In this document: positions 1-64,000 of the stretch, piece by piece
Layout: each line of letters begins with the position of its first letter
Numbering within the stretch: the stretch's first letter is position 1
Source: Tychonema sp. LEGE 07203
GTDB taxonomy: Bacteria; Cyanobacteriota; Cyanobacteriia; Cyanobacteriales; Microcoleaceae
DNA: 64,000 nucleotides
Direction of reading: 5' to 3'
NCBI RefSeq assembly: GCF_015207285.1
Contig: NZ_JADEXD010000005.1
Span: 1-64,000 of the forward strand
The notes under the pieces: model-generated
The model's input: only the letters and a program-made list of their open reading frames with translations
The model's database searches: none
What the model was told of the DNA's origin: nothing
Translations under genes and position numbers: made by a program

Positions 1-1413
1 ATAAGAGACAACCCCAGAAGCGGGCGAAATTCCACAAGTTCCCCCCCTTTACAAGGGGGGGCTAGCGGGGGTGCCGATTGGTACGTTGTAGATGCAACCG
101 AAACAGGCGAATTAATTGGACTTGCCGATGTTCCCTACCGCCTCGGAATTGACCCGCGTTCCCCTCTCGAACCTTCCTCCGCCAGCCCAGAAGGCGACCC
201 TTACTGCACACAAGGTTTTACCTACACCTTTGCGATGGAAGCAACCAAGGAACCGCAGCAGCATCAACTGCCGTCTTTCTATCAACAATACGCTCCTTAC
301 TACAGTTACGAACTGGCGAGATTGGCCAGCTTTCCGCTAGTTTTCAGCTACCGCCAAATCAGAAGCATGAGACCGGATGAGCCGCGCCCTTCCGACCCCA
401 GAAAGTTCCCGATTTATCCAGGGGATATTTCCATGCAAAACTGGACTTGGGGAAATGACTACCGTCCCGGTTCTGCCCAGGATAATTTAATTTATTCTCG
501 CGCGCAATTGGAGGCTAACGGTCAACTGCAACCGGGCGGTTGGATGGGCGGCTTGCGAACGGAAACTCTGCGCCGCGGCGAAGAAAATGCTAAAGGATTT
601 TTCTACTGGTTGGTAGCAGGAACTACTGACTCGCAGCTAGGAGAAGGAGTGAAAAAGCCTTATCCAAACAATCGTTTTTTGAGCGGTTTGGATGCGCCGA
701 TGGGGACTGTTCACGGACTTTCTAAATATCCTTATATGCGGGAAGGCAGGCGGATTGTTGGGCGGCCGACTTGGACACAGCCTCAAGGTTTTACAGTGTG
801 GGAAGTTGATATGTCTCGGACTGATTTTAGGACGGATTTTTACCGCGAGAATTTGTCGGAGGAAGAGTATCGAAATTTGTGGTTGGCTGTCGGCGGTTTG
901 AACGCGCCGGCTTTGGCTGTGGGAATTCAGACTGTTGAGGAGACAAAATCGCGATCGCGCGCCCGGATTTATCCTGATAGTGTGGGTATCGGTCATTACG
1001 CGATCGACTTTCACCCCTGCATGACCAACAGCCCGCCAGAAGCGCCGGGAAACACCGAACGCGAAGGCACTCGCAAAGGCCAAGGACAAGCTTATCCGTT
1101 CCAAATACCGCTGCGGGCAATGATCCCTCAAAAAATTGATAATATGTTAGTCGCGGGTAAAAGTATTGCTACCAGCCACACAGCGGCCGCGGCTTATCGA
1201 GTACATTCTTTTGAATGGTCTGCCGGCGCTGCGGCGGGAGTTACCGCTGCTTTTTCCCTAGAAAATGGGATTTTACCCTATGAATTGGTGGACGAATTGC
1301 CCGCCCGCGAGCCGAATTTAGAGGCTTTGCAGTTGCGGTTGCAGCAAGATAAAAACCCGATCGCCTTTCCGGGTACTTCTATCTTCAATAGTTCGTGGCA
1401 AAATTGGAAATAA
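1..1413 (+). CDS. FAD-dependent oxidoreductase, 3' part (5' truncated by window)
   Basis: Frame 1 is open from the first base to the TAA at 1411-1413, so the gene starts outside the window and the ATG at 235 is internal. The C-terminal part (about residues 360-440 of the visible portion) has GKSIATSHTAAAAYR and WSAGAAAGVTAAF, the C-terminal FAD-contact pattern of the FAD_oxidored (PF12831) family; the N-terminal dinucleotide-binding motif lies upstream, outside. The substrate cannot be told. Odd feature: bases 38-75 encode a Pro/Gly-rich stretch (SSPPLQGGLAGV) that coincides with a palindromic repeat, which looks like an in-frame insertion into a surface loop. Family confidence is good, function unknown. 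Confidence 0.8.
   Translation: MRDNPRSGRNSTSSPPLQGGASGGADWYVVDATETGELIGLADVPYRLGIDPRSPLEPSSASPEGDPYCTQGFTYTFAMEATKEPQQHQLPSFYQQYAPYYSYELARLASFPLVFSYRQIRSMRPDEPRPSDPRKFPIYPGDISMQNWTWGNDYRPGSAQDNLIYSRAQLEANGQLQPGGWMGGLRTETLRRGEENAKGFFYWLVAGTTDSQLGEGVKKPYPNNRFLSGLDAPMGTVHGLSKYPYMREGRRIVGRPTWTQPQGFTVWEVDMSRTDFRTDFYRENLSEEEYRNLWLAVGGLNAPALAVGIQTVEETKSRSRARIYPDSVGIGHYAIDFHPCMTNSPPEAPGNTEREGTRKGQGQAYPFQIPLRAMIPQKIDNMLVAGKSIATSHTAAAAYRVHSFEWSAGAAAGVTAAFSLENGILPYELVDELPAREPNLEALQLRLQQDKNPIAFPGTSIFNSSWQNWK
41..60. repeat. C/G-rich palindrome inside the oxidoreductase gene
   Basis: CCCCCCTTTACAAGGGGGG forms a near-perfect hairpin within the coding frame. Its core resembles the intergenic palindrome at 4524-4556. 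Translated it gives the PPLQGG-type peptide that small cyanobacterial repeats leave when they insert in frame. Confidence 0.7.
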
Positions 1414-1427
1414 TCGCCATCCCCTAG

Positions 1428-4267
<2,840 letters not shown>

Positions 4268-4486
4268 CACTCCTCAGCCTTAAGGCACGAGGATTCTTAA
4301 GACATTGTGGCCTTAATATCCCTATTGCTAGGGTTCCCTTGCCTCACCGCGAAAGCTCTTTGAGCGTGGTGATACGCCACCCGGCGATTGCACCTGCTTT
4401 AGCACTTTCGGTTCGGGTTATCGAAAGTTGAGAAATATCAGAAAGCAACTTAACTTTGAACGCCAATAAGTATCTTTCAGTAGACA
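4268..4486 (+). ncRNA. HEARO / IscB omega-RNA-like element without an IscB gene
   Basis: Directly after the TGA of the Rph-like gene comes a structured block: a hairpin around CTCAGCCTTAAGGCACGAGG, then AAGACATTGTGGCC, a stem TCCCTATTGCTAGGG, GCCTCACCGCGAAAGCTC, a stem-loop CGGTTCGGGTTATCGAAAG, and an end containing AACGCCAATAAGTA and CAGTAGACAAATAA. From memory these are the sequence blocks of HEARO RNA, the omega-RNA that normally precedes an iscB (HNH nuclease) gene of IS200/IS605-type elements; ACATT-GGCC and the following CCC/GGG stem also occur in known IscB guide scaffolds. No iscB reading frame follows. In IscB systems the guide is the 5' end of the RNA, so it would be drawn from the 3' end of the Rph-like gene. 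Boundaries are approximate. Confidence 0.6.
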
Positions 4487-4523
4487 AATAATACCATTTT
4501 TCTAAAGATGTGGTATAGATGAA

Positions 4524-4556
4524 ATCTTAGCCCCCCTTAGTAAAGGGGGCTAAGAT
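4524..4556. repeat. Long perfect palindrome, possible terminator
   Basis: ATCTTAGCCCCC and GGGGGCTAAGAT flank CTTAGTAAAG, giving a stem of at least 12 bp. It sits between the omega-RNA-like block and the poly-HAMP kinase and could terminate transcription from upstream; it also resembles the C/G palindrome at 41-60. The rest of 4487-4756 is AT-rich and holds no gene; the kinase promoter is expected here but no clear motif is seen. Confidence 0.65.
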
Positions 4557-4756
4557 CTAGCGCTACTTTATTTCATTGGTATAACAACTCACAAATAAGA
4601 ACCAACAAATAACAAATCTTCTTAGCATATTTCCAGCAACTTGTCATCCATCTTTCGAGAGAAGCGATCGGCCAATACTCGAGCACCATAATATTAATAA
4701 ATATCAAAACTTAAAACTATTCCCCCTCCCATTCCAACTCCCCAAAGGTAACACTC

Positions 4757-7700
4757 ATGTCAACTGCACAACTAACAAAGCCCAATCCAAATAATGTTTA
4801 TGCCAAACAGTTACTCAAAACCTTAGTAGCTGTCAAAAAAGGAGACTTTTCAGCTCGGATGCCCATAAACCAGACCGGTATAGCCGGGAAAATTGCTGAC
4901 GAACTTAACGACATTATCGAACTCAATCAGAGAATGGCAGCCGAACTCGATCGCATCGGCACAGTTGTTGGCAAAGAAGGTCAAATCTCCGAGCGGGCCA
5001 CCATCGGCAGCGCTGAGGGTTCCTGGGCAGCTAGCGTAAATTCTGTCAACACCCTAATTACAGATTTAGTACAACCAACCTCAGAAACCGCCAGAGTAAT
5101 TCGGGCCGTAGCAAAAGGAGATTTATCGCAAACCATCCTCTTAGAAATAGAAGACAGACCACTCAAAGGAGAATTCCTCCAAACAGCCCAAATTGTCAAC
5201 ACAATGGTAGACCAGTTGAGTTCCTTTGCCTCGGAAGTAACCAGGGTTGCTAGGGAAGTAGGAAACGAAGGCAAACTAGGCGTGCAAGCAGAAGTGCAGG
5301 GGGTAGCAGGAACCTGGAAGGATTTAACAGATTCAGTTAACTCGATGGCCTGCAATTTGACAGCACAAGTCCGCAACATTGCCGAAGTGACAACTGCTGT
5401 TGCTAACGGTGACTTATCTAAGAAAATTACAGTACAGGTTAAAGGCGAAATTTTAGAACTGAAAAACACCATTAATGTGATGGTGGATCAACTTAATTCC
5501 TTCGCATCAGAAGTAACGCGGGTGGCGAAGGAAGTGGGATCGGAAGGAAAATTAGGCGGTCAAGCAGATGTCCGAGGCGTAGCAGGAACCTGGAAGGATT
5601 TAACTGATAGCGTTAACTTCATGGCCGGCAGTTTGACGGCGCAAGTACGGAATATTGCTGCTGTTACAACTGCTGTGGCAAATGGCGATTTATCTAAAAA
5701 AATCACTGTTGATGTGAGAGGCGAAATTCTCGAATTAAAAAACACTGTCAACACGATGGTAGACCAGTTAAATTCCTTCGCGTCGGAAGTAACTAGGGTT
5801 GCTAGGGAAGTGGGGACAGAAGGCAAATTAGGCGTGCAAGCTGAGGTGAAAGGAGTTGCAGGAACCTGGAAAGATTTAACGGATTCAGTTAACTCGATGG
5901 CGGGTAATTTAACGGCGCAGGTGCGGAATATTGCGGAAGTGACAACCGCTGTGGCAAATGGCGATTTATCCAAAAAGATTACTGTTGATGTGAGAGGCGA
6001 AATTCTCGAACTGAAAAACACCATGAACGTGATGGTGGATCAGTTGAGTTCCTTCTCATCAGAAGTAACCAGAGTTGCCAGGGAAGTGGGAACCGAAGGT
6101 AAATTAGGCGTGCAAGCTTACGTGCGGGGTGTAGGGGGAACTTGGAAAGATTTAACGGATTCTGTTAACTTGATGGCGGGGAATTTGACGGCGCAGGTGC
6201 GGAATATTGCGGAAGTGACGAAGGCGGTAGCAAATGGCGATTTGTCTAAGAAAATTACCGTCGATGTTAAAGGCGAAATTCTAGAGTTGAAAGATACTAT
6301 TAATGTGATGGTGGATCAGCTTAATTCCTTTGCTTCGGAAGTGACGCGGGTGGCGCGGGAGGTGGGAACGGACGGTAAATTGGGCGGTCAAGCTGAGGTG
6401 AAAGGAGTTGCGGGAACTTGGAAAGATTTAACCGAGAATGTAAACTCGATGGCGGAGAATTTGACGGCGCAAGTGCGGGGTATTGCTAAAGTTGTGACGG
6501 CGGTGGCGAATGGCGATTTGAAGCGCAAATTGATGCTGGAAGCTAAGGGTGAAATTGCGACTCTGGCTGATACGATTAACGAGATGATCGATACGCTGGC
6601 GACGTTTTCCGATCAAGTTACTACCGTGGCGCGGGAAGTGGGAATTGAAGGGAAACTGGGGGGTCAAGCGAAGGTTCCTGGGGCGGCAGGAACCTGGCGA
6701 GATTTGACGGATAATGTAAATGAATTGGCGGCGAATTTGACTACTCAGTTGCGGGCGATCGCCGAAGTGGCAATTGCTGTTACTAAAGGCGATTTAACGA
6801 GGTCAATTTCCGTCGCTACTGAAGGAGAAGTTGCCATTGTTAAGGACAACATTAACCAGATGATCGCCAACCTCCGGGAGACAACGCATAAAAATACTGA
6901 GCAAGATTGGCTGAAAACAAATCTGGCTAAGTTCACTCGAATGCTGCAAGGTCAGCGGGATTTAGAAACAGTTTCTAAACTAATTTTATCAGAATTGACA
7001 CCGCTGGTTTCGGCTCAGCACGGCGTATTCTTTATGATGGAATCTATAGAACACGATCCGTTTCTCAAATTGTTGAGTACCTACGCATACCGGGAACGCA
7101 AACATTTAGGCAATAGATTCAGTTTAGGCGAAGGTTTGGTAGGACAGTGTGCCCTGGAAAAAGAACGAATATTGTTGACAGAAGTGCCGGAAAACTACGT
7201 TAAAATTAGCTCTGGACTGGGAGAAGCTACGCCGCTGAATATTGTGGTTTTGCCCGTTTTGTTTGAGGGACAAGTGACGGCGGTAATCGAGTTGGCTTCC
7301 TTCCGCAGGTTCAGCGAAGTTCATTTGACATTTCTCGACCAACTTACAGAAAGTATCGCCATTGTTTTAAACACAATTGCGGCGAGTATGCGGACGGAAG
7401 AGCTGCTGAAACAGTCGCAGTCTCTGGCAGAAGAGTTGCAAACTCAGCAAAAGGAATTAACGGAAACGAACAAGCGTCTAGAACAACAAGCGCAGTCGCT
7501 CCGCGCATCTGAGGAATTGTTGAAAAATCAGCAGGAAGAGTTGCAACAAACGAATGAAGAACTAGAAGAACAAGCTGAATTGCTAGCGCTGCAAAATAAG
7601 GAGGTTGAGCGGAAAAACCGAGATATCGAACAGGCGAGGGCGTTGCTGGAAGAAAGAGCCGAACAGTTGACTCTAACTTCTAAGTATAAGTCGGAGTTTT

Positions 7701-9745
7701 TGGCAAATATGTCTCACGAGTTGCGAACTCCGCTGAATTCGCTGTTGATTCTGGCTCGATTGCTTTCTGACAATCCTGATGGCAATTTGACTGTTAAACA
7801 AGTTGAATACACGCGCACTATTTACTCGGCGGGAACGGATTTGTTAGGGCTGATTAATGATATATTGGATCTCGCTAAGATTGAATCGGGCACGATGTCA
7901 GTGGAAATTGAGCAAGTGTTGTTTGCTGACTTGCGAGATCATTTGGATCGAACTTTCCGCCAAATCGCTCTGGATAAGAAGTTGAGTTATCAAATAGAGC
8001 TTGAGGCTGGGTTGCCTAAAGGTATCTATACTGATGCTAAACGGCTGCAACAAGTTTTGAAAAATCTTCTGTCTAATGCTTTTAAGTTTACAGAACGGGG
8101 TGAGGTGAAATTGTGTGTCGAAGTGGCGCGGGAAGGGTGGAGTTTAGAGATTGAAACTTTAACGAGTTCTGCTACTGTTTTGGCTTTCTCGGTTAGCGAT
8201 ACGGGGATTGGGATTTCTGCTGAAAAACACAGGGTTATTTTTGAGGCTTTTCAACAAGCTGATGGTAGCACTAGCCGGAAATATGGGGGTACTGGTTTGG
8301 GTTTGTCTATTAGTAGAGAAATTGCTAATCTGTTAGGGGGAGAAATTAAGTTGACGAGTCGCGCTGGTGAGGGTAGTAAATTCACGCTTTATCTGCCGCA
8401 AACTTACCAAGAATCGGAAATAATGAATGATGGCGAAGTGGGAATGGGCCGGCAAACGGCGCAATTGCCGCCTGCTACTTCTGTGGCGCTTCCTTCGCCG
8501 AATTTCAACTTGTCGCCCGCGCCTTATCCGTCGCCTTCAATATCTGATGACCGAGAAAATATTCAGAGTGGCGATCGCATCCTTTTAATTATCGAGGATG
8601 ATGTCAATTTCGCTCGGATTCTTTTGGATATGGCACGGGAACAGGGTTTTAAAGCTTTGGTTGCTTTGCGGAGCGATATCGGTTTGGCGATGGCGCGAGA
8701 GTTCAAGCCAACTGCGATTATGCTGGATTTAAATTTGCCTGTGATGGATGGCTGGACTGTGCTCGATCGCCTGAAGCACGACGCGAGTACGCGCCACATT
8801 CCGGTTCATATTGTATCAGTTGAAGAAGGGCGGCAGCGCAGTTTGCAGTTAGGGGCGATCGCCTATTTACAAAAGCCTGTCAGTCATGAGGCATTGAGCA
8901 AAGCTTTGACTGATATTAAGGGTTTTGTGGAGAGGCCGGTGAAAAATTTGCTCGTGGTGGAAGACAACGAAACGCAACGTCTTAGCATTGTGGATTTAAT
9001 CGGCAATCACGATGTTTCAACGACGGCTGTGGGTAGCGGTGCAGAGGCGCTAGAAATTTTGAAGTCGGGGCATTTTGACTGCATCGTGCTCGATTTGGGA
9101 CTGCCAGATATGACTGGTTTTGAACTGATCGAGCAGATCAAGCAAGAGCCTAGTTTAAAAAATTTGCCGATTATTATTTATACGGGCAAAGAGTTGACGA
9201 GAGCCGAGGAAACTCAACTCAAGCGGATGGCGGAAACAATAATTGTTAAAGATGTGCGATCGCCGGAGCGTTTGTTGGATGAAACTGCTTTGTTCTTGCA
9301 CCGAGTCCAAGCAAATTTGCCGGAACCGAAGCGCCAAATGCTAGAGCAATTGTATCAAACTGATTCGACGCTCGCGGGCAAAAAAGTCTTGATTGTTGAC
9401 GACGACGTGCGGAATATCTTCGCCCTCACGAGTATGCTGGAGCGCCATTTAATGCAAATTGTGTTTGCTGAAAACGGCAGAGAGGGCATTGCTCAATTGC
9501 AAAATACGCCTGATATAAATATTGTGTTGATGGACGTGATGATGCCGGAGATGGACGGTTACGAAACAATGCAAGCAATTCGCAATATACCTCAATTCGC
9601 TTCGCTGCCGATGATTGCTCTTACGGCGAAAGCGATGAAGGGCGATCGGGAAAAATGTATTGAAGCTGGAGCGTCTGACTACATTACCAAACCTGTTGAT
9701 ACGGAACAGTTGCTTTCGCTGCTGCGTGTCTGGCTTTATCGATGA
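4757..9745 (+). CDS. Poly-HAMP hybrid histidine kinase with GAF and three receiver domains
   Basis: 1662 residues, with no signal peptide or transmembrane segment, so a soluble sensor. Residues 1 to about 710 hold eight HAMP-type units marked by GDF/GDL motifs; the central ones repeat every 92 residues ([18 protein letters not shown] ... [11 protein letters not shown]). Then GAF about 725-890, coiled coil about 880-975, HisKA with SHELRTP (His987), HATPase_c about 1090-1215 (N-box [16 protein letters not shown]), and three receivers with phospho-acceptor Asp1324, Asp1446 and Asp1593. A 92-residue HAMP array before a hybrid kinase is the plan of fungal group III (Nik1/Os-1) osmosensing kinases. 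It autophosphorylates on His987 and passes phosphate to its receivers. Followed by cheR, cheB and another kinase on the same strand. Confidence 0.92.
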
Positions 9746-9746
9746 A

Positions 9747-10209
9747 AGAAGTCATTAGTCATTAGTCATTAGTCATTAGTCATTAGTCCTCAGTCATTAG
9801 TCCTTAGTCATTAGTCATTAGTCCTTAGTCCTTAGTCCTTAGTCCTTAGTCATTAGTCATTAAGCTGTCGGATATTTAAATTGTATGTCAAAAAACAATT
9901 CCCTGTCTTGTGGGGTGTCCCGCCCGCCCTGAATATACAATTTAAATGCGCTACAGCTTAGTCCTCAGTCATTAGTCGTTGTGGACTGTGGGCTGTGGGC
10001 TGTGGGCTGTGGGCTGTGGACTGATGACTGATGACTGTTAACTAATAACTAATAACTAATGACTAATAACTAATGACTGAGGACTAATGACTGAGGACTA
10101 ATGACTAATGACTAATAACTAATGACTAATAAATTGTTAACTAATGACTAATGACTAATTACTAATGACTAATTACTAATGACTAATTACTAATGACTAA
10201 TAACTAATG
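9747..10209. repeat. Heptamer tandem-repeat array around a family A MITE
   Basis: From 9750 to about 9861 the heptamer CATTAGT/CCTTAGT repeats head to tail; after the palindromic element at 9862-9960 come more copies, a GGGCTGT tandem (about 9980-10019), and from about 10020 to 10209 the complementary ACTAATG/ACTAATA units. The two arms are inverted relative to each other and could pair over more than 100 bp. These are STRR-type heptamers of filamentous cyanobacteria. The array fills the whole gap between the poly-HAMP kinase and cheR and ends in the cheR start codon. Confidence 0.9.
9862..9960. mobile_element. Family A MITE-like palindrome, copy 1
   Basis: Starts AAGCTGTCGGATATTTAAAT and ends AATTTAAATGCGCTACAGCTT, with termini and subterminal parts inverted. 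Interior shared with copies at 29580, 35404, 43517 and 53696 (GTCAAAAAACAAT, GGGGTGTCCCGCCCG). No coding capacity. Confidence 0.8.
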
Positions 10210-11034
10210 CCCGAAACCCATGAACTTGAAACTATTGAAATTCAACTCCTACTAGAGGGGATATTTCGCTATTACGGATTTGATTTTCGCAATTATGCTC
10301 TTGCCTCTATCAAGCGGCGCATTTGGAACACTATTCGCTCAGAAGGGCTGACGACTGTCTCTGCACTTCAGGAAAAGGTACTCCACAATCCTGCCTGCCT
10401 AGAGCGCTTTCTGTTGGACATTTCTGTGAATGTCACGACGATGTTTCGCGATCCTAGTTTTTACATTAGTTTCAGAAAGAAAGTGGTGCCGATGCTGCGT
10501 ACTTATCCTTTTATTCGGATTTGGCACGCTGGATGTTCGACGGGAGAAGAAGTCTATTCTATGGCTATTTTGCTGCAAGAAGAAGGGCTTTACGATCGCT
10601 GTCGGATTTACGCTACTGATATGAACGAATTAGTGTTAAAAACAGCAAAAGCTGGTATATTTCCCTTGAAACAAATGCAAGAATATACGCAGCTCTACCA
10701 CCAAGCTGGGGGCAAAAAAGCGTTTTCTGAGTATTACACTGCTGCCTATGAAAATGCTATCTTTGGCTCTTCACTTAAAGATAATATGGTTTTTGCTCAC
10801 CACAACTTAGCAACGGATACTTCTTTTAATGAATTTAATGTAATTTTGTGCCGCAATGTGCTGATTTATTTTAATTCACAGCTCCAAGAGCGGGTACACA
10901 AGCTTTTTTATGAGAGTCTGGGAATGTTTGGGGTTTTAGGATTAGGACATCAGGAGTCTCTGACTTTTACACCTTATGAAAAATACTATGAGGCAGTTGA
11001 ACGGAGTGACAAACTATACAGAAAAATTAAATAA
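10207..11034 (+). CDS. cheR: CheR-type protein-glutamate methyltransferase
   Basis: 275 residues. An N-terminal helical CheR domain is followed by a Rossmann methyltransferase with the SAM-binding motif RIWHAGCSTGEEVYSMAIL and the CheR signature VILCRNVLIYF. It transfers methyl groups from SAM to glutamates of chemoreceptor-like helices. The start is odd: the ATG at 10207 is part of the upstream ACTAATG heptamer array and has no Shine-Dalgarno sequence; the next in-frame ATG would delete part of the N-terminal domain, so 10207 is kept. It overlaps the cheB-like frame by up to 59 bp, which points to coupled translation. Confidence 0.9.
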   Translation: MPETHELETIEIQLLLEGIFRYYGFDFRNYALASIKRRIWNTIRSEGLTTVSALQEKVLHNPACLERFLLDISVNVTTMFRDPSFYISFRKKVVPMLRTYPFIRIWHAGCSTGEEVYSMAILLQEEGLYDRCRIYATDMNELVLKTAKAGIFPLKQMQEYTQLYHQAGGKKAFSEYYTAAYENAIFGSSLKDNMVFAHHNLATDTSFNEFNVILCRNVLIYFNSQLQERVHKLFYESLGMFGVLGLGHQESLTFTPYEKYYEAVERSDKLYRKIK

Positions 11035-11713
11035 ACATTTTTTTGAGATAGTGGTTGTTGGTACGTCTTTGGGGGGGCTAGATGCTTTGAGCGTGCTGCT
11101 GGCAGATTTGCCACACAGCTTTCCTTTGCCTGTGGTTATTGTCCAACACCGCCACAGGAGTTCTTCGAGTAGGCTTACTGATTTTTTACAGCAGCAAAGC
11201 TCTCTCCAAATCACGGAGGCAGAAGATAAGGAGCCGATCGCACCTGGCCGGGTTTACTTGGCTCCTGCTGACTATCACTTGCTCGTAGAATTGCCCTGGG
11301 ATGGGAAGTTGAGCGTTGGTGAAAGCGACTTTACGGGAGGGGAGAGGGCGGCGGTGGAGCCGATGGACAATTCACAATCGCCAATCCTCACTCGTGTTTC
11401 TCCTACATTTGCACTATCAACTGAGGCTCCTGTCTGCCACGCGCGGCCCTCTATTGATGTGCTGTTTGAGTCTGCTGCTGATGCTTTTGGGGAGCGCGCT
11501 ATTGGCATAATTTTAACAGGAGCTAGTTGCGATGGCAGTGCAGGGCTGGCAAAAATTAAAGCTGAAGGAGGATTGACATTTGTGGAGGAACCGGCTTCTG
11601 CTCTCTGCCGGACAATGCCTGCATCTGCGATCGCAAATGTTGAAGTAGACTGGATTTTACCCCTCCCTAAAATCGCTCCTTGTTTGGTCAATTTGCTAAA
11701 ATTAAAAAATTAA
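10976..11713 (+). CDS. cheB: CheB-type methylesterase domain protein
   Basis: 245 residues, catalytic domain only, without the receiver domain of classical CheB. Seen: the nucleophile-Ser motif VVVGTSLGGLDAL, the His motif VIVQHRHRSSSS, and the catalytic Asp region LTGASCDGSAGL, giving a complete Ser-His-Asp set. It hydrolyses receptor glutamyl-methyl esters. About 35 residues near 115-150 (starting TGGERAAVEP) look like extra sequence in a loop. The ATG at 10976 gives a 59-bp overlap with cheR; a GTG at 11006 is an alternative. With no CheA, CheW or receptor gene nearby, it probably serves the adjacent kinases. Confidence 0.85.
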   Translation: MKNTMRQLNGVTNYTEKLNKHFFEIVVVGTSLGGLDALSVLLADLPHSFPLPVVIVQHRHRSSSSRLTDFLQQQSSLQITEAEDKEPIAPGRVYLAPADYHLLVELPWDGKLSVGESDFTGGERAAVEPMDNSQSPILTRVSPTFALSTEAPVCHARPSIDVLFESAADAFGERAIGIILTGASCDGSAGLAKIKAEGGLTFVEEPASALCRTMPASAIANVEVDWILPLPKIAPCLVNLLKLKN

Positions 11714-11727
11714 AAATTAAAAAATTT

Positions 11728-13776
11728 ATGAATGTGCAGCCCTCCGATCGAGTAAATGTCCTCATAGTTGACGATCGCTCAGAAAATTTGGTGGCTCTGG
11801 AAGCGATTTTGAACAAGCCGTATTACAATTTAGTCAAAGCTACTTCAGGCGCGGAGGCTCTGAGATGCCTGCTTAATGAAGATTTTGCGGTGATTTTGCT
11901 GGACGTGCAGATGCCGGGAATGGATGGATTTGAGACGGCAACAATGATCCGCTCTAGAGATCGATCGCGATCGACTCCGATTATTTTTATCACAGCATTC
12001 AGCAGCAATGACACCCACGTGTTTAAAGGTTATTCTCTGGGGGCGGTGGATTACCTGTTTAAACCCTTGGAACCGGAAATATTGACCTCGAAGGTGCAGG
12101 TATTTGTGGAATTGTTCCAAAAAACTGCCGAGGTGAAACGGCAAGCAACACAGTTAGCTGCTGTTAATGGTGAACTAAGTAAAAGTGAAGAGCGGTTTCG
12201 TACTTTGTGTGCTTGTTCGCCTCTGGGAATTTACTTGGCTGACGTTGCAGGCCGCTGTACTTACATGAATCCCCGCTGTCAAGCGATTTCCGGGTTGATT
12301 TTGGAGGAAAGTTTGGTGTCAGTTTGGCAGCGGTCAGTTCATCCTGAAGATCGCGACCGCGTAGTAGCAGATTGGTTAAATTGGATTAAAGAAGGTCAGG
12401 AATACTCGAGTGAGTTTCGATTAGCTGATAAGGAAAATGTGCGTTGGATTAACGTGCAGTCGTCGCCAATGTTTTCGGATTTGGGAAAACTGATCGGTCA
12501 CGTTGGAACTGTTAGAGATGTCACTGACCGCAAGCAAGCAGAGGAAGAACGCGGCCGACTGCTCCGCGAACAAGTAGCGCGGCAAGAAGCTGAGAGAGCT
12601 AACCAGATGAAGGATGAATTTCTAGCTATTCTTTCCCACGAACTCCGTACTCCTTTAAATGCGATTCTAGGCTGGTCTAGGCTGCTTAGAGCCAAGAAGT
12701 TTGACGAAACAACTATTGATAAAGCCCTAGAAACTATAGAACGCAATGCTAAATCTCAAGCTCAACTAATTGAAGATATTTTAGATGTTTCGCGGATTCT
12801 GCGCGGCAAATTAAATTTTAACTTGTATCCGATTAATTTGAAAAATGTGATTGAGATGGCAATTGAGTCTCTGCGACCGCTGGCTGAGGCCAAATCAATT
12901 GCGATCGAATTTCAAGGTAGCTCTGATGTTGTTACAGTTATAGGCGATAGCGATCGCTTGCAACAAGTAGTCTGGAATTTGCTTTCAAATGCGATTAAGT
13001 TTACTCCTGACGGCGGTAAAGTAGATGTGCGGTTGGAGTTAGTTGGCGGTGAGGCTCAAATTCAGGTAATTGATAGCGGAATTGGTATTGCTGTTGATTT
13101 TCTGCCTTATGTTTTCGATCGCTTCCGCCAAGCTGATAGCAGCACGACTAGATCCTACGGGGGTTTGGGGCTGGGATTGGCGATCGTCAGTCACTTGGTG
13201 GAACAGCACGGCGGTAAGGTTAGGGCAGAGAATAATAGGGGCGGGGGTGCGAAATTTACGGTTTCTCTGCCTGTTGCTCCGAACAGCGGGCAAGGTGCAT
13301 GGGATGATGACTTTGAACTCAATCAGGCGACAGAGGTTCTGCCAACTCTTGCTAATTTGCAATTGCTGGTGGTTGATGATGACGATGACACGCGGGAGTT
13401 TTTGATTGCTTTGCTCGAACAGCAAGGAGCTATAGTGCGATCGGCGGCATCGGTGGCGGGGGCTCTAAGTGCACTGGAGAGTTATTGGCCGGATGTGCTG
13501 CTGAGCGACATTGGAATGCCGGAAGCAGACGGCTATGAGTTGATCGCGCGGGTGAGAGAAATGGAATTGCAGCGCGATCGAAAGATGCCTGCGATCGCCC
13601 TGACGGCCTACGCGAGAGAGTCCGAGCGCCGACAAGCCCTAGAATCTGGTTTCCAGATGCACTTATCTAAACCTGTTGAGGTAACTGAGTTAATTGCAGG
13701 AATTGCTACCCTGACAGGAATCCTCAGAAATCCAGCGAGGCTAAAAACAGTTGAATCATTAAACTTAGCAAGCTAG
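11728..13776 (+). CDS. Hybrid histidine kinase (REC-PAS-HisKA-HATPase-REC)
   Basis: 682 residues from the ATG at 11728; a longer frame opens at 11680, but its extra residues (FAKIKKLKIKK) come from AT-rich repeat-like DNA, so the shorter start is preferred. Domains: receiver 7-125 (Asp59 in LLDVQMPGMDG), coiled linker, PAS about 147-265, HisKA with [11 protein letters not shown] (His304), HATPase_c about 405-515 (NLLSNAIKF, GLGLGLAIV), and a C-terminal receiver about 545-660 (Asp594). The N-terminal receiver suggests it takes phosphate from another kinase, plausibly the poly-HAMP protein encoded upstream; cheR and cheB lie between them in the same orientation. Confidence 0.9.
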   Translation: MNVQPSDRVNVLIVDDRSENLVALEAILNKPYYNLVKATSGAEALRCLLNEDFAVILLDVQMPGMDGFETATMIRSRDRSRSTPIIFITAFSSNDTHVFKGYSLGAVDYLFKPLEPEILTSKVQVFVELFQKTAEVKRQATQLAAVNGELSKSEERFRTLCACSPLGIYLADVAGRCTYMNPRCQAISGLILEESLVSVWQRSVHPEDRDRVVADWLNWIKEGQEYSSEFRLADKENVRWINVQSSPMFSDLGKLIGHVGTVRDVTDRKQAEEERGRLLREQVARQEAERANQMKDEFLAILSHELRTPLNAILGWSRLLRAKKFDETTIDKALETIERNAKSQAQLIEDILDVSRILRGKLNFNLYPINLKNVIEMAIESLRPLAEAKSIAIEFQGSSDVVTVIGDSDRLQQVVWNLLSNAIKFTPDGGKVDVRLELVGGEAQIQVIDSGIGIAVDFLPYVFDRFRQADSSTTRSYGGLGLGLAIVSHLVEQHGGKVRAENNRGGGAKFTVSLPVAPNSGQGAWDDDFELNQATEVLPTLANLQLLVVDDDDDTREFLIALLEQQGAIVRSAASVAGALSALESYWPDVLLSDIGMPEADGYELIARVREMELQRDRKMPAIALTAYARESERRQALESGFQMHLSKPVEVTELIAGIATLTGILRNPARLKTVESLNLAS

Positions 13777-13882
13777 AGATCCGAGACTCCAAGGGACTCG
13801 GCGGTGGAAACCGCGTCTTTTCAAATCAAGTCTGCCTCCGCAGAAAAGCGAGATCGATCGACTGTTGAAGCCGGATTTAGAA

Positions 13883-14866
13883 TCAGGGACGGCGCCACTT
13901 GTTGAGATAAGCTTCGCCAATCCCAGCTACAGCCTGCATTTGACCTAGCTGTTCCCGTAAAGCTTTGATTGTTCTGAGCTGTTCTTGAGACTGTTGCTGC
14001 AAAGCGTCGTAATTTCGATTTTTTGCCTGACTCTGGCTCAATTCGCTTTCTAGATAGGGCAACTTTGTCAGTTGAGCTTGGAAGTTGCCGATCGCACTTG
14101 ACATTTCTGCTAACTTGTGCTGCAAAGCTTCGTAACTCGACTTCGACTTGGCTGCTGTTTCGTGCAATTGCTGTTCGAGATTTTGCTTTTGGGCGGCCAA
14201 TTGCTCTTGCAAAGATGCGATCGTGCTTTCCCGTTCGTTCAACTGCTGCTGCAAAGCTTCGTAACTCGACTTCGACTTGGCTGCTGTTTCGTGCAATTGC
14301 TGTTCGAGATTTTGCTTTTGGGCGGCCAATTGCTCTTGCAAAGATGCGATCGTGCTTTCCCGTTGGCTCAACTGCTGCTGCAAACTTTCGTCCTTCGACT
14401 GCGACAGGGCTTGCTGCAATTGCTGTTCGAGATTTTGCTTTTGGGCCGCCAATTGCTCTTGCAAAGATGCGATCGTGCTTTCCCGTTGGCTCAACTGCTG
14501 CTGCAAAGCGTCGTAACTTGCCTGCAGTGGATTTGGCTGTACCCTTACCTTTTCCGATAGAGTTTCTGCCGTTACACCCCGATCGACTGTGCTTTCTGCG
14601 GCTGTTTCCCCTGAGTCAGCGGTATCGACAGTACCTTCTTCACCTTTTTTCCAAGTGACAGTAACTTCACTTTTGTCCTTAGAAATATCCAGAGCGCCTT
14701 TTGCCAAGCGTTCTAGGAGTTCCGACCTTGATATTCCGAGTTTTCGAGCGATCGTATTCAATCTATCGGCACTCGAAGGAGTCAGCGAAAGTCCGACCTT
14801 GACTTTGCTTTCTGAATTTGAACTAGCTACATTGCGATTTTTTTTGACCATTGGCATTTTCCTCAT
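13883..14866 (-). CDS. Ribbon-helix-helix-like protein with long repetitive coiled coil
   Basis: 327 residues. Residues about 22-58 (KVGLSLTPSSADRLNTIAR, then KLGISRSELLERLAKG) look like a ribbon-helix-helix DNA-binding fold. An acidic linker follows, then a Gln/Glu/Ala coiled coil built of near-identical 41-43-residue units (RESTIASLQEQLAAQKQ repeated three times) up to about residue 250, and a further coiled segment ending LNKWRRP. The units are 129 and 123 bp apart in DNA and almost identical, so the repeat number is likely to vary between strains. Such proteins can act as DNA-binding structural or regulatory factors; the function here is unknown. ATGs at the fourth and sixth codons are alternative starts. 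Confidence 0.8.
   Translation of the reverse strand: MRKMPMVKKNRNVASSNSESKVKVGLSLTPSSADRLNTIARKLGISRSELLERLAKGALDISKDKSEVTVTWKKGEEGTVDTADSGETAAESTVDRGVTAETLSEKVRVQPNPLQASYDALQQQLSQRESTIASLQEQLAAQKQNLEQQLQQALSQSKDESLQQQLSQRESTIASLQEQLAAQKQNLEQQLHETAAKSKSSYEALQQQLNERESTIASLQEQLAAQKQNLEQQLHETAAKSKSSYEALQHKLAEMSSAIGNFQAQLTKLPYLESELSQSQAKNRNYDALQQQSQEQLRTIKALREQLGQMQAVAGIGEAYLNKWRRP
14150..14515. repeat. In-frame tandem repeats (129/123 bp units)
   Basis: CAATTGCTGTTCGAGATTTT recurs at 14165, 14294 and 14417, and GATGCGATCGTGCTTTCCCG follows in each unit. The repeats encode the coiled-coil units of the ribbon-helix-helix-like protein. Confidence 0.9.
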
Positions 14867-14922
14867 GCCAACCTACACTTAATTAGTATAGTGGCTGAAA
14901 CTTCTCTTAAAATCAATTCTTG

Positions 14923-15681
14923 TTACTTACCAATTGTGGCAGCTTGTGGCAGCTTTCGTTCCAAATCGAACAAAAAGCCATGAATGTACTCTTCCGTCCA
15001 TTCCTCACCGTAGAACCGTTTAAACATTCCCCGCGCTGGGTCTTTTTCGGCACGGTACCGCAGATAGCGCAGTTGAGCTTGTAAAATACTATCTAACTTT
15101 GCGCTATCTGTCACGGGTTCGGCGCGATCGACCAAATCCAAATAAGCGCTGAGATAGTCTTTGAATGCTGCAAAAACCCGAGTTTCCACAACCTCTGTTT
15201 CCTTGGGGCGAGTCCACAGAAACGCCGGCGAGAAAAACTGTTTCGCTTCCTCTGGGAAATCCCCACCCCAAGGAAGGTGCGGTTGATGAGTTTGAAAAAT
15301 TTGTTCGATCGGCGCAGTATACTTAGCCTGGTAGTCAGCATCGCCGCCAAACAAAGGCTGCATATCCAGAGCAATTAAATGCCCGCCCGGGAGCGTCACC
15401 AAATCCGCGCCAAAAAACGGCAAATCAAAGTTAAGATGCGGAAAAATCACAAAATTCAGAACTTGCAAACTGTTGCCGCCTTGGACGTGCGCCGCGCGAA
15501 TTTGCCGCAGTTTTGGGGATGAAAAAGCATAACTGGTAGTTACGATTTCCTCTTGGTTTTTCCCTTTCCCGACAGTAGCTTCCTTGAGTTCAAACCCTTC
15601 TGGAATCGGGTAAGACTGTAAGTCTAACCGATTTTTCATCAGAGCGATCGCCGCATCTAAAAAAGGTTGATAAAGAGTCAT
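14923..15681 (-). CDS. pebB: Phycoerythrobilin:ferredoxin oxidoreductase
   Basis: 252 residues, the normal length for ferredoxin-dependent bilin reductases. Family blocks seen: [50 protein letters not shown] and ALDMQPLF; the substrate-pocket Asp lies in the FGADLV block. PebB reduces 15,16-dihydrobiliverdin to phycoerythrobilin with electrons from ferredoxin, giving the chromophore of phycoerythrin. It lies 167 bp downstream of pebA on the same strand, as in phycoerythrin-containing cyanobacteria; the two enzymes channel their intermediate. Assigned to PebB rather than PebA from the [15 protein letters not shown] block and its position. Confidence 0.93.
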
Positions 15682-15739
15682 GTCGATTTTAGCTTTTAGC
15701 TTTTAGATTTTATATTTTAGATTAGATTTCGGCAATCCA

Positions 15740-15815
15740 CAGTTTTGTAGTAATGACTTCAGTTTTTCTGCCACCTTAACTTTAAGTACCCAAGTCCTTA
15801 CTACAAACTTTTCCA
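15740..15815. repeat. Inverted repeat between pebA and pebB
   Basis: TTTTGTAGTAATGACTTCAG and AAGTCCTTACTACAAAC flank about 35 bases. The arms match the element at 45838-45900 (TTTGTAGTGAGGACTTCAGT ... CCTCACTACAGACC), so this is a small extragenic repeat as well as a possible intra-operon hairpin. Confidence 0.6.
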
Positions 15816-15848
15816 ACTTTTTTGGCAGCATCCCTGTAAAATTAGCGG

Positions 15849-16583
15849 TCATCGCGTGCTCGCGGGGACAGCTAAAGGCACAGCATCTTCAAACAAAAAC
15901 TCGTAAAGGAATTTTTCAGCCCATTCGCGACCAAAATAACTGCTAAACAAGCCCGAAGCCGGGTCTCTGTCGGCGCTGTACTGGTCGTAATCTTTTTGAG
16001 CTTTAACGATGCGCTGAATATCTTCCGGGTGAGTCAGCGGTTGTGCCTCCGACAGCATTTTCCAGTACAAATCCAAATAGTCTTTATAGGCTGGATATAC
16101 CCGATTTTCTACTGTTTCCGCATCTGTTTTGGCGAACAGCAAGTATTTAGAAAAATACTGATTGGCATCATAAAATTTCATTTCTAAATTTTGGGCCAAA
16201 TCGTCGTACTTGTCGCGGAGCGATTGTAGAGGTTGAACGTATTTTGCTATATAAGCTTCATCTCTAAATAGCGGCTGAAAGTCGAGAACCACCAAAATTT
16301 TCTTCTTGCCGAAAGACAAGAGGTCAATTCCCAACAGAGGCAAATCGTAATTCTGATTGGGATAAATCACGCAATTAAAAACTTGAGCTGCTTCACCCGC
16401 ATCGATGTAAGTGTAGCGGATTTTTCGCAATTGCGGGCATTCGTAACACCAACTGCGGATTGTAGCTGGGGTTTTGCCGCGCTCGCTGACATTGACTTCC
16501 AACCCGGAGGGAATCGGGCGACTTTGCAAATCAAACCTTTGAAACAGCTCTTGCTCTAGGTATTCCCGAAAAGGCTGGTACAT
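15849..16583 (-). CDS. pebA: 15,16-dihydrobiliverdin:ferredoxin oxidoreductase
   Basis: 244 residues. Blocks typical of PebA: MYQPFREYLEQEL at the start, RKIRYTYIDAGEAAQVFN, YDLPLLGIDLLSFG, KFYDANQYFSKYLLFAKTD and YDQYSADRDPASGLFSS. PebA makes the two-electron reduction of biliverdin IXalpha at the 15,16 bond, using ferredoxin, and hands the product to PebB. First gene of the minus-strand pair; the promoter should lie in 16584-16700. The pair implies that this organism makes phycoerythrin, although no phycoerythrin genes are in the window. Confidence 0.94.
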   Translation of the reverse strand: MYQPFREYLEQELFQRFDLQSRPIPSGLEVNVSERGKTPATIRSWCYECPQLRKIRYTYIDAGEAAQVFNCVIYPNQNYDLPLLGIDLLSFGKKKILVVLDFQPLFRDEAYIAKYVQPLQSLRDKYDDLAQNLEMKFYDANQYFSKYLLFAKTDAETVENRVYPAYKDYLDLYWKMLSEAQPLTHPEDIQRIVKAQKDYDQYSADRDPASGLFSSYFGREWAEKFLYEFLFEDAVPLAVPASTR

Positions 16584-16921
16584 AGCGAATTAACTCGGAT
16601 GGCAAAACTAAGAGCGATCGTAAAGGATGCCGATCGCCCCCGTCTCGTTTATTAGAAACAAAGTAACAATCCGTAACATTAAGGCGGTGCGGCTGGGGCT
16701 GCCCGTTCCGTGCGGGGTAAGTTCCGCCGGCTGCAACGCCCGTCAGGAGAATGAGTTCAACTTTTCAGCTTCCTCAAAAAGTCTGCCAGCAAAATCTTGA
16801 TTCTGAGAAATTGCTCGAATTGTGTCGCTGTTGTGGCGATCGATCGTAACTTCAAAATTTTCAAGTATCGTGGGAAAATTAAATAGTTAAATTGTATTAA
16901 AACTGCACGGGGGTATTTCTA
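16584..16921. other. Divergent intergenic region pebA / subtilase
   Basis: 338 bp between divergent genes, so both promoters should be here. There is a GC-rich patch (about 16684-16745) with weak inverted repeats. No ORF, RNA or classical operator is recognised. Confidence 0.5.
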
Positions 16922-19249
16922 ATGACACAACCGATCGCGCTTTCGGCAAATACCTTACAGAACTATCAAGGAATTGGAGTTCCCGAAGCAAGCCTCCCGC
17001 TGATTCTGCAGCGCGGAGGCGACGAATTGCTGCTGTCAAAAGCCGACGATCGCTTTACAATTCGCCCCTCACCGACAGCATCAATATCGAGCGATTGGGC
17101 GGCGCAAATCCCAGCAAAACTCAACCGCCGCATCGCCCAAAGCAATCTTGAAGAATATCTGGTTGCACCCTCTAACCTAGATGCAGCAATGCAAGCAGCC
17201 CGCGCCAGCGATAGTGTAGCTTTTGCCAGCCATGTCTATTGTCCCGCCAACAATCCGAGTACATTCTTTTATTTAACCGATCGAATTACCATTCAATTTG
17301 GCGAACAAGTAAACGAAACATCGCGAAGCGCGATCGCCAGTTTTGCCGCCTTAAAAATAGTCCGAGAAATAGCAGGAATTCCCAACACCTTTCTCTGCGA
17401 AGTCACCAAACAAGCAACAGAAAACCCGGTCAAAATTGCCAACCGCCTGACAAGATATCCAGAAGTTCTGATTGCCGAGCCCAACATTTTAGTAGAGACT
17501 CAGCAATTCTACACGCCGCGCGATCCGCTGTATCCCAAACAGTGGTATCTCAATAACCAAGGCGGCAGCGAACTTGTCGGCGGCGCTCAAATTTATGCAG
17601 AAGCCGCTTGGGATATAACTCGCGGCGCGCGATCGATCGTAATTGCCGTCGCTGACGATTCAGTTGACTTGACACACCCAGATTTTCAAGGCCAAGGCAA
17701 AATCGTCTCGCCCATCGATTTCAAAGACGGCGACACTTCCCCGATGCCAGTCGCCGAATCCGACAACCACGGCACGAGTTGCGCCGGTGTCGCCGCTGCC
17801 GAAGAAAACGGCAAAGGCATTGTCGGCGTTGCCCCCGGATGCGCCCTGATGCCCATCCGTACTAGCGGTTTTCTCGACGACGATTCTGTCGAAAAAATAT
17901 TCAATTGGGCAGTGGAAAAAGGCGCGGCCGTCATTTCTTGCAGTTGGGGGCCGGGGGCAGTTTACTATCCGCTTTCCCTGCGGCAAAGTGCCGTCATCAC
18001 CAAAGCCGCCACCCAAGGGCGGGGCGGCAGAGGCTGCGTGATTCTGTTCGCTGCGGGCAATGCCAACCGCCCAGTTAACGGCGCGGTTGACGAGAAAGGC
18101 TGGCCGAATAACATTTTGGGCGATCGAACTAAATGGCTGGCAGGATTTGCCGTTCACCCGGATGTGATTGCCGTTGCTGCTTCCACTTCCCTGAACAAAA
18201 AAGCAGCCTACAGCAACTGGGGCAGCAGCATCTCGGTGTGCGCCCCCAGCAACAACGCGCCGCCGGGAACTTGGCTGCCAGAAACCGGATTTATTGCGAC
18301 TGCGCCGGAGGTGACGCAGTATTTGCCCGGTTTGGGGGTGTTTGCTGCCGATCGAGTCGGCCCTGTCGGCTACGACGCGGGGGACTATACTAATACTTTT
18401 GGCGGCACTTCTAGCGCCACTCCAGTAGTCGCTGGAGTTGCAGCTTTGGTGCTTTCGGTCAACCCCCGTTTGACGGCGCGGGAAGTGCGGGGAATTATCG
18501 AACAAACTGCTGACAAAATTGTTGATTCCGAACCCGATCCGCAGTTGGGAAATCGGATGGGAAATTACGATCCTAACAGCCGCCGCAGCGATTGGTTTGG
18601 TTACGGGAAAGTGAATGCTTTGAAAGCTGTCGAAGCTGCGGTGAGAAAGGGCGGCGGCAATCCGAATATCGGCGGTGCGAGGTTTAGCGATATTTCAGGA
18701 CATTGGGCGCAGAAGTTTATTGAGGCTTTGGCTGCGGCTAATATAATTAGCGGTTTTCCTGACGGTTCTTTTAAACCTGATGACAGTTTAAATCGCGCTC
18801 AATATGCGGCGCTGTTGGTGAGTGCGTTTAGTCCGATTCCGAGGCGGTTGGCTACAAATTTTATTGATGTTTCTGCTAGTTTTTGGGCCAGAAGCGCGAT
18901 CGAACGGGCGAATCGGGGGGGGTTTTTGTCGGGGTTTCCGGGGTTGAAGTTCGGCCCGAATCAGAATTTGACTAAGACTGAGGCGATTGTCTCTTTGGTT
19001 AACGGTTTGGAACTTAAGGGCTCGAATCTAGATGTTTTGAATGTTTACACCGATCGATCGCAGATTCCTAATTTTGGTTTGAGTGCAATCGCCGCTGCAA
19101 CTGCTTTGAAGATTGTAGTCAATTATCCGGCGCGCGATCGGCTTTCGCCGCGGCGGGACATTACCCGCGCTGAGATTTCGGCTTTGATTTACCAGACTTT
19201 GGTGGCAATTAATCGGGCTAGGGCGATCGATTCTCCTTACATTGTGTAG
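16922..19249 (+). CDS. Subtilisin-like serine protease with C-terminal SLH domains
   Basis: 775 residues. Residues 1-200 are a propeptide-like region; the peptidase S8 domain is about 215-575 with the triad Asp245 (IVIAVADDSVD), His283 (DNHGTSCAGVAA) and Ser497 (GGTSSATPVVAGVAAL). Three S-layer-homology repeats follow (about 583-775), the first with FSDISGHWAQKFIEAL and ISGFPDGSFKPD. SLH domains bind the cell wall or outer-membrane-linked polysaccharide, so an envelope location is expected, yet the N-terminus (MTQPIALSANTLQNYQGIG) has no recognisable signal peptide. Catalytic residues are intact. It stands alone, with a repeat-filled gap downstream. Confidence 0.9.
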   Translation: MTQPIALSANTLQNYQGIGVPEASLPLILQRGGDELLLSKADDRFTIRPSPTASISSDWAAQIPAKLNRRIAQSNLEEYLVAPSNLDAAMQAARASDSVAFASHVYCPANNPSTFFYLTDRITIQFGEQVNETSRSAIASFAALKIVREIAGIPNTFLCEVTKQATENPVKIANRLTRYPEVLIAEPNILVETQQFYTPRDPLYPKQWYLNNQGGSELVGGAQIYAEAAWDITRGARSIVIAVADDSVDLTHPDFQGQGKIVSPIDFKDGDTSPMPVAESDNHGTSCAGVAAAEENGKGIVGVAPGCALMPIRTSGFLDDDSVEKIFNWAVEKGAAVISCSWGPGAVYYPLSLRQSAVITKAATQGRGGRGCVILFAAGNANRPVNGAVDEKGWPNNILGDRTKWLAGFAVHPDVIAVAASTSLNKKAAYSNWGSSISVCAPSNNAPPGTWLPETGFIATAPEVTQYLPGLGVFAADRVGPVGYDAGDYTNTFGGTSSATPVVAGVAALVLSVNPRLTAREVRGIIEQTADKIVDSEPDPQLGNRMGNYDPNSRRSDWFGYGKVNALKAVEAAVRKGGGNPNIGGARFSDISGHWAQKFIEALAAANIISGFPDGSFKPDDSLNRAQYAALLVSAFSPIPRRLATNFIDVSASFWARSAIERANRGGFLSGFPGLKFGPNQNLTKTEAIVSLVNGLELKGSNLDVLNVYTDRSQIPNFGLSAIAAATALKIVVNYPARDRLSPRRDITRAEISALIYQTLVAINRARAIDSPYIV

Positions 19250-19344
19250 CTAAGCTTTTGTGCATTTAAACTTAACTTTGGGGCGGCAGGACAACCAACC
19301 AACCACAAAAATCTAACATGACTTACGCCAATTTTCTAAAATTA

Positions 19345-19463
19345 CTCGTTACCAGGAAGAGCCTGGAAATGCTTCTGGGGCTCCGAGGAGCCTCCTTTTA
19401 TCTGGCAACTTACAGGAAAGAAGACTGTAGGAGGTGTTTGAGTTATTAAGTTTTCGATCCTTA
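19345..19463. mobile_element. Family D repeat, copy 1
   Basis: Begins CTCGTTACCAGGAAGAGCCT and ends AAGTTTTCGATCCTTA. The reverse complement of nearly the same sequence is at 29693-29811. Non-coding; a few mismatches and small indels separate the copies. Confidence 0.8.
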
Positions 19464-19501
19464 ACATCAAGTTAAATTTAGACTTGCAGTCGGTTTTAAC
19501 T

Positions 19502-19622
19502 GATATAAGAGCACCTGTGGCAAAAACCGGGTTTCTGACCGCCAATTTAGCATCAAAACCTATATCTCTAGTTCAGAAACCCGGTTTTTAAGAGCTTCCA
19601 TACGAATGGTGCTCTTCTGTCC
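19502..19622. mobile_element. Family B MITE-like repeat, copy 1
   Basis: Terminal inverted repeat AAGAGCACC / GGTGCTCTT with an inner inverted pair AAAAACCGGGTTTCTGA / TCAGAAACCCGGTTTTT. Almost identical to 47315-47433. Confidence 0.85.
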
Positions 19623-19635
19623 GTTCCATAAAGAA

Positions 19636-19760
19636 TAGACCTCTTGCAAAATTCCTTTTAATCAAATTTTGGGACGGGCAAGAGAGCCCATCCCACAAGA
19701 AAAAAGATTTTTGTGGGATGGGCTCTCTTGCCCGTCCTAACTATTTTTGCAAGAAGTCTA
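19636..19760. mobile_element. Family C MITE-like palindrome, copy 1
   Basis: 125 bp, nearly a full-length palindrome: TAGACCTCTTGCAAAATTCC at one end, TTTTTGCAAGAAGTCTA at the other, and ATCCCACAAGAAAAAAG / TTTTTTGTGGGAT-like inner arms. The ends start and finish with TA, as expected for TA-targeting (Tc1/mariner, IS630-type) MITEs. The copy at 49636-49760 is in the opposite orientation. Confidence 0.85.
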
Positions 19761-19880
19761 ATGAGTTTTCTTGTGGAACAGGCCTTCCCAGCCTGTTCGT
19801 TTAATTTTCTCAACAGCAGTTGATAGTGTAGGTTGAGCCGTTGGAACAAAACCCAACCTACAGAATCCAGACATCCGCAA

Positions 19881-21974
19881 CTACTTCGCCGCAGGTAAAG
19901 ACAACTGAGGAGCAGTTTTAGGATAGCTTCCATTCTCAGGAATCGCAGGGGGTTCCTGGGAAAGCAAAAACTCGCGAATCAATCTAGCAACTGCTCTTTG
20001 AGCTAAACCGCCTGCGACTTTCTGACCCATATTCTGCACTTCTGGTTTCAGCAACAACTGCGGCAGTAACTGCAATACTTTCATGCCGTCAAAACCGGGG
20101 GTTGATTGCAAAATTCCCCAAATGCGTTTGATGTGATCTAAGTTTTTTTGGTCGGTTGTTGAAACTACTGGTTTAGTTGCCGTTACTCCAAACCATTCGC
20201 CGACTACTGCTTTGGCGTTAGCAAAGGCATTGCTGGAAATTATATCGAGATTTTTGACTAATTCGGTGACGATGCGATCGCGAATAAAATCTCCCCTTTC
20301 GGAAAATAAATATTCTAATGCTTGATTCAAGATTTTGCTGACATCGTAATCGTCGCTCTCGCGGGCATTGTTGAGCAAATTTTCTAAGCGGTTCCAGCGG
20401 AATTCGCCATTCTTGAAAAGCAAATCTTTCAGAGAGGCCCTCAATTCCGGTGCGGGATCGCTCAACAATCGTTTTGCTACGTAGGGATAAGCTTTGCTGA
20501 GCACTTTGAATTCGGGGTCAACGTTGATGGCGATGCCTTCTAGGGTGACGAGCGATCGAATAATCAAAGCGTAGTAAGCTGGAACTCGGAACGGATATTC
20601 GTACATCACTGCCGAAAGTTCGTCAGTAATGCTTTTGAAATTGAGTTCGGCAACGCTAGCGCCCAAAGCATTGTTAAATACGCCCGCCAAAGCTGGAATA
20701 ATTGGCGTTAAATCGGTATCCGGCGTTAAAAACTCCAACTTCACGTAATCTTTTGCTAAACCTTCAAAGTCGCGGTTGACTAAATGCACGACAGCTTCCA
20801 ACAAGCCGTATCGCTGATAAGGTTTAACTTCGCTCATCATTCCAAAATCGAGATAAGCCAACTGACCGTCAGGAGTTGCTAATAGGTTGCCGGGATGCGG
20901 GTCTGCGTGAAAGAAACCGTGTTCTAAAAGTTGTCTGAGAGAGCACTGCACTCCTACTTCAATTAAGTAAGGAGCGTCAATTCCTTGAGCTTTGACGGCT
21001 TCTAAATTAGTGAGTTTGATGCCGGTGATCCACTCCATTGTTAAGACGCGGCGGCGGGTATATTGCCAGTAGATGCTGGGAACGTAAATGTCTTTGATGT
21101 GGCCGTAGAGTTGGGCAAAGCGTTCGGCGTTTTGTCCTTCGTGGGTGTAGTCCATTTCTTCGTAAATGCGCTCGCCCAACTCGTCCATAATTCCTGCTAA
21201 ATCGCTGCGAATTATTTTGAAGTTGTTTTGCGCCCAAACTGCAACGCGCCGCAAGATATAAATATCTAAGCCGATGTTTTCGGCTAAACCCGGCCGCTGC
21301 ACTTTGATGGCGACGGTTTCCCCGGTTTTGAGTTTGCCTTTGTAGACTTGTCCGAGAGAGGCTGCTGCGATCGGATCTGCGGTGATTTCGGCGTAAATTT
21401 CATTGGGATGCGCGCCCAATTCTTCTTCTATAAATTGATATGCTACTTCGTTGGGAAACGGTGGCAATTGGTCTTGCAGGGTTGTTAGTTCTTCTAAATA
21501 TGTCGGCGGCACTAAGTCGGGGCGAGTCGAGAGTGCTTGTCCTATTTTGATGAAAGCTGGGCCGAGTTGGCTGAGAATTTCCCGCAGGCGCACGGCGCGG
21601 CGCTTTTCGTTGGCTGCGGTGCGACCTCTTTTTTTGTCCCACCACAAACTGAAGGCAAAGCTAAAAAATGTCCAAACAACGCTCAACAGCCGTCCCCAAA
21701 CTTGCAGGGGGCGGTTGCGGTACTCGGCTGCGATCGCCGCCGGATCGTAGCGCACAGCTTCTCCGGCCAACTCGTAAGCTATATCTTTGGCTGATTTGAG
21801 CGGTTCGGGAGTAACCGCCGGTGTCTCTAGTTCTACTGGTACTGCTTGCAGCGGAACTGTTTCTAACTCTTGGAGATTGCCGATTGCAGCGTGAGTCCCT
21901 GAATTTGAGTAACTTAGCGGGGAGGCTGGCGATACTGTTTTGACATCCATAAACTCAGACCTAGTGTGAAGCAT
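19881..21974 (-). CDS. ABC1 atypical kinase (AarF/UbiB family), first paralogue
   Basis: 697 residues. The family hallmarks are present: the KxGQ region PAFIKIGQALSTRPDLVP, the Ala-rich nucleotide loop AAASLGQVYKG, KVQRPG, the catalytic-loop signature HADPHPGN and the metal-binding LDFGMM. UbiB/ABC1 proteins are atypical kinases or ATPases linked to quinone and lipid metabolism; in cyanobacteria and plastids they act around plastoquinone, tocopherol and plastoglobule-like lipids. The N-terminal 80 residues are poorly conserved and Pro-rich. An ATG at the ninth codon (MDVKTVSPA) is an alternative start. A second paralogue is at 40561-42240. Confidence 0.9.
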   Translation of the reverse strand: MLHTRSEFMDVKTVSPASPLSYSNSGTHAAIGNLQELETVPLQAVPVELETPAVTPEPLKSAKDIAYELAGEAVRYDPAAIAAEYRNRPLQVWGRLLSVVWTFFSFAFSLWWDKKRGRTAANEKRRAVRLREILSQLGPAFIKIGQALSTRPDLVPPTYLEELTTLQDQLPPFPNEVAYQFIEEELGAHPNEIYAEITADPIAAASLGQVYKGKLKTGETVAIKVQRPGLAENIGLDIYILRRVAVWAQNNFKIIRSDLAGIMDELGERIYEEMDYTHEGQNAERFAQLYGHIKDIYVPSIYWQYTRRRVLTMEWITGIKLTNLEAVKAQGIDAPYLIEVGVQCSLRQLLEHGFFHADPHPGNLLATPDGQLAYLDFGMMSEVKPYQRYGLLEAVVHLVNRDFEGLAKDYVKLEFLTPDTDLTPIIPALAGVFNNALGASVAELNFKSITDELSAVMYEYPFRVPAYYALIIRSLVTLEGIAINVDPEFKVLSKAYPYVAKRLLSDPAPELRASLKDLLFKNGEFRWNRLENLLNNARESDDYDVSKILNQALEYLFSERGDFIRDRIVTELVKNLDIISSNAFANAKAVVGEWFGVTATKPVVSTTDQKNLDHIKRIWGILQSTPGFDGMKVLQLLPQLLLKPEVQNMGQKVAGGLAQRAVARLIREFLLSQEPPAIPENGSYPKTAPQLSLPAAK

Positions 21975-22273
21975 TGTAAACTAATTGTAACAATTTGTCG
22001 CCTTCTCACCACTGCTTTTAGATAGAGAAAACCGAATTCATTGGTCGTTGGTCCAACGTCATTAGTCCAACGTCATTAGTCATTGGTCATTAGTCATTGG
22101 TCATTAGTCCAAGACTTATGCGCTATGACCCAAGAAACCGGGTTTTTTAGTGGATCTAGGGTCGTAATGCGTCTTTTCGAGAAAAACCCGGTTTCTGACC
22201 GCCCCCTCTCCCATTCTCCCAATCTCCCCCTCTCCAAATCTCCCCCTCTCCCAATCTCCCAATCTCCCCCTCT
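21975..22273. other. Repeat-rich intergenic region with pyrimidine tract
   Basis: Contains CATTAGT/CATTGGT heptamers (about 22040-22110), a family E motif pair (CCAAGAAACCGGGTTTTT at about 22130 and GAAAAACCCGGTTTCTGACC at about 22182), and an almost pure pyrimidine strand (about 22201-22280) made of CCCCCTCTCCCAATCT-type units. No gene is seen. Confidence 0.7.
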
Positions 22274-22696
22274 TTACTCCCCGCCGGTTCTCAGCAGCCG
22301 ATCGCGAATGGCTGAAAGTTGCGCTTTTGTGCTGACGGGCGATCGAGGTTGGGGCATTTCGGTATCGGGCCAGTTCGGTAAGTCGCTACAGGGACACGAC
22401 TCCGGCGGCATGGCATTTGTGGCGAACACTACGGGCATGGCGCAGCGGGCGCAGGGACTGACTTCCCATGCTGGTGTCAGCAGTTGGGCAATGGTTTCGT
22501 TTGTACCTTCGAGGTAGCAGTCTCCGCTGTCGGGGGAGACGATTTTTTGCCAGCACTGTTCAAATTCGTTGCTGTAGCGATCGCCCGCAATTACCGATTT
22601 GGGCAGCAGCGCTTCGGAACCGTTGCGAATTAATACTTTTTTGCCTAGCTGAAACCAGTAAGCAATATATTTTCTTACTTCACTATCTGATGCCAT
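22274..22696 (-). CDS. Conserved-looking hypothetical protein with Cys pairs
   Basis: 140 residues starting MASDSEVRKYIAYWFQLGKK. Followed by a mixed alpha/beta region and two Cys clusters (SPCARCAMP and ESCPCSDLPNWP, about residues 80-108) that could bind a metal. No family is recognised and there is no signal peptide. Overlapping frames on the other strand are shadows. Its stop codon lies inside the pyrimidine/purine tract, so the last few residues may be repeat-derived. The codon pattern and a plausible N-terminus favour a real gene. Confidence 0.6.
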   Translation of the reverse strand: MASDSEVRKYIAYWFQLGKKVLIRNGSEALLPKSVIAGDRYSNEFEQCWQKIVSPDSGDCYLEGTNETIAQLLTPAWEVSPCARCAMPVVFATNAMPPESCPCSDLPNWPDTEMPQPRSPVSTKAQLSAIRDRLLRTGGE

Positions 22697-23070
22697 AAGT
22701 TGTAGTCTATCCTGCGACTAATTGATAATTATAGGTTGGCAAATTGAATTTTGTACTCTTTCTCAAGAGACATTTTATCTTTTACATTTTTTCAAATGGA
22801 GAGCATCTGGGGCTTTGTAAAAAGCTTTTTTTTGATGCTGTACCCGATCGCCAGCTATTGAAGAGTTCGCAGTCTACGAGTTCGATCGCCCATTCAGCCT
22901 TCAAATGTTGGCTGTTTCGCGTATCTAATTGTTGTGCGGGTTGGTGGATCGAGTATGTTCAAAGCCGTAATTCGTGCAGTTGAGTTTTCGATCTCAGTTA
23001 AGATTATAGCTAAAAATTAGCTATAATTTCCCACAGGCAAACAGGATTTTTTGGTTTCTCGATCGGGTTG
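22697..23070. other. Intergenic region upstream of the hypothetical gene
   Basis: 374 bp, AT-rich, no ORF that looks coding. It holds the perfect inverted repeat listed at 23003-23027; otherwise nothing is recognised. Confidence 0.5.
23003..23027 (-). terminator. Inverted repeat downstream of cobU
   Basis: ATTATAGCTA, a five-base loop and TAGCTATAAT form a perfect 10-bp stem, about 45 nt past the cobU stop. It is AT-rich, so termination is only a suggestion. Confidence 0.45.
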
Positions 23071-23643
23071 TTAATTGTTTGCTGGCGGCAGCGGCGTACC
23101 CAAGGCGCTCAGATCCAAGGCGTAACCTCCGGTGACGAGATAAACAGCATCGGCGATCGCCCCGATGCGGCGGACGAGAGTGCCGAGGCGATCGCGAAAC
23201 AGCCGCCCCGCCGGATAAGCAGGCACAACGCCCCATCCGGTTTCTTCTCCTACTAAAATTATATCGGCTGCGGTTGACTTCAAAGCGCCCAGCAAATCTC
23301 CCTGGGCGGTAGTCCAAACCTGCGCTTCTTGTTCCAAAAGATTCGCCGTCCAAGTTCCCACCGAATCAATTAACAAGCAATCCGACGCTGAAGCCGATCG
23401 CACAACTGCCGGTAATTCGATCGGCACTTCGAGAGTTTCCCAATCAACTAGACGGCGATTTCGGTGCTGTTCGAGGCGGCGCATCCACTCCAAATCTGTT
23501 TCGTCAACCAGGCCTGTAGCCACATAGATTACTTGTTTTCCCGAACCTGCAGCTCGACTTTCGGCCCATTCACTTTTGCCGCTTCGGGCCGGCCCAGTTA
23601 CTAAAATTAATTGTCTCAATGCTGTTGGTTCTGAGTCAGTCAT
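23071..23643 (-). CDS. cobU: Adenosylcobinamide kinase / adenosylcobinamide-phosphate guanylyltransferase
   Basis: 190 residues, normal for CobU/CobP. The N-terminal P-loop GPARSGKSEWAE, the ATGLVDETDLEW block and LEQHRNRRLVDWETLEVP, which holds the His guanylylated during catalysis, are all present, as is LLIDSVGTWTANLL. It phosphorylates adenosylcobinamide and transfers GMP to it during assembly of the nucleotide loop of cobalamin (or pseudocobalamin). It stands alone; no cobalamin riboswitch is visible upstream, where the DNA is TTGTTATTTG-type repeats. Confidence 0.92.
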   Translation of the reverse strand: MTDSEPTALRQLILVTGPARSGKSEWAESRAAGSGKQVIYVATGLVDETDLEWMRRLEQHRNRRLVDWETLEVPIELPAVVRSASASDCLLIDSVGTWTANLLEQEAQVWTTAQGDLLGALKSTAADIILVGEETGWGVVPAYPAGRLFRDRLGTLVRRIGAIADAVYLVTGGYALDLSALGTPLPPANN

Positions 23644-24094
23644 TTGTTATTTGTTGTTTGTTATTTGTTGTTTGTTATTTGTTATTTGTTATTTGTTGTT
23701 TTTGATTGGTTATTCGTCATTAGTCATTGGTCATTAGTCATTTTAGCCGAAGAGCGACTTGTCCGCTGGCGTAGCCGAAGCAAGTCGAAGGCTAATCATC
23801 GATCGCATCATTAGGTAAGCAAAAAAAAGCTAGTATTTGGTAGGGGTGAGTTTAGCTGAATATCACTCCTATACAAGCCTGTATATCGATGCAAAATCGG
23901 CTATCCCGATCGGCGTGTTTATTTGTAACCAGCTATTTACAAAGGATCAAACATAATTAGCAATTACGCATTACCAATTACCCCTTATGATTTAAACTGC
24001 CAACGGTTAAATGCTTTTTAAGCGATAATAGCATTGATGAGACAAGATCGGAATCAGTCGATCGATAACCCCAATATTTCCAAAGCTGTTATTT
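23644..24094. other. Repeat-containing intergenic region cobU / glycosyltransferase
   Basis: TTGTTATTTGTTGTTTG-type tandem repeats (about 23645-23710), a few CATTAGT/CATTGGT heptamers (about 23718-23742), a short inverted repeat around GCGACTTGTCCGC / GAAGCAAGTCGAAGGC, then AT-rich DNA. Divergent promoters are expected; no gene is seen. Confidence 0.6.
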
Positions 24095-25066
24095 ATGCCA
24101 GATCGTCCTCAGATATCAGCAATAATTTGCACCCACAATCGCGCGGCCTATTTAGCAGGGGCGATCGACAGCTTGCTGGTACAGGATTTTCCCGATAATT
24201 TTGAAGTAGTAGTAGTGGATAACGCTTCTAGCGATTATGCCAGTCCCGAAAGCTCCACTTCGCGCACCCGCGAGGTAGTAGAAGCCCGACTGGGCGATCG
24301 GCGGCTCAAGTACGTCTGGGAACCCGAAATCGGTCTGTCAATCGCCCGGAACACCGGCGCAAAGCAAGCTGGCAGCGAAATATTAGCTTATCTCGACGAC
24401 GACGCTGTTGCCGATCCAAATTGGCTCGGGGAACTCCACAGCGCTTATCAAAGCAATCAAAAACTAGCCGTAGCCGGCGGCAAAGTTAACTTGCTGTGGC
24501 CTTGCGGAATCAGCCCGCCCGCATGGCTGTCACCAGGATTGGCCCAAAACTTGGGAGAATACGATTTAGGCGATACTTGCCAGTACGTGACTGCTGCCGG
24601 TTTGACTCCCAGGGGTGTAAACTACTCGATCCGGCGCGCTTTTCTCGAACAAATTGGCGGCTTCGATGTCAAACTCGGTAGAGTCGGCAAAAAGTTGCTG
24701 TCAAACGAAGAATTGCGCGCCACAGAATTAGCATTAGAGTTAGGTTGGCAAGTGGTTTATCTGCCGTCTGCCCTAGTGCTGCACAATGTCGCCCCAGAAC
24801 GGCTTAACAAAGCTTGGTTTCTAGAGCGCGGGTGGTGGCAAGGCCTCAGCGAGTGTTATCGGGAACAATTGTCCGATCGAGCCGGTATTGCTCAGCTTGG
24901 GCGGGGGGGTGAAAGAATATTGAGGGGTGTCTGGAAGTCTTTTAAATACATTAGAGATCCGGCGCTGCGCTTTGAAAATTTCGTTTTTGCCTGGGGTCAA
25001 ATCGGTTATTTGAGTGCAGCCCTCCGCGGCATGATTTTTCTACCGAAATCGACCAGCAGGCATTAG
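24095..25066 (+). CDS. Family 2 glycosyltransferase
   Basis: 323 residues. A GT-A fold starts at residue 5: ISAIICTHNRAAYLAGAIDS, VVVVDNASSD, GLSIARNTGAKQAG and the metal-binding LAYLDDDAVADPNW. The C-terminal part holds KLLSNEELRATELALELG, typical of GT2 acceptor-side helices, and a weakly hydrophobic tail. It transfers a sugar from an NDP-sugar at the cytoplasmic membrane face, probably for exopolysaccharide or sheath. A second GT2 gene follows in the same direction after 101 bp. Confidence 0.88.
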   Translation: MPDRPQISAIICTHNRAAYLAGAIDSLLVQDFPDNFEVVVVDNASSDYASPESSTSRTREVVEARLGDRRLKYVWEPEIGLSIARNTGAKQAGSEILAYLDDDAVADPNWLGELHSAYQSNQKLAVAGGKVNLLWPCGISPPAWLSPGLAQNLGEYDLGDTCQYVTAAGLTPRGVNYSIRRAFLEQIGGFDVKLGRVGKKLLSNEELRATELALELGWQVVYLPSALVLHNVAPERLNKAWFLERGWWQGLSECYREQLSDRAGIAQLGRGGERILRGVWKSFKYIRDPALRFENFVFAWGQIGYLSAALRGMIFLPKSTSRH

Positions 25067-25167
25067 GCTATAAGCAATATCCCTCACCGATCGAGTCGTC
25101 GGCGCTACCAGGCCGATCGCACTTCATCCACAACAACTCGACCGCATTCAGGTTTAACCACTCGATT

Positions 25168-26124
25168 ATGACATCTAGTTCATCAAAGATTCCGGTTTCA
25201 GTTCTCATTCCGGCAAAAGACGAAGAACTCAATCTACCTGCGTGTCTGGCCAGCATTGCCAGGGCGGATGAAGTTTTCATGGTTGATTCCCAAAGCAGCG
25301 ATCGCACGGTAGAAATTGCCATCAGCAGCGGTGCAAAAATAGTGCAGTTCTACTTCAACAACCGCTGGCCCAAAAAGAAAAATTGGTCTTTAGACAACCT
25401 GCCCTTTCGCAACGAATGGGTATTAATTGTCGATTGCGACGAGCGCATTCCCCCGGAACTTTGGGACGAAATCGCCGAGGCGATCCAAGATCCCAATTTT
25501 GAAGGCTACTACCTCAACCGCAAAGTCTTCTTTTTAGGTCAATGGCTGCGTTACGGCGGCAGATATCCAGACTGGAATTTGCGTTTGTTCAAGCATCAAA
25601 AAGGCCGTTACGAAAATCTCGGCACCGAATCCGTCCCCAATACAGGCGACAACGAAGTTCACGAACACGTCATTTTAGCCGGTCAAGTCGGCTACTTAAA
25701 AAATGACATGATCCACGAGGATTACCGAAATTTATTTCACTGGATCGAGCGTCACAACCGCTATTCTAATTGGGAAGCTCGCGTTTATTACAATATTCTT
25801 CTCGGTCAAGGCGACAGCGGTACTATCGGCGCAAATTTATTTGGAGATGCCGTGCAGCGGAAGCGATTTCTCAAAAAAGTTTGGGTGAGGCTGCCTTTTA
25901 AACCAATGCTCAGATTTATTTTATTTTACTTCATTCAGTTAGGCTTTTTGGATGGAAAAGCTGGGTATATTTATGCAAGGCTATTGAGTCAGTACGAGTA
26001 TCAAATTAATGCGAAGCTTTACGAATTGAGCTGCTGCGGCGGTCAGTTGAATGTGGCAGAACCCGAGCCGAATCTGCCGCCCCCAGTGGTGAGAAGTCAG
26101 GAGACTGAAGTTAAATCGCCTTAA
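25168..26124 (+). CDS. Family 2 glycosyltransferase (WaaE/KdtX-like)
   Basis: 318 residues. VSVLIPAKDEELNLPACLAS, DEVFMVDSQSSDRTVEIA and VLIVDCDERIPPELWDEI give the GT2 nucleotide- and metal-binding sites; YYLNRKVFFLGQWLRYGG and PDWNLRLFKHQKGRYEN are blocks of the WaaE-like subgroup, which adds glucose or related sugars to lipopolysaccharide cores and other glycans. Residues about 240-265 are hydrophobic and may be membrane-associated. Likely co-transcribed with the glycosyltransferase 101 bp upstream. Confidence 0.88.
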   Translation: MTSSSSKIPVSVLIPAKDEELNLPACLASIARADEVFMVDSQSSDRTVEIAISSGAKIVQFYFNNRWPKKKNWSLDNLPFRNEWVLIVDCDERIPPELWDEIAEAIQDPNFEGYYLNRKVFFLGQWLRYGGRYPDWNLRLFKHQKGRYENLGTESVPNTGDNEVHEHVILAGQVGYLKNDMIHEDYRNLFHWIERHNRYSNWEARVYYNILLGQGDSGTIGANLFGDAVQRKRFLKKVWVRLPFKPMLRFILFYFIQLGFLDGKAGYIYARLLSQYEYQINAKLYELSCCGGQLNVAEPEPNLPPPVVRSQETEVKSP

Positions 26125-26224
26125 TATTTTGCCGGTATTGGTAAAGTTGGCACTGATTGACTTGAGTGATTTTTTGCCTAAATCTTTGATTGATTGATAT
26201 AGCCTTTCGATCTCTCATAGGAGG

Positions 26225-26285
26225 TACTATGCGGGATAGGGCATAGCGCATTGGGCATAGCGCATTGGGCATAGCAGGGCATACA
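26225..26285. repeat. Short tandem repeat GGGCATAGCGCATT
   Basis: GGGCATAGCGCATT occurs twice in full and again in degenerate form between convergent genes. The rest of 26125-26356 shows no feature. Confidence 0.75.
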
Positions 26286-26356
26286 TCACGACGCTTGAGA
26301 ACCGCTATAGACGCAGATAATTTCCTGATTGAAACACGGATAAGAGGGAGATTTTT

Positions 26357-27157
26357 TTATTTAATAAGTTCTTCTAGTGAGGGGAAAAGCAGTTTTTCGG
26401 CGCTGAGTTTTTCGCAATCGCAAGGCTGTTGATTTGCGGATATTTCTGAGACTTTTCCCATCAGCAATTGGATGCTTTCGATTAGCAATGGTAAAGTTAA
26501 TAAAATAATTGATGCGGACACCAACAAGCTAATCAAGCCGTCGGCCCAATTCCAGTGCAGCCACGCCACGGCGATCGCAGCTACAATTACTCCAACTGAC
26601 GAAAAAATATCGGCCACGGCGTGCAGAAACGCGCTTTTGAGGTTCAAGTCGCCGTGACAGCAGGAATGCAAGCAACAAGCATTGATCGAGTTGATGCTTA
26701 AACCGACAATGGCGGTAATTAACATCGGGAGTCCTTCTACTTCGGAGGTTGGAGACTGCAAGCGGGCGATCGACTCTGCTGCAATCCACAGGGCGACGGC
26801 CACTAAACTGATACTATTAATTACAGCGGCAATGATTTCTCCTCGTTCCGGAATTGGCGATCGGGCGATCGCACAATCTACTGATTTACTTTTGCGTTTT
26901 ACTGAAGAGTACCAAGTGGCTGTCAAAGTTATTGCTAAAGCTGCTACATCTGAAAAAACGTGACCCGCATCTGCTAATAGGGACAAACTATGAGAATTAA
27001 GTGCAGCGATTAACTCTGCTACAAAAAAGCTGCTAAGCAGTACCAAAGCTATTTGTAAAAGTCGCACTTTGTTGTCAATTCTGGGATTTTGATTCTCGCA
27101 CAGTGCCAGATCCTTGGCTTTTTCAGAGTGTAAATTGTCCCTAACTGGAAATATCAT
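26357..27157 (-). CDS. Cation diffusion facilitator (CzcD-like) metal transporter
   Basis: 266 residues with about six transmembrane helices. The metal-site motifs are present: DAGHVFSD in helix 2 and HAVADIFSS in helix 5. A Cys/His-rich loop CCLHSCCHGDL (about residues 167-177) takes the place of the usual His-rich loop. CDF proteins export Zn2+, Co2+ or similar ions by proton antiport. The protein ends soon after helix 6, so the C-terminal cytosolic dimerisation domain is mostly missing; the family usually has about 300 residues or more. The N-terminus carries a short soluble extension. Confidence 0.88.
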   Translation of the reverse strand: MIFPVRDNLHSEKAKDLALCENQNPRIDNKVRLLQIALVLLSSFFVAELIAALNSHSLSLLADAGHVFSDVAALAITLTATWYSSVKRKSKSVDCAIARSPIPERGEIIAAVINSISLVAVALWIAAESIARLQSPTSEVEGLPMLITAIVGLSINSINACCLHSCCHGDLNLKSAFLHAVADIFSSVGVIVAAIAVAWLHWNWADGLISLLVSASIILLTLPLLIESIQLLMGKVSEISANQQPCDCEKLSAEKLLFPSLEELIK

Positions 27158-27212
27158 GCAGCAATCCTTCAGGTTAAACTCGATTTTTAATTAAACATTA
27201 AATTAAGTATCA

Positions 27213-27893
27213 ATGACTTATAATATACCAACTCCGCACCAAGAACCGGAAAATCCGATCGCAAATTCCCCAAATCCTGAAATAAACCCTAGTCCAATTA
27301 GCGACAATCACCCAAATACTTTGACAGGCGAATCTTTAATTGATTTGCGACTGTACAACCAATCCCATTTCGATCGCGGCCGGCCTGGTTGGCTAATTTT
27401 GCTGTGGTGGTTCGTACAGGCGATCGCCTTTCCCCTCACTCCACACCCTTTTAACGGCATCAGAAGCGGGTTGCTGCGGTTATTTGGCGCGAAAATAGGT
27501 TTTGGCGCAATCATCCGTCCTACGGCTCGTTTTACCTATCCTTGGAAAATTGAAATCGGCGATTATAGTTGGATCGGCGACGATGTTGTATTGTACAGTC
27601 TCGATCGAATTGCGATCGGCAAACACTGCGTCATTTCTCAAAAAAGTTACCTCTGCACCGGCACCCACGATTCCCAAGACCCAGCCTTCGGCTTAATCAC
27701 AGCACCTGTTATCATAAATAACGGCGTTTGGATTGCCGCCGACTGCTTCATTGGCCCCGGTGTCGAAATCGGTGCCAATGCTTTAATTGGAGCTCGCAGC
27801 AGCGTCTTTAAAAATATGCCAGCCGGCTTTGTTTGCACGGGAAATCCCTGTCGTCCCCGCTACGGGCGAGAAATCAAAAAAAGTTTGCAGTAA
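27213..27893 (+). CDS. WcaF-like hexapeptide-repeat acetyltransferase
   Basis: 226 residues. A disordered Asn/Pro-rich N-terminus of about 45 residues, then LYNQSHFDRGRPGW, a hydrophobic segment WLILLWWFVQAIAF, and a left-handed beta-helix (about 95-210) with hexapeptide repeats, the likely catalytic His in LCTGTHDSQDPAFG, and VWIAADCFIGPGVEIGANAL. This is the layout of colanic-acid acetyltransferase WcaF and relatives, which O-acetylate exopolysaccharide precursors with acetyl-CoA. Near the two GT2 genes at 24.1-26.1 kb, so it probably belongs to the same surface-glycan function. No close operon partner. Confidence 0.87.
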   Translation: MTYNIPTPHQEPENPIANSPNPEINPSPISDNHPNTLTGESLIDLRLYNQSHFDRGRPGWLILLWWFVQAIAFPLTPHPFNGIRSGLLRLFGAKIGFGAIIRPTARFTYPWKIEIGDYSWIGDDVVLYSLDRIAIGKHCVISQKSYLCTGTHDSQDPAFGLITAPVIINNGVWIAADCFIGPGVEIGANALIGARSSVFKNMPAGFVCTGNPCRPRYGREIKKSLQ

Positions 27894-28070
27894 GAAAGTT
27901 CGTTCTTCTTGATTGCCAAACTTCACCAATAAATATTAAGGGAGCATTCCGATAAGTGTAAAAAGTGTTTTTTTCAGAGTGCGATAGTCTCTCTCCCTTC
28001 GCCCTCTCACAGCGAACACTCCTGTGAAAATTGAAACAGCCATATATTTACTTGTACTAAATTGCCACAA

Positions 28071-29573
28071 ATGACTGTAAATACAATCCCCCAAGAATTA
28101 CTGACAGAGATATCCCAAATGTTGACAGCGACATTATTTAAAATAGGAGATAATCCTGTATCGCTGCGGTCAATTGTAGAACTGATAATATTGTTCGTGG
28201 CTGTCATCGTCATCTCGCAATATTTTACGGACTTTCTTAGGGAAAGTTTGCTCGTCAAACTGGGAATCGACGAGGGAAACCGGGAAGCAATCGCCGTCAT
28301 TTTGCGCTATTTAATAGTAGCTTTGGGAGCGATCTGCGCCATCCAAAGCATCGGATTTGACCTCGCTTCTTTTGCAGTAGTTGCAGGGGGACTGGGAGTC
28401 GGCATTGGCTTCGGAATTCAGGATTTAACCACAAATTTTGTCAGCGGTTTAACCCTGCTTTTAGACAGACCTGTGAAAGTAGGAGACTTTGTGGAATTAG
28501 AAGGATTGATGGGAATAGTCAAAAAAATATCGATTCGCTCGACCATTATCATCACCAATGATGATTCCAGCGTCATCGTTCCTAATAGCAAAATAATTAG
28601 CAAAAAAATTATTAACTGGAGTTACGAAAATGCTCTGCTCTGTCTGCGAGTTCCCATAGAAGTAGCTGAGAACAGTAACCCGTTATTGGTGACAGAAACT
28701 CTATTAAATATTGCTTATGGTGAAGCTGGGGTTTTGTACGAACCGAATCCGAAAGTATTGTTTGTTGAGTTTGGCGAAGATAGTTTTAAATTTGAACTTT
28801 TAGTTTGGACAGACAGGCCGACTGAAAGAGAAGTAATTAAAAGTTCTTTAAATTTTGCAATTGAGTACAATTTCCGGCAGCAGGGAATAGAATTTCCTTT
28901 GAATGACCGAGACTTGTATTTGCGAAATCCCGAAGTTTTGCTGTCAATGTTCGAGCCAAATAAAACAGCAGTTTACACCAATCACCGTTTGCCTAAAAAC
29001 GACCAAAAACCTCCTGTTTTGGTAGCAGAAGAAGTAAAAAAGCAATCGTCGCTTAGCTCTTTGCTGCGAGAGGTGGAATACTTTGAACATCTGACGGATC
29101 TAGAATTGCGGCAATTGATTGAAGTTGGATACCGCCAACGCCTGCAACCGCAAGAATTTTTATTTCACGAAAACGATCCGGGAGATGCTTTTTACCTGAT
29201 TCTTTCCGGTGCGGTGGAAGTTTTTGTAGAAGCTATCGACAAACACCTGAACAACCTCGGTGCAGGTCAGTTTTTTGGGGAACTTTCTTTGATGTTGGGA
29301 ATACCCAGAACTGCTTCGGTGAGAGCTTTGGAAGAAACAATTTTGTTTGCGATCAATAAAGAAGGTTTCCAGAAAGTTTTAAGTGAAAGACCGGATTTAT
29401 ACGAACAGATTATTAAAGAGATAGTCAAACACAAAGAAGAGTTAAGCGAGAGACAGCAACTGTTGCGAGAAATGGAATTGGTAGAGGCAGCAGAAGATGA
29501 TGAAAATCCTGTAGATTGGGTGAGAAAGCGGCTGAAAGATTTATTTGGTGTTGAAGAAACAGAAAATAGCTGA
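28071..29573 (+). CDS. MscS-family channel with cyclic-nucleotide-binding domain
   Basis: 500 residues from the ATG at 28071; a TTG at 28062 is an alternative. Transmembrane helices lie at about 30-55, 78-100 and 105-130; the pore/beta segment has FAVVAGGLGVGIGFGIQDL, FVSGLTLLLDRPVKVGDFVE and VPNSKIISKKIINWSY, all classical MscS. A C-terminal cNMP-binding cassette (about 335-450) has FHENDPGDAFYLILSGAVEV and FFGELSLMLGIPRTASVRA, with the conserved Glu and Arg of the phosphate-binding cassette. It probably couples turgor release to cAMP or cGMP. A coiled tail follows. Confidence 0.92.
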   Translation: MTVNTIPQELLTEISQMLTATLFKIGDNPVSLRSIVELIILFVAVIVISQYFTDFLRESLLVKLGIDEGNREAIAVILRYLIVALGAICAIQSIGFDLASFAVVAGGLGVGIGFGIQDLTTNFVSGLTLLLDRPVKVGDFVELEGLMGIVKKISIRSTIIITNDDSSVIVPNSKIISKKIINWSYENALLCLRVPIEVAENSNPLLVTETLLNIAYGEAGVLYEPNPKVLFVEFGEDSFKFELLVWTDRPTEREVIKSSLNFAIEYNFRQQGIEFPLNDRDLYLRNPEVLLSMFEPNKTAVYTNHRLPKNDQKPPVLVAEEVKKQSSLSSLLREVEYFEHLTDLELRQLIEVGYRQRLQPQEFLFHENDPGDAFYLILSGAVEVFVEAIDKHLNNLGAGQFFGELSLMLGIPRTASVRALEETILFAINKEGFQKVLSERPDLYEQIIKEIVKHKEELSERQQLLREMELVEAAEDDENPVDWVRKRLKDLFGVEETENS

Positions 29574-29579
29574 ATTAAT

Positions 29580-29695
29580 AAGCTGTCGCGCAAATAAACA
29601 TTGCATATTAAGGGCGGGCTCTCGTGCCCAACCCCTACTCCCCACGCATTGTGAAGATTGTTTTTTACATAAAATTTAAATGCCGCAACAGCTTA
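29580..29695. mobile_element. Family A MITE-like repeat, copy 2
   Basis: AAGCTGTCGCGCAAATAAAC to ATTTAAATGCCGCAACAGCTTA. It starts seven bases after the channel stop codon. Interior GGGCGGGCTCTCGTGCCCAA and CCCCACGCATTGTGAAG is shared, in the other orientation, with 53696-53809. Confidence 0.85.
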
Positions 29696-29836
29696 GGATC
29701 GAAAACTCAATAACTTAAACAACTCCTACAGTCCTCTCTCCTGTAAGTTGCAAGAAAGAAGGAGGCTCTTCGGATCCCCAAAAGCATTACCAGGCTCTTC
29801 CTGGTAACGAGCAAATTTAAATGCCACAACAGCTTA
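29693..29836. mobile_element. Family D repeat, copy 2, followed by a second family A end
   Basis: TTAGGATCGAAAACTCAATA to CTGGTAACGAG is the reverse complement of the family D copy at 19345-19463. Immediately after, AAATTTAAATGCCACAACAGCTTA repeats the right end of family A, so the D element appears to have inserted in or next to an A element with its end duplicated. The rest of 29574-29885 contains a single AAACCCGGTTTCTG motif. Confidence 0.75.
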
Positions 29837-29885
29837 TTACTAGAGATTTTTGTGAAAAACCCGGTTTCTGCTTTCCCGGAATTTT

Positions 29886-30863
29886 TTAATTGCTAGCTGC
29901 CAATCCTTGGCGGTAAATTCCCAAATTTTGCAGGTACATTTGTTCGAGTTTGGGCATCGACGATTCTACGGAACCGCCAAAACGCCGAAAAGAAGGCCAG
30001 ATGTAAGCGAGTTTTCTTACTGCTGACTCCAATCTACCAGCTTCTATATCTTCTAAGGCACCTTTTTCTCGGATTAACTCTACAGCTACCAGGTCTTGAT
30101 TTTGGGGGCTGAAATCGGTGATGCTGAATTTTTTGGCGAATCTGTCCCAGGTTGTGCTGAGAAACTGATAGCGTCCTGCAGCGTCGGAACAAAGCTTTTT
30201 GCCGTAGCGGCGGCCGCATTTCATTTCCCTGGGATGGTCGCTGAAACTGACAAATGTGCTGCCCGTGTACTGGGTGCGGTAGCCGTCGGGGCTAGCGGTG
30301 CCTTCGGCGGCGGCGATGGTGTCGAGAAATGCTTTGAGCCGATCGCGCTCAATGTTATGCTCTGCTTTGTCTGGTGAGTCGATAGGTGCAACGAAGGGCC
30401 GGCGTTTCGGAGGCTGCGAGATTTCTGCCGAGACAGTTTGTCCCCACAGTTTCGGAGTCATTCTACCCAAAAAAAACGACACGCAGATGCACAAACTCCA
30501 CGAGACTTTAAAGGGGAGCCGTTTTGACTGCTTGCTGCGCTGTCGCACCGGCCACCCCTGCGGGGGCAAGGTTGCGGGCAAGATTTCCGTTTGCTGGCCG
30601 AAGGCGAACAGCGATTTGAGTGCTAGCAAGGTTTGCTTGTAGAAACGGGGTGCAACTTGGCGGGCCCTCATGGCTGCTGCGAAAGTCTTGACATCTGTCA
30701 GGGTCACTTCTGCTAGCGGTTTTTCTACAAACAGCCGAAAACTGTTGGCCGCTTGCCAGCTAAAGCGCTTGCTGCGGGGGGATTTTTGCTTCACCCACAG
30801 GCGAATTAGCTGGATGTCGTCTATGGGTTGCAGATGGCTGCCCCGATTTTCTGGTGCGTACAA
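29886..30863 (-). CDS. Integrase-SAM-like domain fused through a membrane segment to a GH104 (lambda-R-like) lysozyme
   Basis: 325 residues in three parts. Residues about 14-95 match the N-terminal core-binding (SAM-like) domain of tyrosine recombinases: SWQAANSFRLFVEKPLAEVT and LTDVKTFAAAMRARQVAP, then LLALKSLFAFGQQT. No recombinase catalytic domain follows. Residues about 119-134 (KVSWSLCICVSFFLGR) after a basic stretch form a single membrane anchor. Residues 170-318 resemble phage lambda endolysin R and GH104 transglycosylases: IAAAEGT (Glu187 expected catalytic), FVSFSDHPREM, AGRYQFLSTTWDRF and DFSPQNQDLVAVELI. If inserted as a type II protein, the peptidoglycan-cleaving part would be periplasmic and the SAM-like part cytoplasmic. 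It is not flanked by phage genes. Confidence 0.85.
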   Translation of the reverse strand: MYAPENRGSHLQPIDDIQLIRLWVKQKSPRSKRFSWQAANSFRLFVEKPLAEVTLTDVKTFAAAMRARQVAPRFYKQTLLALKSLFAFGQQTEILPATLPPQGWPVRQRSKQSKRLPFKVSWSLCICVSFFLGRMTPKLWGQTVSAEISQPPKRRPFVAPIDSPDKAEHNIERDRLKAFLDTIAAAEGTASPDGYRTQYTGSTFVSFSDHPREMKCGRRYGKKLCSDAAGRYQFLSTTWDRFAKKFSITDFSPQNQDLVAVELIREKGALEDIEAGRLESAVRKLAYIWPSFRRFGGSVESSMPKLEQMYLQNLGIYRQGLAASN

Positions 30864-30968
30864 GACTACCTCCTGATATCAATCTTTCTAGTTGAAGGTT
30901 CCCAGTTAGAACGGTTGAGAGGGACAGGGATCGAGGGAAACTGGCTTTAACCATATTAAGTGATACTA

Positions 30969-32234
30969 CTAAGCGCTCACCGGGTCAAGTTCAACGGCAG
31001 ATTGTTCGAGCAGTTGATTGTAAAGTTGACTTAGTTGGGAGGCGATACCGTCCCAACTAAAATAGCTTTGGACGCGCACTCTGCCTGCTTGTCCGAGTTG
31101 CTGGCGCCATACTGAGTCAACTAACAGGCGATCGATCGCACCGGCAAACACTACTTCATTTTTCGGGGGTGCCAGCAAACCGGTTTCTCGCGGCACTACG
31201 GTATATTTCAGTCCTCCCACGTCCGAGGCGACTACGGGCGTGCCGCAGGCCATCGCTTCAACGGCGACTAAACCGAAGGGTTCGTAGTGGCTGGGAACGA
31301 CGCAGACATCGGCGGCGGCGTAGTAGGCGGGGAGAATCTCTCGGCTCAAGCTGCCGGGAAAACTGGTAATGTCGCTCAAGCCTAATTCTTCAACGATGCT
31401 GCCGATCCGATCGCGTTCTTTACCGTCGCTTTCGCCCACGCGCCAGCCGCCGCCGACGATTAGTTTTAAATCAGCTTTTCGCAGGGCTGACAGACTGACG
31501 GCGCGGACTAAGGTTTCGATGCCCTTGCGGGGGTCGAAACGGCCGACGTACAGCACGACTTTGGTTTCGGGGGCTATGCCTAACTGGCGGCGGGCGGCCG
31601 ATCGCCCGATCGAGCCGAACTGCTGAATGTCGGTACCGCAGGGAATGATGTCAATGTTGCCTTTTGAGGAAACCAAAGACCTCATGTGTTCTTTTTCTTG
31701 GGGACTGGTAGCCACGACGCAATCGGCTGTTTCCAAAACTGCTTTTTCGACTTGCAGCCTGGTTTTGGCAATCATCGGAATTGTCGAAACCGACTTGTAT
31801 TTAACTGCTGCTAAAGAATGATAAGTATGAACTTGCTGCAAGGGTTGCGATTTTTTCAACTCCATTCCTACCCAAGAAGACAGCCAGTAATTCGTGTGAA
31901 CTAAGGGATATTGAAAGCCTGACTCTAATTGAAACTTCTGAAATTCGCGAACAAATATCGGCAAATATCCGTAAACTTCGTCGCGGGGAATAAATTCTTG
32001 AGGCCCCGCTACTAGGCGAATTGTCCGGCAATTGCTGCTGTGCTGTACAATTCTTGCTTGTTGCCGATCGGATGAGCGGGTGAACATATCAACTTGCCAC
32101 CCCTGTTTCGCCAAAGCTTCCCCTACTTGACGCACGTAAACATTTTGGCCGCCCGCTTCTTCTTTGCCAATTTCCACTGCGGGGTCTCCGTGTACGGAGA
32201 TCAGGGCGATAGGTTTTTTAGTTAATGAAATCAT
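30969..32234 (-). CDS. Family 4 glycosyltransferase (sucrose-synthase/SPS-like GT-B)
   Basis: 421 residues. The N-terminal half has ISVHGDPAVEIGKEEAGGQN, the start pattern of the sucrose-phosphate-synthase-like group, and VHTNYWLSSWVG; the C-terminal half has VVLYVGRFDPRKGIETLV and the GT4 donor-site EX7E motif in VPSHYEPFGLVAVEAMACG. It transfers a glycosyl group from an NDP-sugar with retention, in the cytosol. The substrate cannot be fixed: it lacks the phosphatase domain of full SPS, and a role in glycolipid or exopolysaccharide synthesis is as likely. It precedes the lysozyme-fusion gene by 105 bp on the same strand. Confidence 0.87.
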   Translation of the reverse strand: MISLTKKPIALISVHGDPAVEIGKEEAGGQNVYVRQVGEALAKQGWQVDMFTRSSDRQQARIVQHSSNCRTIRLVAGPQEFIPRDEVYGYLPIFVREFQKFQLESGFQYPLVHTNYWLSSWVGMELKKSQPLQQVHTYHSLAAVKYKSVSTIPMIAKTRLQVEKAVLETADCVVATSPQEKEHMRSLVSSKGNIDIIPCGTDIQQFGSIGRSAARRQLGIAPETKVVLYVGRFDPRKGIETLVRAVSLSALRKADLKLIVGGGWRVGESDGKERDRIGSIVEELGLSDITSFPGSLSREILPAYYAAADVCVVPSHYEPFGLVAVEAMACGTPVVASDVGGLKYTVVPRETGLLAPPKNEVVFAGAIDRLLVDSVWRQQLGQAGRVRVQSYFSWDGIASQLSQLYNQLLEQSAVELDPVSA

Positions 32235-32795
32235 GATTGTTTACCAAAACATTAAAAAAAAACTGGCAGTATGCTGAAAGTGGGATTTTGGCTACTGCAC
32301 TGGGAATGGAAGGTAAGTGCTAATTTTTATTAAAGTCAAAATGCGCGATCGATAAATCAGCCTTCAGGGATAAATTTCCGGCTAAATTTGAAATACGAGT
32401 TCCTTCTGCTGACAGAGACCAGCAGCAGCTAAAATTTTCGATAATCTAAATGGAAATAAACCGCGATGAAATAAATTATCCGGTTTAGGGAGGCGATCTA
32501 ACTCAAACCTGCTTTCAGCTTGTGGTTGGAGATACTCTGGTCATTCGGAGGTCGGATTTTTAACCGCAATAAATAGGTAGGAATTTCCAGAAAGCAGAAG
32601 TAAATCGTCCCCAAGACAGAATGTTAAAGGGCGATCGAAAAAAAGCAAAATTGCTTTCAAAAAAACAACCCTTCCGCCTTCCTGCTTCCCTCAACGGCAC
32701 TCCGTTAAATCGCGTACATTGTTCTTTCGCAGAACTTCCTGCTTTTGCCAAACCAAGGGCTGTAGCTTAACCTCAAATTTTGGCTTTGTCTGTTG
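32235..32795. other. Gene-free intergenic region
   Basis: 561 bp between minus-strand genes. The short frame at 32560-32751 on the minus strand has no protein-like composition or ribosome site. No recognised RNA, repeat or motif. Confidence 0.5.
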
Positions 32796-33731
32796 CTAGG
32801 AATTTTTCCGATTTTTGGGTGGTTTGGATTCCCCGTTGTCGCTGGTGAGGAAATTGTTTCGCGAACTCCGCATTTTGGAACCGTATCGGTTAGCCCAAAC
32901 TTGAGTGAATTCCGCGCCTAAGAACAGAATTTGAGCGGAATAATTAATCCAAAGCAGGATAATCACGAAGGAACCCGCAGCACCGTAGGTAGAGGCAATA
33001 CCGCTACCTCCGAGGTAAGCTCCAATTACGGATTTGCCGATCGTAAACAGCATGGAGGTAATGGATGCACCGATCCAAACATCATTCCAGGCAAGCTCGA
33101 CATCGGGCAAGAGTTTGTAAATTAAGGCAAAAAGCATCGTGACTACGCCGAAGGAGAGAGCAAAGTCCACAATTTGCCAAATGCCAACCGGTAACTGCAG
33201 CACGCCGTTCAACCAAGAGCTGATAGCTGCTAAAACGGCGCTAATTACTAAAGATACTAGCAACAGAAACCCTATGCCTAAAATCATCGCAAAAGACAAT
33301 ACGCGGTCTTGCAGAAATCCCCAAATGCCTCGTCCGGGAGGTGGCGAAACATTCCAAATAGTATTGAGGGCATCTTTGAGATTAGTAAACACGTTGGAAG
33401 CGCCCCACAAGAGTGTAGCGATACCGACTAAAGTAGCGATCATTCCCGACTTGGGTTCGGAGACTCTGATGATGAGTTGTTGGACGGTTTGGGCGCCATC
33501 TTTGCCGATCAAACTTTGGAGTTGGGCGACGATTTGACCTCGAGCTGCGTCTTCACCGAAGACTAAACCGACGATCGCAATTACGATAATTAGCAGCGGG
33601 GCGAGGGAGAAGACTGTGTAATAGGCTAGGGCAGCGGCTAGGGTTGGGGCTTTGTCTTTTTGCCATTGAGTAAAAGTTTCTTTGAGCAGCGATATGATTG
33701 ATTTTAAGTTCACGGCTTTTGGTTCCGTCAT
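32796..33731 (-). CDS. YihY/BrkB-family inner-membrane protein
   Basis: 311 residues with about six transmembrane helices. TFTQWQKDKAPTLAAALAYY is the family-typical N-terminal helix, followed by TVFSLAPLLIIVIAIVGLVF, WGASNVFTNLKDALNTIW and GSFVIILLWINYSAQILFLG. The YihY/BrkB family (once misnamed as RNase BN) has no settled biochemical function; members are linked to envelope transport. The C-terminal 35 residues are basic and cytosolic. It faces the divergent gene at 33837, so the promoters share about 105 bp that contains an AGAT microsatellite. Confidence 0.9.
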   Translation of the reverse strand: MTEPKAVNLKSIISLLKETFTQWQKDKAPTLAAALAYYTVFSLAPLLIIVIAIVGLVFGEDAARGQIVAQLQSLIGKDGAQTVQQLIIRVSEPKSGMIATLVGIATLLWGASNVFTNLKDALNTIWNVSPPPGRGIWGFLQDRVLSFAMILGIGFLLLVSLVISAVLAAISSWLNGVLQLPVGIWQIVDFALSFGVVTMLFALIYKLLPDVELAWNDVWIGASITSMLFTIGKSVIGAYLGGSGIASTYGAAGSFVIILLWINYSAQILFLGAEFTQVWANRYGSKMRSSRNNFLTSDNGESKPPKNRKNS

Positions 33732-33785
33732 ATTTAGCGTTTACGAAAAGATTATAATAGGTGAGGAGTTTTTTAGCGCCGGCCA

Positions 33786-33809
33786 CAAGATAGATAGATA
33801 GATAGATCG
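33786..33809. repeat. AGAT tetranucleotide microsatellite
   Basis: AGATAGATAGATAGATAGAT lies in the divergent promoter region between the BrkB-type gene and the hypothetical membrane protein. Slipped-strand changes here could alter promoter spacing. Confidence 0.85.
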
Positions 33810-33836
33810 AGCAAGCAAATTCTGAAAATTACTTTT

Positions 33837-34937
33837 ATGTTAGATTCCAACACAACTGTTAACAGCACCGATGTCAAATCGCCCAAAAAAGCAATTTCTT
33901 GGGCAAAACTGAGCGCGTTAGTAGCAGCCGTCAATTTTTCCTTGGTGATTTTTCATTTTAGTTACCCGCAGTTGCGGCCTGTTTATCAGAGCTATTTTCC
34001 GGGTTTAGTGAAAATTTACGACCCGATTAAAGGTATTGATTCGGGTTTTCCCAATCCCGAATACTTGCAAGCGGCTGACCAGTTTTGGCGAATAGATGCG
34101 TTTTTTATCGGGTTTTTTTGGGCGGAATTTTTGATAAAAAGTCTGTTCCATACCCGCCGCAAACCGGGGGTAAGTTGGTTGGATTTTGTGCTGAGGCGCT
34201 GGTACGAGGTGTTTTTGCTGATTCCGATTTGGCAGGGGTGGCGGATTCTGCCGGTATTGGTGCGGCTGCACAAGTCGGGTTTGGTGAATTTAGACCGCGC
34301 CGTTGCTCAAATTACCTACGAACCGGTGGCTTATTTAGCTGATACGATGTCGGAATACATGATGGTGCGGTTTATCAATCAAGCTCAAAGTTCGATCGAA
34401 CAGGGCAACGCGGCGCAGGTACTGCTGGACCCGCAGCAGCCCTACCTTCACGTCAATCAGGAAAATACGATCGAACGAATTACCAAGCGGATTTTGGATC
34501 TGACAATTTACAAAGTTTTGCCGCAGGTGCAACCGGGTTTAGAAGAATTGCTGCACCACAATTTGGAGGCTACAATCAAAAAGTCGGATTTTTATCAACT
34601 CTTGCAAACTTTCTCTCCGATTAATATTTTGCCTCAAGAAATGACCGAACAGCTAGCAAATTATTTGGCTCAAACTGCGGTTGATGTGGTAGCAACTACT
34701 TACGAGGACGACAAAGGGCGAAAAATTATCGATAATTTCAATGAAGAATTTAATCAAAGTTTGCGGCGGGAATTGCAAGATGAGAAAACTCTGGGCGAAT
34801 TGCAGTCGCTGCTGTCGGATTTGTTGGAAGAAGTGAAGTTGAATTACATTGAAGGCGGGTTGAAGTCCGATCCGGAGCAAACTTTTACTGAAATTAAATC
34901 GTTGCGGGAAGTAAGGGAGAGTCGATCGAGCAATTAG
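33837..34937 (+). CDS. Hypothetical membrane protein with long cytosolic C-terminus
   Basis: 366 residues. Hydrophobic segments at about 20-42 (WAKLSALVAAVNFSLVIFHF), 86-105 (RIDAFFIGFFWAEFLIKSLF) and 118-138 suggest a membrane-embedded N-terminal half, resembling in layout the voltage-sensor region of small ion channels, but I cannot see a charged S4 helix or a selectivity filter. Residues 160-350 are helical and acidic (DLLEEVKLNYIEGG near the end). I do not recognise a family with confidence. The start ATG at 33837 is well placed and no upstream alternative exists. Confidence 0.75.
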   Translation: MLDSNTTVNSTDVKSPKKAISWAKLSALVAAVNFSLVIFHFSYPQLRPVYQSYFPGLVKIYDPIKGIDSGFPNPEYLQAADQFWRIDAFFIGFFWAEFLIKSLFHTRRKPGVSWLDFVLRRWYEVFLLIPIWQGWRILPVLVRLHKSGLVNLDRAVAQITYEPVAYLADTMSEYMMVRFINQAQSSIEQGNAAQVLLDPQQPYLHVNQENTIERITKRILDLTIYKVLPQVQPGLEELLHHNLEATIKKSDFYQLLQTFSPINILPQEMTEQLANYLAQTAVDVVATTYEDDKGRKIIDNFNEEFNQSLRRELQDEKTLGELQSLLSDLLEEVKLNYIEGGLKSDPEQTFTEIKSLREVRESRSSN

Positions 34938-34985
34938 TTTCGGGTTTGTGAATTGAATTCTTTTATTCCTTCTTCCTTGCTTGCG

Positions 34986-35420
34986 ATGACTCAAATTCAT
35001 GTTGCGATCGCCATTTTATACCGAGACGGCAAGTTTCTCTGCCAGTTGCGGGACGACATTCCTGATATCAGATATCCCGGACATTGGGCTTTGTTTGGCG
35101 GACACTTGGAGGCGGGAGAAACTGCGGAAGTGGCTGTGTTGCGGGAATTAGTAGAGGAAATTGGCTGGGCTCCTGCAAGTGTTTCTGTTTTCTGTTGCGA
35201 TGTCGAAGCAGATGTTGTTCGCCATGTTTTTCACTCACAACTTAGCGCGGATGTCAAGGATTTAGTTTTGCTTGAAGGTTGGGATATGCAGTTGTTGACT
35301 GCCGGGGATATTCGGGCTGGTAAATGTTATTCTCAAAAGTCTGGAGATGTGCGACCTTTGGGCAGTGCTCACCAGCGTATTTTATTGAGTTTTATTGATG
35401 CTAATCTGTCGCGCCAATAA
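34986..35420 (+). CDS. Nudix hydrolase
   Basis: 144 residues from the ATG at 34986, which places MTQIHVAIAILYRDGKFLC at the N-terminus; an upstream ATG at 34953 adds only MNSFIPSSLLA. The Nudix box GHLEAGETAEVAVLRELVEE, then IGW, is complete, with the Mg2+-binding REXXEE. It cleaves nucleoside diphosphates linked to another moiety; the substrate is unknown. The last residues (LSRQ) and the TAA lie inside the family A repeat that starts at 35404, so the repeat has probably replaced the original C-terminus. Confidence 0.9.
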   Translation: MTQIHVAIAILYRDGKFLCQLRDDIPDIRYPGHWALFGGHLEAGETAEVAVLRELVEEIGWAPASVSVFCCDVEADVVRHVFHSQLSADVKDLVLLEGWDMQLLTAGDIRAGKCYSQKSGDVRPLGSAHQRILLSFIDANLSRQ

Positions 35421-35518
35421 ACATTGCATGTTAAGGGCGATACTCAAAGCCCAACCCCTACTCCCCACGCATTGTGAAGATTGTTTTTTACATCAAATTT
35501 AAATGCCCCAACAGGTTA
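35404..35518. mobile_element. Family A MITE-like repeat, copy 3, overlapping the Nudix stop codon
   Basis: TCTGTCGCGCCAATAAACAT to CAAATTTAAATGCCCCAACAGGTTA. Very similar to 29580-29695 and in the same orientation. Its TAA at 35418-35420 is the stop codon of the Nudix gene. Confidence 0.85.
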
Positions 35519-35555
35519 TGTCAGGGCAAAAACTCAATCCACAACAGATTAATCA

Positions 35556-35577
35556 TCGGGTGCAGCCCTGCACCCTA
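35556..35577. terminator. Hairpin between convergent Nudix and leuD genes
   Basis: GGGTGCAG, CC, CTGCACCC forms a perfect 8-bp GC-rich stem between convergent genes; no strong T-run follows on either strand. Confidence 0.45.
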
Positions 35578-35606
35578 GCATTGCTAGATTGCAGGGGTTT
35601 TACCAG

Positions 35607-36155
35607 TTAAGATCGAGCGGCAATCATTCCCGTTTGGCGTGCGTAGGCAAACAGCCCTCCGGCATCAATCACTGGCCCGACATCTCCTAAAGGCTTGAGG
35701 GAGTACGTGAGGTTTTGAGTGTGGTTGATAATTCGATCGCCCGCAAAGTCGATCGTCACTTCTTGACCTGTTACAAATAAATCGCACAGCCGATCGACCG
35801 ATTCGATCGGGTACAATTCACCAGTAGCCGAGCAATTGCGAAAGAAAATCCGCGCGTAAGACAAAGCCACCACGGCTTTCACGCCCGCAGCCCCCAGAGC
35901 GATCGGAGCGTGCTCGCGCGAAGAACCGCAACCAAAATTTTCGCCAGCAATTATAATCGGATACTGGGTTTTGATTTCGCCTGCTTCGATAAACTTGCCG
36001 TAGCGATCGGGCAACCCAATCATCGCATAACTGCCTAGTTTCTCGTACTCGTCCGGCTTTGAGGGAACCAGGGTCAGGTATTCGGCAGGGATAATTTGAT
36101 CTGTATCGATGTTGTCGTCTAAAACAAAAATTTTACCGCTAATTACTTTACCCAT
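35607..36155 (-). CDS. leuD: 3-isopropylmalate dehydratase small subunit
   Basis: 182 residues, the aconitase swivel domain. VISGKIFVLDDNIDTDQIIP at the start and GENFGCGSSREHAPIALG (substrate-carboxylate-binding loop with the key Ser-Arg) are diagnostic; RIFFRNCSATGELYPIE and SLKPLGDVGPVIDAGG follow. With LeuC it isomerises 2- to 3-isopropylmalate in leucine synthesis. Of the two small-subunit types, the short length and the IDTDQIIPAEYLT block fit the type common in cyanobacteria and archaea. leuC is not next to it in this window. Homoaconitase-type activity cannot be excluded. AAAGGAAA upstream is a possible ribosome site. Confidence 0.92.
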   Translation of the reverse strand: MGKVISGKIFVLDDNIDTDQIIPAEYLTLVPSKPDEYEKLGSYAMIGLPDRYGKFIEAGEIKTQYPIIIAGENFGCGSSREHAPIALGAAGVKAVVALSYARIFFRNCSATGELYPIESVDRLCDLFVTGQEVTIDFAGDRIINHTQNLTYSLKPLGDVGPVIDAGGLFAYARQTGMIAARS

Positions 36156-36340
36156 AGTTTATTTATTTCCTTTTGGCGGGAGTTCGGAGGCTGTGCTGAT
36201 AGTTTTAAGTGCGATCGGTATGCAAAATTTGCACCAGTTCATTTTAACCTGGCAGCGCCAGTGATAACCTGTAGAAGTAAAAATTAGATCCGAGACTTTG
36301 GGTTGTAAATATACAGATTGCTAAGCGTCAAGATAGTTTT

Positions 36341-37213
36341 ATGGTGAATCAAATAGATGACATTGCTCGACAAGCTCGCGAGGGTTCCGTTGCAGCGATT
36401 ATTCAAATCCTTAACGACGAACTGGCACAGGTAGGGGTCAGGGCCAGAGCCGTTTTTGCCGAAGGGGTACTGCAACTGCTGTGCGAAGCTGCCACGCCCC
36501 AACTGCTAGAACAGTCTAGCTTGGTCGATCGAGTCCGAGAAATTTTGGAGGGCTTAGATCCCCGCAATATTCGCCGAGTCAACATCAACAGCCGGCTTGT
36601 GCGAGAACACCAACTGCTGTGGCTCGAAGAAATTAGCCGCGATCCCGATAATCAACTGCTGTGGTCTCAACAAATTAAACTCAGAAAGCCGAATTTGTTC
36701 AAGCGTTTGGCTTTTTCCCATCACGAACGCCAAAATCGAGGCAAGCGGGCTTTGCCGAGAATGGCTGTAGCTCGATCGATGCAGGAACCGCGGCAATTTC
36801 AGCGCGGTATCGTCGGCGGTGTCAGCTTGACCGTGCTGTTGCTGGCTGCGACTGCCGCCATCTACAAAGGACTCAATTCCCAAGTGCCAAACACCACCGC
36901 AGCCACCACCCAAGCAGTTGGCACTGGCGCTTCGAGTCCGGCAACACCTGCTTTGAAAATTTCTAAGCAGGCTGCTAATTCTGCTGTTGATTCTTTTGCA
37001 CAAGCTGTGCGAACGGCCGAGCAAGCAGCCAACGAGGGCAAAAACGCTCAATCTCGCCAGGATTTGTTAGTCGTAGCTGCTAAGTGGCAGCAAGCTTCCG
37101 ATTTGATGGCCTCGGTTCCCCCGAATCATCCCCGCTACACGACTGCTGTCAACCGGACGGCTCTTTACCGCCAAAATAGCGATAAAGCCCAACAGGAAGC
37201 ACAAAATAGGTAA
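36341..37213 (+). CDS. Cyanobacterial hypothetical single-span membrane protein
   Basis: 290 residues. Residues 1-120 are helical and soluble (MVNQIDDIARQAREGSVAAI, LQLLCEAATPQLLEQ). A single hydrophobic segment at about 158-176 (GGVSLTVLLLAATAAIYKG) separates it from an Ala/Thr-rich linker and a helical C-terminal tail (about 200-290). This arrangement is common in conserved cyanobacterial proteins of unknown role; no enzymatic motif is seen. The ATG follows a promoter-length gap and the frame has no earlier start. Confidence 0.75.
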   Translation: MVNQIDDIARQAREGSVAAIIQILNDELAQVGVRARAVFAEGVLQLLCEAATPQLLEQSSLVDRVREILEGLDPRNIRRVNINSRLVREHQLLWLEEISRDPDNQLLWSQQIKLRKPNLFKRLAFSHHERQNRGKRALPRMAVARSMQEPRQFQRGIVGGVSLTVLLLAATAAIYKGLNSQVPNTTAATTQAVGTGASSPATPALKISKQAANSAVDSFAQAVRTAEQAANEGKNAQSRQDLLVVAAKWQQASDLMASVPPNHPRYTTAVNRTALYRQNSDKAQQEAQNR

Positions 37214-37980
37214 GGAGGTAAGCAGGTTAACTTTAATAATAGAACTTGCTCAGTGTCTCTACAAGCAGCGAAACATTAGTTTTTGACTTAAAACTCAAAA
37301 AGCCTAATCTCGACCGCGAGTGAGGATTTGGGGATTTTTAATTTTTGCGATCGCCATCACTCGATCGGCTGATTTGTATCACAATAAAAATTTGTTAGGA
37401 TCACAAACTTAAATAGGAAACATCACAGAGTCAGCAGAGGGGTGTCACGAAGCGGTCTCTAGAAAAGTTGGATAATTATAACGGCAAGTCGATTTTCGCA
37501 TTGAAGATTTAGTTGCACCATTTCGATCGGGGAACCCGAACAAAAGTCTAAAATATAGGAATCTCCACGACAAAAGTGTCGGAAAGCAAGTACCCGTTTT
37601 TTGAGGAAATCAAAATTAGTGCGAATGGGATTTATCCCGATCGGGTAATAATTCATCCCCTAATCGAAGGGTAGAAAACAGCAAAATCCAACTAGGTCCG
37701 ATCGGGTAATTTTTTTACAAAAAAAATTACCCGCCGACGGGCTGCACCAACACACAAAGCAGGCTCATAAAAGTTAAGCAGACTGTGATTGATAGGTTGT
37801 ATATTTGCAGCGCGAGCCCACGAAAACACTTTAAAAATAAAGGCTTGTTTGCCACGATCGCCGATCGCCAGGGAAATCAAGACTTTACTCCGATCGACGG
37901 AGATCCGTCGATCGTCTTGCACTTTGCATCTACCACAAATCGCAGAACCAGCATCAGTCCAAAAATTTCTGGATCGTCTT
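37214..37980. other. Long leader region before the GAF histidine kinase
   Basis: About 770 bp up to the ATG at 37981. Minus-strand short frames look non-coding. Repeated CCGATCGGGTAAT boxes occur at about 37636 and 37697, next to the strong palindrome at 37703-37732. From about 37924 the kinase frame already reads protein-like, so the last 57 bases may be coding from a TTG. Confidence 0.5.
37703..37732. terminator. Strong palindrome with A/T runs
   Basis: CGGGTAATTTTTTT and AAAAAAATTACCCG form a 13-14-bp stem around a tiny loop; this could be a terminator or an operator upstream of the kinase. Confidence 0.5.
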
Positions 37981-40083
37981 ATGCAGTACCAGGTCGATCC
38001 TGCCCTTGAGGGGCGGCAAATTTACAAAATTCTCGCCACCACTATCGATCGAGAAATCCTGCTGCACATAGCAAATACTTTGGGCGTTGCATGGGGGGCA
38101 GATTTCTGTTTGGTTGCAGCAGCAGCCGATCTCAAAGCAATCAATCCCCATGCTTGGTGGCAAAACAAGAGCGATCGCCCAAATGCTGCCAATGCCACAG
38201 CGGATTCAACTCCAACACCGGAACACTCTCAAACCACAAGCTTAAAATCGCCCAACATATCACTCGACCATCCACTCCTGGCCAAAGTGCTAGCAGAGGG
38301 TAAGATAGTGGCGATATCAGATTATCTCGATCCTCCGGCAGGTTTATCCCCCAAATCCCCCGCGACACCGCTGCCTTGGGGGGCAATTTTGGCAGGGCCC
38401 GCGCGATTTGGAGGAGCTGTAAACGGCGTGATGATTGTTGGTAAGTTGCAACCTCACGAGTGGTCGGCAGCCGACAGAGAGCGCCTAGAAGCAGTATCAG
38501 ACGCGATCGGTACCGCGATTTCTCACATTCAAAAAAATCAAGAAATTGCCAGTTTAAAGCAACAGTTACAGCAACAAGCTAAATACAAAAATCTACTCAA
38601 GTCAGTTGCCGCAGCGATTGAAACGAGTTCAGAACTCGATCGAATTTTGCAGCGAGTTATTGAACATACCGTCGATACCCTGCAAGTAGATAGAGGTCAA
38701 ATCCTGCTGTTGAAATACACAGACCCCCTTTTAAAAACTTCTTCCGTCAATCGAACACCAAAAGCAAAAGTCGAATTAGTGGGCGAATCCGCTCTCAAAA
38801 AAACTGCCAAAAAACCAAAAATAGCACCAAGCAAGGCAGAAAAACTAACCGCGAGTGCCAAAACAAAAAACCAGGATAAAACTGCTAATTCAAAATCAAA
38901 AATCCCTAATTCAAAATCAACTAACTCTCCCGCTTTTTGGCTGTCGGAATCTAATTTGTGCGATCGGGCATTCAACAGCGCACCCCAACCCCTCGCCCTC
39001 GCTGACGCAGGCCAATCCACCGGCAACGAACCAGAAAACGTCGCAGCAATCTTGAAACTCCAAGACATTCGCGCCCTGTTGCTGGTTCCACTCACCGACA
39101 CCAACAAAGAGCAAACCGTCTTGGGGTTCTTGGTATTGCAGCACTTTGCTCCCCGCCCTTGGAACCCAGAAGAATTGGAAGTTCTCGAATCGGCGTGCGT
39201 GCTAGCCAGCAGGGCGATTATCCAAACTCAGACGATCGAGCAAGCGCAAACCCTAATCGAAGACAGAACTTCTCAGTTGCAGCAAAGTCTAGACTTGCAG
39301 GAAAAACTGTACCTAAAATCTGCCAATCAACAAGAGCAACTTCGCAAATTGAAGCTGATGGAAGACGAGTTTCTCAGCACTATGAGTCACGAGTTGCGTA
39401 CCCCCCTAACCATCATGAAGCTGGCGATTCTGATGCTCAAACAAGCCGAACAGCCCTTAGCAAGTCGGGCTAAGTATCTCGACATTCTAGAGCAGCAGTG
39501 TTCCAAGCAAACCTCTCTGGTTAACGATTTGCTCGCCCTCAAGCAGTTTGAAGCCCAGCAAGTCCCTATTTATGCGATCGAAATCGATTTCAAGCGTTTA
39601 ATTCAAGATTTAGCTGGGGATTTTGAAAAAAAGTGGGCGGATAAGGAATTGACTCTGAAGCTAAATTTGCCGAAGTTTGTCGCTTGCCTGGAAACCGACC
39701 CGGACAGTCTCAAGCGGGTGCTGCTGGAACTGCTGACGAATGCTGGCAAATACTCGGCTTCTGGAAGTGCAGTGATTTTGGAGGCATCTGAGACTGGCGG
39801 CTGCATTGTCTTGAGCGTCTCTAATTTCGGGCGCGGCATTTCTGCTGCTGATTTACCCCACATCTTTGACAAATTCCGCCGCGGCACTGGCATTACCGAT
39901 CAAGCGATCGCGGGTACGGGTTTGGGTCTGGCGCTGGTAAAGTGTTTAGTAGAGCACTTGAATGGTACTATTGATGTGTCTAGCTCTCCTGCTGAAAGTT
40001 CTGAAGCTGATGAGTTGTGGCGCACATCTTTTACTCTGAGTCTGCCAAAATCTCCAGCGGAACTCTCTAATCTAGAAGCATAG
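37981..40083 (+). CDS. GAF-domain sensor histidine kinase
   Basis: 700 residues from the ATG at 37981; the frame is open further upstream and a TTG at 37924 would add LPQIAEPASVQKFLDRL, which looks real, so the true start may be there. A GAF-like domain at about 15-170, a second about 190-400 broken by a Lys/Ser-rich insert (about 255-320, containing PNSKSTNS), coiled coil about 410-455, HisKA with [12 protein letters not shown] (His470), and HATPase_c with LELLTNAGKYS, FDKFRRG and GTGLGLALV. No transmembrane segment and no receiver. It probably senses a small ligand or light through its GAF domains; it has no cognate regulator beside it. Confidence 0.88.
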   Translation: MQYQVDPALEGRQIYKILATTIDREILLHIANTLGVAWGADFCLVAAAADLKAINPHAWWQNKSDRPNAANATADSTPTPEHSQTTSLKSPNISLDHPLLAKVLAEGKIVAISDYLDPPAGLSPKSPATPLPWGAILAGPARFGGAVNGVMIVGKLQPHEWSAADRERLEAVSDAIGTAISHIQKNQEIASLKQQLQQQAKYKNLLKSVAAAIETSSELDRILQRVIEHTVDTLQVDRGQILLLKYTDPLLKTSSVNRTPKAKVELVGESALKKTAKKPKIAPSKAEKLTASAKTKNQDKTANSKSKIPNSKSTNSPAFWLSESNLCDRAFNSAPQPLALADAGQSTGNEPENVAAILKLQDIRALLLVPLTDTNKEQTVLGFLVLQHFAPRPWNPEELEVLESACVLASRAIIQTQTIEQAQTLIEDRTSQLQQSLDLQEKLYLKSANQQEQLRKLKLMEDEFLSTMSHELRTPLTIMKLAILMLKQAEQPLASRAKYLDILEQQCSKQTSLVNDLLALKQFEAQQVPIYAIEIDFKRLIQDLAGDFEKKWADKELTLKLNLPKFVACLETDPDSLKRVLLELLTNAGKYSASGSAVILEASETGGCIVLSVSNFGRGISAADLPHIFDKFRRGTGITDQAIAGTGLGLALVKCLVEHLNGTIDVSSSPAESSEADELWRTSFTLSLPKSPAELSNLEA

Positions 40084-40560
40084 TTCGGTTGAAAAGCAAT
40101 TGGGAACTGGCAGCTTGTCAGGCGAAAATTTGCCTTGATAGGGAGATTTGGAAATCTGACCGACGCTAGCAGATCCTGCTTTTTTAATTGTTTGTCTGGT
40201 TGCCTGTTTAAATTGCAGGTTCCCGATTGCTGATTGTCACGCTTGACTTTACTATCTCCGGTTATTTCTCCGTAATTAGAGCGTGTTTGTATAAAGGTTT
40301 CTCGTGAGTAATTTAATTTTTAAATGAATTAATAAAAAAAACTTGCAGTCCTTACTACAAAAATAGATCGGGAATTTAATTCCTGACTGCCAGCTTAATT
40401 ACAATTGTCTGACCGGAGAGAAGATTGACCGAAAAAATATAGTTATTGAACTCTTTCAAAGGCCTGCAACGAAGTATTTTTCTACATCCGAGTAGGTTGA
40501 TGCAGGAATGAATATCCCCTAAAAAAATGTCGCGCTGCATGGAACTAGATCCTGAATATT
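40084..40560. other. Intergenic region, no gene seen
   Basis: 477 bp, AT-rich. CAGTCCTTACTACAAA at about 40349 matches one arm of the small inverted repeat seen at 15740 and 45838. Nothing else is recognised. Confidence 0.5.
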
Positions 40561-42240
40561 ATGCTAACAAAAGCTGCACCGAAACTCCTGCGTTGGCAGC
40601 GTTCTAAATATTCGCCCCTGGCACGACAAATAGACGTTTTTGCTGCGGCGGCAAAGTTTATGTTTTTTTTGTGGTGGGATGGACTGCTGCAAAATAATTC
40701 TCCTCATACTAGAAGAATTCGCGCCCATTGGTTGGTGAATACTTTGCTGGATTTGGGCCCCACCTTCATCAAAATCGGCCAGTCTCTCTCGACGAGGGCG
40801 GATTTGCTGCCGCTGGAGTACGTGAAGGAACTCGAACAGTTGCAGGATCGGGTTCCTGAGTTTAGTTCCGAAGAGGCGATCGCCCTTGTAGAATCAGAGT
40901 TGGGCAAGGATATTTATGCTTTGTACCGCGATTTTGACCCGTTTCCCATTGCTGCGGCGAGTCTGGGACAGGTGCACAAGGCGAGGCTGCACACCGGGGA
41001 AGATGTGATTGTCAAGGTGCAGCGTCCGGGTTTAGAAAGTTTATTCGATCTGGATGTGAAGGCGGTGCGCCAAGTGATGCGTTTTTGCGATCGCTATTTT
41101 CCGGCGACGCGCAAGTACGATTTGGAATCTATTTATCACGAGTTTTTTAAGATTTTATATCAAGAAATTGACTACGTGCAAGAAGGTAAAAATTCCGATC
41201 GATTCAGCCATAATTTTCAAGAATATCCTCAGATTATTGTTCCTAAAGTCTACTGGCAATACACTACAAAAAAAGTGTTGACTGTCGAATACGCGCCGGG
41301 GATTAAGGTGGACGATCGCATTAGTTTGGAGGCGATTGGAGTAGATATTGCCAAGCTAAATCAAATCGGGATTTGCTGTTACTTGAAGCAATTATTAATT
41401 GACGGCTTTTTTCAAGCTGACCCGCATCCTGGAAATTTGGCTGTAACGGAAGACGGCAGCTTGATTTTTTACGATTTTGGGATGATGGCTGAGGTGAAAT
41501 CTCTGGCTAAAGACCAAATGGTCAATACTTTTTTTGCGGTGCTCAGAAAAGATACTGACGAGGTACTCAATACTTTAATGACGATCGGCTTAGTTGAACC
41601 GATGCCGGATATGATGCCGGTGCGGAGGCTGATTGCTTTTCTGTTGGATAAGTTTATTGATAAGCCGATCGACTTTCAAGCTTTTAATGAAATTAAGAAC
41701 GAACTTTACATCATGTTCGAGCAGCAACCGTTTCGCTTGCCAGCAGAAATGATGTTTATTGTCAAGTCCCTGACGACTCTCGACGGCATTGCCAGAACTC
41801 TCGACCCAGACTACAATTTCTTAGCATCCGCTCAGCCTTTTGTCAAGAGTATTGCGGTGAGTAAAGGGCGCGGAAGTGCGATCGCAGAATTAGCCAGACA
41901 AGCCCGAGCTTTTATCACCTACAAGTTGCGACAGCCGAGCAAATCGCAAGTTTTCCTCAAGCGTTTGGAGCAGCGGATCGAAGATGGCGAATTGCAAATT
42001 AGAGTGCGAAATAGTTCGAGCGATCGCGCCCTCAAACGCATCAATCTAGCTCTAAAAACTCTAATTTTTGCTTGTGTGACTGGTTTTGCGGTGCTGTCGG
42101 GTGCGGTGCTGCTGGTGGGCGGATATCAAACGGGGGCGATCGTGGCTTTTGCTGTTGCGGGATGTGGCGGCTTATTTGCGCTGCGCTTTTTATTAAATTT
42201 GTTGGTGAAGGAAAAGCTAGATCAAATCGCTGAAAAATAA
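40561..42240 (+). CDS. ABC1 atypical kinase (AarF/UbiB family), second paralogue
   Basis: 559 residues. KxGQ region PTFIKIGQSLSTRADLLPLE, Ala-rich loop AAASLGQVHKARLHTGE, KVQRPG, HPGN in FFQADPHPGNLAVT (Gln-Ala where the first paralogue has His-Ala) and YDFGMM. Two C-terminal transmembrane helices (about 500-545; LIFACVTGFAVLSGAVLLVG) anchor it, as in UbiB. The expected role is in plastoquinone or lipid metabolism at the membrane. About 140 residues shorter than the paralogue at 19881-21974, mainly because it lacks the long N-terminal and C-terminal soluble extensions. Confidence 0.9.
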   Translation: MLTKAAPKLLRWQRSKYSPLARQIDVFAAAAKFMFFLWWDGLLQNNSPHTRRIRAHWLVNTLLDLGPTFIKIGQSLSTRADLLPLEYVKELEQLQDRVPEFSSEEAIALVESELGKDIYALYRDFDPFPIAAASLGQVHKARLHTGEDVIVKVQRPGLESLFDLDVKAVRQVMRFCDRYFPATRKYDLESIYHEFFKILYQEIDYVQEGKNSDRFSHNFQEYPQIIVPKVYWQYTTKKVLTVEYAPGIKVDDRISLEAIGVDIAKLNQIGICCYLKQLLIDGFFQADPHPGNLAVTEDGSLIFYDFGMMAEVKSLAKDQMVNTFFAVLRKDTDEVLNTLMTIGLVEPMPDMMPVRRLIAFLLDKFIDKPIDFQAFNEIKNELYIMFEQQPFRLPAEMMFIVKSLTTLDGIARTLDPDYNFLASAQPFVKSIAVSKGRGSAIAELARQARAFITYKLRQPSKSQVFLKRLEQRIEDGELQIRVRNSSSDRALKRINLALKTLIFACVTGFAVLSGAVLLVGGYQTGAIVAFAVAGCGGLFALRFLLNLLVKEKLDQIAEK

Positions 42241-42365
42241 ATATGCTGGGGAATTGGGAATTGCGATCGCAGTCAGGACTTTAGTCCTATAAATTTAGCA
42301 TAGGTGAATCTAAGGTTAAAAAATAGAGTTTGATTGTAGCATAAATTTATTAAATTTTTAAGCTA

Positions 42366-42389
42366 TAATCAAATCAAATCAAATCAAAT
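42366..42389. repeat. AATCA pentanucleotide tandem repeat
   Basis: AATCAAATCAAATCAAATCA lies about 45 bp upstream of the MazEF-like pair, in its expected promoter; a change in copy number could change expression. Confidence 0.75.
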
Positions 42390-42431
42390 TGCCCTAAGTA
42401 TTCCACAATATAAGCAGCAGGAGGATTGGCT

Positions 42432-42650
42432 ATGTCAACTACTGTTCGAGAAGTTTACGATCGCGTTATTTCTACCCTTTCACCAAAGGATAGACTGCGC
42501 TTGGCAACTCTTATCCTCAACGATTTGGTGCAGCAAAATCTATCGGTAGTCGATGAAAGTGAGACTTGGACTGAAGAAGATAAACTCGATGTGACGGCAT
42601 TTTCTTTACAGTATGCGACAACCATTTTTTCTGAAAATGAGGATATTTAA
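42432..42650 (+). CDS. Small antitoxin-like protein upstream of a MazF/PemK toxin
   Basis: 72 residues from the ATG at 42432, chosen because AGGAGG at 42419-42424 is ideally spaced; a TTG at 42426 is in frame. N-terminal STTVREVYDRVISTLSPKDR is helical and the tail is acidic (EEDKLDVTAFSLQYATT, then ENEDI), as expected for an antitoxin that wraps around a basic toxin. No AbrB or RHH motif is obvious. It lies two bases before the GTG of the MazF/PemK-like gene, which is the basis of the assignment. Confidence 0.75.
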   Translation: MSTTVREVYDRVISTLSPKDRLRLATLILNDLVQQNLSVVDESETWTEEDKLDVTAFSLQYATTIFSENEDI

Positions 42651-42652
42651 TA

Positions 42653-42988
42653 GTGTGTTTTAATCCTGGTGATGTGGTGACAGTAGATTTTCCTGGTGTC
42701 ACTGGCATTAAACGTCGTCCGGCGGTAATTTTATCATCAGTTACCTATAATGCAACCCGCCGCGATGTAATAGCTGGACTCCTGACTACACAGACCACTG
42801 CTTTAAGTTTAACTGATTATATACTCCTAGATTGGGCAACAGCAGGTTTACGAGTCGCTTCAGTTTTTCGCAGTTTTATTGTAACTCTACCGCCATCTTC
42901 CAACTTAGTTCTAATTGGTCATCTGTCGGAACGTGACTGGAAGGAGGTTCGTTCTTGCTTGAAAGTAGCTCTTGCGGATTTGGAATGA
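42653..42988 (+). CDS. MazF/PemK-type endoribonuclease toxin
   Basis: 111 residues with a GTG start immediately after the antitoxin stop codon. FNPGDVVTVDFPGVTGIKRR and PAVILSSVTYN are the N-terminal PemK/MazF block, with the conserved Arg-Arg-Pro; DYILLDWATAGLRVASVFRS and HLSERDWKEVRSCLKVAL match the later strands and the final helix. MazF toxins cleave mRNA at short motifs and are blocked by the partner antitoxin. Length and motifs are complete, so it is probably functional. Confidence 0.88.
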   Translation: MCFNPGDVVTVDFPGVTGIKRRPAVILSSVTYNATRRDVIAGLLTTQTTALSLTDYILLDWATAGLRVASVFRSFIVTLPPSSNLVLIGHLSERDWKEVRSCLKVALADLE

Positions 42989-43089
42989 TATAGTTGTTAC
43001 TTTTGGACGAAGAAGTGTTCCAGAATATCCTCTTTAGAGCAGATTTTTATTGAATTTTGCTGACTTGATTTATGAAATATTTGACCCTA

Positions 43090-43299
43090 CTAGCGTGCTT
43101 CTACATACTCACAAATAGTAGTTGGTTCGGGAATGGGTAAACCGTTTTCTCGCAACCCTTCTAAGTGAAATTCGATCGCTTCTTTAAGAAGCTGCTGTAC
43201 TTCTGCAAGACTAGCGCCTGTGGCTGCACATCCCGGTAAATCTGGCGCACAAGCTGAATAGTTATTCGGTGTTTTTTCAATGACGATCGCATAACGCAT
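43090..43299 (-). CDS. HicB-like antitoxin, without HicA partner
   Basis: 69 residues: MRYAIVIEKTPNNYSACAPD, LPGCAATGASLAEVQQLLKE, AIEFHLEGLRENG, the RNase-H-like HicB fold. A C-terminal DNA-binding helix is lacking, as in the short HicB class. No HicA (about 60-residue RNA-binding toxin) is found on either side: 42989-43089 and 43300-43330 are too short. It may act in trans or be a remnant of a pair. Confidence 0.85.
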   Translation of the reverse strand: MRYAIVIEKTPNNYSACAPDLPGCAATGASLAEVQQLLKEAIEFHLEGLRENGLPIPEPTTICEYVEAR

Positions 43300-43330
43300 A
43301 ATTCAGCCTCGACTTTAGAGTAGATTAGGA

Positions 43331-43510
43331 AAAACGCACTATGACCAAAGAAACCGGGTTTTTGCCTTGGGTGTCGGCCCTGGTATTCACGTAAAAAACC
43401 CGGTTTCTCGCCACCTGCAAACCTTCAGAAACCGGGTTTTTTACCAGTGTTAAAGCCTCAAAGCCAGTATTCACGCAAAAAACCCGGTTTTTCGCCACCC
43501 GTGCGTAAGT
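43331..43510. repeat. Family E repeats (AAACCCGGTTT inverted pairs)
   Basis: GCACTATGACCAAAGAAACC and three further AAACCGGGTTTTTT / AAAAAACCCGGTTT boxes in alternating orientation, ending GTGCGTAAGTCC. The same CTATGACC.AAGAAACCGGG block is at about 22121. Shorter members occur near 29856, 53566-53632 and 55193-55232. Confidence 0.75.
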
Positions 43511-43516
43511 CCTAAT

Positions 43517-43616
43517 AAGCTATTGCGGCATTTAAACTGCAGTTCAAAAAACGATCGAACAATGAGTGGGGTGTCCCGCCCGCTCTGAATATACAATTTA
43601 AATGCGCGACAGTTTA
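43517..43616. mobile_element. Family A MITE-like palindrome, copy 4
   Basis: AAGCTATTGCGGCATTTAAA to ACAATTTAAATGCGCGACAGTTTA, with GGGGTGTCCCGCCCG inside, closest to copy 1. Confidence 0.8.
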
Positions 43617-43653
43617 GCAAAAAGGGCAGGCAATATGCCCACCCTTTTTGCTA
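43615..43653 (-). terminator. Hairpin terminator downstream of tRNA-Glu
   Basis: TAGCAAAAAGGG and CCCTTTTTGCTA flank GGGCATATTGCC-like inner arms, a stem of at least 11 bp ending in a T-run on the minus strand, 34 nt past the tRNA 3' end. Confidence 0.75.
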
Positions 43654-43686
43654 GATATCAATTTGATATCAGAGTTAGATTTTTAA

Positions 43687-43759
43687 TACCCCCAGGGGAA
43701 TTCGAATCCCCGTCGCATCCGTGAAAGGGATGTGTCCTAGGCCTCTAGACGATGGGGGC
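43687..43759 (-). tRNA. tRNA-Glu (anticodon TTC)
   Basis: 73 nt on the minus strand. Acceptor GCCCCCA pairs with TGGGGGT, discriminator A; the anticodon stem-loop reads CATCC-CTTTCAC-GGATG with anticodon TTC; the T arm has GGGGATTCGAATCCCC-type pairing (GGGGA TTCGAAT TCCCC). CCA is not encoded. In cyanobacteria tRNA-Glu also supplies glutamate for haem, chlorophyll and bilin synthesis. Confidence 0.95.
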
Positions 43760-43848
43760 GCGTTTTGTTGCGTTTGCTTGGGTTCCGCACCTTTATTACC
43801 TTAACTAATTTTTCCCAATCTGTCAACTACTTTGCCAAAGTTTTTTTT

Positions 43849-44895
43849 CTAGCCGTCCGAAAGCTGCTCGCAGTAAGCTTTGAGGATGCTGGCGCAGTTG
43901 CCGATCGCCCCCAAGCGAGCAATCTCAAAGCCGTGGGTGTTCTGCGTCGGGAAAGCCAAACAAGCCGCGCGGGCTACGTGGCCGAACTTCATGGCGATCG
44001 AAGCATCGCTCCCAAAACCGCTAATTACCGCCAACTGCACATCTACATCGGCTGCTGCGGCTGCTGCGCGCAATTGGGCGTTCAATCCTTCATCGTAAAC
44101 TCCGTATCCGTCCTGAACCAGCAAAACCGGGTTTTCGCCGTCGTCGATCGGGTATTCTGGCGCTAGAGGGCAAATTTCCAAAGCAATCAGCGCGTCCAAC
44201 GGCTGGCGCTGCGAAAAATACAAAGCCCCGATCGCCCCAACCTCCTCCTTCGCCGAAGCCACCAAATAAACATTCACCGCAGGCTGTTTCAAACATTCGG
44301 CCAGAGCCAGCAAAATCGCCACAGAAGCCTTGTTGTCCAGGGTGTAGCTCGCGATCCAATCCTTCAAGCGCAGCGGGCGCTTGCGGTGCTTTCCTACCAC
44401 CATCCGGGTACCGGGCCGAATTCCCGCCTCGGCTAATTCCTCGCTGGTACACTTGGTTTCGATCCAGGCATTTTCCCACTTGACAGAAACATCTTCCTGC
44501 TGAGCTTTTTGGGGGGATTCGTGGGAAACGTGGCGGCTTCCGAAGCTGAGAATGCCGCTAATTGTTTGCTTGTCGCCCAACAAATCGACGACACCTTCGC
44601 CGTACACCCACGGAAACGCGCCGCCCAATCTGCGGACTTCGACGCGCCCGCGATCGCCTATGGTTTTAACTATCGCGCCAATTTCGTCTTTGTGCGCCGT
44701 AATGGCGATCGACCTTTCGGGATTGCGGCCCGGAATTAGGGCGATCGCATTGTCGGCGCGATCGATCCAAGCATTCACTCCCAGGGCGGTGAACTTTTCC
44801 ATCAACCGCTGGTTAATTTCCGACTCTACACCGCTGGGAGAGTGCAGCATGACTAATTCTTCGATTGTTTGGAACAGGCGATCGAACTCTAACAT
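43849..44895 (-). CDS. M42-family metallo-aminopeptidase
   Basis: 348 residues. LHSPSGVESEINQRL at the start, ITAHKDEIGAIV (first metal His), SYTLDNKASVAILLALAE (bridging Asp), VASAKEEVGAIGA (catalytic Glu-Glu pair), a later Asp (ALIALEICPLAPEYP region), and PTQNTHGFEIA (final His) give the complete dinuclear zinc site of the M42 (glutamyl aminopeptidase, FrvX, endoglucanase-M) family. It is a cytosolic aminopeptidase that probably forms a dodecameric particle. The family is often misannotated as cellulase. It starts 89 bp upstream-side of tRNA-Glu on the same strand. Confidence 0.93.
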   Translation of the reverse strand: MLEFDRLFQTIEELVMLHSPSGVESEINQRLMEKFTALGVNAWIDRADNAIALIPGRNPERSIAITAHKDEIGAIVKTIGDRGRVEVRRLGGAFPWVYGEGVVDLLGDKQTISGILSFGSRHVSHESPQKAQQEDVSVKWENAWIETKCTSEELAEAGIRPGTRMVVGKHRKRPLRLKDWIASYTLDNKASVAILLALAECLKQPAVNVYLVASAKEEVGAIGALYFSQRQPLDALIALEICPLAPEYPIDDGENPVLLVQDGYGVYDEGLNAQLRAAAAAADVDVQLAVISGFGSDASIAMKFGHVARAACLAFPTQNTHGFEIARLGAIGNCASILKAYCEQLSDG

Positions 44896-45061
44896 TTTTG
44901 ATTGCCGTGTTTAAGAGCGTATTTTGACATATATTAAAGCAGATTTATTCTCTGTAGCAATCCTATTTTATGAAGTTAACCAGATTTTTTTTGAACCGCA
45001 GAGGGCGCAGAGGGCGCAGAGAGAGTTATTATGAAAATGAAAAAAATCTAATTTTTATCCT

Positions 45062-45808
45062 ATGCTTATCAATAAGTTAGTGCAACTATTGCGACGAAAA
45101 ATCCGAGCTAAAAAATTAGGCATAAAATTTAAGAGAGTTGCTAGCTTTCAATTGCCCGAACAATTAATTGTGCAAGGAAAGCATTATCAAGTAAACATCC
45201 CTTCAGAGAAAGGCATGGACGGAGAATTTATAGAAGTGCTTTTAGATGATTGCTACGGAGTCGAGAAATTATCCCCATCGTTGAGGACAATTATTGATAT
45301 TGGAGCCAATGTCGGGTTATTTCCAATTGGTGCGAGGAACAGGTTTCCCCAGGCTGTCATTCACGCCTACGAAGCTAATCCCAACCTAGAAAATCACCTC
45401 AAACATCAATCTAAAATCGCGAATTTTACCTATTTTATGGAAGCTGTAGGAGCCGAAGATGGTAAAGTTGTCCTCGATATTCGGGAAGTGTCGGGAAAAA
45501 CCCGATCGACCGTCAGCCCCAGCGGCGACATACCGATGGTATCATTTCGCAGGGCGATCGATCGAATTGGTGGCAGCGTCGATTTAGCCAAAGTAGACTG
45601 CGAAGGTGCAGAATGGCTGTTATTTGAAGATCGAGATACTTGGCAGCTCGTGCAAAACCTTTCTTTAGAATATCACTTGTGGTCCGGTCACACTCACGCC
45701 GAAACCAGACAAGTTATTGAAAATTTAGGATTTCGGATCGGAAAGCAAACACCAATAGATAAATGGTACGGCTCCATTTTAGCATCCCGAACCCGCAATC
45801 CTCAATGA
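45062..45808 (+). CDS. FkbM-family SAM-dependent methyltransferase
   Basis: 248 residues. TIIDIGANVGLFPIGARNRF is the SAM-binding motif I of FkbM proteins, followed by VIHAYEANPNLENHL, SVDLAKVDCEGAEWLLFED (the family-typical KVDCEGAE) and LSLEYHLWSGHTHAETRQV. FkbM enzymes O-methylate sugars and other small molecules, often in polysaccharide or glycolipid synthesis. No signal or membrane part apart from the N-terminal basic helix. It has no co-oriented neighbour; the CGCAGAGGGCGCAGAG tandem upstream is a short repeat. Confidence 0.9.
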   Translation: MLINKLVQLLRRKIRAKKLGIKFKRVASFQLPEQLIVQGKHYQVNIPSEKGMDGEFIEVLLDDCYGVEKLSPSLRTIIDIGANVGLFPIGARNRFPQAVIHAYEANPNLENHLKHQSKIANFTYFMEAVGAEDGKVVLDIREVSGKTRSTVSPSGDIPMVSFRRAIDRIGGSVDLAKVDCEGAEWLLFEDRDTWQLVQNLSLEYHLWSGHTHAETRQVIENLGFRIGKQTPIDKWYGSILASRTRNPQ

Positions 45809-45837
45809 GATCGTGTCCCGTACAATACCCGTTAAAA

Positions 45838-45900
45838 GTTTGTAGTGAGGACTTCAGTCCTCAGATTTTTACTCTTGACTTGCATTCCTCACTACAGACC
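45838..45900. repeat. Small inverted repeat next to the truncated sensor gene
   Basis: TTTGTAGTGAGGACTTCAGT and CCTCACTACAGACC arms around a short AT-rich centre; related to 15740-15815. It sits 23 bp past the stop of the truncated sensor gene. Confidence 0.65.
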
Positions 45901-45923
45901 AATTTTATTTAACAGAGATTGGG

Positions 45924-46958
45924 TTAAATCTGTTCTTCTCCTTGACTTAAACGCTGACTTCCTTGATTTTCCTCGACGCGAACAATACCCTCATTGGGAA
46001 CATTGAGGATACCTGTGAATGGTTCTTGACTTGGTGGTAAAGCTTGTTCCTTGTTTTTGCGATCGGCAATTTCGCGCTGCAACTTATCAATTGTACCTTG
46101 AAATCGAGCGGCTTGTCTGAGCATTTCCTGTTCCGAAAAATCCAGCAATTCAATCAAATTGGCAATTTGATATTCCAGAAATTGATTTTCGTAAAAATTG
46201 TTATTGACTGCAACTTTTTCAGCAGAATGTGAGGAATCAAATACAACTTTCTCCTCACCAAGTAACAAAGCTGTTTTGACACTAAGTGCTAAGTGTTTAA
46301 ACATTTGGGCCGTGTTTTGTGGGATTTTAACTTTCAGGAACATCACTACAGCAAACAAACTTCCAGACGGCAGAAGTCCCCCAAATCCCAAAACAGATTT
46401 GACTTGGTAGGGAATAATTAAAGATTTTTGTTCGGGAATCAATAGACTGCCTTTTGCCTCAGACACGTGAAAAATATTTAATACTGCGGGTTCTAATTTC
46501 AGGAACCTTTCTCGCTGGGTTCCGATGACTGTAGGAATGTCTAAACCAAACTGCCGGATTATTTCCGAAATCGCCGGCATTTCGGCTACTAATTCGGCGC
46601 TAACTAACCCAATAGCAGTATTTTCGGCGGCTGTATGCCGAGAATTCCACTGCGGTTCCGCGCCTGCTGCTGCTAGCAAAGTCCAGCATTTCATGTCGGA
46701 TGCAGGGGAATTATTGTTCATCAAACGGCGGACAGATTGTTGCAAAGATTCTTCTAATTCCCCGTAGGGATGAGTTTTGAACAAACGCACCAAAACACAG
46801 CTATTTTCTCCTGTTTCCGCAGTGCAAAAATGTTGATAAATAAATTTAACAATTTTCTGGCTGCAAGCCTCCATACTAGCTGTATTTCTACCTAGCTGGC
46901 GCAGGACTAAGCTGCATTTCGCCATGTCTTGCGGGGTAAATCGGGTCATATCGTACAT
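45924..46958 (-). CDS. Sensor-type protein truncated at the start of a PAS domain
   Basis: 344 residues. The N-terminal 240 residues form a globular domain of the kind found at the head of cyanobacterial sensor proteins (RFTPQDMAKCSLVLRQLGRN, then a GAF-like part with KSVLGFGGLLPSGSLFAVVM). A coiled coil follows (EQEMLRQAARFQGTIDKLQ). The last 30 residues, GILNVPNEGIVRVEENQGS and LSQGEEQI, match the first strands of a PAS domain, after which the frame stops; an intact PAS continues with IFGY. The output domain is therefore missing. It is probably a truncated sensor kinase or cyclase that may keep partner-binding ability. A small repeat lies beyond the break. Confidence 0.7.
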   Translation of the reverse strand: MYDMTRFTPQDMAKCSLVLRQLGRNTASMEACSQKIVKFIYQHFCTAETGENSCVLVRLFKTHPYGELEESLQQSVRRLMNNNSPASDMKCWTLLAAAGAEPQWNSRHTAAENTAIGLVSAELVAEMPAISEIIRQFGLDIPTVIGTQRERFLKLEPAVLNIFHVSEAKGSLLIPEQKSLIIPYQVKSVLGFGGLLPSGSLFAVVMFLKVKIPQNTAQMFKHLALSVKTALLLGEEKVVFDSSHSAEKVAVNNNFYENQFLEYQIANLIELLDFSEQEMLRQAARFQGTIDKLQREIADRKNKEQALPPSQEPFTGILNVPNEGIVRVEENQGSQRLSQGEEQI

Positions 46959-47498
46959 TGAAAAACGCTCTCCCAGAGCTCAAACACTCTTTTTCATTTA
47001 TCGTTAAAGCTGCTACCGCATCCGGAATCCTACTGAGAGGTTTGAAAACTGTTGGTTAAAATACGTACAAAATCTTCTCGGAATTCCCAGAAATTGTGTC
47101 GCAGAATACATAAATGCAGGCTGAGGGAAAACAATTGATCCCGCAGGGTGCGGAATGTGGGATGTACGGTGTTTGAAAGGATTTGTGACTGTGACTCGCG
47201 CACAGAAATTACAGAAACGGGAATTTTCTACTGCGGTGACTGCCGCAATCAAAAAGGTTCGACGGTTCGGACTTGGGTGCTTCTTTTGCTGAGAACCTAA
47301 GTCGGAACGATCTGATAGAAGAGCACCTGTGGCAAAAACCGGGTTTCTGACCGCAAATTTAGCATCACAACCTATATCTCTCGTTCAGAAACCCGGTTTT
47401 TAAGAGCTTGTTGAGAATGGTGCTCTTCTGTCAGAACGATCGAACTTGCTTCATAATAAATAGATGCTTTGTGTGAACTTTTAAACACTCAAACAACT
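46959..47498. other. Intergenic region with family B repeat
   Basis: 540 bp. Holds the repeat at 47315-47433; the remainder contains a 79-codon minus-strand frame (47013-47252) judged non-coding. No RNA gene recognised. Confidence 0.5.
47315..47433. mobile_element. Family B MITE-like repeat, copy 2
   Basis: GATAGAAGAGCACC / GGTGCTCTTCTGTC terminal inverted repeats, with CCGGGTTTCTGACCGCAAAT and CAGAAACCCGG inside. Differs from the copy at 19502-19622 at only a few positions, so recent mobility is likely. Confidence 0.85.
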
Positions 47499-48905
47499 CT
47501 ACTGAGTAGGTTGAGACTTTGCTTGCAGAGCGTCTTTAGCTGACAATCCCCCATCTTGAGTACCAAAATACCACAAACTAGCGGCAGCTTCGGCGCGAGT
47601 CACGGATTTCTTCGGCTGAAAGAGAGTTGTAAAACCAAAAACTCGGCGAATATTTGCCAAATCTCCATTGTTAAAATCAGCTAAAATTGCCCGCGAGGCC
47701 TGGGAGTCAATTTTAGAAGCATCTTGAAAGCCCCACTTTTCTTTCACTCCGTCTATGTTAGCTGTCGGTAAAATTTGACGAGTATCTAAAGGCACTTTCC
47801 AAAGAATCATTGCTTCGCGAGTTAAAGGTGCATCGGGGCGAAATTTCACATCTTTAGTGTCCGCTGAAAGCGAACTCGGAATTACACCTGCTTCTGCTAA
47901 ACCTTGAATTACTGAAAAATCTGGGTCTGTTTTGGATACGTCAGAAAAGGCGGGTTCGCTAGAGTTTACTGCTAATCTAATTTGTTTGCCTTGACGGCTG
48001 GCATAAATCTGGTTGTTTGCTGCTACTAACCAGCGGGCGTATTCGCGGCGGGTGATAATTTTGTTGGGTTTGGGCAAAGCGGTGTTAGTTTCTAGCTTAG
48101 CATTTTCTGTCGTTCGCACTTTCAACACTTCCAACTGAGCCAAATCTGCCACATACTGGCGCAACTGTTGAGGAATTTGGCTGTCTAATTCGCTAACTTT
48201 TGCTGATTTTGGCGCAGCCGGTGTCGCCGGAATAGTTTCCTCTGAATTAGATGGAGTTGGTGAAGCGGTTGGAGATGAGCTAGACTCGGAATTGCTAGAT
48301 TCGGGACTGCTGGCAATTTCTGAGCCTTCTTTACTGTAGTCGATCGCAAATTCTGTAGAACCCCCCACTTTTTGAGTAGGAGAAAGCAACACTGTTACCC
48401 GCAAATTATCTCGCGTTGCGACTAAAGTACCTTGTCCGTCGGCGCTGGGGCTGCTGACTATTTGCCAGTTGTCGCGCCCAAATTCTTTGGTGTAAAAGTT
48501 CTGCACGGAATTAACCGGATCTGTGCTTTCCCAGCGCAGCCGCACAGTTTTTGGCGGCGGATCCGTTTGCCCGCCAACTTCGATTAACTGAGCGTTAGGA
48601 TAGAGTGGAATCTCGGTGGGGAAGTCGGGAGGAAGTTTGGCGGTTGTGCTGGTTTTGACTGCTGTTGCTGGCGGAGGAGGCGGGGGAGATAAAACAAGTG
48701 GATTTTGTTGTAATTTGGGATCGGCGGCTAAAGATTCTTCGAGTGCTTTGCTGTTGGGGCTGTTTGCACAAGCTGTGACAGCAGCTAGCAGACACAGGGC
48801 CAGCCCAGTCTTTACACCAGGGAGTATATTGGTTTTATTGGTTTTACTGGTTTTAGCTTGCCCGATCGACTTGCGTTGTCGTTGAGTAAATATAATATTC
48901 AGCAT
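47499..48905 (-). CDS. SLH-domain lipoprotein
   Basis: 468 residues. A basic N-terminal extension precedes the hydrophobic stretch and lipobox LCLLAAVTAC (Cys near 46), so it should be lipid-anchored; the real start may be an internal codon closer to the hydrophobic segment. Next a Pro-rich linker, a domain of about 90 residues (PTEIPLYPNAQLIEVGGQTD ... AIDYSKEG), a Ser-rich spacer, and two or three SLH repeats from about 290 (REYARWLVAANNQIYA, VTRAEAAASLWYFGTQ). SLH lipoproteins tie the outer layers to peptidoglycan. It is divergent from the secreted-protein gene at 48982. Confidence 0.88.
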   Translation of the reverse strand: MLNIIFTQRQRKSIGQAKTSKTNKTNILPGVKTGLALCLLAAVTACANSPNSKALEESLAADPKLQQNPLVLSPPPPPPATAVKTSTTAKLPPDFPTEIPLYPNAQLIEVGGQTDPPPKTVRLRWESTDPVNSVQNFYTKEFGRDNWQIVSSPSADGQGTLVATRDNLRVTVLLSPTQKVGGSTEFAIDYSKEGSEIASSPESSNSESSSSPTASPTPSNSEETIPATPAAPKSAKVSELDSQIPQQLRQYVADLAQLEVLKVRTTENAKLETNTALPKPNKIITRREYARWLVAANNQIYASRQGKQIRLAVNSSEPAFSDVSKTDPDFSVIQGLAEAGVIPSSLSADTKDVKFRPDAPLTREAMILWKVPLDTRQILPTANIDGVKEKWGFQDASKIDSQASRAILADFNNGDLANIRRVFGFTTLFQPKKSVTRAEAAASLWYFGTQDGGLSAKDALQAKSQPTQ

Positions 48906-48981
48906 AAATCCCTCGTTTGCGGATATCTTTCTAGGCTAGCGCAGATCGATCTGAAAAATATAAAATATAATTTTTATCCAA

Positions 48982-49527
48982 ATGAAATTGCTGCATTTAT
49001 TCCTAGTTACTGCTGCATTGCTTGTCTGGCCTGTCAAGTTTGCCTCTCCGGCAAAAGCTCAACTAACTCCGCAGCAGGCTGCCTTTCAGATGCCGGAGTG
49101 GCAGCCATTTTGCTCGCCAATGGGTCTGTTTGCGATCGATATGCCGGGAACTCCTAAAATTAACTCCGAAACTTTTTCAACTCAAGTTACCGCTCATACA
49201 TACAGGTCGATATTAAAAAACAAAGACACTTATTTACTTCAACACTTTGACCTAGATTTTCGGCTCAGCAACAACAATATCAAAATTACTTTAAATAATG
49301 CCGTTGATTTTTTTGTCGTGGCAGCCAATGCTAAATTGCTGCAAGTGCGGGATATTTCCATCGGCAGCTATCCGGGAAAAGAGTTTGAATTTCAGCCGCT
49401 TTCCCCCAACGAACCTGTAGGTGTAGGTCAAGTCTTTTTGGTAGAAACCCGCGTTTACGGGCTGGTTGCAACTGCCTCAAAACCAGAAAACGCTCAACAG
49501 TTTCTTGACTCTTTTCGTTTGTTTTGA
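48982..49527 (+). CDS. Secreted hypothetical protein
   Basis: 181 residues. A clear signal peptide (MKLLHLFLVTAALLVWPVKF, with cleavage after an AKA-type site) is followed by FCSPMGLFAIDMPGTP, a stretch of beta-rich sequence, and a C-terminal LVATASKPENAQQFLDSF that resembles the ends of small periplasmic sensor/binding domains in cyanobacteria. No catalytic motif is visible. The divergent neighbour is the SLH lipoprotein, so both may act in the envelope. Confidence 0.78.
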   Translation: MKLLHLFLVTAALLVWPVKFASPAKAQLTPQQAAFQMPEWQPFCSPMGLFAIDMPGTPKINSETFSTQVTAHTYRSILKNKDTYLLQHFDLDFRLSNNNIKITLNNAVDFFVVAANAKLLQVRDISIGSYPGKEFEFQPLSPNEPVGVGQVFLVETRVYGLVATASKPENAQQFLDSFRLF

Positions 49528-50075
49528 ACCCGGAAGTTCGGCAATTAATTGTGTACGGCATTTGACGGATTTAACCGAGGTTTCTAAGATGTTCGAGGTT
49601 CGAGGTTAAAATTAGTTGGGAGCGGCGACATTTAATAGACTTCTTGCAAAAATAGTTAGGACCGGCTAGGAGCAACGTCCCACAAAAATCTTTTTTCTTG
49701 TGGGACGGACACGCGAACCCGTCCCAAAATTTGATTAAAAGGAATTTTGCAAGAGGTCTAATTTATTAATATAACTTAGGCCGTTCGATTTTGTCCGTAC
49801 AAAAATATTGGCTTGGGCAACTAAAAATCTCGGCATCAACCGGGTTTTTGAGGGATACTGCGTCGGGGATTAATTAAGTTAAAATTGACCTAGTACCTTA
49901 TTGGGTTTTTTGTACTCTATCTAACGACATATATAAAATTTATATCTGTAGAGCGATGAAGCTGCTTCCTCAAATTTATATATTTGATATTAAGGATTTT
50001 TCCGCACGCACAAAGCCCAAAAATCGATCGCCAACAAAGATTCTGTAGCTTATTACCCGGAGGATATTACATATT
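49528..50075. other. Intergenic region with family C repeat
   Basis: 548 bp holding the MITE at 49636-49760; the rest is AT-rich. Immediately before the BON gene, CCCGGAGGATATTACATATT gives a GGAGG ribosome site. No other feature. Confidence 0.55.
49636..49760. mobile_element. Family C MITE-like palindrome, copy 2
   Basis: TAGACTTCTTGCAAAAATAG to AAGGAATTTTGCAAGAGGTCTA, exactly 125 bp and reverse-complementary to 19636-19760 apart from changes in the centre. Flanked by TA. Confidence 0.85.
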
Positions 50076-50552
50076 ATGAACAAACTAACACCACTTCTGG
50101 TCAGCGGCATCCTATTATTTGGAGCTGCAGCTTGCACCGACGGAGCTAAAACTAGTGCTGACGCTCCTAATTCTACTACTACCACAGAAAATGCCGCCAG
50201 CCCGCCCGCAGTGGCGAATGTTCAAAAAACTCAGTCCGACGCCACGAGCGAAATTCGCCAAGCCCAAGCAAATTCTGACATCAGGGCCCGAGAACAGCGC
50301 AACAACATAACGGGAGGCGATGCAATCAGAGCCGATGGCGACCTCCAAAGTGAAGTTCGCTCAAAGTTGGAAGTCAACATCACTAAAGGTCTGCTAACTG
50401 TTGACGCCAAAGATGGGGTGGTCACCGTAGCTGGCACAGTTCCAAATCAAGAAGATTTAGCTAAAATTGAGCCGCTAGCCAAAGAAATTAAGGGTGTCAA
50501 AACAGTGAATGTTACGGCGACAGTTGCCCCCGCTGTACCTGCATCGCCTTGA
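50076..50552 (+). CDS. BON-domain lipoprotein
   Basis: 158 residues. Signal with lipobox LLFGAAAC (Cys20), a Thr/Ala-rich linker, and a BON domain at about 88-150: DLQSEVRSKLEVNITKGL, VDAKDGVVTVAGTVPNQE and IKGVKTVNVTATV. BON domains bind phospholipid membranes and occur in OsmY-type periplasmic stress proteins. Start fixed by GGAGG 8-10 bases upstream. The nearby glycine-rich stress-type protein gene (50929) is in the same direction. Confidence 0.9.
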   Translation: MNKLTPLLVSGILLFGAAACTDGAKTSADAPNSTTTTENAASPPAVANVQKTQSDATSEIRQAQANSDIRAREQRNNITGGDAIRADGDLQSEVRSKLEVNITKGLLTVDAKDGVVTVAGTVPNQEDLAKIEPLAKEIKGVKTVNVTATVAPAVPASP

Positions 50553-50928
50553 AATTAATAAATTAGCAGGAAGAAGGAAGAAGGAAGAAGGAAGAAGGGA
50601 AATTGGGCCTTGAAAATATAGCTTTCAAAGCCGATCGCAACGCTTGCAAAACTCTTCCAGGGAAAATATTTTAAGTTCAAAAGTTGAAGATTTACGCAGT
50701 CAAAACTTCTAACTAAAAAACTCGTGCAATACCTGCAATTGCCCATTCCCTATTTCCGATTTCCCTTTTCTAAAAATTCGGGTAAATCCGCCGGAAGAAA
50801 GAGGCGGAAGTTATTCCCAGCGACCGATGAAAAATGTGCAAAAACAATGACTAAATGTGATTGATGGCAGCAAACAGAACGGAAATTCTGTAGTTGTGTA
50901 AAATTACTTTATTTTGAAGGAGAAAAAA
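50553..50928. other. Intergenic region with GAAGAAG purine repeat
   Basis: A purine-rich tandem GGAAGAAGGAAGAAGG at about 50572-50600 follows the BON gene. The rest holds the promoter of the next gene; AAGGAG at 50917-50922 is its ribosome site. No gene is seen. Confidence 0.6.
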
Positions 50929-52101
50929 ATGGCATTAGGTCAAAACAAGCGAGCTGTAGGAGCATTTTCTAATTACCGCGATACGGAACTAGCCCTGATG
51001 GAACTGCAAAGTACCGGGTTTCCGATGAATAAAGTTTCGGTAGTTGGTGAAAATCTCGATGGCAACGAAATAGGCGGCGCTAGCGCTGCTAAGGGTACCG
51101 ACGAGAAAGTGGGGGGCGGCGCGAAAGCTGGCGCGACGGCGGGAGTCGTGACGGGCGGTTTGATTGGCTTGCTCGGCAGCATTGGGGCGCTGGCGATTCC
51201 GGGAGTTGGCCCGATCGTGGCGGGGGGCGCGATCGCGACTCTGCTGGCCGATACTGTGGTGGGCGGTGCGATTGGGGCGGCAGCAGGCGGTTTGGTGGGC
51301 GGCTTAATAGGTTTGGGAGTTCCCGAAGACAAAGCTAAAGTTTATAGCGATCGCGTCTCCCGCGGAGAATACTTGGTATTCGTAGAAGGAACAGATGCCG
51401 AACTTGCCACTGCTGAAGGAATTATGAGCGTGCGGGGCATTCAGGATTGGGGCATTTACGATGTGCCGGCAGACACCGGCCGCAGAGCTTCGGCCCGCGA
51501 CAAACGCGCCGTCGGGGTATTTTCAACCCGCCGCGAAACCGAGCACGCCCTGGGAGAACTTAGAACAGCCGGTTTTGACATGAATCGGGTTTCGGTGATC
51601 GCTAAAGATGCCGATGCTAAAGGGGACATCGCAGGGATTGACCTGCACGACAGCGCGGACAACAAGGCCGATGAAGGGGCGACTAAGGGTGCGCTCACAG
51701 GCGGTACTTTGGGCGGTTTGACGGGCTTGTTGGTGGGTCTGGGCCTGGTGGCAATTCCGGGTATCGGGCCGATTATGCTGGCAGGAGCCTCGGCTACGGC
51801 GATCGCCACTACGCTGGCAGGTACTGCTTTGGGCGCTGCAGCAGGTGGCTTGATCGGAGCTTTAGTCGGTATGGGAATTCCTGAAGAGGAAGCTAAAGTA
51901 TACAACGATCGAGTGGCGAGAGGAGATTATTTGGTACTGGTTGACGGTAGCGAAGCAGAAATCGCTAAAGCTGAAACGATTCTGAGCCGCGGAGGCATTC
52001 AGCATTGGAACACCTACGACTATCCCAGCAGTGTCGATAGCGCTCGGGCAGATTACGGCGCTCCTGGCACTCCCGGCGTTGATACTACGGCTCGTATCTA
52101 A
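50929..52101 (+). CDS. Duplicated general-stress-type protein with glycine-zipper segments
   Basis: 390 residues from the ATG at 50929 (AAGGAG 7 bases upstream; an in-frame TTG at 50914 is rejected). Two homologous halves: 5-185 and about 192-375. Each begins with a YflT/GS17M-like alpha/beta module (KRAVGAFSNYRDTELALMEL; KRAVGVFSTRRETEHALGEL), continues with a Gly/Ala-rich glycine-zipper hairpin (GGLIGLLGSIGALAIPGVGP; GTLGGLTGLLVGLGLVAIPG) and ends with YLVFVEGTDAEL / YLVLVDGSEAEI and a QDWGIYDVP / QHWNTYDYP motif. The zipper segments could insert in membranes. Likely stress-related by family; the exact role is unknown. Its TAA overlaps a repeat. Confidence 0.85.
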   Translation: MALGQNKRAVGAFSNYRDTELALMELQSTGFPMNKVSVVGENLDGNEIGGASAAKGTDEKVGGGAKAGATAGVVTGGLIGLLGSIGALAIPGVGPIVAGGAIATLLADTVVGGAIGAAAGGLVGGLIGLGVPEDKAKVYSDRVSRGEYLVFVEGTDAELATAEGIMSVRGIQDWGIYDVPADTGRRASARDKRAVGVFSTRRETEHALGELRTAGFDMNRVSVIAKDADAKGDIAGIDLHDSADNKADEGATKGALTGGTLGGLTGLLVGLGLVAIPGIGPIMLAGASATAIATTLAGTALGAAAGGLIGALVGMGIPEEEAKVYNDRVARGDYLVLVDGSEAEIAKAETILSRGGIQHWNTYDYPSSVDSARADYGAPGTPGVDTTARI

Positions 52102-52202
52102 GCTGCTACGCATCTAAATTCAATACAGAGACGGGCTATCCTGCCCATCCCACAATCATTGTAGAAAAACTGACTGTCAAAAAATTAGATGCAAAGCAGC
52201 TT
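52100..52202. mobile_element. Diverged family A-like palindrome (copy 6)
   Basis: AAGCTGCTACGCATCTAAAT and AAAAAATTAGATGCAAAGCAGCTT are inverted; the interior GGGCTATCCTGCCCATCCCA is also palindrome-like. It begins on the TAA of the stress-type gene. Confidence 0.7.
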
Positions 52203-53914
52203 ATCACCCCAGTCAGGGCGCGACCGCCCACCCTCGGACTTGATACTTCCGATTTGGTTTGGCTATTGTTTCTGCCATCGGCAGGGCAGTCGCGCTCCTG
52301 CACTTGGATTGTGGATGGCGTGTTTAGCGCTTTGGCGGTAAAATTATCTCAAAAGTCGGCTTTTTCTCTGAAAGCTGGCTTTTGTTTTGTTCTGGAAACT
52401 TTAAAAAAGCGACAGCAGTCACAAAAAATGCCGCTCTATGTCAACTCCTAACCCATACAGAATAAGTCATTGCCCGTGCTTGTATCTCAAATCTCAAATC
52501 TCAAATGGTACGATCTGTTAAAAGTTTAATTTTGATGGGCCCGCTGGGCTTTGGGTGCGATAGGTTCGATCGGCTCCCTTAATTTTTATCATCAAAAACG
52601 GTAGTGGTTTTTGAGTCTGTAACACTCACTACTGCTCGCTTGCAAACTCTGCAGTACGATCGAATTCGATGGCATAAATTACAGCAGATATTGCTTGGTT
52701 AGTCAAATAGCGACTATCTTTAATTATGGGATGGGTAATTTCAGCAACTTAATACAGGTGAAGTAGCCCCTCCCGCGCGCCCAGGATCGTCCGCAGCCGT
52801 CGGCAACTATTAGAATAATAATATTGTCGGAGCCTTCGGTCAAGACTTAGACTGGTCATTGGCTGTAGCAGCCCAATTGTCGCTGGCAATACCTGCGGCA
52901 TGAATAAAGTTTTTCTGGGAATGCCTCGGCGAAGCATTTGAGCCGCTCAGGAACAGCTTTTATGTCCGGGAGCGCGTCTGGTGTCGGGATTTCTGTTAAT
53001 TAGAACCGCAAGCGCTCATGGATCGAGTAAAGATTGACAGCAAGCACAGCATCGCGGGAGCACGCCCCGGGCTCGCGGGTGATTTTTTCACGAAATCCCC
53101 CGCGAGAGACAGCCGCTTGTTTGCTTCGCCCGCGAGCAGTTCAGAACTCAGACGGAAACAGCCTTCCTGTAGGATTTCACTGGCACCGAACACAGTGGGG
53201 GGAGGTGAAACTAGCTGATCTGATCGGGTTCTGCTTTGATGGCGAGAGAACTCATCGGCCTGAAAGTAGAAGACATTCGGACTTGAAGCTTCGGGTTCTT
53301 ATTTCTTTCTGGCAGTAATAAATTCGATCGCCAGTACCAGCAATTTTTCGGGTCAGCATGGGGCGGGAATGCCGCCAGCAATACCCCAAATAGGCGATCG
53401 ACCTTGACAAGGACGATCGACAACTTCTCGGTATTTTGGTAAATTGTTAGCAGTTAATAGTTAGTGATTAGCAGTTAGTATAAATACAACTAACAATTAA
53501 CAACTAACATCAACCGCCAACTAATTACCAGCAAAATAATAGTTACAGGGCTTACAGGTGGCGAGAAACTTGGTTTCTTCATGAATGCCGCGCTGAAAAC
53601 ACCCAGATTCTTTACGAGAAACCGGATTTTTTGTGAGCGATAACTAGGCGAGCAGGGTGATGCTAAAAATCAACCTGTTTTGATTGACAATTGTTAAGCT
53701 GTTGCGGCATTTAAACTGTATGTCAAAAAACAATCTTCACAATGCGTGGGGAGTAGGGGTTGGGCAGGAGAGCCCGCCCTAAATATACAATTTAAATACG
53801 CGACAGCTTGAGGTGGCAGTATTGGTTGAAAAAACATACTGCTAAACACGATAGTACAAATTTTCAGACAACATAGAACATCGAGAAATTAAGGAAACTA
53901 ACTCTACTTTTTTT
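52203..53914. other. Gene-poor region
   Basis: About 1.7 kb with only short overlapping frames (up to 94 codons, on both strands at 53018-53423), none with protein-like composition, a ribosome site or a recognised motif. It contains a GC-rich hairpin at about 53070-53105 (CTCGCGGGTGA ... CCCCCGCGAG), TTAGCAGTTAGT-type repeats (about 53445-53515), a family E pair (about 53565-53635) and the family A copy at 53696. It may be decayed genes or host non-coding RNA. Confidence 0.5.
53696..53809. mobile_element. Family A MITE-like palindrome, copy 5
   Basis: AAGCTGTTGCGGCATTTAAA to ACAATTTAAATACGCGACAGCTT, with CACAATGCGTGGGGAGTAGG in the interior. Combines the interior of copies 2-3 with the ends of copies 1 and 4. 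Confidence 0.85.
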
Positions 53915-54976
53915 ATGAATTTCACTGAGATTTTAAGTGCCGATGAACTTTTAACTAGACATAGAAACGGGGAACGAGATTTTCGAGGAGCGAACCTCAT
54001 CGCAGCTCATTTGATTGAAGCTAATCTCAGTCGAACAAATTTGAGCAACGCTAATTTAAAAGGGGCAAACTTAATTAGAAGCAAACTAATTGGAGCTAAT
54101 TTAAACGGCGCAGATTTGAGCGGGGCAAATTTATCTAAGGCGAAATTAATTGAAGCTAACCTCGGCAGTTCTAGTTTAACTGGAACTGTGGCGATCGGAG
54201 CCGATTTTAGCGGGGCAAATCTCAGCGGATCAATATTGTCTCACGCTGACTTTAGTAAAGCTGTTCTGACTGGAGCGAGTTTAGTAGGAGCGTGTTTGCT
54301 GAGCAACTCGAAACTAAGTGAGGCTAATTTGAGCGGGGCGACGCTTAGCCGAGCAATTATGAGCGGGGTTGATTTAAGCAAAGCAAATCTGACTAGATCC
54401 ATTCTCAGCGAAGTGGATTTGAGCGGTGCAAATCTGAGCGGAGCAATTCTAATTCGGGCTTATCTCAATCGCGGAAATCTCGGCGGCGTCAACTTGGTTG
54501 GGGCTTATTTGAGCGAAGCAAGTCTGCGGGAGGCCTCTGTTTGCGCTGCTGATTTGAGCGGTGCTGACTTGAGCGGTGCTGACTTGCAAGGTGCTAATTT
54601 AAATGGCTCTAATTTGAGCGGTGCTGACTTACAAGGAGCTAATTTAAGTAAAGCCAATTTAAATGGTTTGATTCTGCACAATGCTGATTTGAGAGCTGCG
54701 AATTTGAACAAAACTTCTTTGCGGGGAGCTGATTTGAGCGGTGCTAATTTGTCGGGAGCTAGCTTGTTGGAAGCGGATTTGCGGGGAGCGAATTTGAGTC
54801 ACGCCAATTTGTCGGGAGCGGGTTTGCTGCTGAGTTCTCTGACAGGGGCGAATTTGACAGGAACTAATTTGTCGGAGGCTAATTTGATTGGGGCGAGCTT
54901 GAATGTTGATAATTTGAATGAAGCAGCTTTGGGCGGGGCGATTTTGCCGAATGGAGCTACTCACAGCCGGGATTGA
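53915..54976 (+). CDS. Pentapeptide-repeat protein
   Basis: 353 residues. After a 20-residue head (TEILSADELLTRHRNGERDF) the whole protein is A(D/N)LXX pentapeptide repeats (such as GANLSGADLSGANL), which fold as a right-handed quadrilateral beta-helix of some 15 turns. There is no signal peptide or extra domain. Such proteins are numerous in cyanobacteria and mostly of unknown role; some mimic DNA and protect gyrase. A few irregular units (about residues 85-130) break the pattern. Confidence 0.93.
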   Translation: MNFTEILSADELLTRHRNGERDFRGANLIAAHLIEANLSRTNLSNANLKGANLIRSKLIGANLNGADLSGANLSKAKLIEANLGSSSLTGTVAIGADFSGANLSGSILSHADFSKAVLTGASLVGACLLSNSKLSEANLSGATLSRAIMSGVDLSKANLTRSILSEVDLSGANLSGAILIRAYLNRGNLGGVNLVGAYLSEASLREASVCAADLSGADLSGADLQGANLNGSNLSGADLQGANLSKANLNGLILHNADLRAANLNKTSLRGADLSGANLSGASLLEADLRGANLSHANLSGAGLLLSSLTGANLTGTNLSEANLIGASLNVDNLNEAALGGAILPNGATHSRD

Positions 54977-55334
54977 TCTGTTGCAAGTTGTTAGTTGTTA
55001 GTTGTTAGTTGTTAGTTGGCAGTTGGCAGTTGGTTGTTGGTTGTTGGTTGTTGGTTGTTGCTATAAGAGACCTCTCCTAAAAGCCAAGAACAGGTTCTAT
55101 GCCTGTTTCAAAATAACTCTTGGAAATGTCTAATAGCAAATATTAGACAGTTGATTCAAGTCTGGTTGAGTCGATTAACTATAATAGCTGTAAACCGGGT
55201 TTATTTGAGAAACTGGGTTTCTCACAAGCGTGGGTTTTAGAGCGATCTCAAATCCGGGTTTGGGTTCCCCTTTAGAAACCAGTCGGCCTTGGGGCCGACT
55301 TTGTTTGACTTTCTGGCGGTTGAAACCGCCCCCG
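54977..55334. other. Intergenic repeats downstream of the pentapeptide gene
   Basis: GTTAGTT / GTTGGTT heptamer-type tandem repeats (about 54985-55060) and a family E pair (about 55193-55232), followed by three hairpins at 55281-55347. Confidence 0.7.
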
Positions 55335-55347
55335 TCACAACGGGGAT
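55281..55347 (-). terminator. Three tandem hairpins at the end of the glycosyltransferase cluster
   Basis: AGTCGGCC/GGCCGACT, GGCGGTT/AACCGCC and CCCCGT/ACGGGG follow one another where convergent transcription from the pentapeptide gene and the minus-strand cluster meets. The last overlaps the stop region of the final cluster gene. Confidence 0.55.
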
Positions 55348-56081
55348 GACTGGCGTTTAGTATAATAGTGCTGGCGATTTTGGTTTATCCAATGAGATTC
55401 CGACCAATTCGGGTCGGGTTCGTGCGCTAAATGGAGGTAGATTAATTCGGGCGATCGACAAAAATATCTATCCTCTCCCAAGTAGCGTTCAACCATATCT
55501 TGATCCTCTGCTCCCCAGCCAATAAATGTCTCATCCCATCCGCCTATTTCTATTAAGCGTTGGCGTTGAAATATGGGTGAAACTCCAAACCGCTCCCGCC
55601 GCGTCAAGTGCTTAAATAGGGCTGTCGGCATATCTTCTGGCGCAACTTTCAACTCTTCAATTATGTCATAATTTTGCTCGAAATCCAGGCGGGAAGTATC
55701 GCACATCATTCGATAGCCAGTGACCAACATTTGGGAGGAAATTTGAGCCATTTTTAGATGGCGATCGAGCGTATCTCGGTAAGGAATGAGATCGACATCA
55801 AAAGCTGTTACCCATTCCCCGCGCGATAGAGATAAACCTAAATTTAAAGCTTTGGTTTTATGAAAAGTTCCCGCCCAGGGAAGATAATTGTAGCTGATTG
55901 GTAGGTTGGTAATTTCTGGTAAAATCCAAGGTGAAGAAACCCGATCGAGTTCGATTAAAATAATTTCGCAAATAGATAATAAATTTGAGGAAGCTTGAGT
56001 TTTCCACCACGCGAGTTGAGTTTTCAAATGCTGTTTGCGTTGGCGGTAGGTAACAATTAAAGACAATTGAATTTCATTCAC
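55335..56081 (-). CDS. Glycosyltransferase with GT2 N-terminus and GT7-like C-terminus
   Basis: 248 residues. LSLIVTYRQRKQHLKTQLAW begins a GT-A fold, TAFDVDLIPYRDTLDRH holds the DXD metal motif, and GWDETFIGWGAEDQDMVERY is the Glyco_transf_7C (galactosyltransferase-type) acceptor motif with the catalytic Asp. The combination occurs in chondroitin-polymerase-like and beta-1,4-galactosyltransferase-like enzymes. Its start overlaps the end of the upstream cluster gene by 8 bp, so the two are translationally coupled. It is the last gene of a four-gene minus-strand cluster; no membrane segment. Confidence 0.87.
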   Translation of the reverse strand: MNEIQLSLIVTYRQRKQHLKTQLAWWKTQASSNLLSICEIILIELDRVSSPWILPEITNLPISYNYLPWAGTFHKTKALNLGLSLSRGEWVTAFDVDLIPYRDTLDRHLKMAQISSQMLVTGYRMMCDTSRLDFEQNYDIIEELKVAPEDMPTALFKHLTRRERFGVSPIFQRQRLIEIGGWDETFIGWGAEDQDMVERYLGEDRYFCRSPELIYLHLAHEPDPNWSESHWINQNRQHYYTKRQSSPL

Positions 56082-56991
56082 AACTATAATTTTGGATAAA
56101 ATTGGTGGTAATTTTCAAGAATTGAGGAGGTAAAATTGATGGTTGGGCTAAATCGCCAAAGAGAGCGCCTTTTGTGATAGATTGCAAGCAAGAGATGATA
56201 TTGCGATCGCGCGTTTGCTGGGGCGGTAATTGCTGGTGATGTTGGTTGCGAGTCCCATCGCTATGAGAAAGATGGATGACTTTCCCCGCGCTGCAGATCT
56301 CAATCCCCAACAGGGTAGCGCGAATTAGCAAATCTTGGTCTTCCCATCCCCAACCTGCAAAATTTTGCTTGTACCCTCCTAAACATAATAGGGTTTGTTT
56401 GCGGGTACAGATCAAACCGCAGCCCGGTCGATCGCGATCGCCCGCCACCGCCTCTACAATATTAACAGCGGCAATCTGTTCGCGGATCTGGATGTTGTAA
56501 GTATAGCGTTCCCGCTTTAAAGCGGCTGTTTGCGGGCTAGACTCTTTTACAGTTTTCACGCAGCAAATAATCCCATTTTCTCGCGAGTTGGCAGGTGTTG
56601 GCAATAACTGCGGTAGATTTTTTACGGATTCTGCACCATTCTCGATCGATAATAATAATTTCCGACTACTTGGAGATAAAACAGAGTATAATAATTGTAA
56701 AATTGCGGGCTGGTTCCAGATAATATCCGCATCAGAAATTAGCAAATATTCGGCGGTGGCGCGGAGAATTCCTTGATTGATTAACTGAGCTTTATTAAAG
56801 TCGGATTGAGGATATTTTAACCACTCTATTTCTTTTAATTGGGCTAGAGCGTGTAAAGCAATTAAACATTGAGATTCTGTTGTTCCACCATCGCAAATAA
56901 TGATTTTAGTGACCGGAAAGCCCACTAAAAGCGATCGCACGCAGTCGCCGATTTCAGGACGGTTCTTAAGGGGAATAATTACCTGTAACAT
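56074..56991 (-). CDS. Glycosyltransferase, GT2/GT7C type
   Basis: 305 residues. LQVIIPLKNRPEIGDCVRSL, TKIIICDGGTTESQCLIAL, ISDADIIWNQPAIL (DXD) and LGGYKQNFAGWGWEDQDLLI give the same two-part architecture as its neighbour, with IHLSHSDGTRNQHHQQL as the late His-containing motif. The pair may build a repeating disaccharide or act on one acceptor in succession. About 75 bp downstream of the larger GT2 gene and overlapping the next by 8 bp. The acceptor is unknown. Confidence 0.87.
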   Translation of the reverse strand: MLQVIIPLKNRPEIGDCVRSLLVGFPVTKIIICDGGTTESQCLIALHALAQLKEIEWLKYPQSDFNKAQLINQGILRATAEYLLISDADIIWNQPAILQLLYSVLSPSSRKLLLSIENGAESVKNLPQLLPTPANSRENGIICCVKTVKESSPQTAALKRERYTYNIQIREQIAAVNIVEAVAGDRDRPGCGLICTRKQTLLCLGGYKQNFAGWGWEDQDLLIRATLLGIEICSAGKVIHLSHSDGTRNQHHQQLPPQQTRDRNIISCLQSITKGALFGDLAQPSILPPQFLKITTNFIQNYSCE

Positions 56992-57066
56992 GATGTCTAT
57001 AACAGTTTGAAAAAAGAGGGTAGCTCAACAAGGAATTGCCAAGTATAAAATCAATCTAAAATAGTA

Positions 57067-58500
57067 TTAGCTTGCCCAGTTTAGGGAAGAACCTGTGATA
57101 TAATTGAGTTCGATCGCCTCTGCTGTCTTCAAAGGACGCAAATCTGGTAATTTACCCTCGCGCACCGCCGCAGTATTCGCAATCGCTCTACTCTTGAGTT
57201 GCTGAATCAATTCTAAACGCACCGGAGCATTTAATCCAGTTTGTCGATCGGTAGTTAGCGAACCGTCTCGGTGCCGGCGAAAATAAGCAAAGTCAGGAAT
57301 ATTAACTATTTTTGCAGCAAAGTGCGATCGCAGCAAAAACTCACTATCTCCAGAAAACCGCAACCCCGTAGCAAAACCGCCCAATCTTAACACTAAATCC
57401 CGCGAAACTAAGCTAGTAGGGTGCAACAGCGGATGTCCCGGTTTTTCTGCTAGGGCGGCGCTGACATTTAGAGGATAAACAACAGGTAACAGCATATCAT
57501 CTTCAAACACGCGCAATTCCTGCGTTCCGACTAATTCAGCACCAGTATTTTCGGCTGCTGCTAACAGCAATTCTAAGCGATTAGCGCTAGACCAATCATC
57601 AGCATCTTGGAACAAATAAGCATCATAATTTGTTAGTTCGATTGCCTGTTGAATTAAGCGGTAAGGCCCGACATTCAAAGCCGAAGCTAATAAAGTCACT
57701 CCCGGAAACTCTCGGACAATATCGATAGGTGGCGACTCTGAGCCATCATCAATCACCACAATACCATCTAGAGGTCTAGTTTGAGCTACTAGAGACTGCA
57801 AGCAGCGATGTAGAAACTGTTCGCAGCGATAATGGGGAATCACCGCAAGGACGCGAGATTGACCTGTTATTAAATGATTTGTTTTTGCATAATTGCTATT
57901 GAACATATTAATTTTATCTAAAATTTTGGAGGAGAAGTTAAGAGTTTTTGATTGACAATTATTCAATTTACAACTCTCATAATTTACCTTAGAAGTTCCC
58001 CAAGTAAAAGCAATTTTTTGCCGTTCTAATTCCCTGCCAACTGCTAAAAAAGTCCAGCAGTTTATTTCTAAATGCGGTAGGGCGGCTTTTACCAAAGGCG
58101 TTGATGCAATCCAACCCAAGCTGGCGACAGGATATTGTTTGGCAGTTTCTGGCGGCAATTCCACCGCTGGAGGTAAGGATGCTAGGGCTAAATTTGTTAG
58201 TTTGGGAGGCAGAAAATTTAATTGTCTATTAGCAGGTAAAATTGCTGTTAATTCAGTATTAATTGTCTGCAAAATCTTCAAAACTGATGCCAAAGAGACA
58301 ATTTTGAACTCGCCCCAATTACCGGGCGGGGTGTAAATTGTAATTCCACTATCAAGGATTGAGGGATTAAGGCTAATTACCTGTTTCAAGTCATAGGCTT
58401 GATTTTGCCAAGTGCCGATCGCCTTTATTTCCCAGTCAGGATTGCATTCGCCCAGTATAATTAAAGTTAAACTTACCATCATACCTCTGCCAAAACTCAA
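57067..58500 (-). CDS. GT2 glycosyltransferase with unrecognised N-terminal domain
   Basis: 477 residues. The C-terminal part (about 215-475) is a GT2: VLAVIPHYRCEQFLHRCLQS, GIVVIDDGSESPPIDIV, YDAYLFQDADDWSS (DXD), LRFSGDSEFLLRSHF and YFRRHRDGSLTTD. The first 175 residues (TLIILGECNPDWEIKAIGTW, PASLGWIAST-like block VASLGWIASTPLVKAAL) are not a domain that I recognise; they could be an acceptor- or partner-binding module. A low-complexity link (about 176-210) joins them. Situated 77 bp downstream of the CapK-like gene and 75 bp upstream of the next glycosyltransferase. Confidence 0.85.
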   Translation of the reverse strand: MSFGRGMMVSLTLIILGECNPDWEIKAIGTWQNQAYDLKQVISLNPSILDSGITIYTPPGNWGEFKIVSLASVLKILQTINTELTAILPANRQLNFLPPKLTNLALASLPPAVELPPETAKQYPVASLGWIASTPLVKAALPHLEINCWTFLAVGRELERQKIAFTWGTSKVNYESCKLNNCQSKTLNFSSKILDKINMFNSNYAKTNHLITGQSRVLAVIPHYRCEQFLHRCLQSLVAQTRPLDGIVVIDDGSESPPIDIVREFPGVTLLASALNVGPYRLIQQAIELTNYDAYLFQDADDWSSANRLELLLAAAENTGAELVGTQELRVFEDDMLLPVVYPLNVSAALAEKPGHPLLHPTSLVSRDLVLRLGGFATGLRFSGDSEFLLRSHFAAKIVNIPDFAYFRRHRDGSLTTDRQTGLNAPVRLELIQQLKSRAIANTAAVREGKLPDLRPLKTAEAIELNYITGSSLNWAS

Positions 58501-58577
58501 AAACTATCTTATTAAAATTATCTGCGTTTACCTGCGTACATCTGCCTAAATCTGCGGTTTCGGCATCCAACCAAAAT

Positions 58578-60824
58578 TCAGGCAATCAGCCGATTAGATC
58601 GATCGCAAATAATAGACTGTTTGTAATTCATCTCTCGTGCTAATCTTTCAAATCCAGAAACGCGCATATCCGGCGGTGCGGTGGCAATTAAACATTGATA
58701 GGCTAATTCTGCTTCTCCTCTTGCCAACCAAAGTTTAGATAATTTTAACAAAATCGGCATCCAAGGTATCGGATCGATATCTCGATCGGGTAAGTTAGCG
58801 CTAACTAATCCAGCATTATGTTGAATTTTATCTAACCATTCTACGGGGTTAAGTGGTTCTTGCCAAAGCAGTTTAGCATATCCTTGTTCTAGTTCGGCTC
58901 GTGCTAGTTCTGTCGGTAAAGTTGCTGTGGCTTGTAACTGAGATAATGCTGCGGTAGCTAGGGAATCGCCCAGAATTGATTGCCGCCAAGTTAACCAAGC
59001 GTCTAAAAAGCGATCGCCCGTTGTTTGTCGGCGGTTGGTGCTGGGTGCGAGGGTTTTTCCGTTGACTAACTCGCACCAGGATGCTAAGATTTGAATCTGG
59101 AATCGAGAAGCCCAAAAATTTAAATCTCCGATTAAAATAGATAAGATTGGTTTCCAGGCGATCGCGATATTTGGATTTTCGCGTTTGGCTTGACTCGCTG
59201 CTAGATTGAATGCTGCTAACAAGTGCTGAATATTCAAAACATCTAGCTTGCCAACATCCGGTAAATTGGTATTTTCCCAGATGGATTTAGCGGTGTTATG
59301 CTCGAATCCCAAACAGGGAATTAGTAAATCTACCATCGCGGAATACTCCCGGCAATTCATCTCAGCTAAGCGCTGTTGGGCGTGGCGGTAGATATTTTGT
59401 CGGGTTGGGCGATCGGCTAAAAAGCTGCACGCAAACAGCAATACCCGTACAGACATCAATTCTACTGCTAATTCCCGACAAGTTGAACGCTGCAAAAGCC
59501 TTGCAATCCGTTGTTTGGCGATCCTCTTCGAGGGCTGCGCCAACGGCGATATCCCTGAATTCACTATCGCTGTCGGCTGAATTAAACTTTTTAACAATAA
59601 TGCAATTTCTCTTGCTTCTCCTACAGGCAATAAACCTGATTTCAACCACTCGCCCCAAGATTTTTTAGTCACCCATTCGATCCACTCTAGATCGCTACAA
59701 CTTTGGGTATTTTCCAGTTGACTTAAATCCGATGAATCTACGATTACTCTCCCTTCAACTTCTCCAAATAATTTTTCCAACCAAAGCTGTAAAGGTGACA
59801 AATCAAGAACTTGCTGCGTTTCGACTTGCACCCAAATATCTACTTCAGCTTGATTTTGCCTGACTATCTGATAATTAAGAATTCCCGGAAATTTAGGCAA
59901 ACAGATTTCTCCAGGATATTTCCAGCCTTGCTGAGTCTTGATTTGTTCTTGACTGCGGCCGAGAATTTTGGCGGTTGTGTGCGATCGCCCGCAACCACAC
60001 GCATCGGAATATAATTGCAGGCGATCGCCACATTTATATCGAATCAAAGGCATTGTATAATTGAATAAATCTGTAGTGACTAATTCACCGTCAATAATTT
60101 CATACAAACATCGATCGACATCTAAATGCAGCCGCCCGCATTCAGGACAACTCAAGCCAGAAATCCCCGTTTCTTGGCAACCGTACTCGTTAATAACTGA
60201 AGCTTGAAAAACCGATTCAAGCAACTTTTTTTGAAATTCAAATAAAACCTCACCAGTACAAATTACTGCTAAAACAGCAGGAATTGAATGCCCGACTAGG
60301 GCGGCCGCAACTTCCGACAAACGACTGGGATAACCTCGAATCACAGCAGGTTTAACCTGCAACAATTGCTTTAAATTTTGCAGCCAATCGGGTGTGATAT
60401 TTCCAATTAACGCAACATCGTTAACTCGAAGTGGCTGCAAGCGGCTGGCGAGATTAATAATTGGGACTTGTTCGTCAATTCCCCACCAACCTAAAGCGCG
60501 TTTTCGTGCCAACAAACGCGCTTGATTCCACTCACTCCCGGCAAAGTAGGTAAAAAAATCACCGGAAGTTCCGCTAGTCATTCCTCGGTAAACTAAATCG
60601 TCAACACTCGCGAGAAATAACCCTGGATTTTGTCGAACAGTTTGTTTGTCAATTGGCCGCAATTTACTAAAAGCTGTTTGCCAATTGGATACCAGTTGTT
60701 TCAAATTCGACTGCGAATCAATTAATCCAGCTTGCAAAAAGCGGTGGGAGTTTCCCGGCACAGTGGCGGCAATTTGTAAAACTTGTTTTAAGTTGATTGC
60801 AGTGCGATCGCTCAATTCTCTCAT
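58578..60824 (-). CDS. CapK/PaaK-like adenylate-forming enzyme with large C-terminal helical domain
   Basis: 748 residues; normal CapK/PaaK proteins have about 430-450. Residues 60-350 match the family: TSGTSG at 83-88 (ATP P-loop), INEYGCQETG at 211-220 (adenine/substrate region), MPLIRYKCGD about 258-267 in place of the usual RYRTGD, and a Cys pair CPEC (226-229) with CGC (276-278) that forms a structural zinc site. Such enzymes activate carboxylates as acyl-AMP and often act in capsule or envelope clusters. The C-terminal half (about 365-748) is helical, TPR-like in places (PILLKLSKLWLARGEAELAY), and I know no such fusion. It is the first gene of the cluster with three glycosyltransferases. 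Confidence 0.82.
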   Translation of the reverse strand: MRELSDRTAINLKQVLQIAATVPGNSHRFLQAGLIDSQSNLKQLVSNWQTAFSKLRPIDKQTVRQNPGLFLASVDDLVYRGMTSGTSGDFFTYFAGSEWNQARLLARKRALGWWGIDEQVPIINLASRLQPLRVNDVALIGNITPDWLQNLKQLLQVKPAVIRGYPSRLSEVAAALVGHSIPAVLAVICTGEVLFEFQKKLLESVFQASVINEYGCQETGISGLSCPECGRLHLDVDRCLYEIIDGELVTTDLFNYTMPLIRYKCGDRLQLYSDACGCGRSHTTAKILGRSQEQIKTQQGWKYPGEICLPKFPGILNYQIVRQNQAEVDIWVQVETQQVLDLSPLQLWLEKLFGEVEGRVIVDSSDLSQLENTQSCSDLEWIEWVTKKSWGEWLKSGLLPVGEAREIALLLKSLIQPTAIVNSGISPLAQPSKRIAKQRIARLLQRSTCRELAVELMSVRVLLFACSFLADRPTRQNIYRHAQQRLAEMNCREYSAMVDLLIPCLGFEHNTAKSIWENTNLPDVGKLDVLNIQHLLAAFNLAASQAKRENPNIAIAWKPILSILIGDLNFWASRFQIQILASWCELVNGKTLAPSTNRRQTTGDRFLDAWLTWRQSILGDSLATAALSQLQATATLPTELARAELEQGYAKLLWQEPLNPVEWLDKIQHNAGLVSANLPDRDIDPIPWMPILLKLSKLWLARGEAELAYQCLIATAPPDMRVSGFERLAREMNYKQSIICDRSNRLIA

Positions 60825-61007
60825 AAGCTGTAGTCGCTCTAATTATGACTGACTGGCGCGCGAGCCGTCATCACCTTTATTTTTCACAAAAATCCTGAGT
60901 GGCAGCCAGCCAATTTGGTAAAAAAACCCTGTTTATTTCGAGTGCGTAAGTTTTGTCTAATTTGCCACCTCCGCTGTAAAATTTATCGGTATTTCATTTA
61001 GCTTTAA

Positions 61008-61532
61008 TTATTTTTGAGTATCTAGGTTGGCAATTTTATCTCCGATTTGCAGCCAATCTTCGTGAATTGAAACTTGTCTGTCTCCCGATAATTTAGGTAA
61101 TTCTCCGCGCTGTATGTTCAGCGGTTTTTCGCAAGAATTGCCTAAGGGTTTTAGATAACTTTTAAAAACCCAACCCACTCGGAAATCAGGTGCACTCATA
61201 AACCTCCCTTCATCAAGATTTGCGGCGCTAGAACTAAAGTGACTGCCAATCTTTACCCATTTTCCTGTTGCATCTCGATCGCCCATCACGACTTGCCAGC
61301 CTTTGGGAACCAAGCCGATAACCCGGCCGTTGGGGGAAGAACGAATCACCAGAGGATCTTTTTGGGTGACGACTCGAGCAAACGGTCGAGGTTTGCCTCC
61401 GTAGGGACAATTTTGAGCCTGTAAGGTTGTTGGCGACAAATTAGCAGAGGCGGCGGTTTTGACACCCAACAGCGATAACAGCATTAAGCTAACAAACAGA
61501 GCAATTTTTTTCCAAACTTTTAAGGGATTCAC
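61008..61532 (-). CDS. Secreted SH3-like-domain protein
   Basis: 174 residues. Signal peptide (KIALFVSLMLLSLLGVKTAA, cleavage near ASA). Residues about 52-130 form an SH3b-like fold: KDPLVIRSSPNGRVIGLVPK, KWVKIGSHF, RVGWVFKSYLKPLG. Bacterial SH3b domains in secreted proteins usually bind cell-wall peptides. A 45-residue polar tail follows. No enzyme domain, so probably a wall-binding or adaptor protein. Confidence 0.83.
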   Translation of the reverse strand: MNPLKVWKKIALFVSLMLLSLLGVKTAASANLSPTTLQAQNCPYGGKPRPFARVVTQKDPLVIRSSPNGRVIGLVPKGWQVVMGDRDATGKWVKIGSHFSSSAANLDEGRFMSAPDFRVGWVFKSYLKPLGNSCEKPLNIQRGELPKLSGDRQVSIHEDWLQIGDKIANLDTQK

Positions 61533-61737
61533 AGAACATAATGGTGTATGGTTTCACTAACCGAGTATTGCATATACTTAGTACAGCTTGCTGCCCCCAA
61601 ACCGCCAAAAATCTTCGGACGATCGCTCTCAACCACTCTTTCAATTTTTTTTGGTGTAAGCTGCTTGCAAAAATTTTGACGCTGTGTTATCGTCAAAAGG
61701 TTTGAGACATTGTGAGTTAGAGGTAAAACCCCGCAGA

Positions 61738-62160
61738 ATGAAACAATTGGGAACCCATCTGATCGCTGATGCTTGGCAGTCTCCAGGAGACGTGCTCAAC
61801 GATCCCGAACGTATCCGCCGCGCTATTCTCGATGCGATCGAAGCCGGAGGAGCTACTCTCATCGATTTGTGCGTACACCAGTTTAGTCCTCACGGAGTGA
61901 CGGCTACTGCAACTTTGGCAGAGTCTCATATAGCAATCCACACTTGGCCAGAACACGGTTATTTTGCCGCAGACTTATTTTTTTGCGGAGCCGGCGACCC
62001 TCACAAGGCCATGAAGGTGCTACAGACAGCTTTGGAAGCTAAACAGGTAAAACTCACTGAGTTTACGCGCGGTTTCGAGCCCGGGGTGGGCATCCTAGAG
62101 TCTGCTTGTGAAGAGCAGTATGCGCCTCGTGCAGTAGAAACGAGTGCCGCCAGAGTATAA
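61738..62160 (+). CDS. speD: S-adenosylmethionine decarboxylase proenzyme (class 1B)
   Basis: 140 residues from the ATG at 61738. A GTG at 61684 would add a non-conserved leader, and known SpeD proteins begin like MKQLGTHLIADAW. The autocleavage site is AESHIAIHTWPE, with Ser63 becoming the pyruvoyl group; His68 and Cys83 are the processing and catalytic residues, all as in the Bacillus-type enzyme. It makes decarboxylated SAM, the aminopropyl donor for spermidine. A hairpin terminator follows at 62207. Confidence 0.94.
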   Translation: MKQLGTHLIADAWQSPGDVLNDPERIRRAILDAIEAGGATLIDLCVHQFSPHGVTATATLAESHIAIHTWPEHGYFAADLFFCGAGDPHKAMKVLQTALEAKQVKLTEFTRGFEPGVGILESACEEQYAPRAVETSAARV

Positions 62161-62206
62161 CAGCCAATTAGCGTAACTTTGAACATTTTATGCTAGGTTT
62201 TTGTTA

Positions 62207-62236
62207 AAATCCCACGGCTCGGGCTGTGGGATTCTT
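62207..62236. terminator. Terminator between convergent speD and the next gene
   Basis: ATCCCACGGC and GCTGTGGGAT make a 10-bp stem with one G-U pair, with TTCTTGTT after it on the plus strand and an AAAAC-type run before it that serves the minus strand. Confidence 0.8.
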
Positions 62237-62244
62237 GTTGCAGT

Positions 62245-62841
62245 TTACTTTTTGATTAATAAAGGGCGAACAACTAAATAACCCGCGCCGAAGGCGGCAA
62301 TCACAATCAGAAAAATCGCGATCGCCAACCACAATCCGCTTAAGTCTGAGGCTTTTTTGGGTTGAGAGCGAATGCGGTAAGGAGTTTCCTGCACCTCTGA
62401 AAATAATTTTTCTGGAAGTTTCTCCGGCATCGGAGAGGTTGCCGGCTCGGCTTCGGGCAGGGGAAAAGGAAAAGCCACTGTCTGAGGCGGTTGAGGTACG
62501 TTAGAGCTAGTCCGCGAGGTGGCAGGTTCTAGAGGCTCCGGTTCAACGCTAAAATTGAATTTGACCGAGGGCATTTGCGGCATCCCTGTCTGGGTGACGC
62601 TTTGGGCCGAGTTGACTGCTTGCTGTAGCTGTTGGGATACCTGAACTACTGTTTCTACTTCTCGCCGCAGTTGTTGATTTTGTTGGACTAATTGCTGGTT
62701 GTGGGTTTTGAGGGAGTCGAGCATCGCTTGGGCGGCTTGCAGCTCGGCGGTGACTTCTCGATAGAGGGAAATCGGTACTGATGGAGAGTAACTATTTGAG
62801 TTTTCAGGGGATGTATTGTCAGATAAGCTAGTATTTTGCAT
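62245..62841 (-). CDS. C-terminally membrane-anchored coiled-coil protein
   Basis: 198 residues. A short Ser/Asn-rich head, a coiled coil at about 25-75 (LYREVTAELQAAQAMLDSLK, QQLVQQNQQLRREVETV), a Pro/Glu-rich middle and one transmembrane helix near the C-terminus (about 170-190; LWLAIAIFLIVIAAFGAGYL). This is the layout of several small cyanobacterial proteins of unknown function. It converges on speD and shares the terminator. Confidence 0.75.
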   Translation of the reverse strand: MQNTSLSDNTSPENSNSYSPSVPISLYREVTAELQAAQAMLDSLKTHNQQLVQQNQQLRREVETVVQVSQQLQQAVNSAQSVTQTGMPQMPSVKFNFSVEPEPLEPATSRTSSNVPQPPQTVAFPFPLPEAEPATSPMPEKLPEKLFSEVQETPYRIRSQPKKASDLSGLWLAIAIFLIVIAAFGAGYLVVRPLLIKK

Positions 62842-62987
62842 AATTGTAGATGGCGAGGGTGAACTTTTTTTTAGTTTAGCCTGAGAGTATTTGCAATTAG
62901 ACCGATCGCAACATAATTCGTCAAGATATTTGTTAAAAATATTAATAGTGAGTTTAGTTAAATGTTAGAAATTTTTAGTCGATCGCT

Positions 62988-63407
62988 ATGAATCACCAGC
63001 AAACCGAACAAAGTATGTCGCAAAAGTCAAGTACCGAAGAAATGAAATACGGCGAACGCGAGATTTTGGAAGGGCAGTTAATTACTTTCCCCAATCCGAG
63101 AGTCGGGCGACGCTATACAATTAACATTACTTTGCCGGAGTTTACTTGCAAGTGTCCGTTTTCAGGCTATCCAGATTTTGCCACAATTCACGTTACTTAC
63201 GTGCCCCACGAGCGGGTAGTGGAGTTGAAGGCCCTGAAATTGTACATTAACAGTTATCGCGATCGCTACATTTCTCACGAAGAATCGATCAATCAAATTT
63301 TAGACGATTTTGTCGCTGCTTGCTCGCCGCTCGAAGCAACGGTGAAGGGCGATTTTTCTCCACGGGGGAACGTACACACTGTGATTGAGGTGCGGCACGA
63401 GAAGTAG
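62988..63407 (+). CDS. queF: NADPH-dependent 7-cyano-7-deazaguanine reductase
   Basis: 139 residues, the short unimodular QueF type. CPFSGYPDFATIHVTY holds the nucleophilic Cys56 and the catalytic Asp63; VVELKALKLYINSYRD is the QueF-specific NADPH-binding motif (E-K-LKLY); DFSPRGN follows near the end. It reduces preQ0 to preQ1 in queuosine synthesis and belongs to the tunnelling-fold superfamily. Start at 62988 gives a 20-residue polar head before the conserved part. No queuosine riboswitch is seen in the 146-bp upstream gap. Confidence 0.93.
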   Translation: MNHQQTEQSMSQKSSTEEMKYGEREILEGQLITFPNPRVGRRYTINITLPEFTCKCPFSGYPDFATIHVTYVPHERVVELKALKLYINSYRDRYISHEESINQILDDFVAACSPLEATVKGDFSPRGNVHTVIEVRHEK

Positions 63408-63547
63408 TATCAATTGCGGTTGCACTCAAGCCAGTTGATTGTTGACTGTTGACTAGATACCAAAAAAGACGATGAAGTAGTTATTGCGGTAGGGTGCGTC
63501 AGGTTTGAGATCGCCGGTGGACATGGAAAGCATGGTTGTGGGGCACC

Positions 63548-63739
63548 TTACTTAACTGCTTCAGAAAAAGCTTCTAACGAGATAAATTGTTTGACATCTA
63601 ATATTTCAATCAACACCAGTTCTCCGCTGCTAGAATAGTGCAGAATCATCTGTCCTTCATCTTCGGCATAGGCGATCGGGCGATCGGAAATTTCAATCAG
63701 CATCGCATCTGCATCAGGGCTGTATCTAATCTTTTTCAT
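63548..63739 (-). CDS. DUF2283-family small protein
   Basis: 63 residues: MKKIRYSPDADAMLIEISD, RPIAYAEDEGQMILHYSSSG, LVLIEILD. This is the typical DUF2283 beta-rich sheet. Its ATG overlaps the end of the upstream DUF4258-like frame by 14 bp, the arrangement of the DUF4258/DUF2283 pairs often listed as toxin-antitoxin-like. No known biochemical activity. Confidence 0.87.
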   Translation of the reverse strand: MKKIRYSPDADAMLIEISDRPIAYAEDEGQMILHYSSSGELVLIEILDVKQFISLEAFSEAVK

Positions 63740-64000
63740 ATCTTGACCTCTTACCGGGATAAGCAGTAATTACAAAAATTTTATCGTGATATTCTTGGTA
63801 AACCACTCTGAGGACAAGTCCATTCAATCTCTGTTGACAAATAAACTTTCCTTCGCCGCTAGTTTCTAGCTTACTAGGGGTTCTAATAGTTTCCGAAATC
63901 ATATCTGTTGATATTGCAACCCCGCGACTTACTAAAATTTCTATTTTTAGTAATGCGTGTTGACTGAATTCAATTCTTTTTATCGCCTTTATTTCCTTTC
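63726..64000 (-). CDS. DUF4258-like protein, 5' end outside the window
   Basis: The minus-strand frame is open from the window edge to a TAG at 63726-63728 and reads IKRIEFSQHALLKIEILVSR, GEGKFICQQRLNGLVLRVVY and DKIFVITAYPGKRSR. FSQHALLK and VVYQEY..KIFVITAYP are the DUF4258 (RelE/HigB-like fold) pattern, and the protein pairs with DUF2283 downstream. Too short for the usual length only because the start lies outside. Confidence 0.8.
   Translation of the reverse strand, partial: KEIKAIKRIEFSQHALLKIEILVSRGVAISTDMISETIRTPSKLETSGEGKFICQQRLNGLVLRVVYQEYHDKIFVITAYPGKRSRYEKD

Follow-up and report, generated by a model that had tools for sequence, protein, structure and literature searches.

A recombinase-type head joined to a GH104 muramidase in cyanobacteria: a candidate link between DNA and cell wall

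What could the core-binding domain of a tyrosine recombinase be doing at the amino terminus of an enzyme that cuts the cell wall? The question is raised by a gene at 30863..29886 on the minus strand of the window, the 64,000-nucleotide stretch of Tychonema sp. LEGE 07203 DNA that was analysed. Its reading frame of 325 codons opens with TTG, and frame and start are conserved in the genus. An AGGAGG lies 7 nt upstream of the TTG at 30863, in the ribosome-binding region GATATCAGGAGGTAGTC (30864..30880, minus strand), and both the site and the TTG are kept in 22 of 22 aligned Microcoleus-group loci. Translation of the amino-terminal domain, hereafter the head, is therefore not in doubt, and a late start codon that drops it was rejected. 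The predicted 325-residue product consists of a tyrosine-recombinase core-binding (SAM-like) four-helix domain assigned by homology and predicted fold (residues 15-98; 30570..30821), a basic juxtamembrane stretch (residues 99-118; 30510..30569), a hydrophobic segment predicted to be a signal anchor or internal signal sequence (residues 119-133; 30465..30509), a variable linker modelled at low confidence, with pLDDT mostly <50 (residues 134-172; 30348..30464), and a lambda-endolysin-like GH104 muramidase domain (residues 173-318; 29910..30347) whose catalytic Glu187 is encoded at 30303-30305, all on the minus strand. An earlier note made from the letters alone had proposed this order of parts, a recombinase head without its catalytic half, a hydrophobic segment and a GH104 domain with its Glu, and the architecture is fully supported. 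The protein can be classed as a GH104 muramidase whose N-terminal module is of a new kind. Its own genome has a single fusion of this kind and two further GH104 genes devoid of the head.

The recombinase character of the head is faint in the window protein, which alone gives no recombinase-like match reaching the cut-off in Pfam and only an XerD-like match at E 0.17 (residues 49-117) in NCBIfam. Among 29 fusion relatives, 20 match PF13495 (best 3.7e-7) and 14 match PF02899. Head-only tblastn/phmmer searches of 293 genomes of the order recover, besides fusions, many full tyrosine recombinases of ~270-355 aa. Complete Xer-like recombinases of other cyanobacteria are ~42% identical to the head (E about 1e-16), those of genomes G244 and G264 scoring 41-43% identity and E 2e-16 to 3e-15 in tblastn, and four relatives tested are PF00589 recombinases nearest to the XerA/XerC/XerD models. 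Homology with these simple cyanobacterial Xer-like enzymes extends over ~85-100 residues, with the same predicted four-helix core-binding fold and a common core motif (W, KPL, D, SL). The fusion differs from them in lacking PF00589, in four signature residues, described below, that are mostly lost and in the membrane segment and muramidase joined to it. The PF00589 catalytic domain, which bears the R-H-R-Y residues, gives no match in the window protein, whose C-terminal part is GH104, so that it is not a whole recombinase. Xer is reported to be absent from Oscillatoriophycideae, which possess a 'Cyan' subgroup of recombinases of their own (PMC8138268); we infer that this subgroup is probably the parent group of the head.

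A structure model built from 22 sequences, all of the Microcoleus group, predicts head helices at residues 16-26, 29-46, 55-67 and 72-91, with pLDDT block means of 76-89, mostly 84-89, over residues 11-100. The head model aligns to E. coli XerD with a Z of 11.7 (1.5 A, 82 residues) and also to XerA, lambda Int, XerH and Cre; helical bundles in general may reach a Z in this range, but the head's matches are nearly all recombinases and sequence homology agrees. Foldseek with the head-only model gives probability 1.00, with weak E-values, to Tn1549 Int, XerA and others, and the best match of a head profile in the PDB is XerA (E 0.013). Such fold library searches may miss relatives, and the absence of other folds is not counted as evidence. 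Homology and predicted SAM-like fold together place the head in the tyrosine recombinase core-binding domain (PF13495/PF02899), in agreement with the earlier reading. Chance resemblance was rejected on the family matches in relatives, the homology to whole recombinases and the fold match.

The assignment of the C-terminal domain is more direct. Residues 174-296 match lambda lysozyme (1am7) at E 1.3e-21, the domain hits the PHROG 90 endolysin at 2.3e-33, and its model aligns to lambda lysozyme with a Z of 15.0 over 138 residues and 31% identity in the structural alignment. Glu187 aligns with the lambda EGT motif and is invariant in 29/29 relatives, while an AAG-Y-FL motif, Cys216 and Cys225 are invariant in the 29 fusion members. 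By sequence and predicted fold this is a GH104 domain, equipped for catalysis, and the endolysin-like enzyme with retained Glu187 that the earlier note had described stands. Fusion and lambda endolysin R or other GH104 muramidases (PHROG 90; 1am7) share the catalytic fold and Glu; in contrast to endolysin R, the fusion is host chromosomal and has its own hydrophobic segment for export, an extra conserved Cys pair, a recombinase-derived head and no lysis cassette. The Cys216/Cys225 pair occurs also in secreted cyanobacterial GH104s and is absent from several phage endolysins compared, which favours an oxidising, extracytoplasmic place; the phage tail protein L152 has the pair. In headless cyanobacterial GH104s (e.g. 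L090/L129, L132, L133, L135) a related domain stands, by eye, behind a signal peptide or signal anchor, with a short tail or signal peptide where the fusion has the recombinase head. GH104 has unusual partners in L128, L130 and L138, read by eye as a membrane segment, GH104 and an apparent M23-type peptidase, and in one case an apparent trypsin-like domain.

A hydrophobic segment separates head and GH104 in 45 of 45 fusion proteins (44 relatives and the window's own) by hydropathy and alignment. In L051 a simple hydropathy scan scores a stretch of the head slightly above it, and the alignment shows the segment in place. The residues preceding the segment carry a charge of +1 to +10 in nearly all 45 sequences. 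In other families, outside Microcoleus, the segment has about 19-21 residues and is strongly hydrophobic; in Microcoleus the hydrophobic core has ~14-16 residues, followed by R134, which is invariant in that group. Signal-peptidase-like motifs come after the segment in several members, none of them conserved throughout. Owing to this short core in Microcoleus and these partly conserved motifs, we speak of a signal anchor or internal signal sequence. The single segment and its basic cytoplasmic flank define a predicted bitopic (type II) protein, for which N-in/C-out insertion is strongly indicated. A cytoplasmic head and a periplasmic enzyme make the most likely topology, on the strength of the basic flank and the Cys216/Cys225 pair. 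As to the single transmembrane helix of the earlier note, the segment is conserved in all sequences, whereas its short form in Microcoleus could be a cleaved signal.

The entire fusion was read in 45 sequences, which represent three families belonging to a single cyanobacterial order. It occurs in 26 of 29 Microcoleus-group genomes searched, in other genera of the same family and in two further families. A fusion profile run on a 390-genome sample of the class, with a limited number of scored candidates per genome, gives, among the matches listed, full-length proteins from no family but the window's own, and outside it matches to one half, either GH104 or recombinase; the two other carrier families come from the 293-genome order sample. 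The fusion is likely restricted to its order. The identical single-ORF layout recurs in dozens of independent assemblies, on which ground misassembly was rejected, and the concern that the fusion might be peculiar to one genome does not apply. An origin in a phage or plasmid was also discarded, as no head-bearing match occurs in the phage records, the plasmid records or the best 80 viral contigs searched. Holin, spanin or prophage genes of a phage lysis cassette do not surround the gene in the window, where the neighbours encode a glycosyltransferase, an MscS-like channel and a YihY-like protein. A tree of the heads puts the fusions on one side of a branch with support 93/85, not starred; the GH104 tree does the same with a weak 55/26, in a run made without an outside sequence and in which an incorrect motif was used to trim the beginning of the non-fusion row N_L127a. 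With better support from the heads than from GH104, the sequences are consistent with a single origin. In one locus, L024 (G025:C44), the head is apparently split between two frames by a frameshift or a sequencing error. Directly downstream of the fusion gene, L007 and L009 have a short second copy of GH104 residues 277-301, 72-75% identical, with an in-frame stop in one of the two; it is probably the remnant of a tandem duplication.

Gene order around the fusion is preserved within the genus but not from family to family, and across families no conserved neighbours were seen beyond generic ABC ATPases. No conserved binding palindrome was found upstream of the gene in the 22 aligned Microcoleus-group loci, and a promoter/terminator scan at the gene gave nothing informative. 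Within the Microcoleus group dN/dS is 0.29 for the head, 0.15 for GH104 and 0.37-0.42 for the juxtamembrane, membrane and linker parts (pooled Nei-Gojobori values, descriptive since the pairs are non-independent), which points to purifying selection on the fusion, the head included. HetR, a rough marker of filamentous cyanobacteria, is present in 37 of 37 fusion carriers and 129 of 256 non-carriers of the order sample, an association in which the carriers come from three families only. Because all 37 carriers have HetR, a part in the life of the filament, at septa, in fragmentation or in separation cells, is suggested as a lead; PMC9415839 reviews necridia and the release of hormogonia.

Whether the head still contacts DNA is the point on which its role turns. 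The core residues D16, W23, F42, K48, P49, S84 and L85 are invariant in fusions and D57 is nearly so. Positions shared by related recombinases fare differently: T31 is present in 22/24 of these and 0/15 fusion representatives, Y35 in 24/24 and 2/15, and S/T74 and N98 each in 24/24 and 5/15. T31 and S/T74 open helices B and D, which are DNA-facing in this fold, and specific binding may therefore be gone. In XerH, a fold relative, most of the base-specific contacts come from the N-terminal domain, which enters the major groove (PMC5241119), and Tn1549 Int shows a similar insertion (PMC5871717). The head has at the same time gained positive charge, mostly in helices B and C, with a mean net value of +7.6 in fusions and +3.3 in 23 relative recombinases (Mann-Whitney p 7e-6, kinship ignored). 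Basic residues at positions 32-33, the start of helix B, are kept in most fusions; one lineage (L084, L109, L124) lacks this cluster and L109 has a net charge of about -1. A core-binding domain parted from its catalytic partner may bind DNA weakly, and the basic charge could equally serve an anionic membrane surface. We infer from the sequences that the head was freed from recombination-site recognition, with a general affinity for polyanions, DNA or membrane, kept or made stronger.

The mechanism that we find best, though we put it forward with some reserve, is that an exapted recombinase domain keeps a bitopic muramidase close to the nucleoid. The fusion would be a wall enzyme that filamentous cyanobacteria encode once, on the chromosome. 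Its muramidase would cross the inner membrane behind a single hydrophobic segment, and its core-binding domain, derived from an Xer-like tyrosine recombinase of cyanobacteria, would remain cytoplasmic. The basic head would contact DNA, probably without its old recombination-site specificity, and keep the enzyme where nucleoid and membrane meet, so that wall cutting would come under spatial control, possibly at septa, in trichome fragmentation or in dying separation cells. This reading draws on the homology of the head to PF00589-bearing recombinases and its predicted DNA-binding fold, on its raised charge, basic residues 32-33, invariant core and dN/dS, on the basic flank of the membrane segment and on the invariant Glu187 and Cys pair; HetR in all 37 carriers fits filamentous organisms. 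It has against it the loss of most signature residues, the lineage devoid of basic residues 32-33 with the negative head of L109, and a neighbourhood and regulatory context that favour no DNA process. The fuller proposal, in which a domesticated DNA-binding domain of a recombinase tethers a wall enzyme of filamentous cyanobacteria through the membrane to the chromosome, so that peptidoglycan is cleaved as the position or segregation of the nucleoid permits, is more tentative still. The earlier note had suggested a coupling of DNA events to wall opening, and its interpretation is partly borne out: the parts and most likely topology are in place, and the coupling may exist, though recombinase signature residues are lost, the neighbourhood has no conserved pointer to competence or division and a signal-peptide-like cleavage is possible.

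The same loss of T31, Y35, S/T74 and N98 from a retained fold core would be expected if the head did not bind DNA at all and served as a docking or self-association module, which by binding to itself, to a partner in the cytoplasm or to the anionic inner leaflet would target or gate the membrane-anchored muramidase. Residues strongly conserved inside Microcoleus and not elsewhere, such as F74, Y75 and T78, agree with such a module, and a membrane-proximal domain also needs basic charge. We consider it possible but rather unlikely, in that a surface for binding nucleic acid would be expected to show just such a gain in charge and a basic pair, mostly conserved, where helix B begins, and no conserved partner adjoins the gene. 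Improbable in our view, yet suggested by the 14-16-residue core in Microcoleus, is that the internal signal sequence is cut by signal peptidase, freeing the muramidase into the periplasm and leaving the head as a leader that delays or regulates export. Many Microcoleus members have signal-peptidase-like motifs (VSA-E in the window, FANA-Q in L118, NSQA-E in the L097 group) and some headless cyanobacterial GH104s have, by eye, ordinary signal peptides; however, a proline stands at -1 in L034 and L044, several families have no clear site, and a mere leader is not expected to hold a dN/dS of 0.29 and a recognisable fold across families.

Membrane transcription factors of the ToxR/CadC type are one-component regulators with the head inside, one membrane pass and a domain outside. 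The fusion has the same order of parts, an N-terminal domain of DNA-binding fold predicted cytoplasmic, a single pass and an extracytoplasmic domain, with a recombinase-type head and a catalytically equipped muramidase where those regulators have a winged-helix head and a non-enzymatic sensor. A regulator in which the muramidase-like domain senses the wall and the head regulates genes can thus be imagined, and a recombinase-fold protein can repress, as proposed for SPbeta YopR (PMC8612738). We hold this, too, to be hardly probable: the invariance of the catalytic Glu and of many GH104 residues goes beyond the needs of a pure sensor, and neither a conserved target gene nor a palindrome was seen beside the fusion gene. 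The core-binding domain of YopR is proposed to serve DNA binding without recombination (PMC8612738), as the fusion head might; YopR is soluble, acts as a phage repressor and is recombinase-like in its C-terminal part, and it has neither membrane segment nor wall enzyme. Tyrosine recombinases being common and mobile, the head could finally be an in-frame fragment carried along without function, for which the split head of G025 might speak, or an assembly artefact. The full fusion in three families, trees consistent with one old origin and purifying selection on the head make such an accident very improbable, and its artefact version is already refuted by recurrence in independent assemblies.

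A description of this fusion was not found in the literature searched, which covered few subscription journals; the joining of recombinase head and wall enzyme is real and conserved and apparently undescribed, and the statement of the earlier note that no system like it was described can be kept. If the nucleoid-tethered muramidase that we prefer is correct, it would be a one-protein link from DNA to wall not described before. The placement of wall hydrolases relative to the chromosome is an open question in bacteria, and the control of septum opening and trichome breakage in filamentous cyanobacteria is poorly known. With the head inside and the muramidase outside, the fusion would also show plainly that a recombinase domain can be put to use without recombination.

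Several other features accompany the gene. Just downstream of it, at 29672-29693 and 29813-29834 on the minus strand, are two copies of an intergenic repeat, AGCTGTTGYGGCATTTAAATTT, of which the genome has 27 copies at <=1 mismatch and a reversed control none. An MscS-like mechanosensitive-channel-like protein with an apparent C-terminal cyclic-nucleotide-binding domain is encoded at 28062-29573 on the plus strand, convergent with the fusion gene. Farther away, 4757-9745 (plus strand) codes for a 1662-aa hybrid histidine kinase with, by eye, many HAMP-like repeats followed by a GAF-like region and several receiver domains. Elsewhere in the same genome, locus L095 (G000:C207, 6580-8760) encodes a large protein that combines repeat modules and a peptidase-like stretch with a GH104 domain sharing 54% identity with that of the fusion; one TGA is counted once the profile match is extended.
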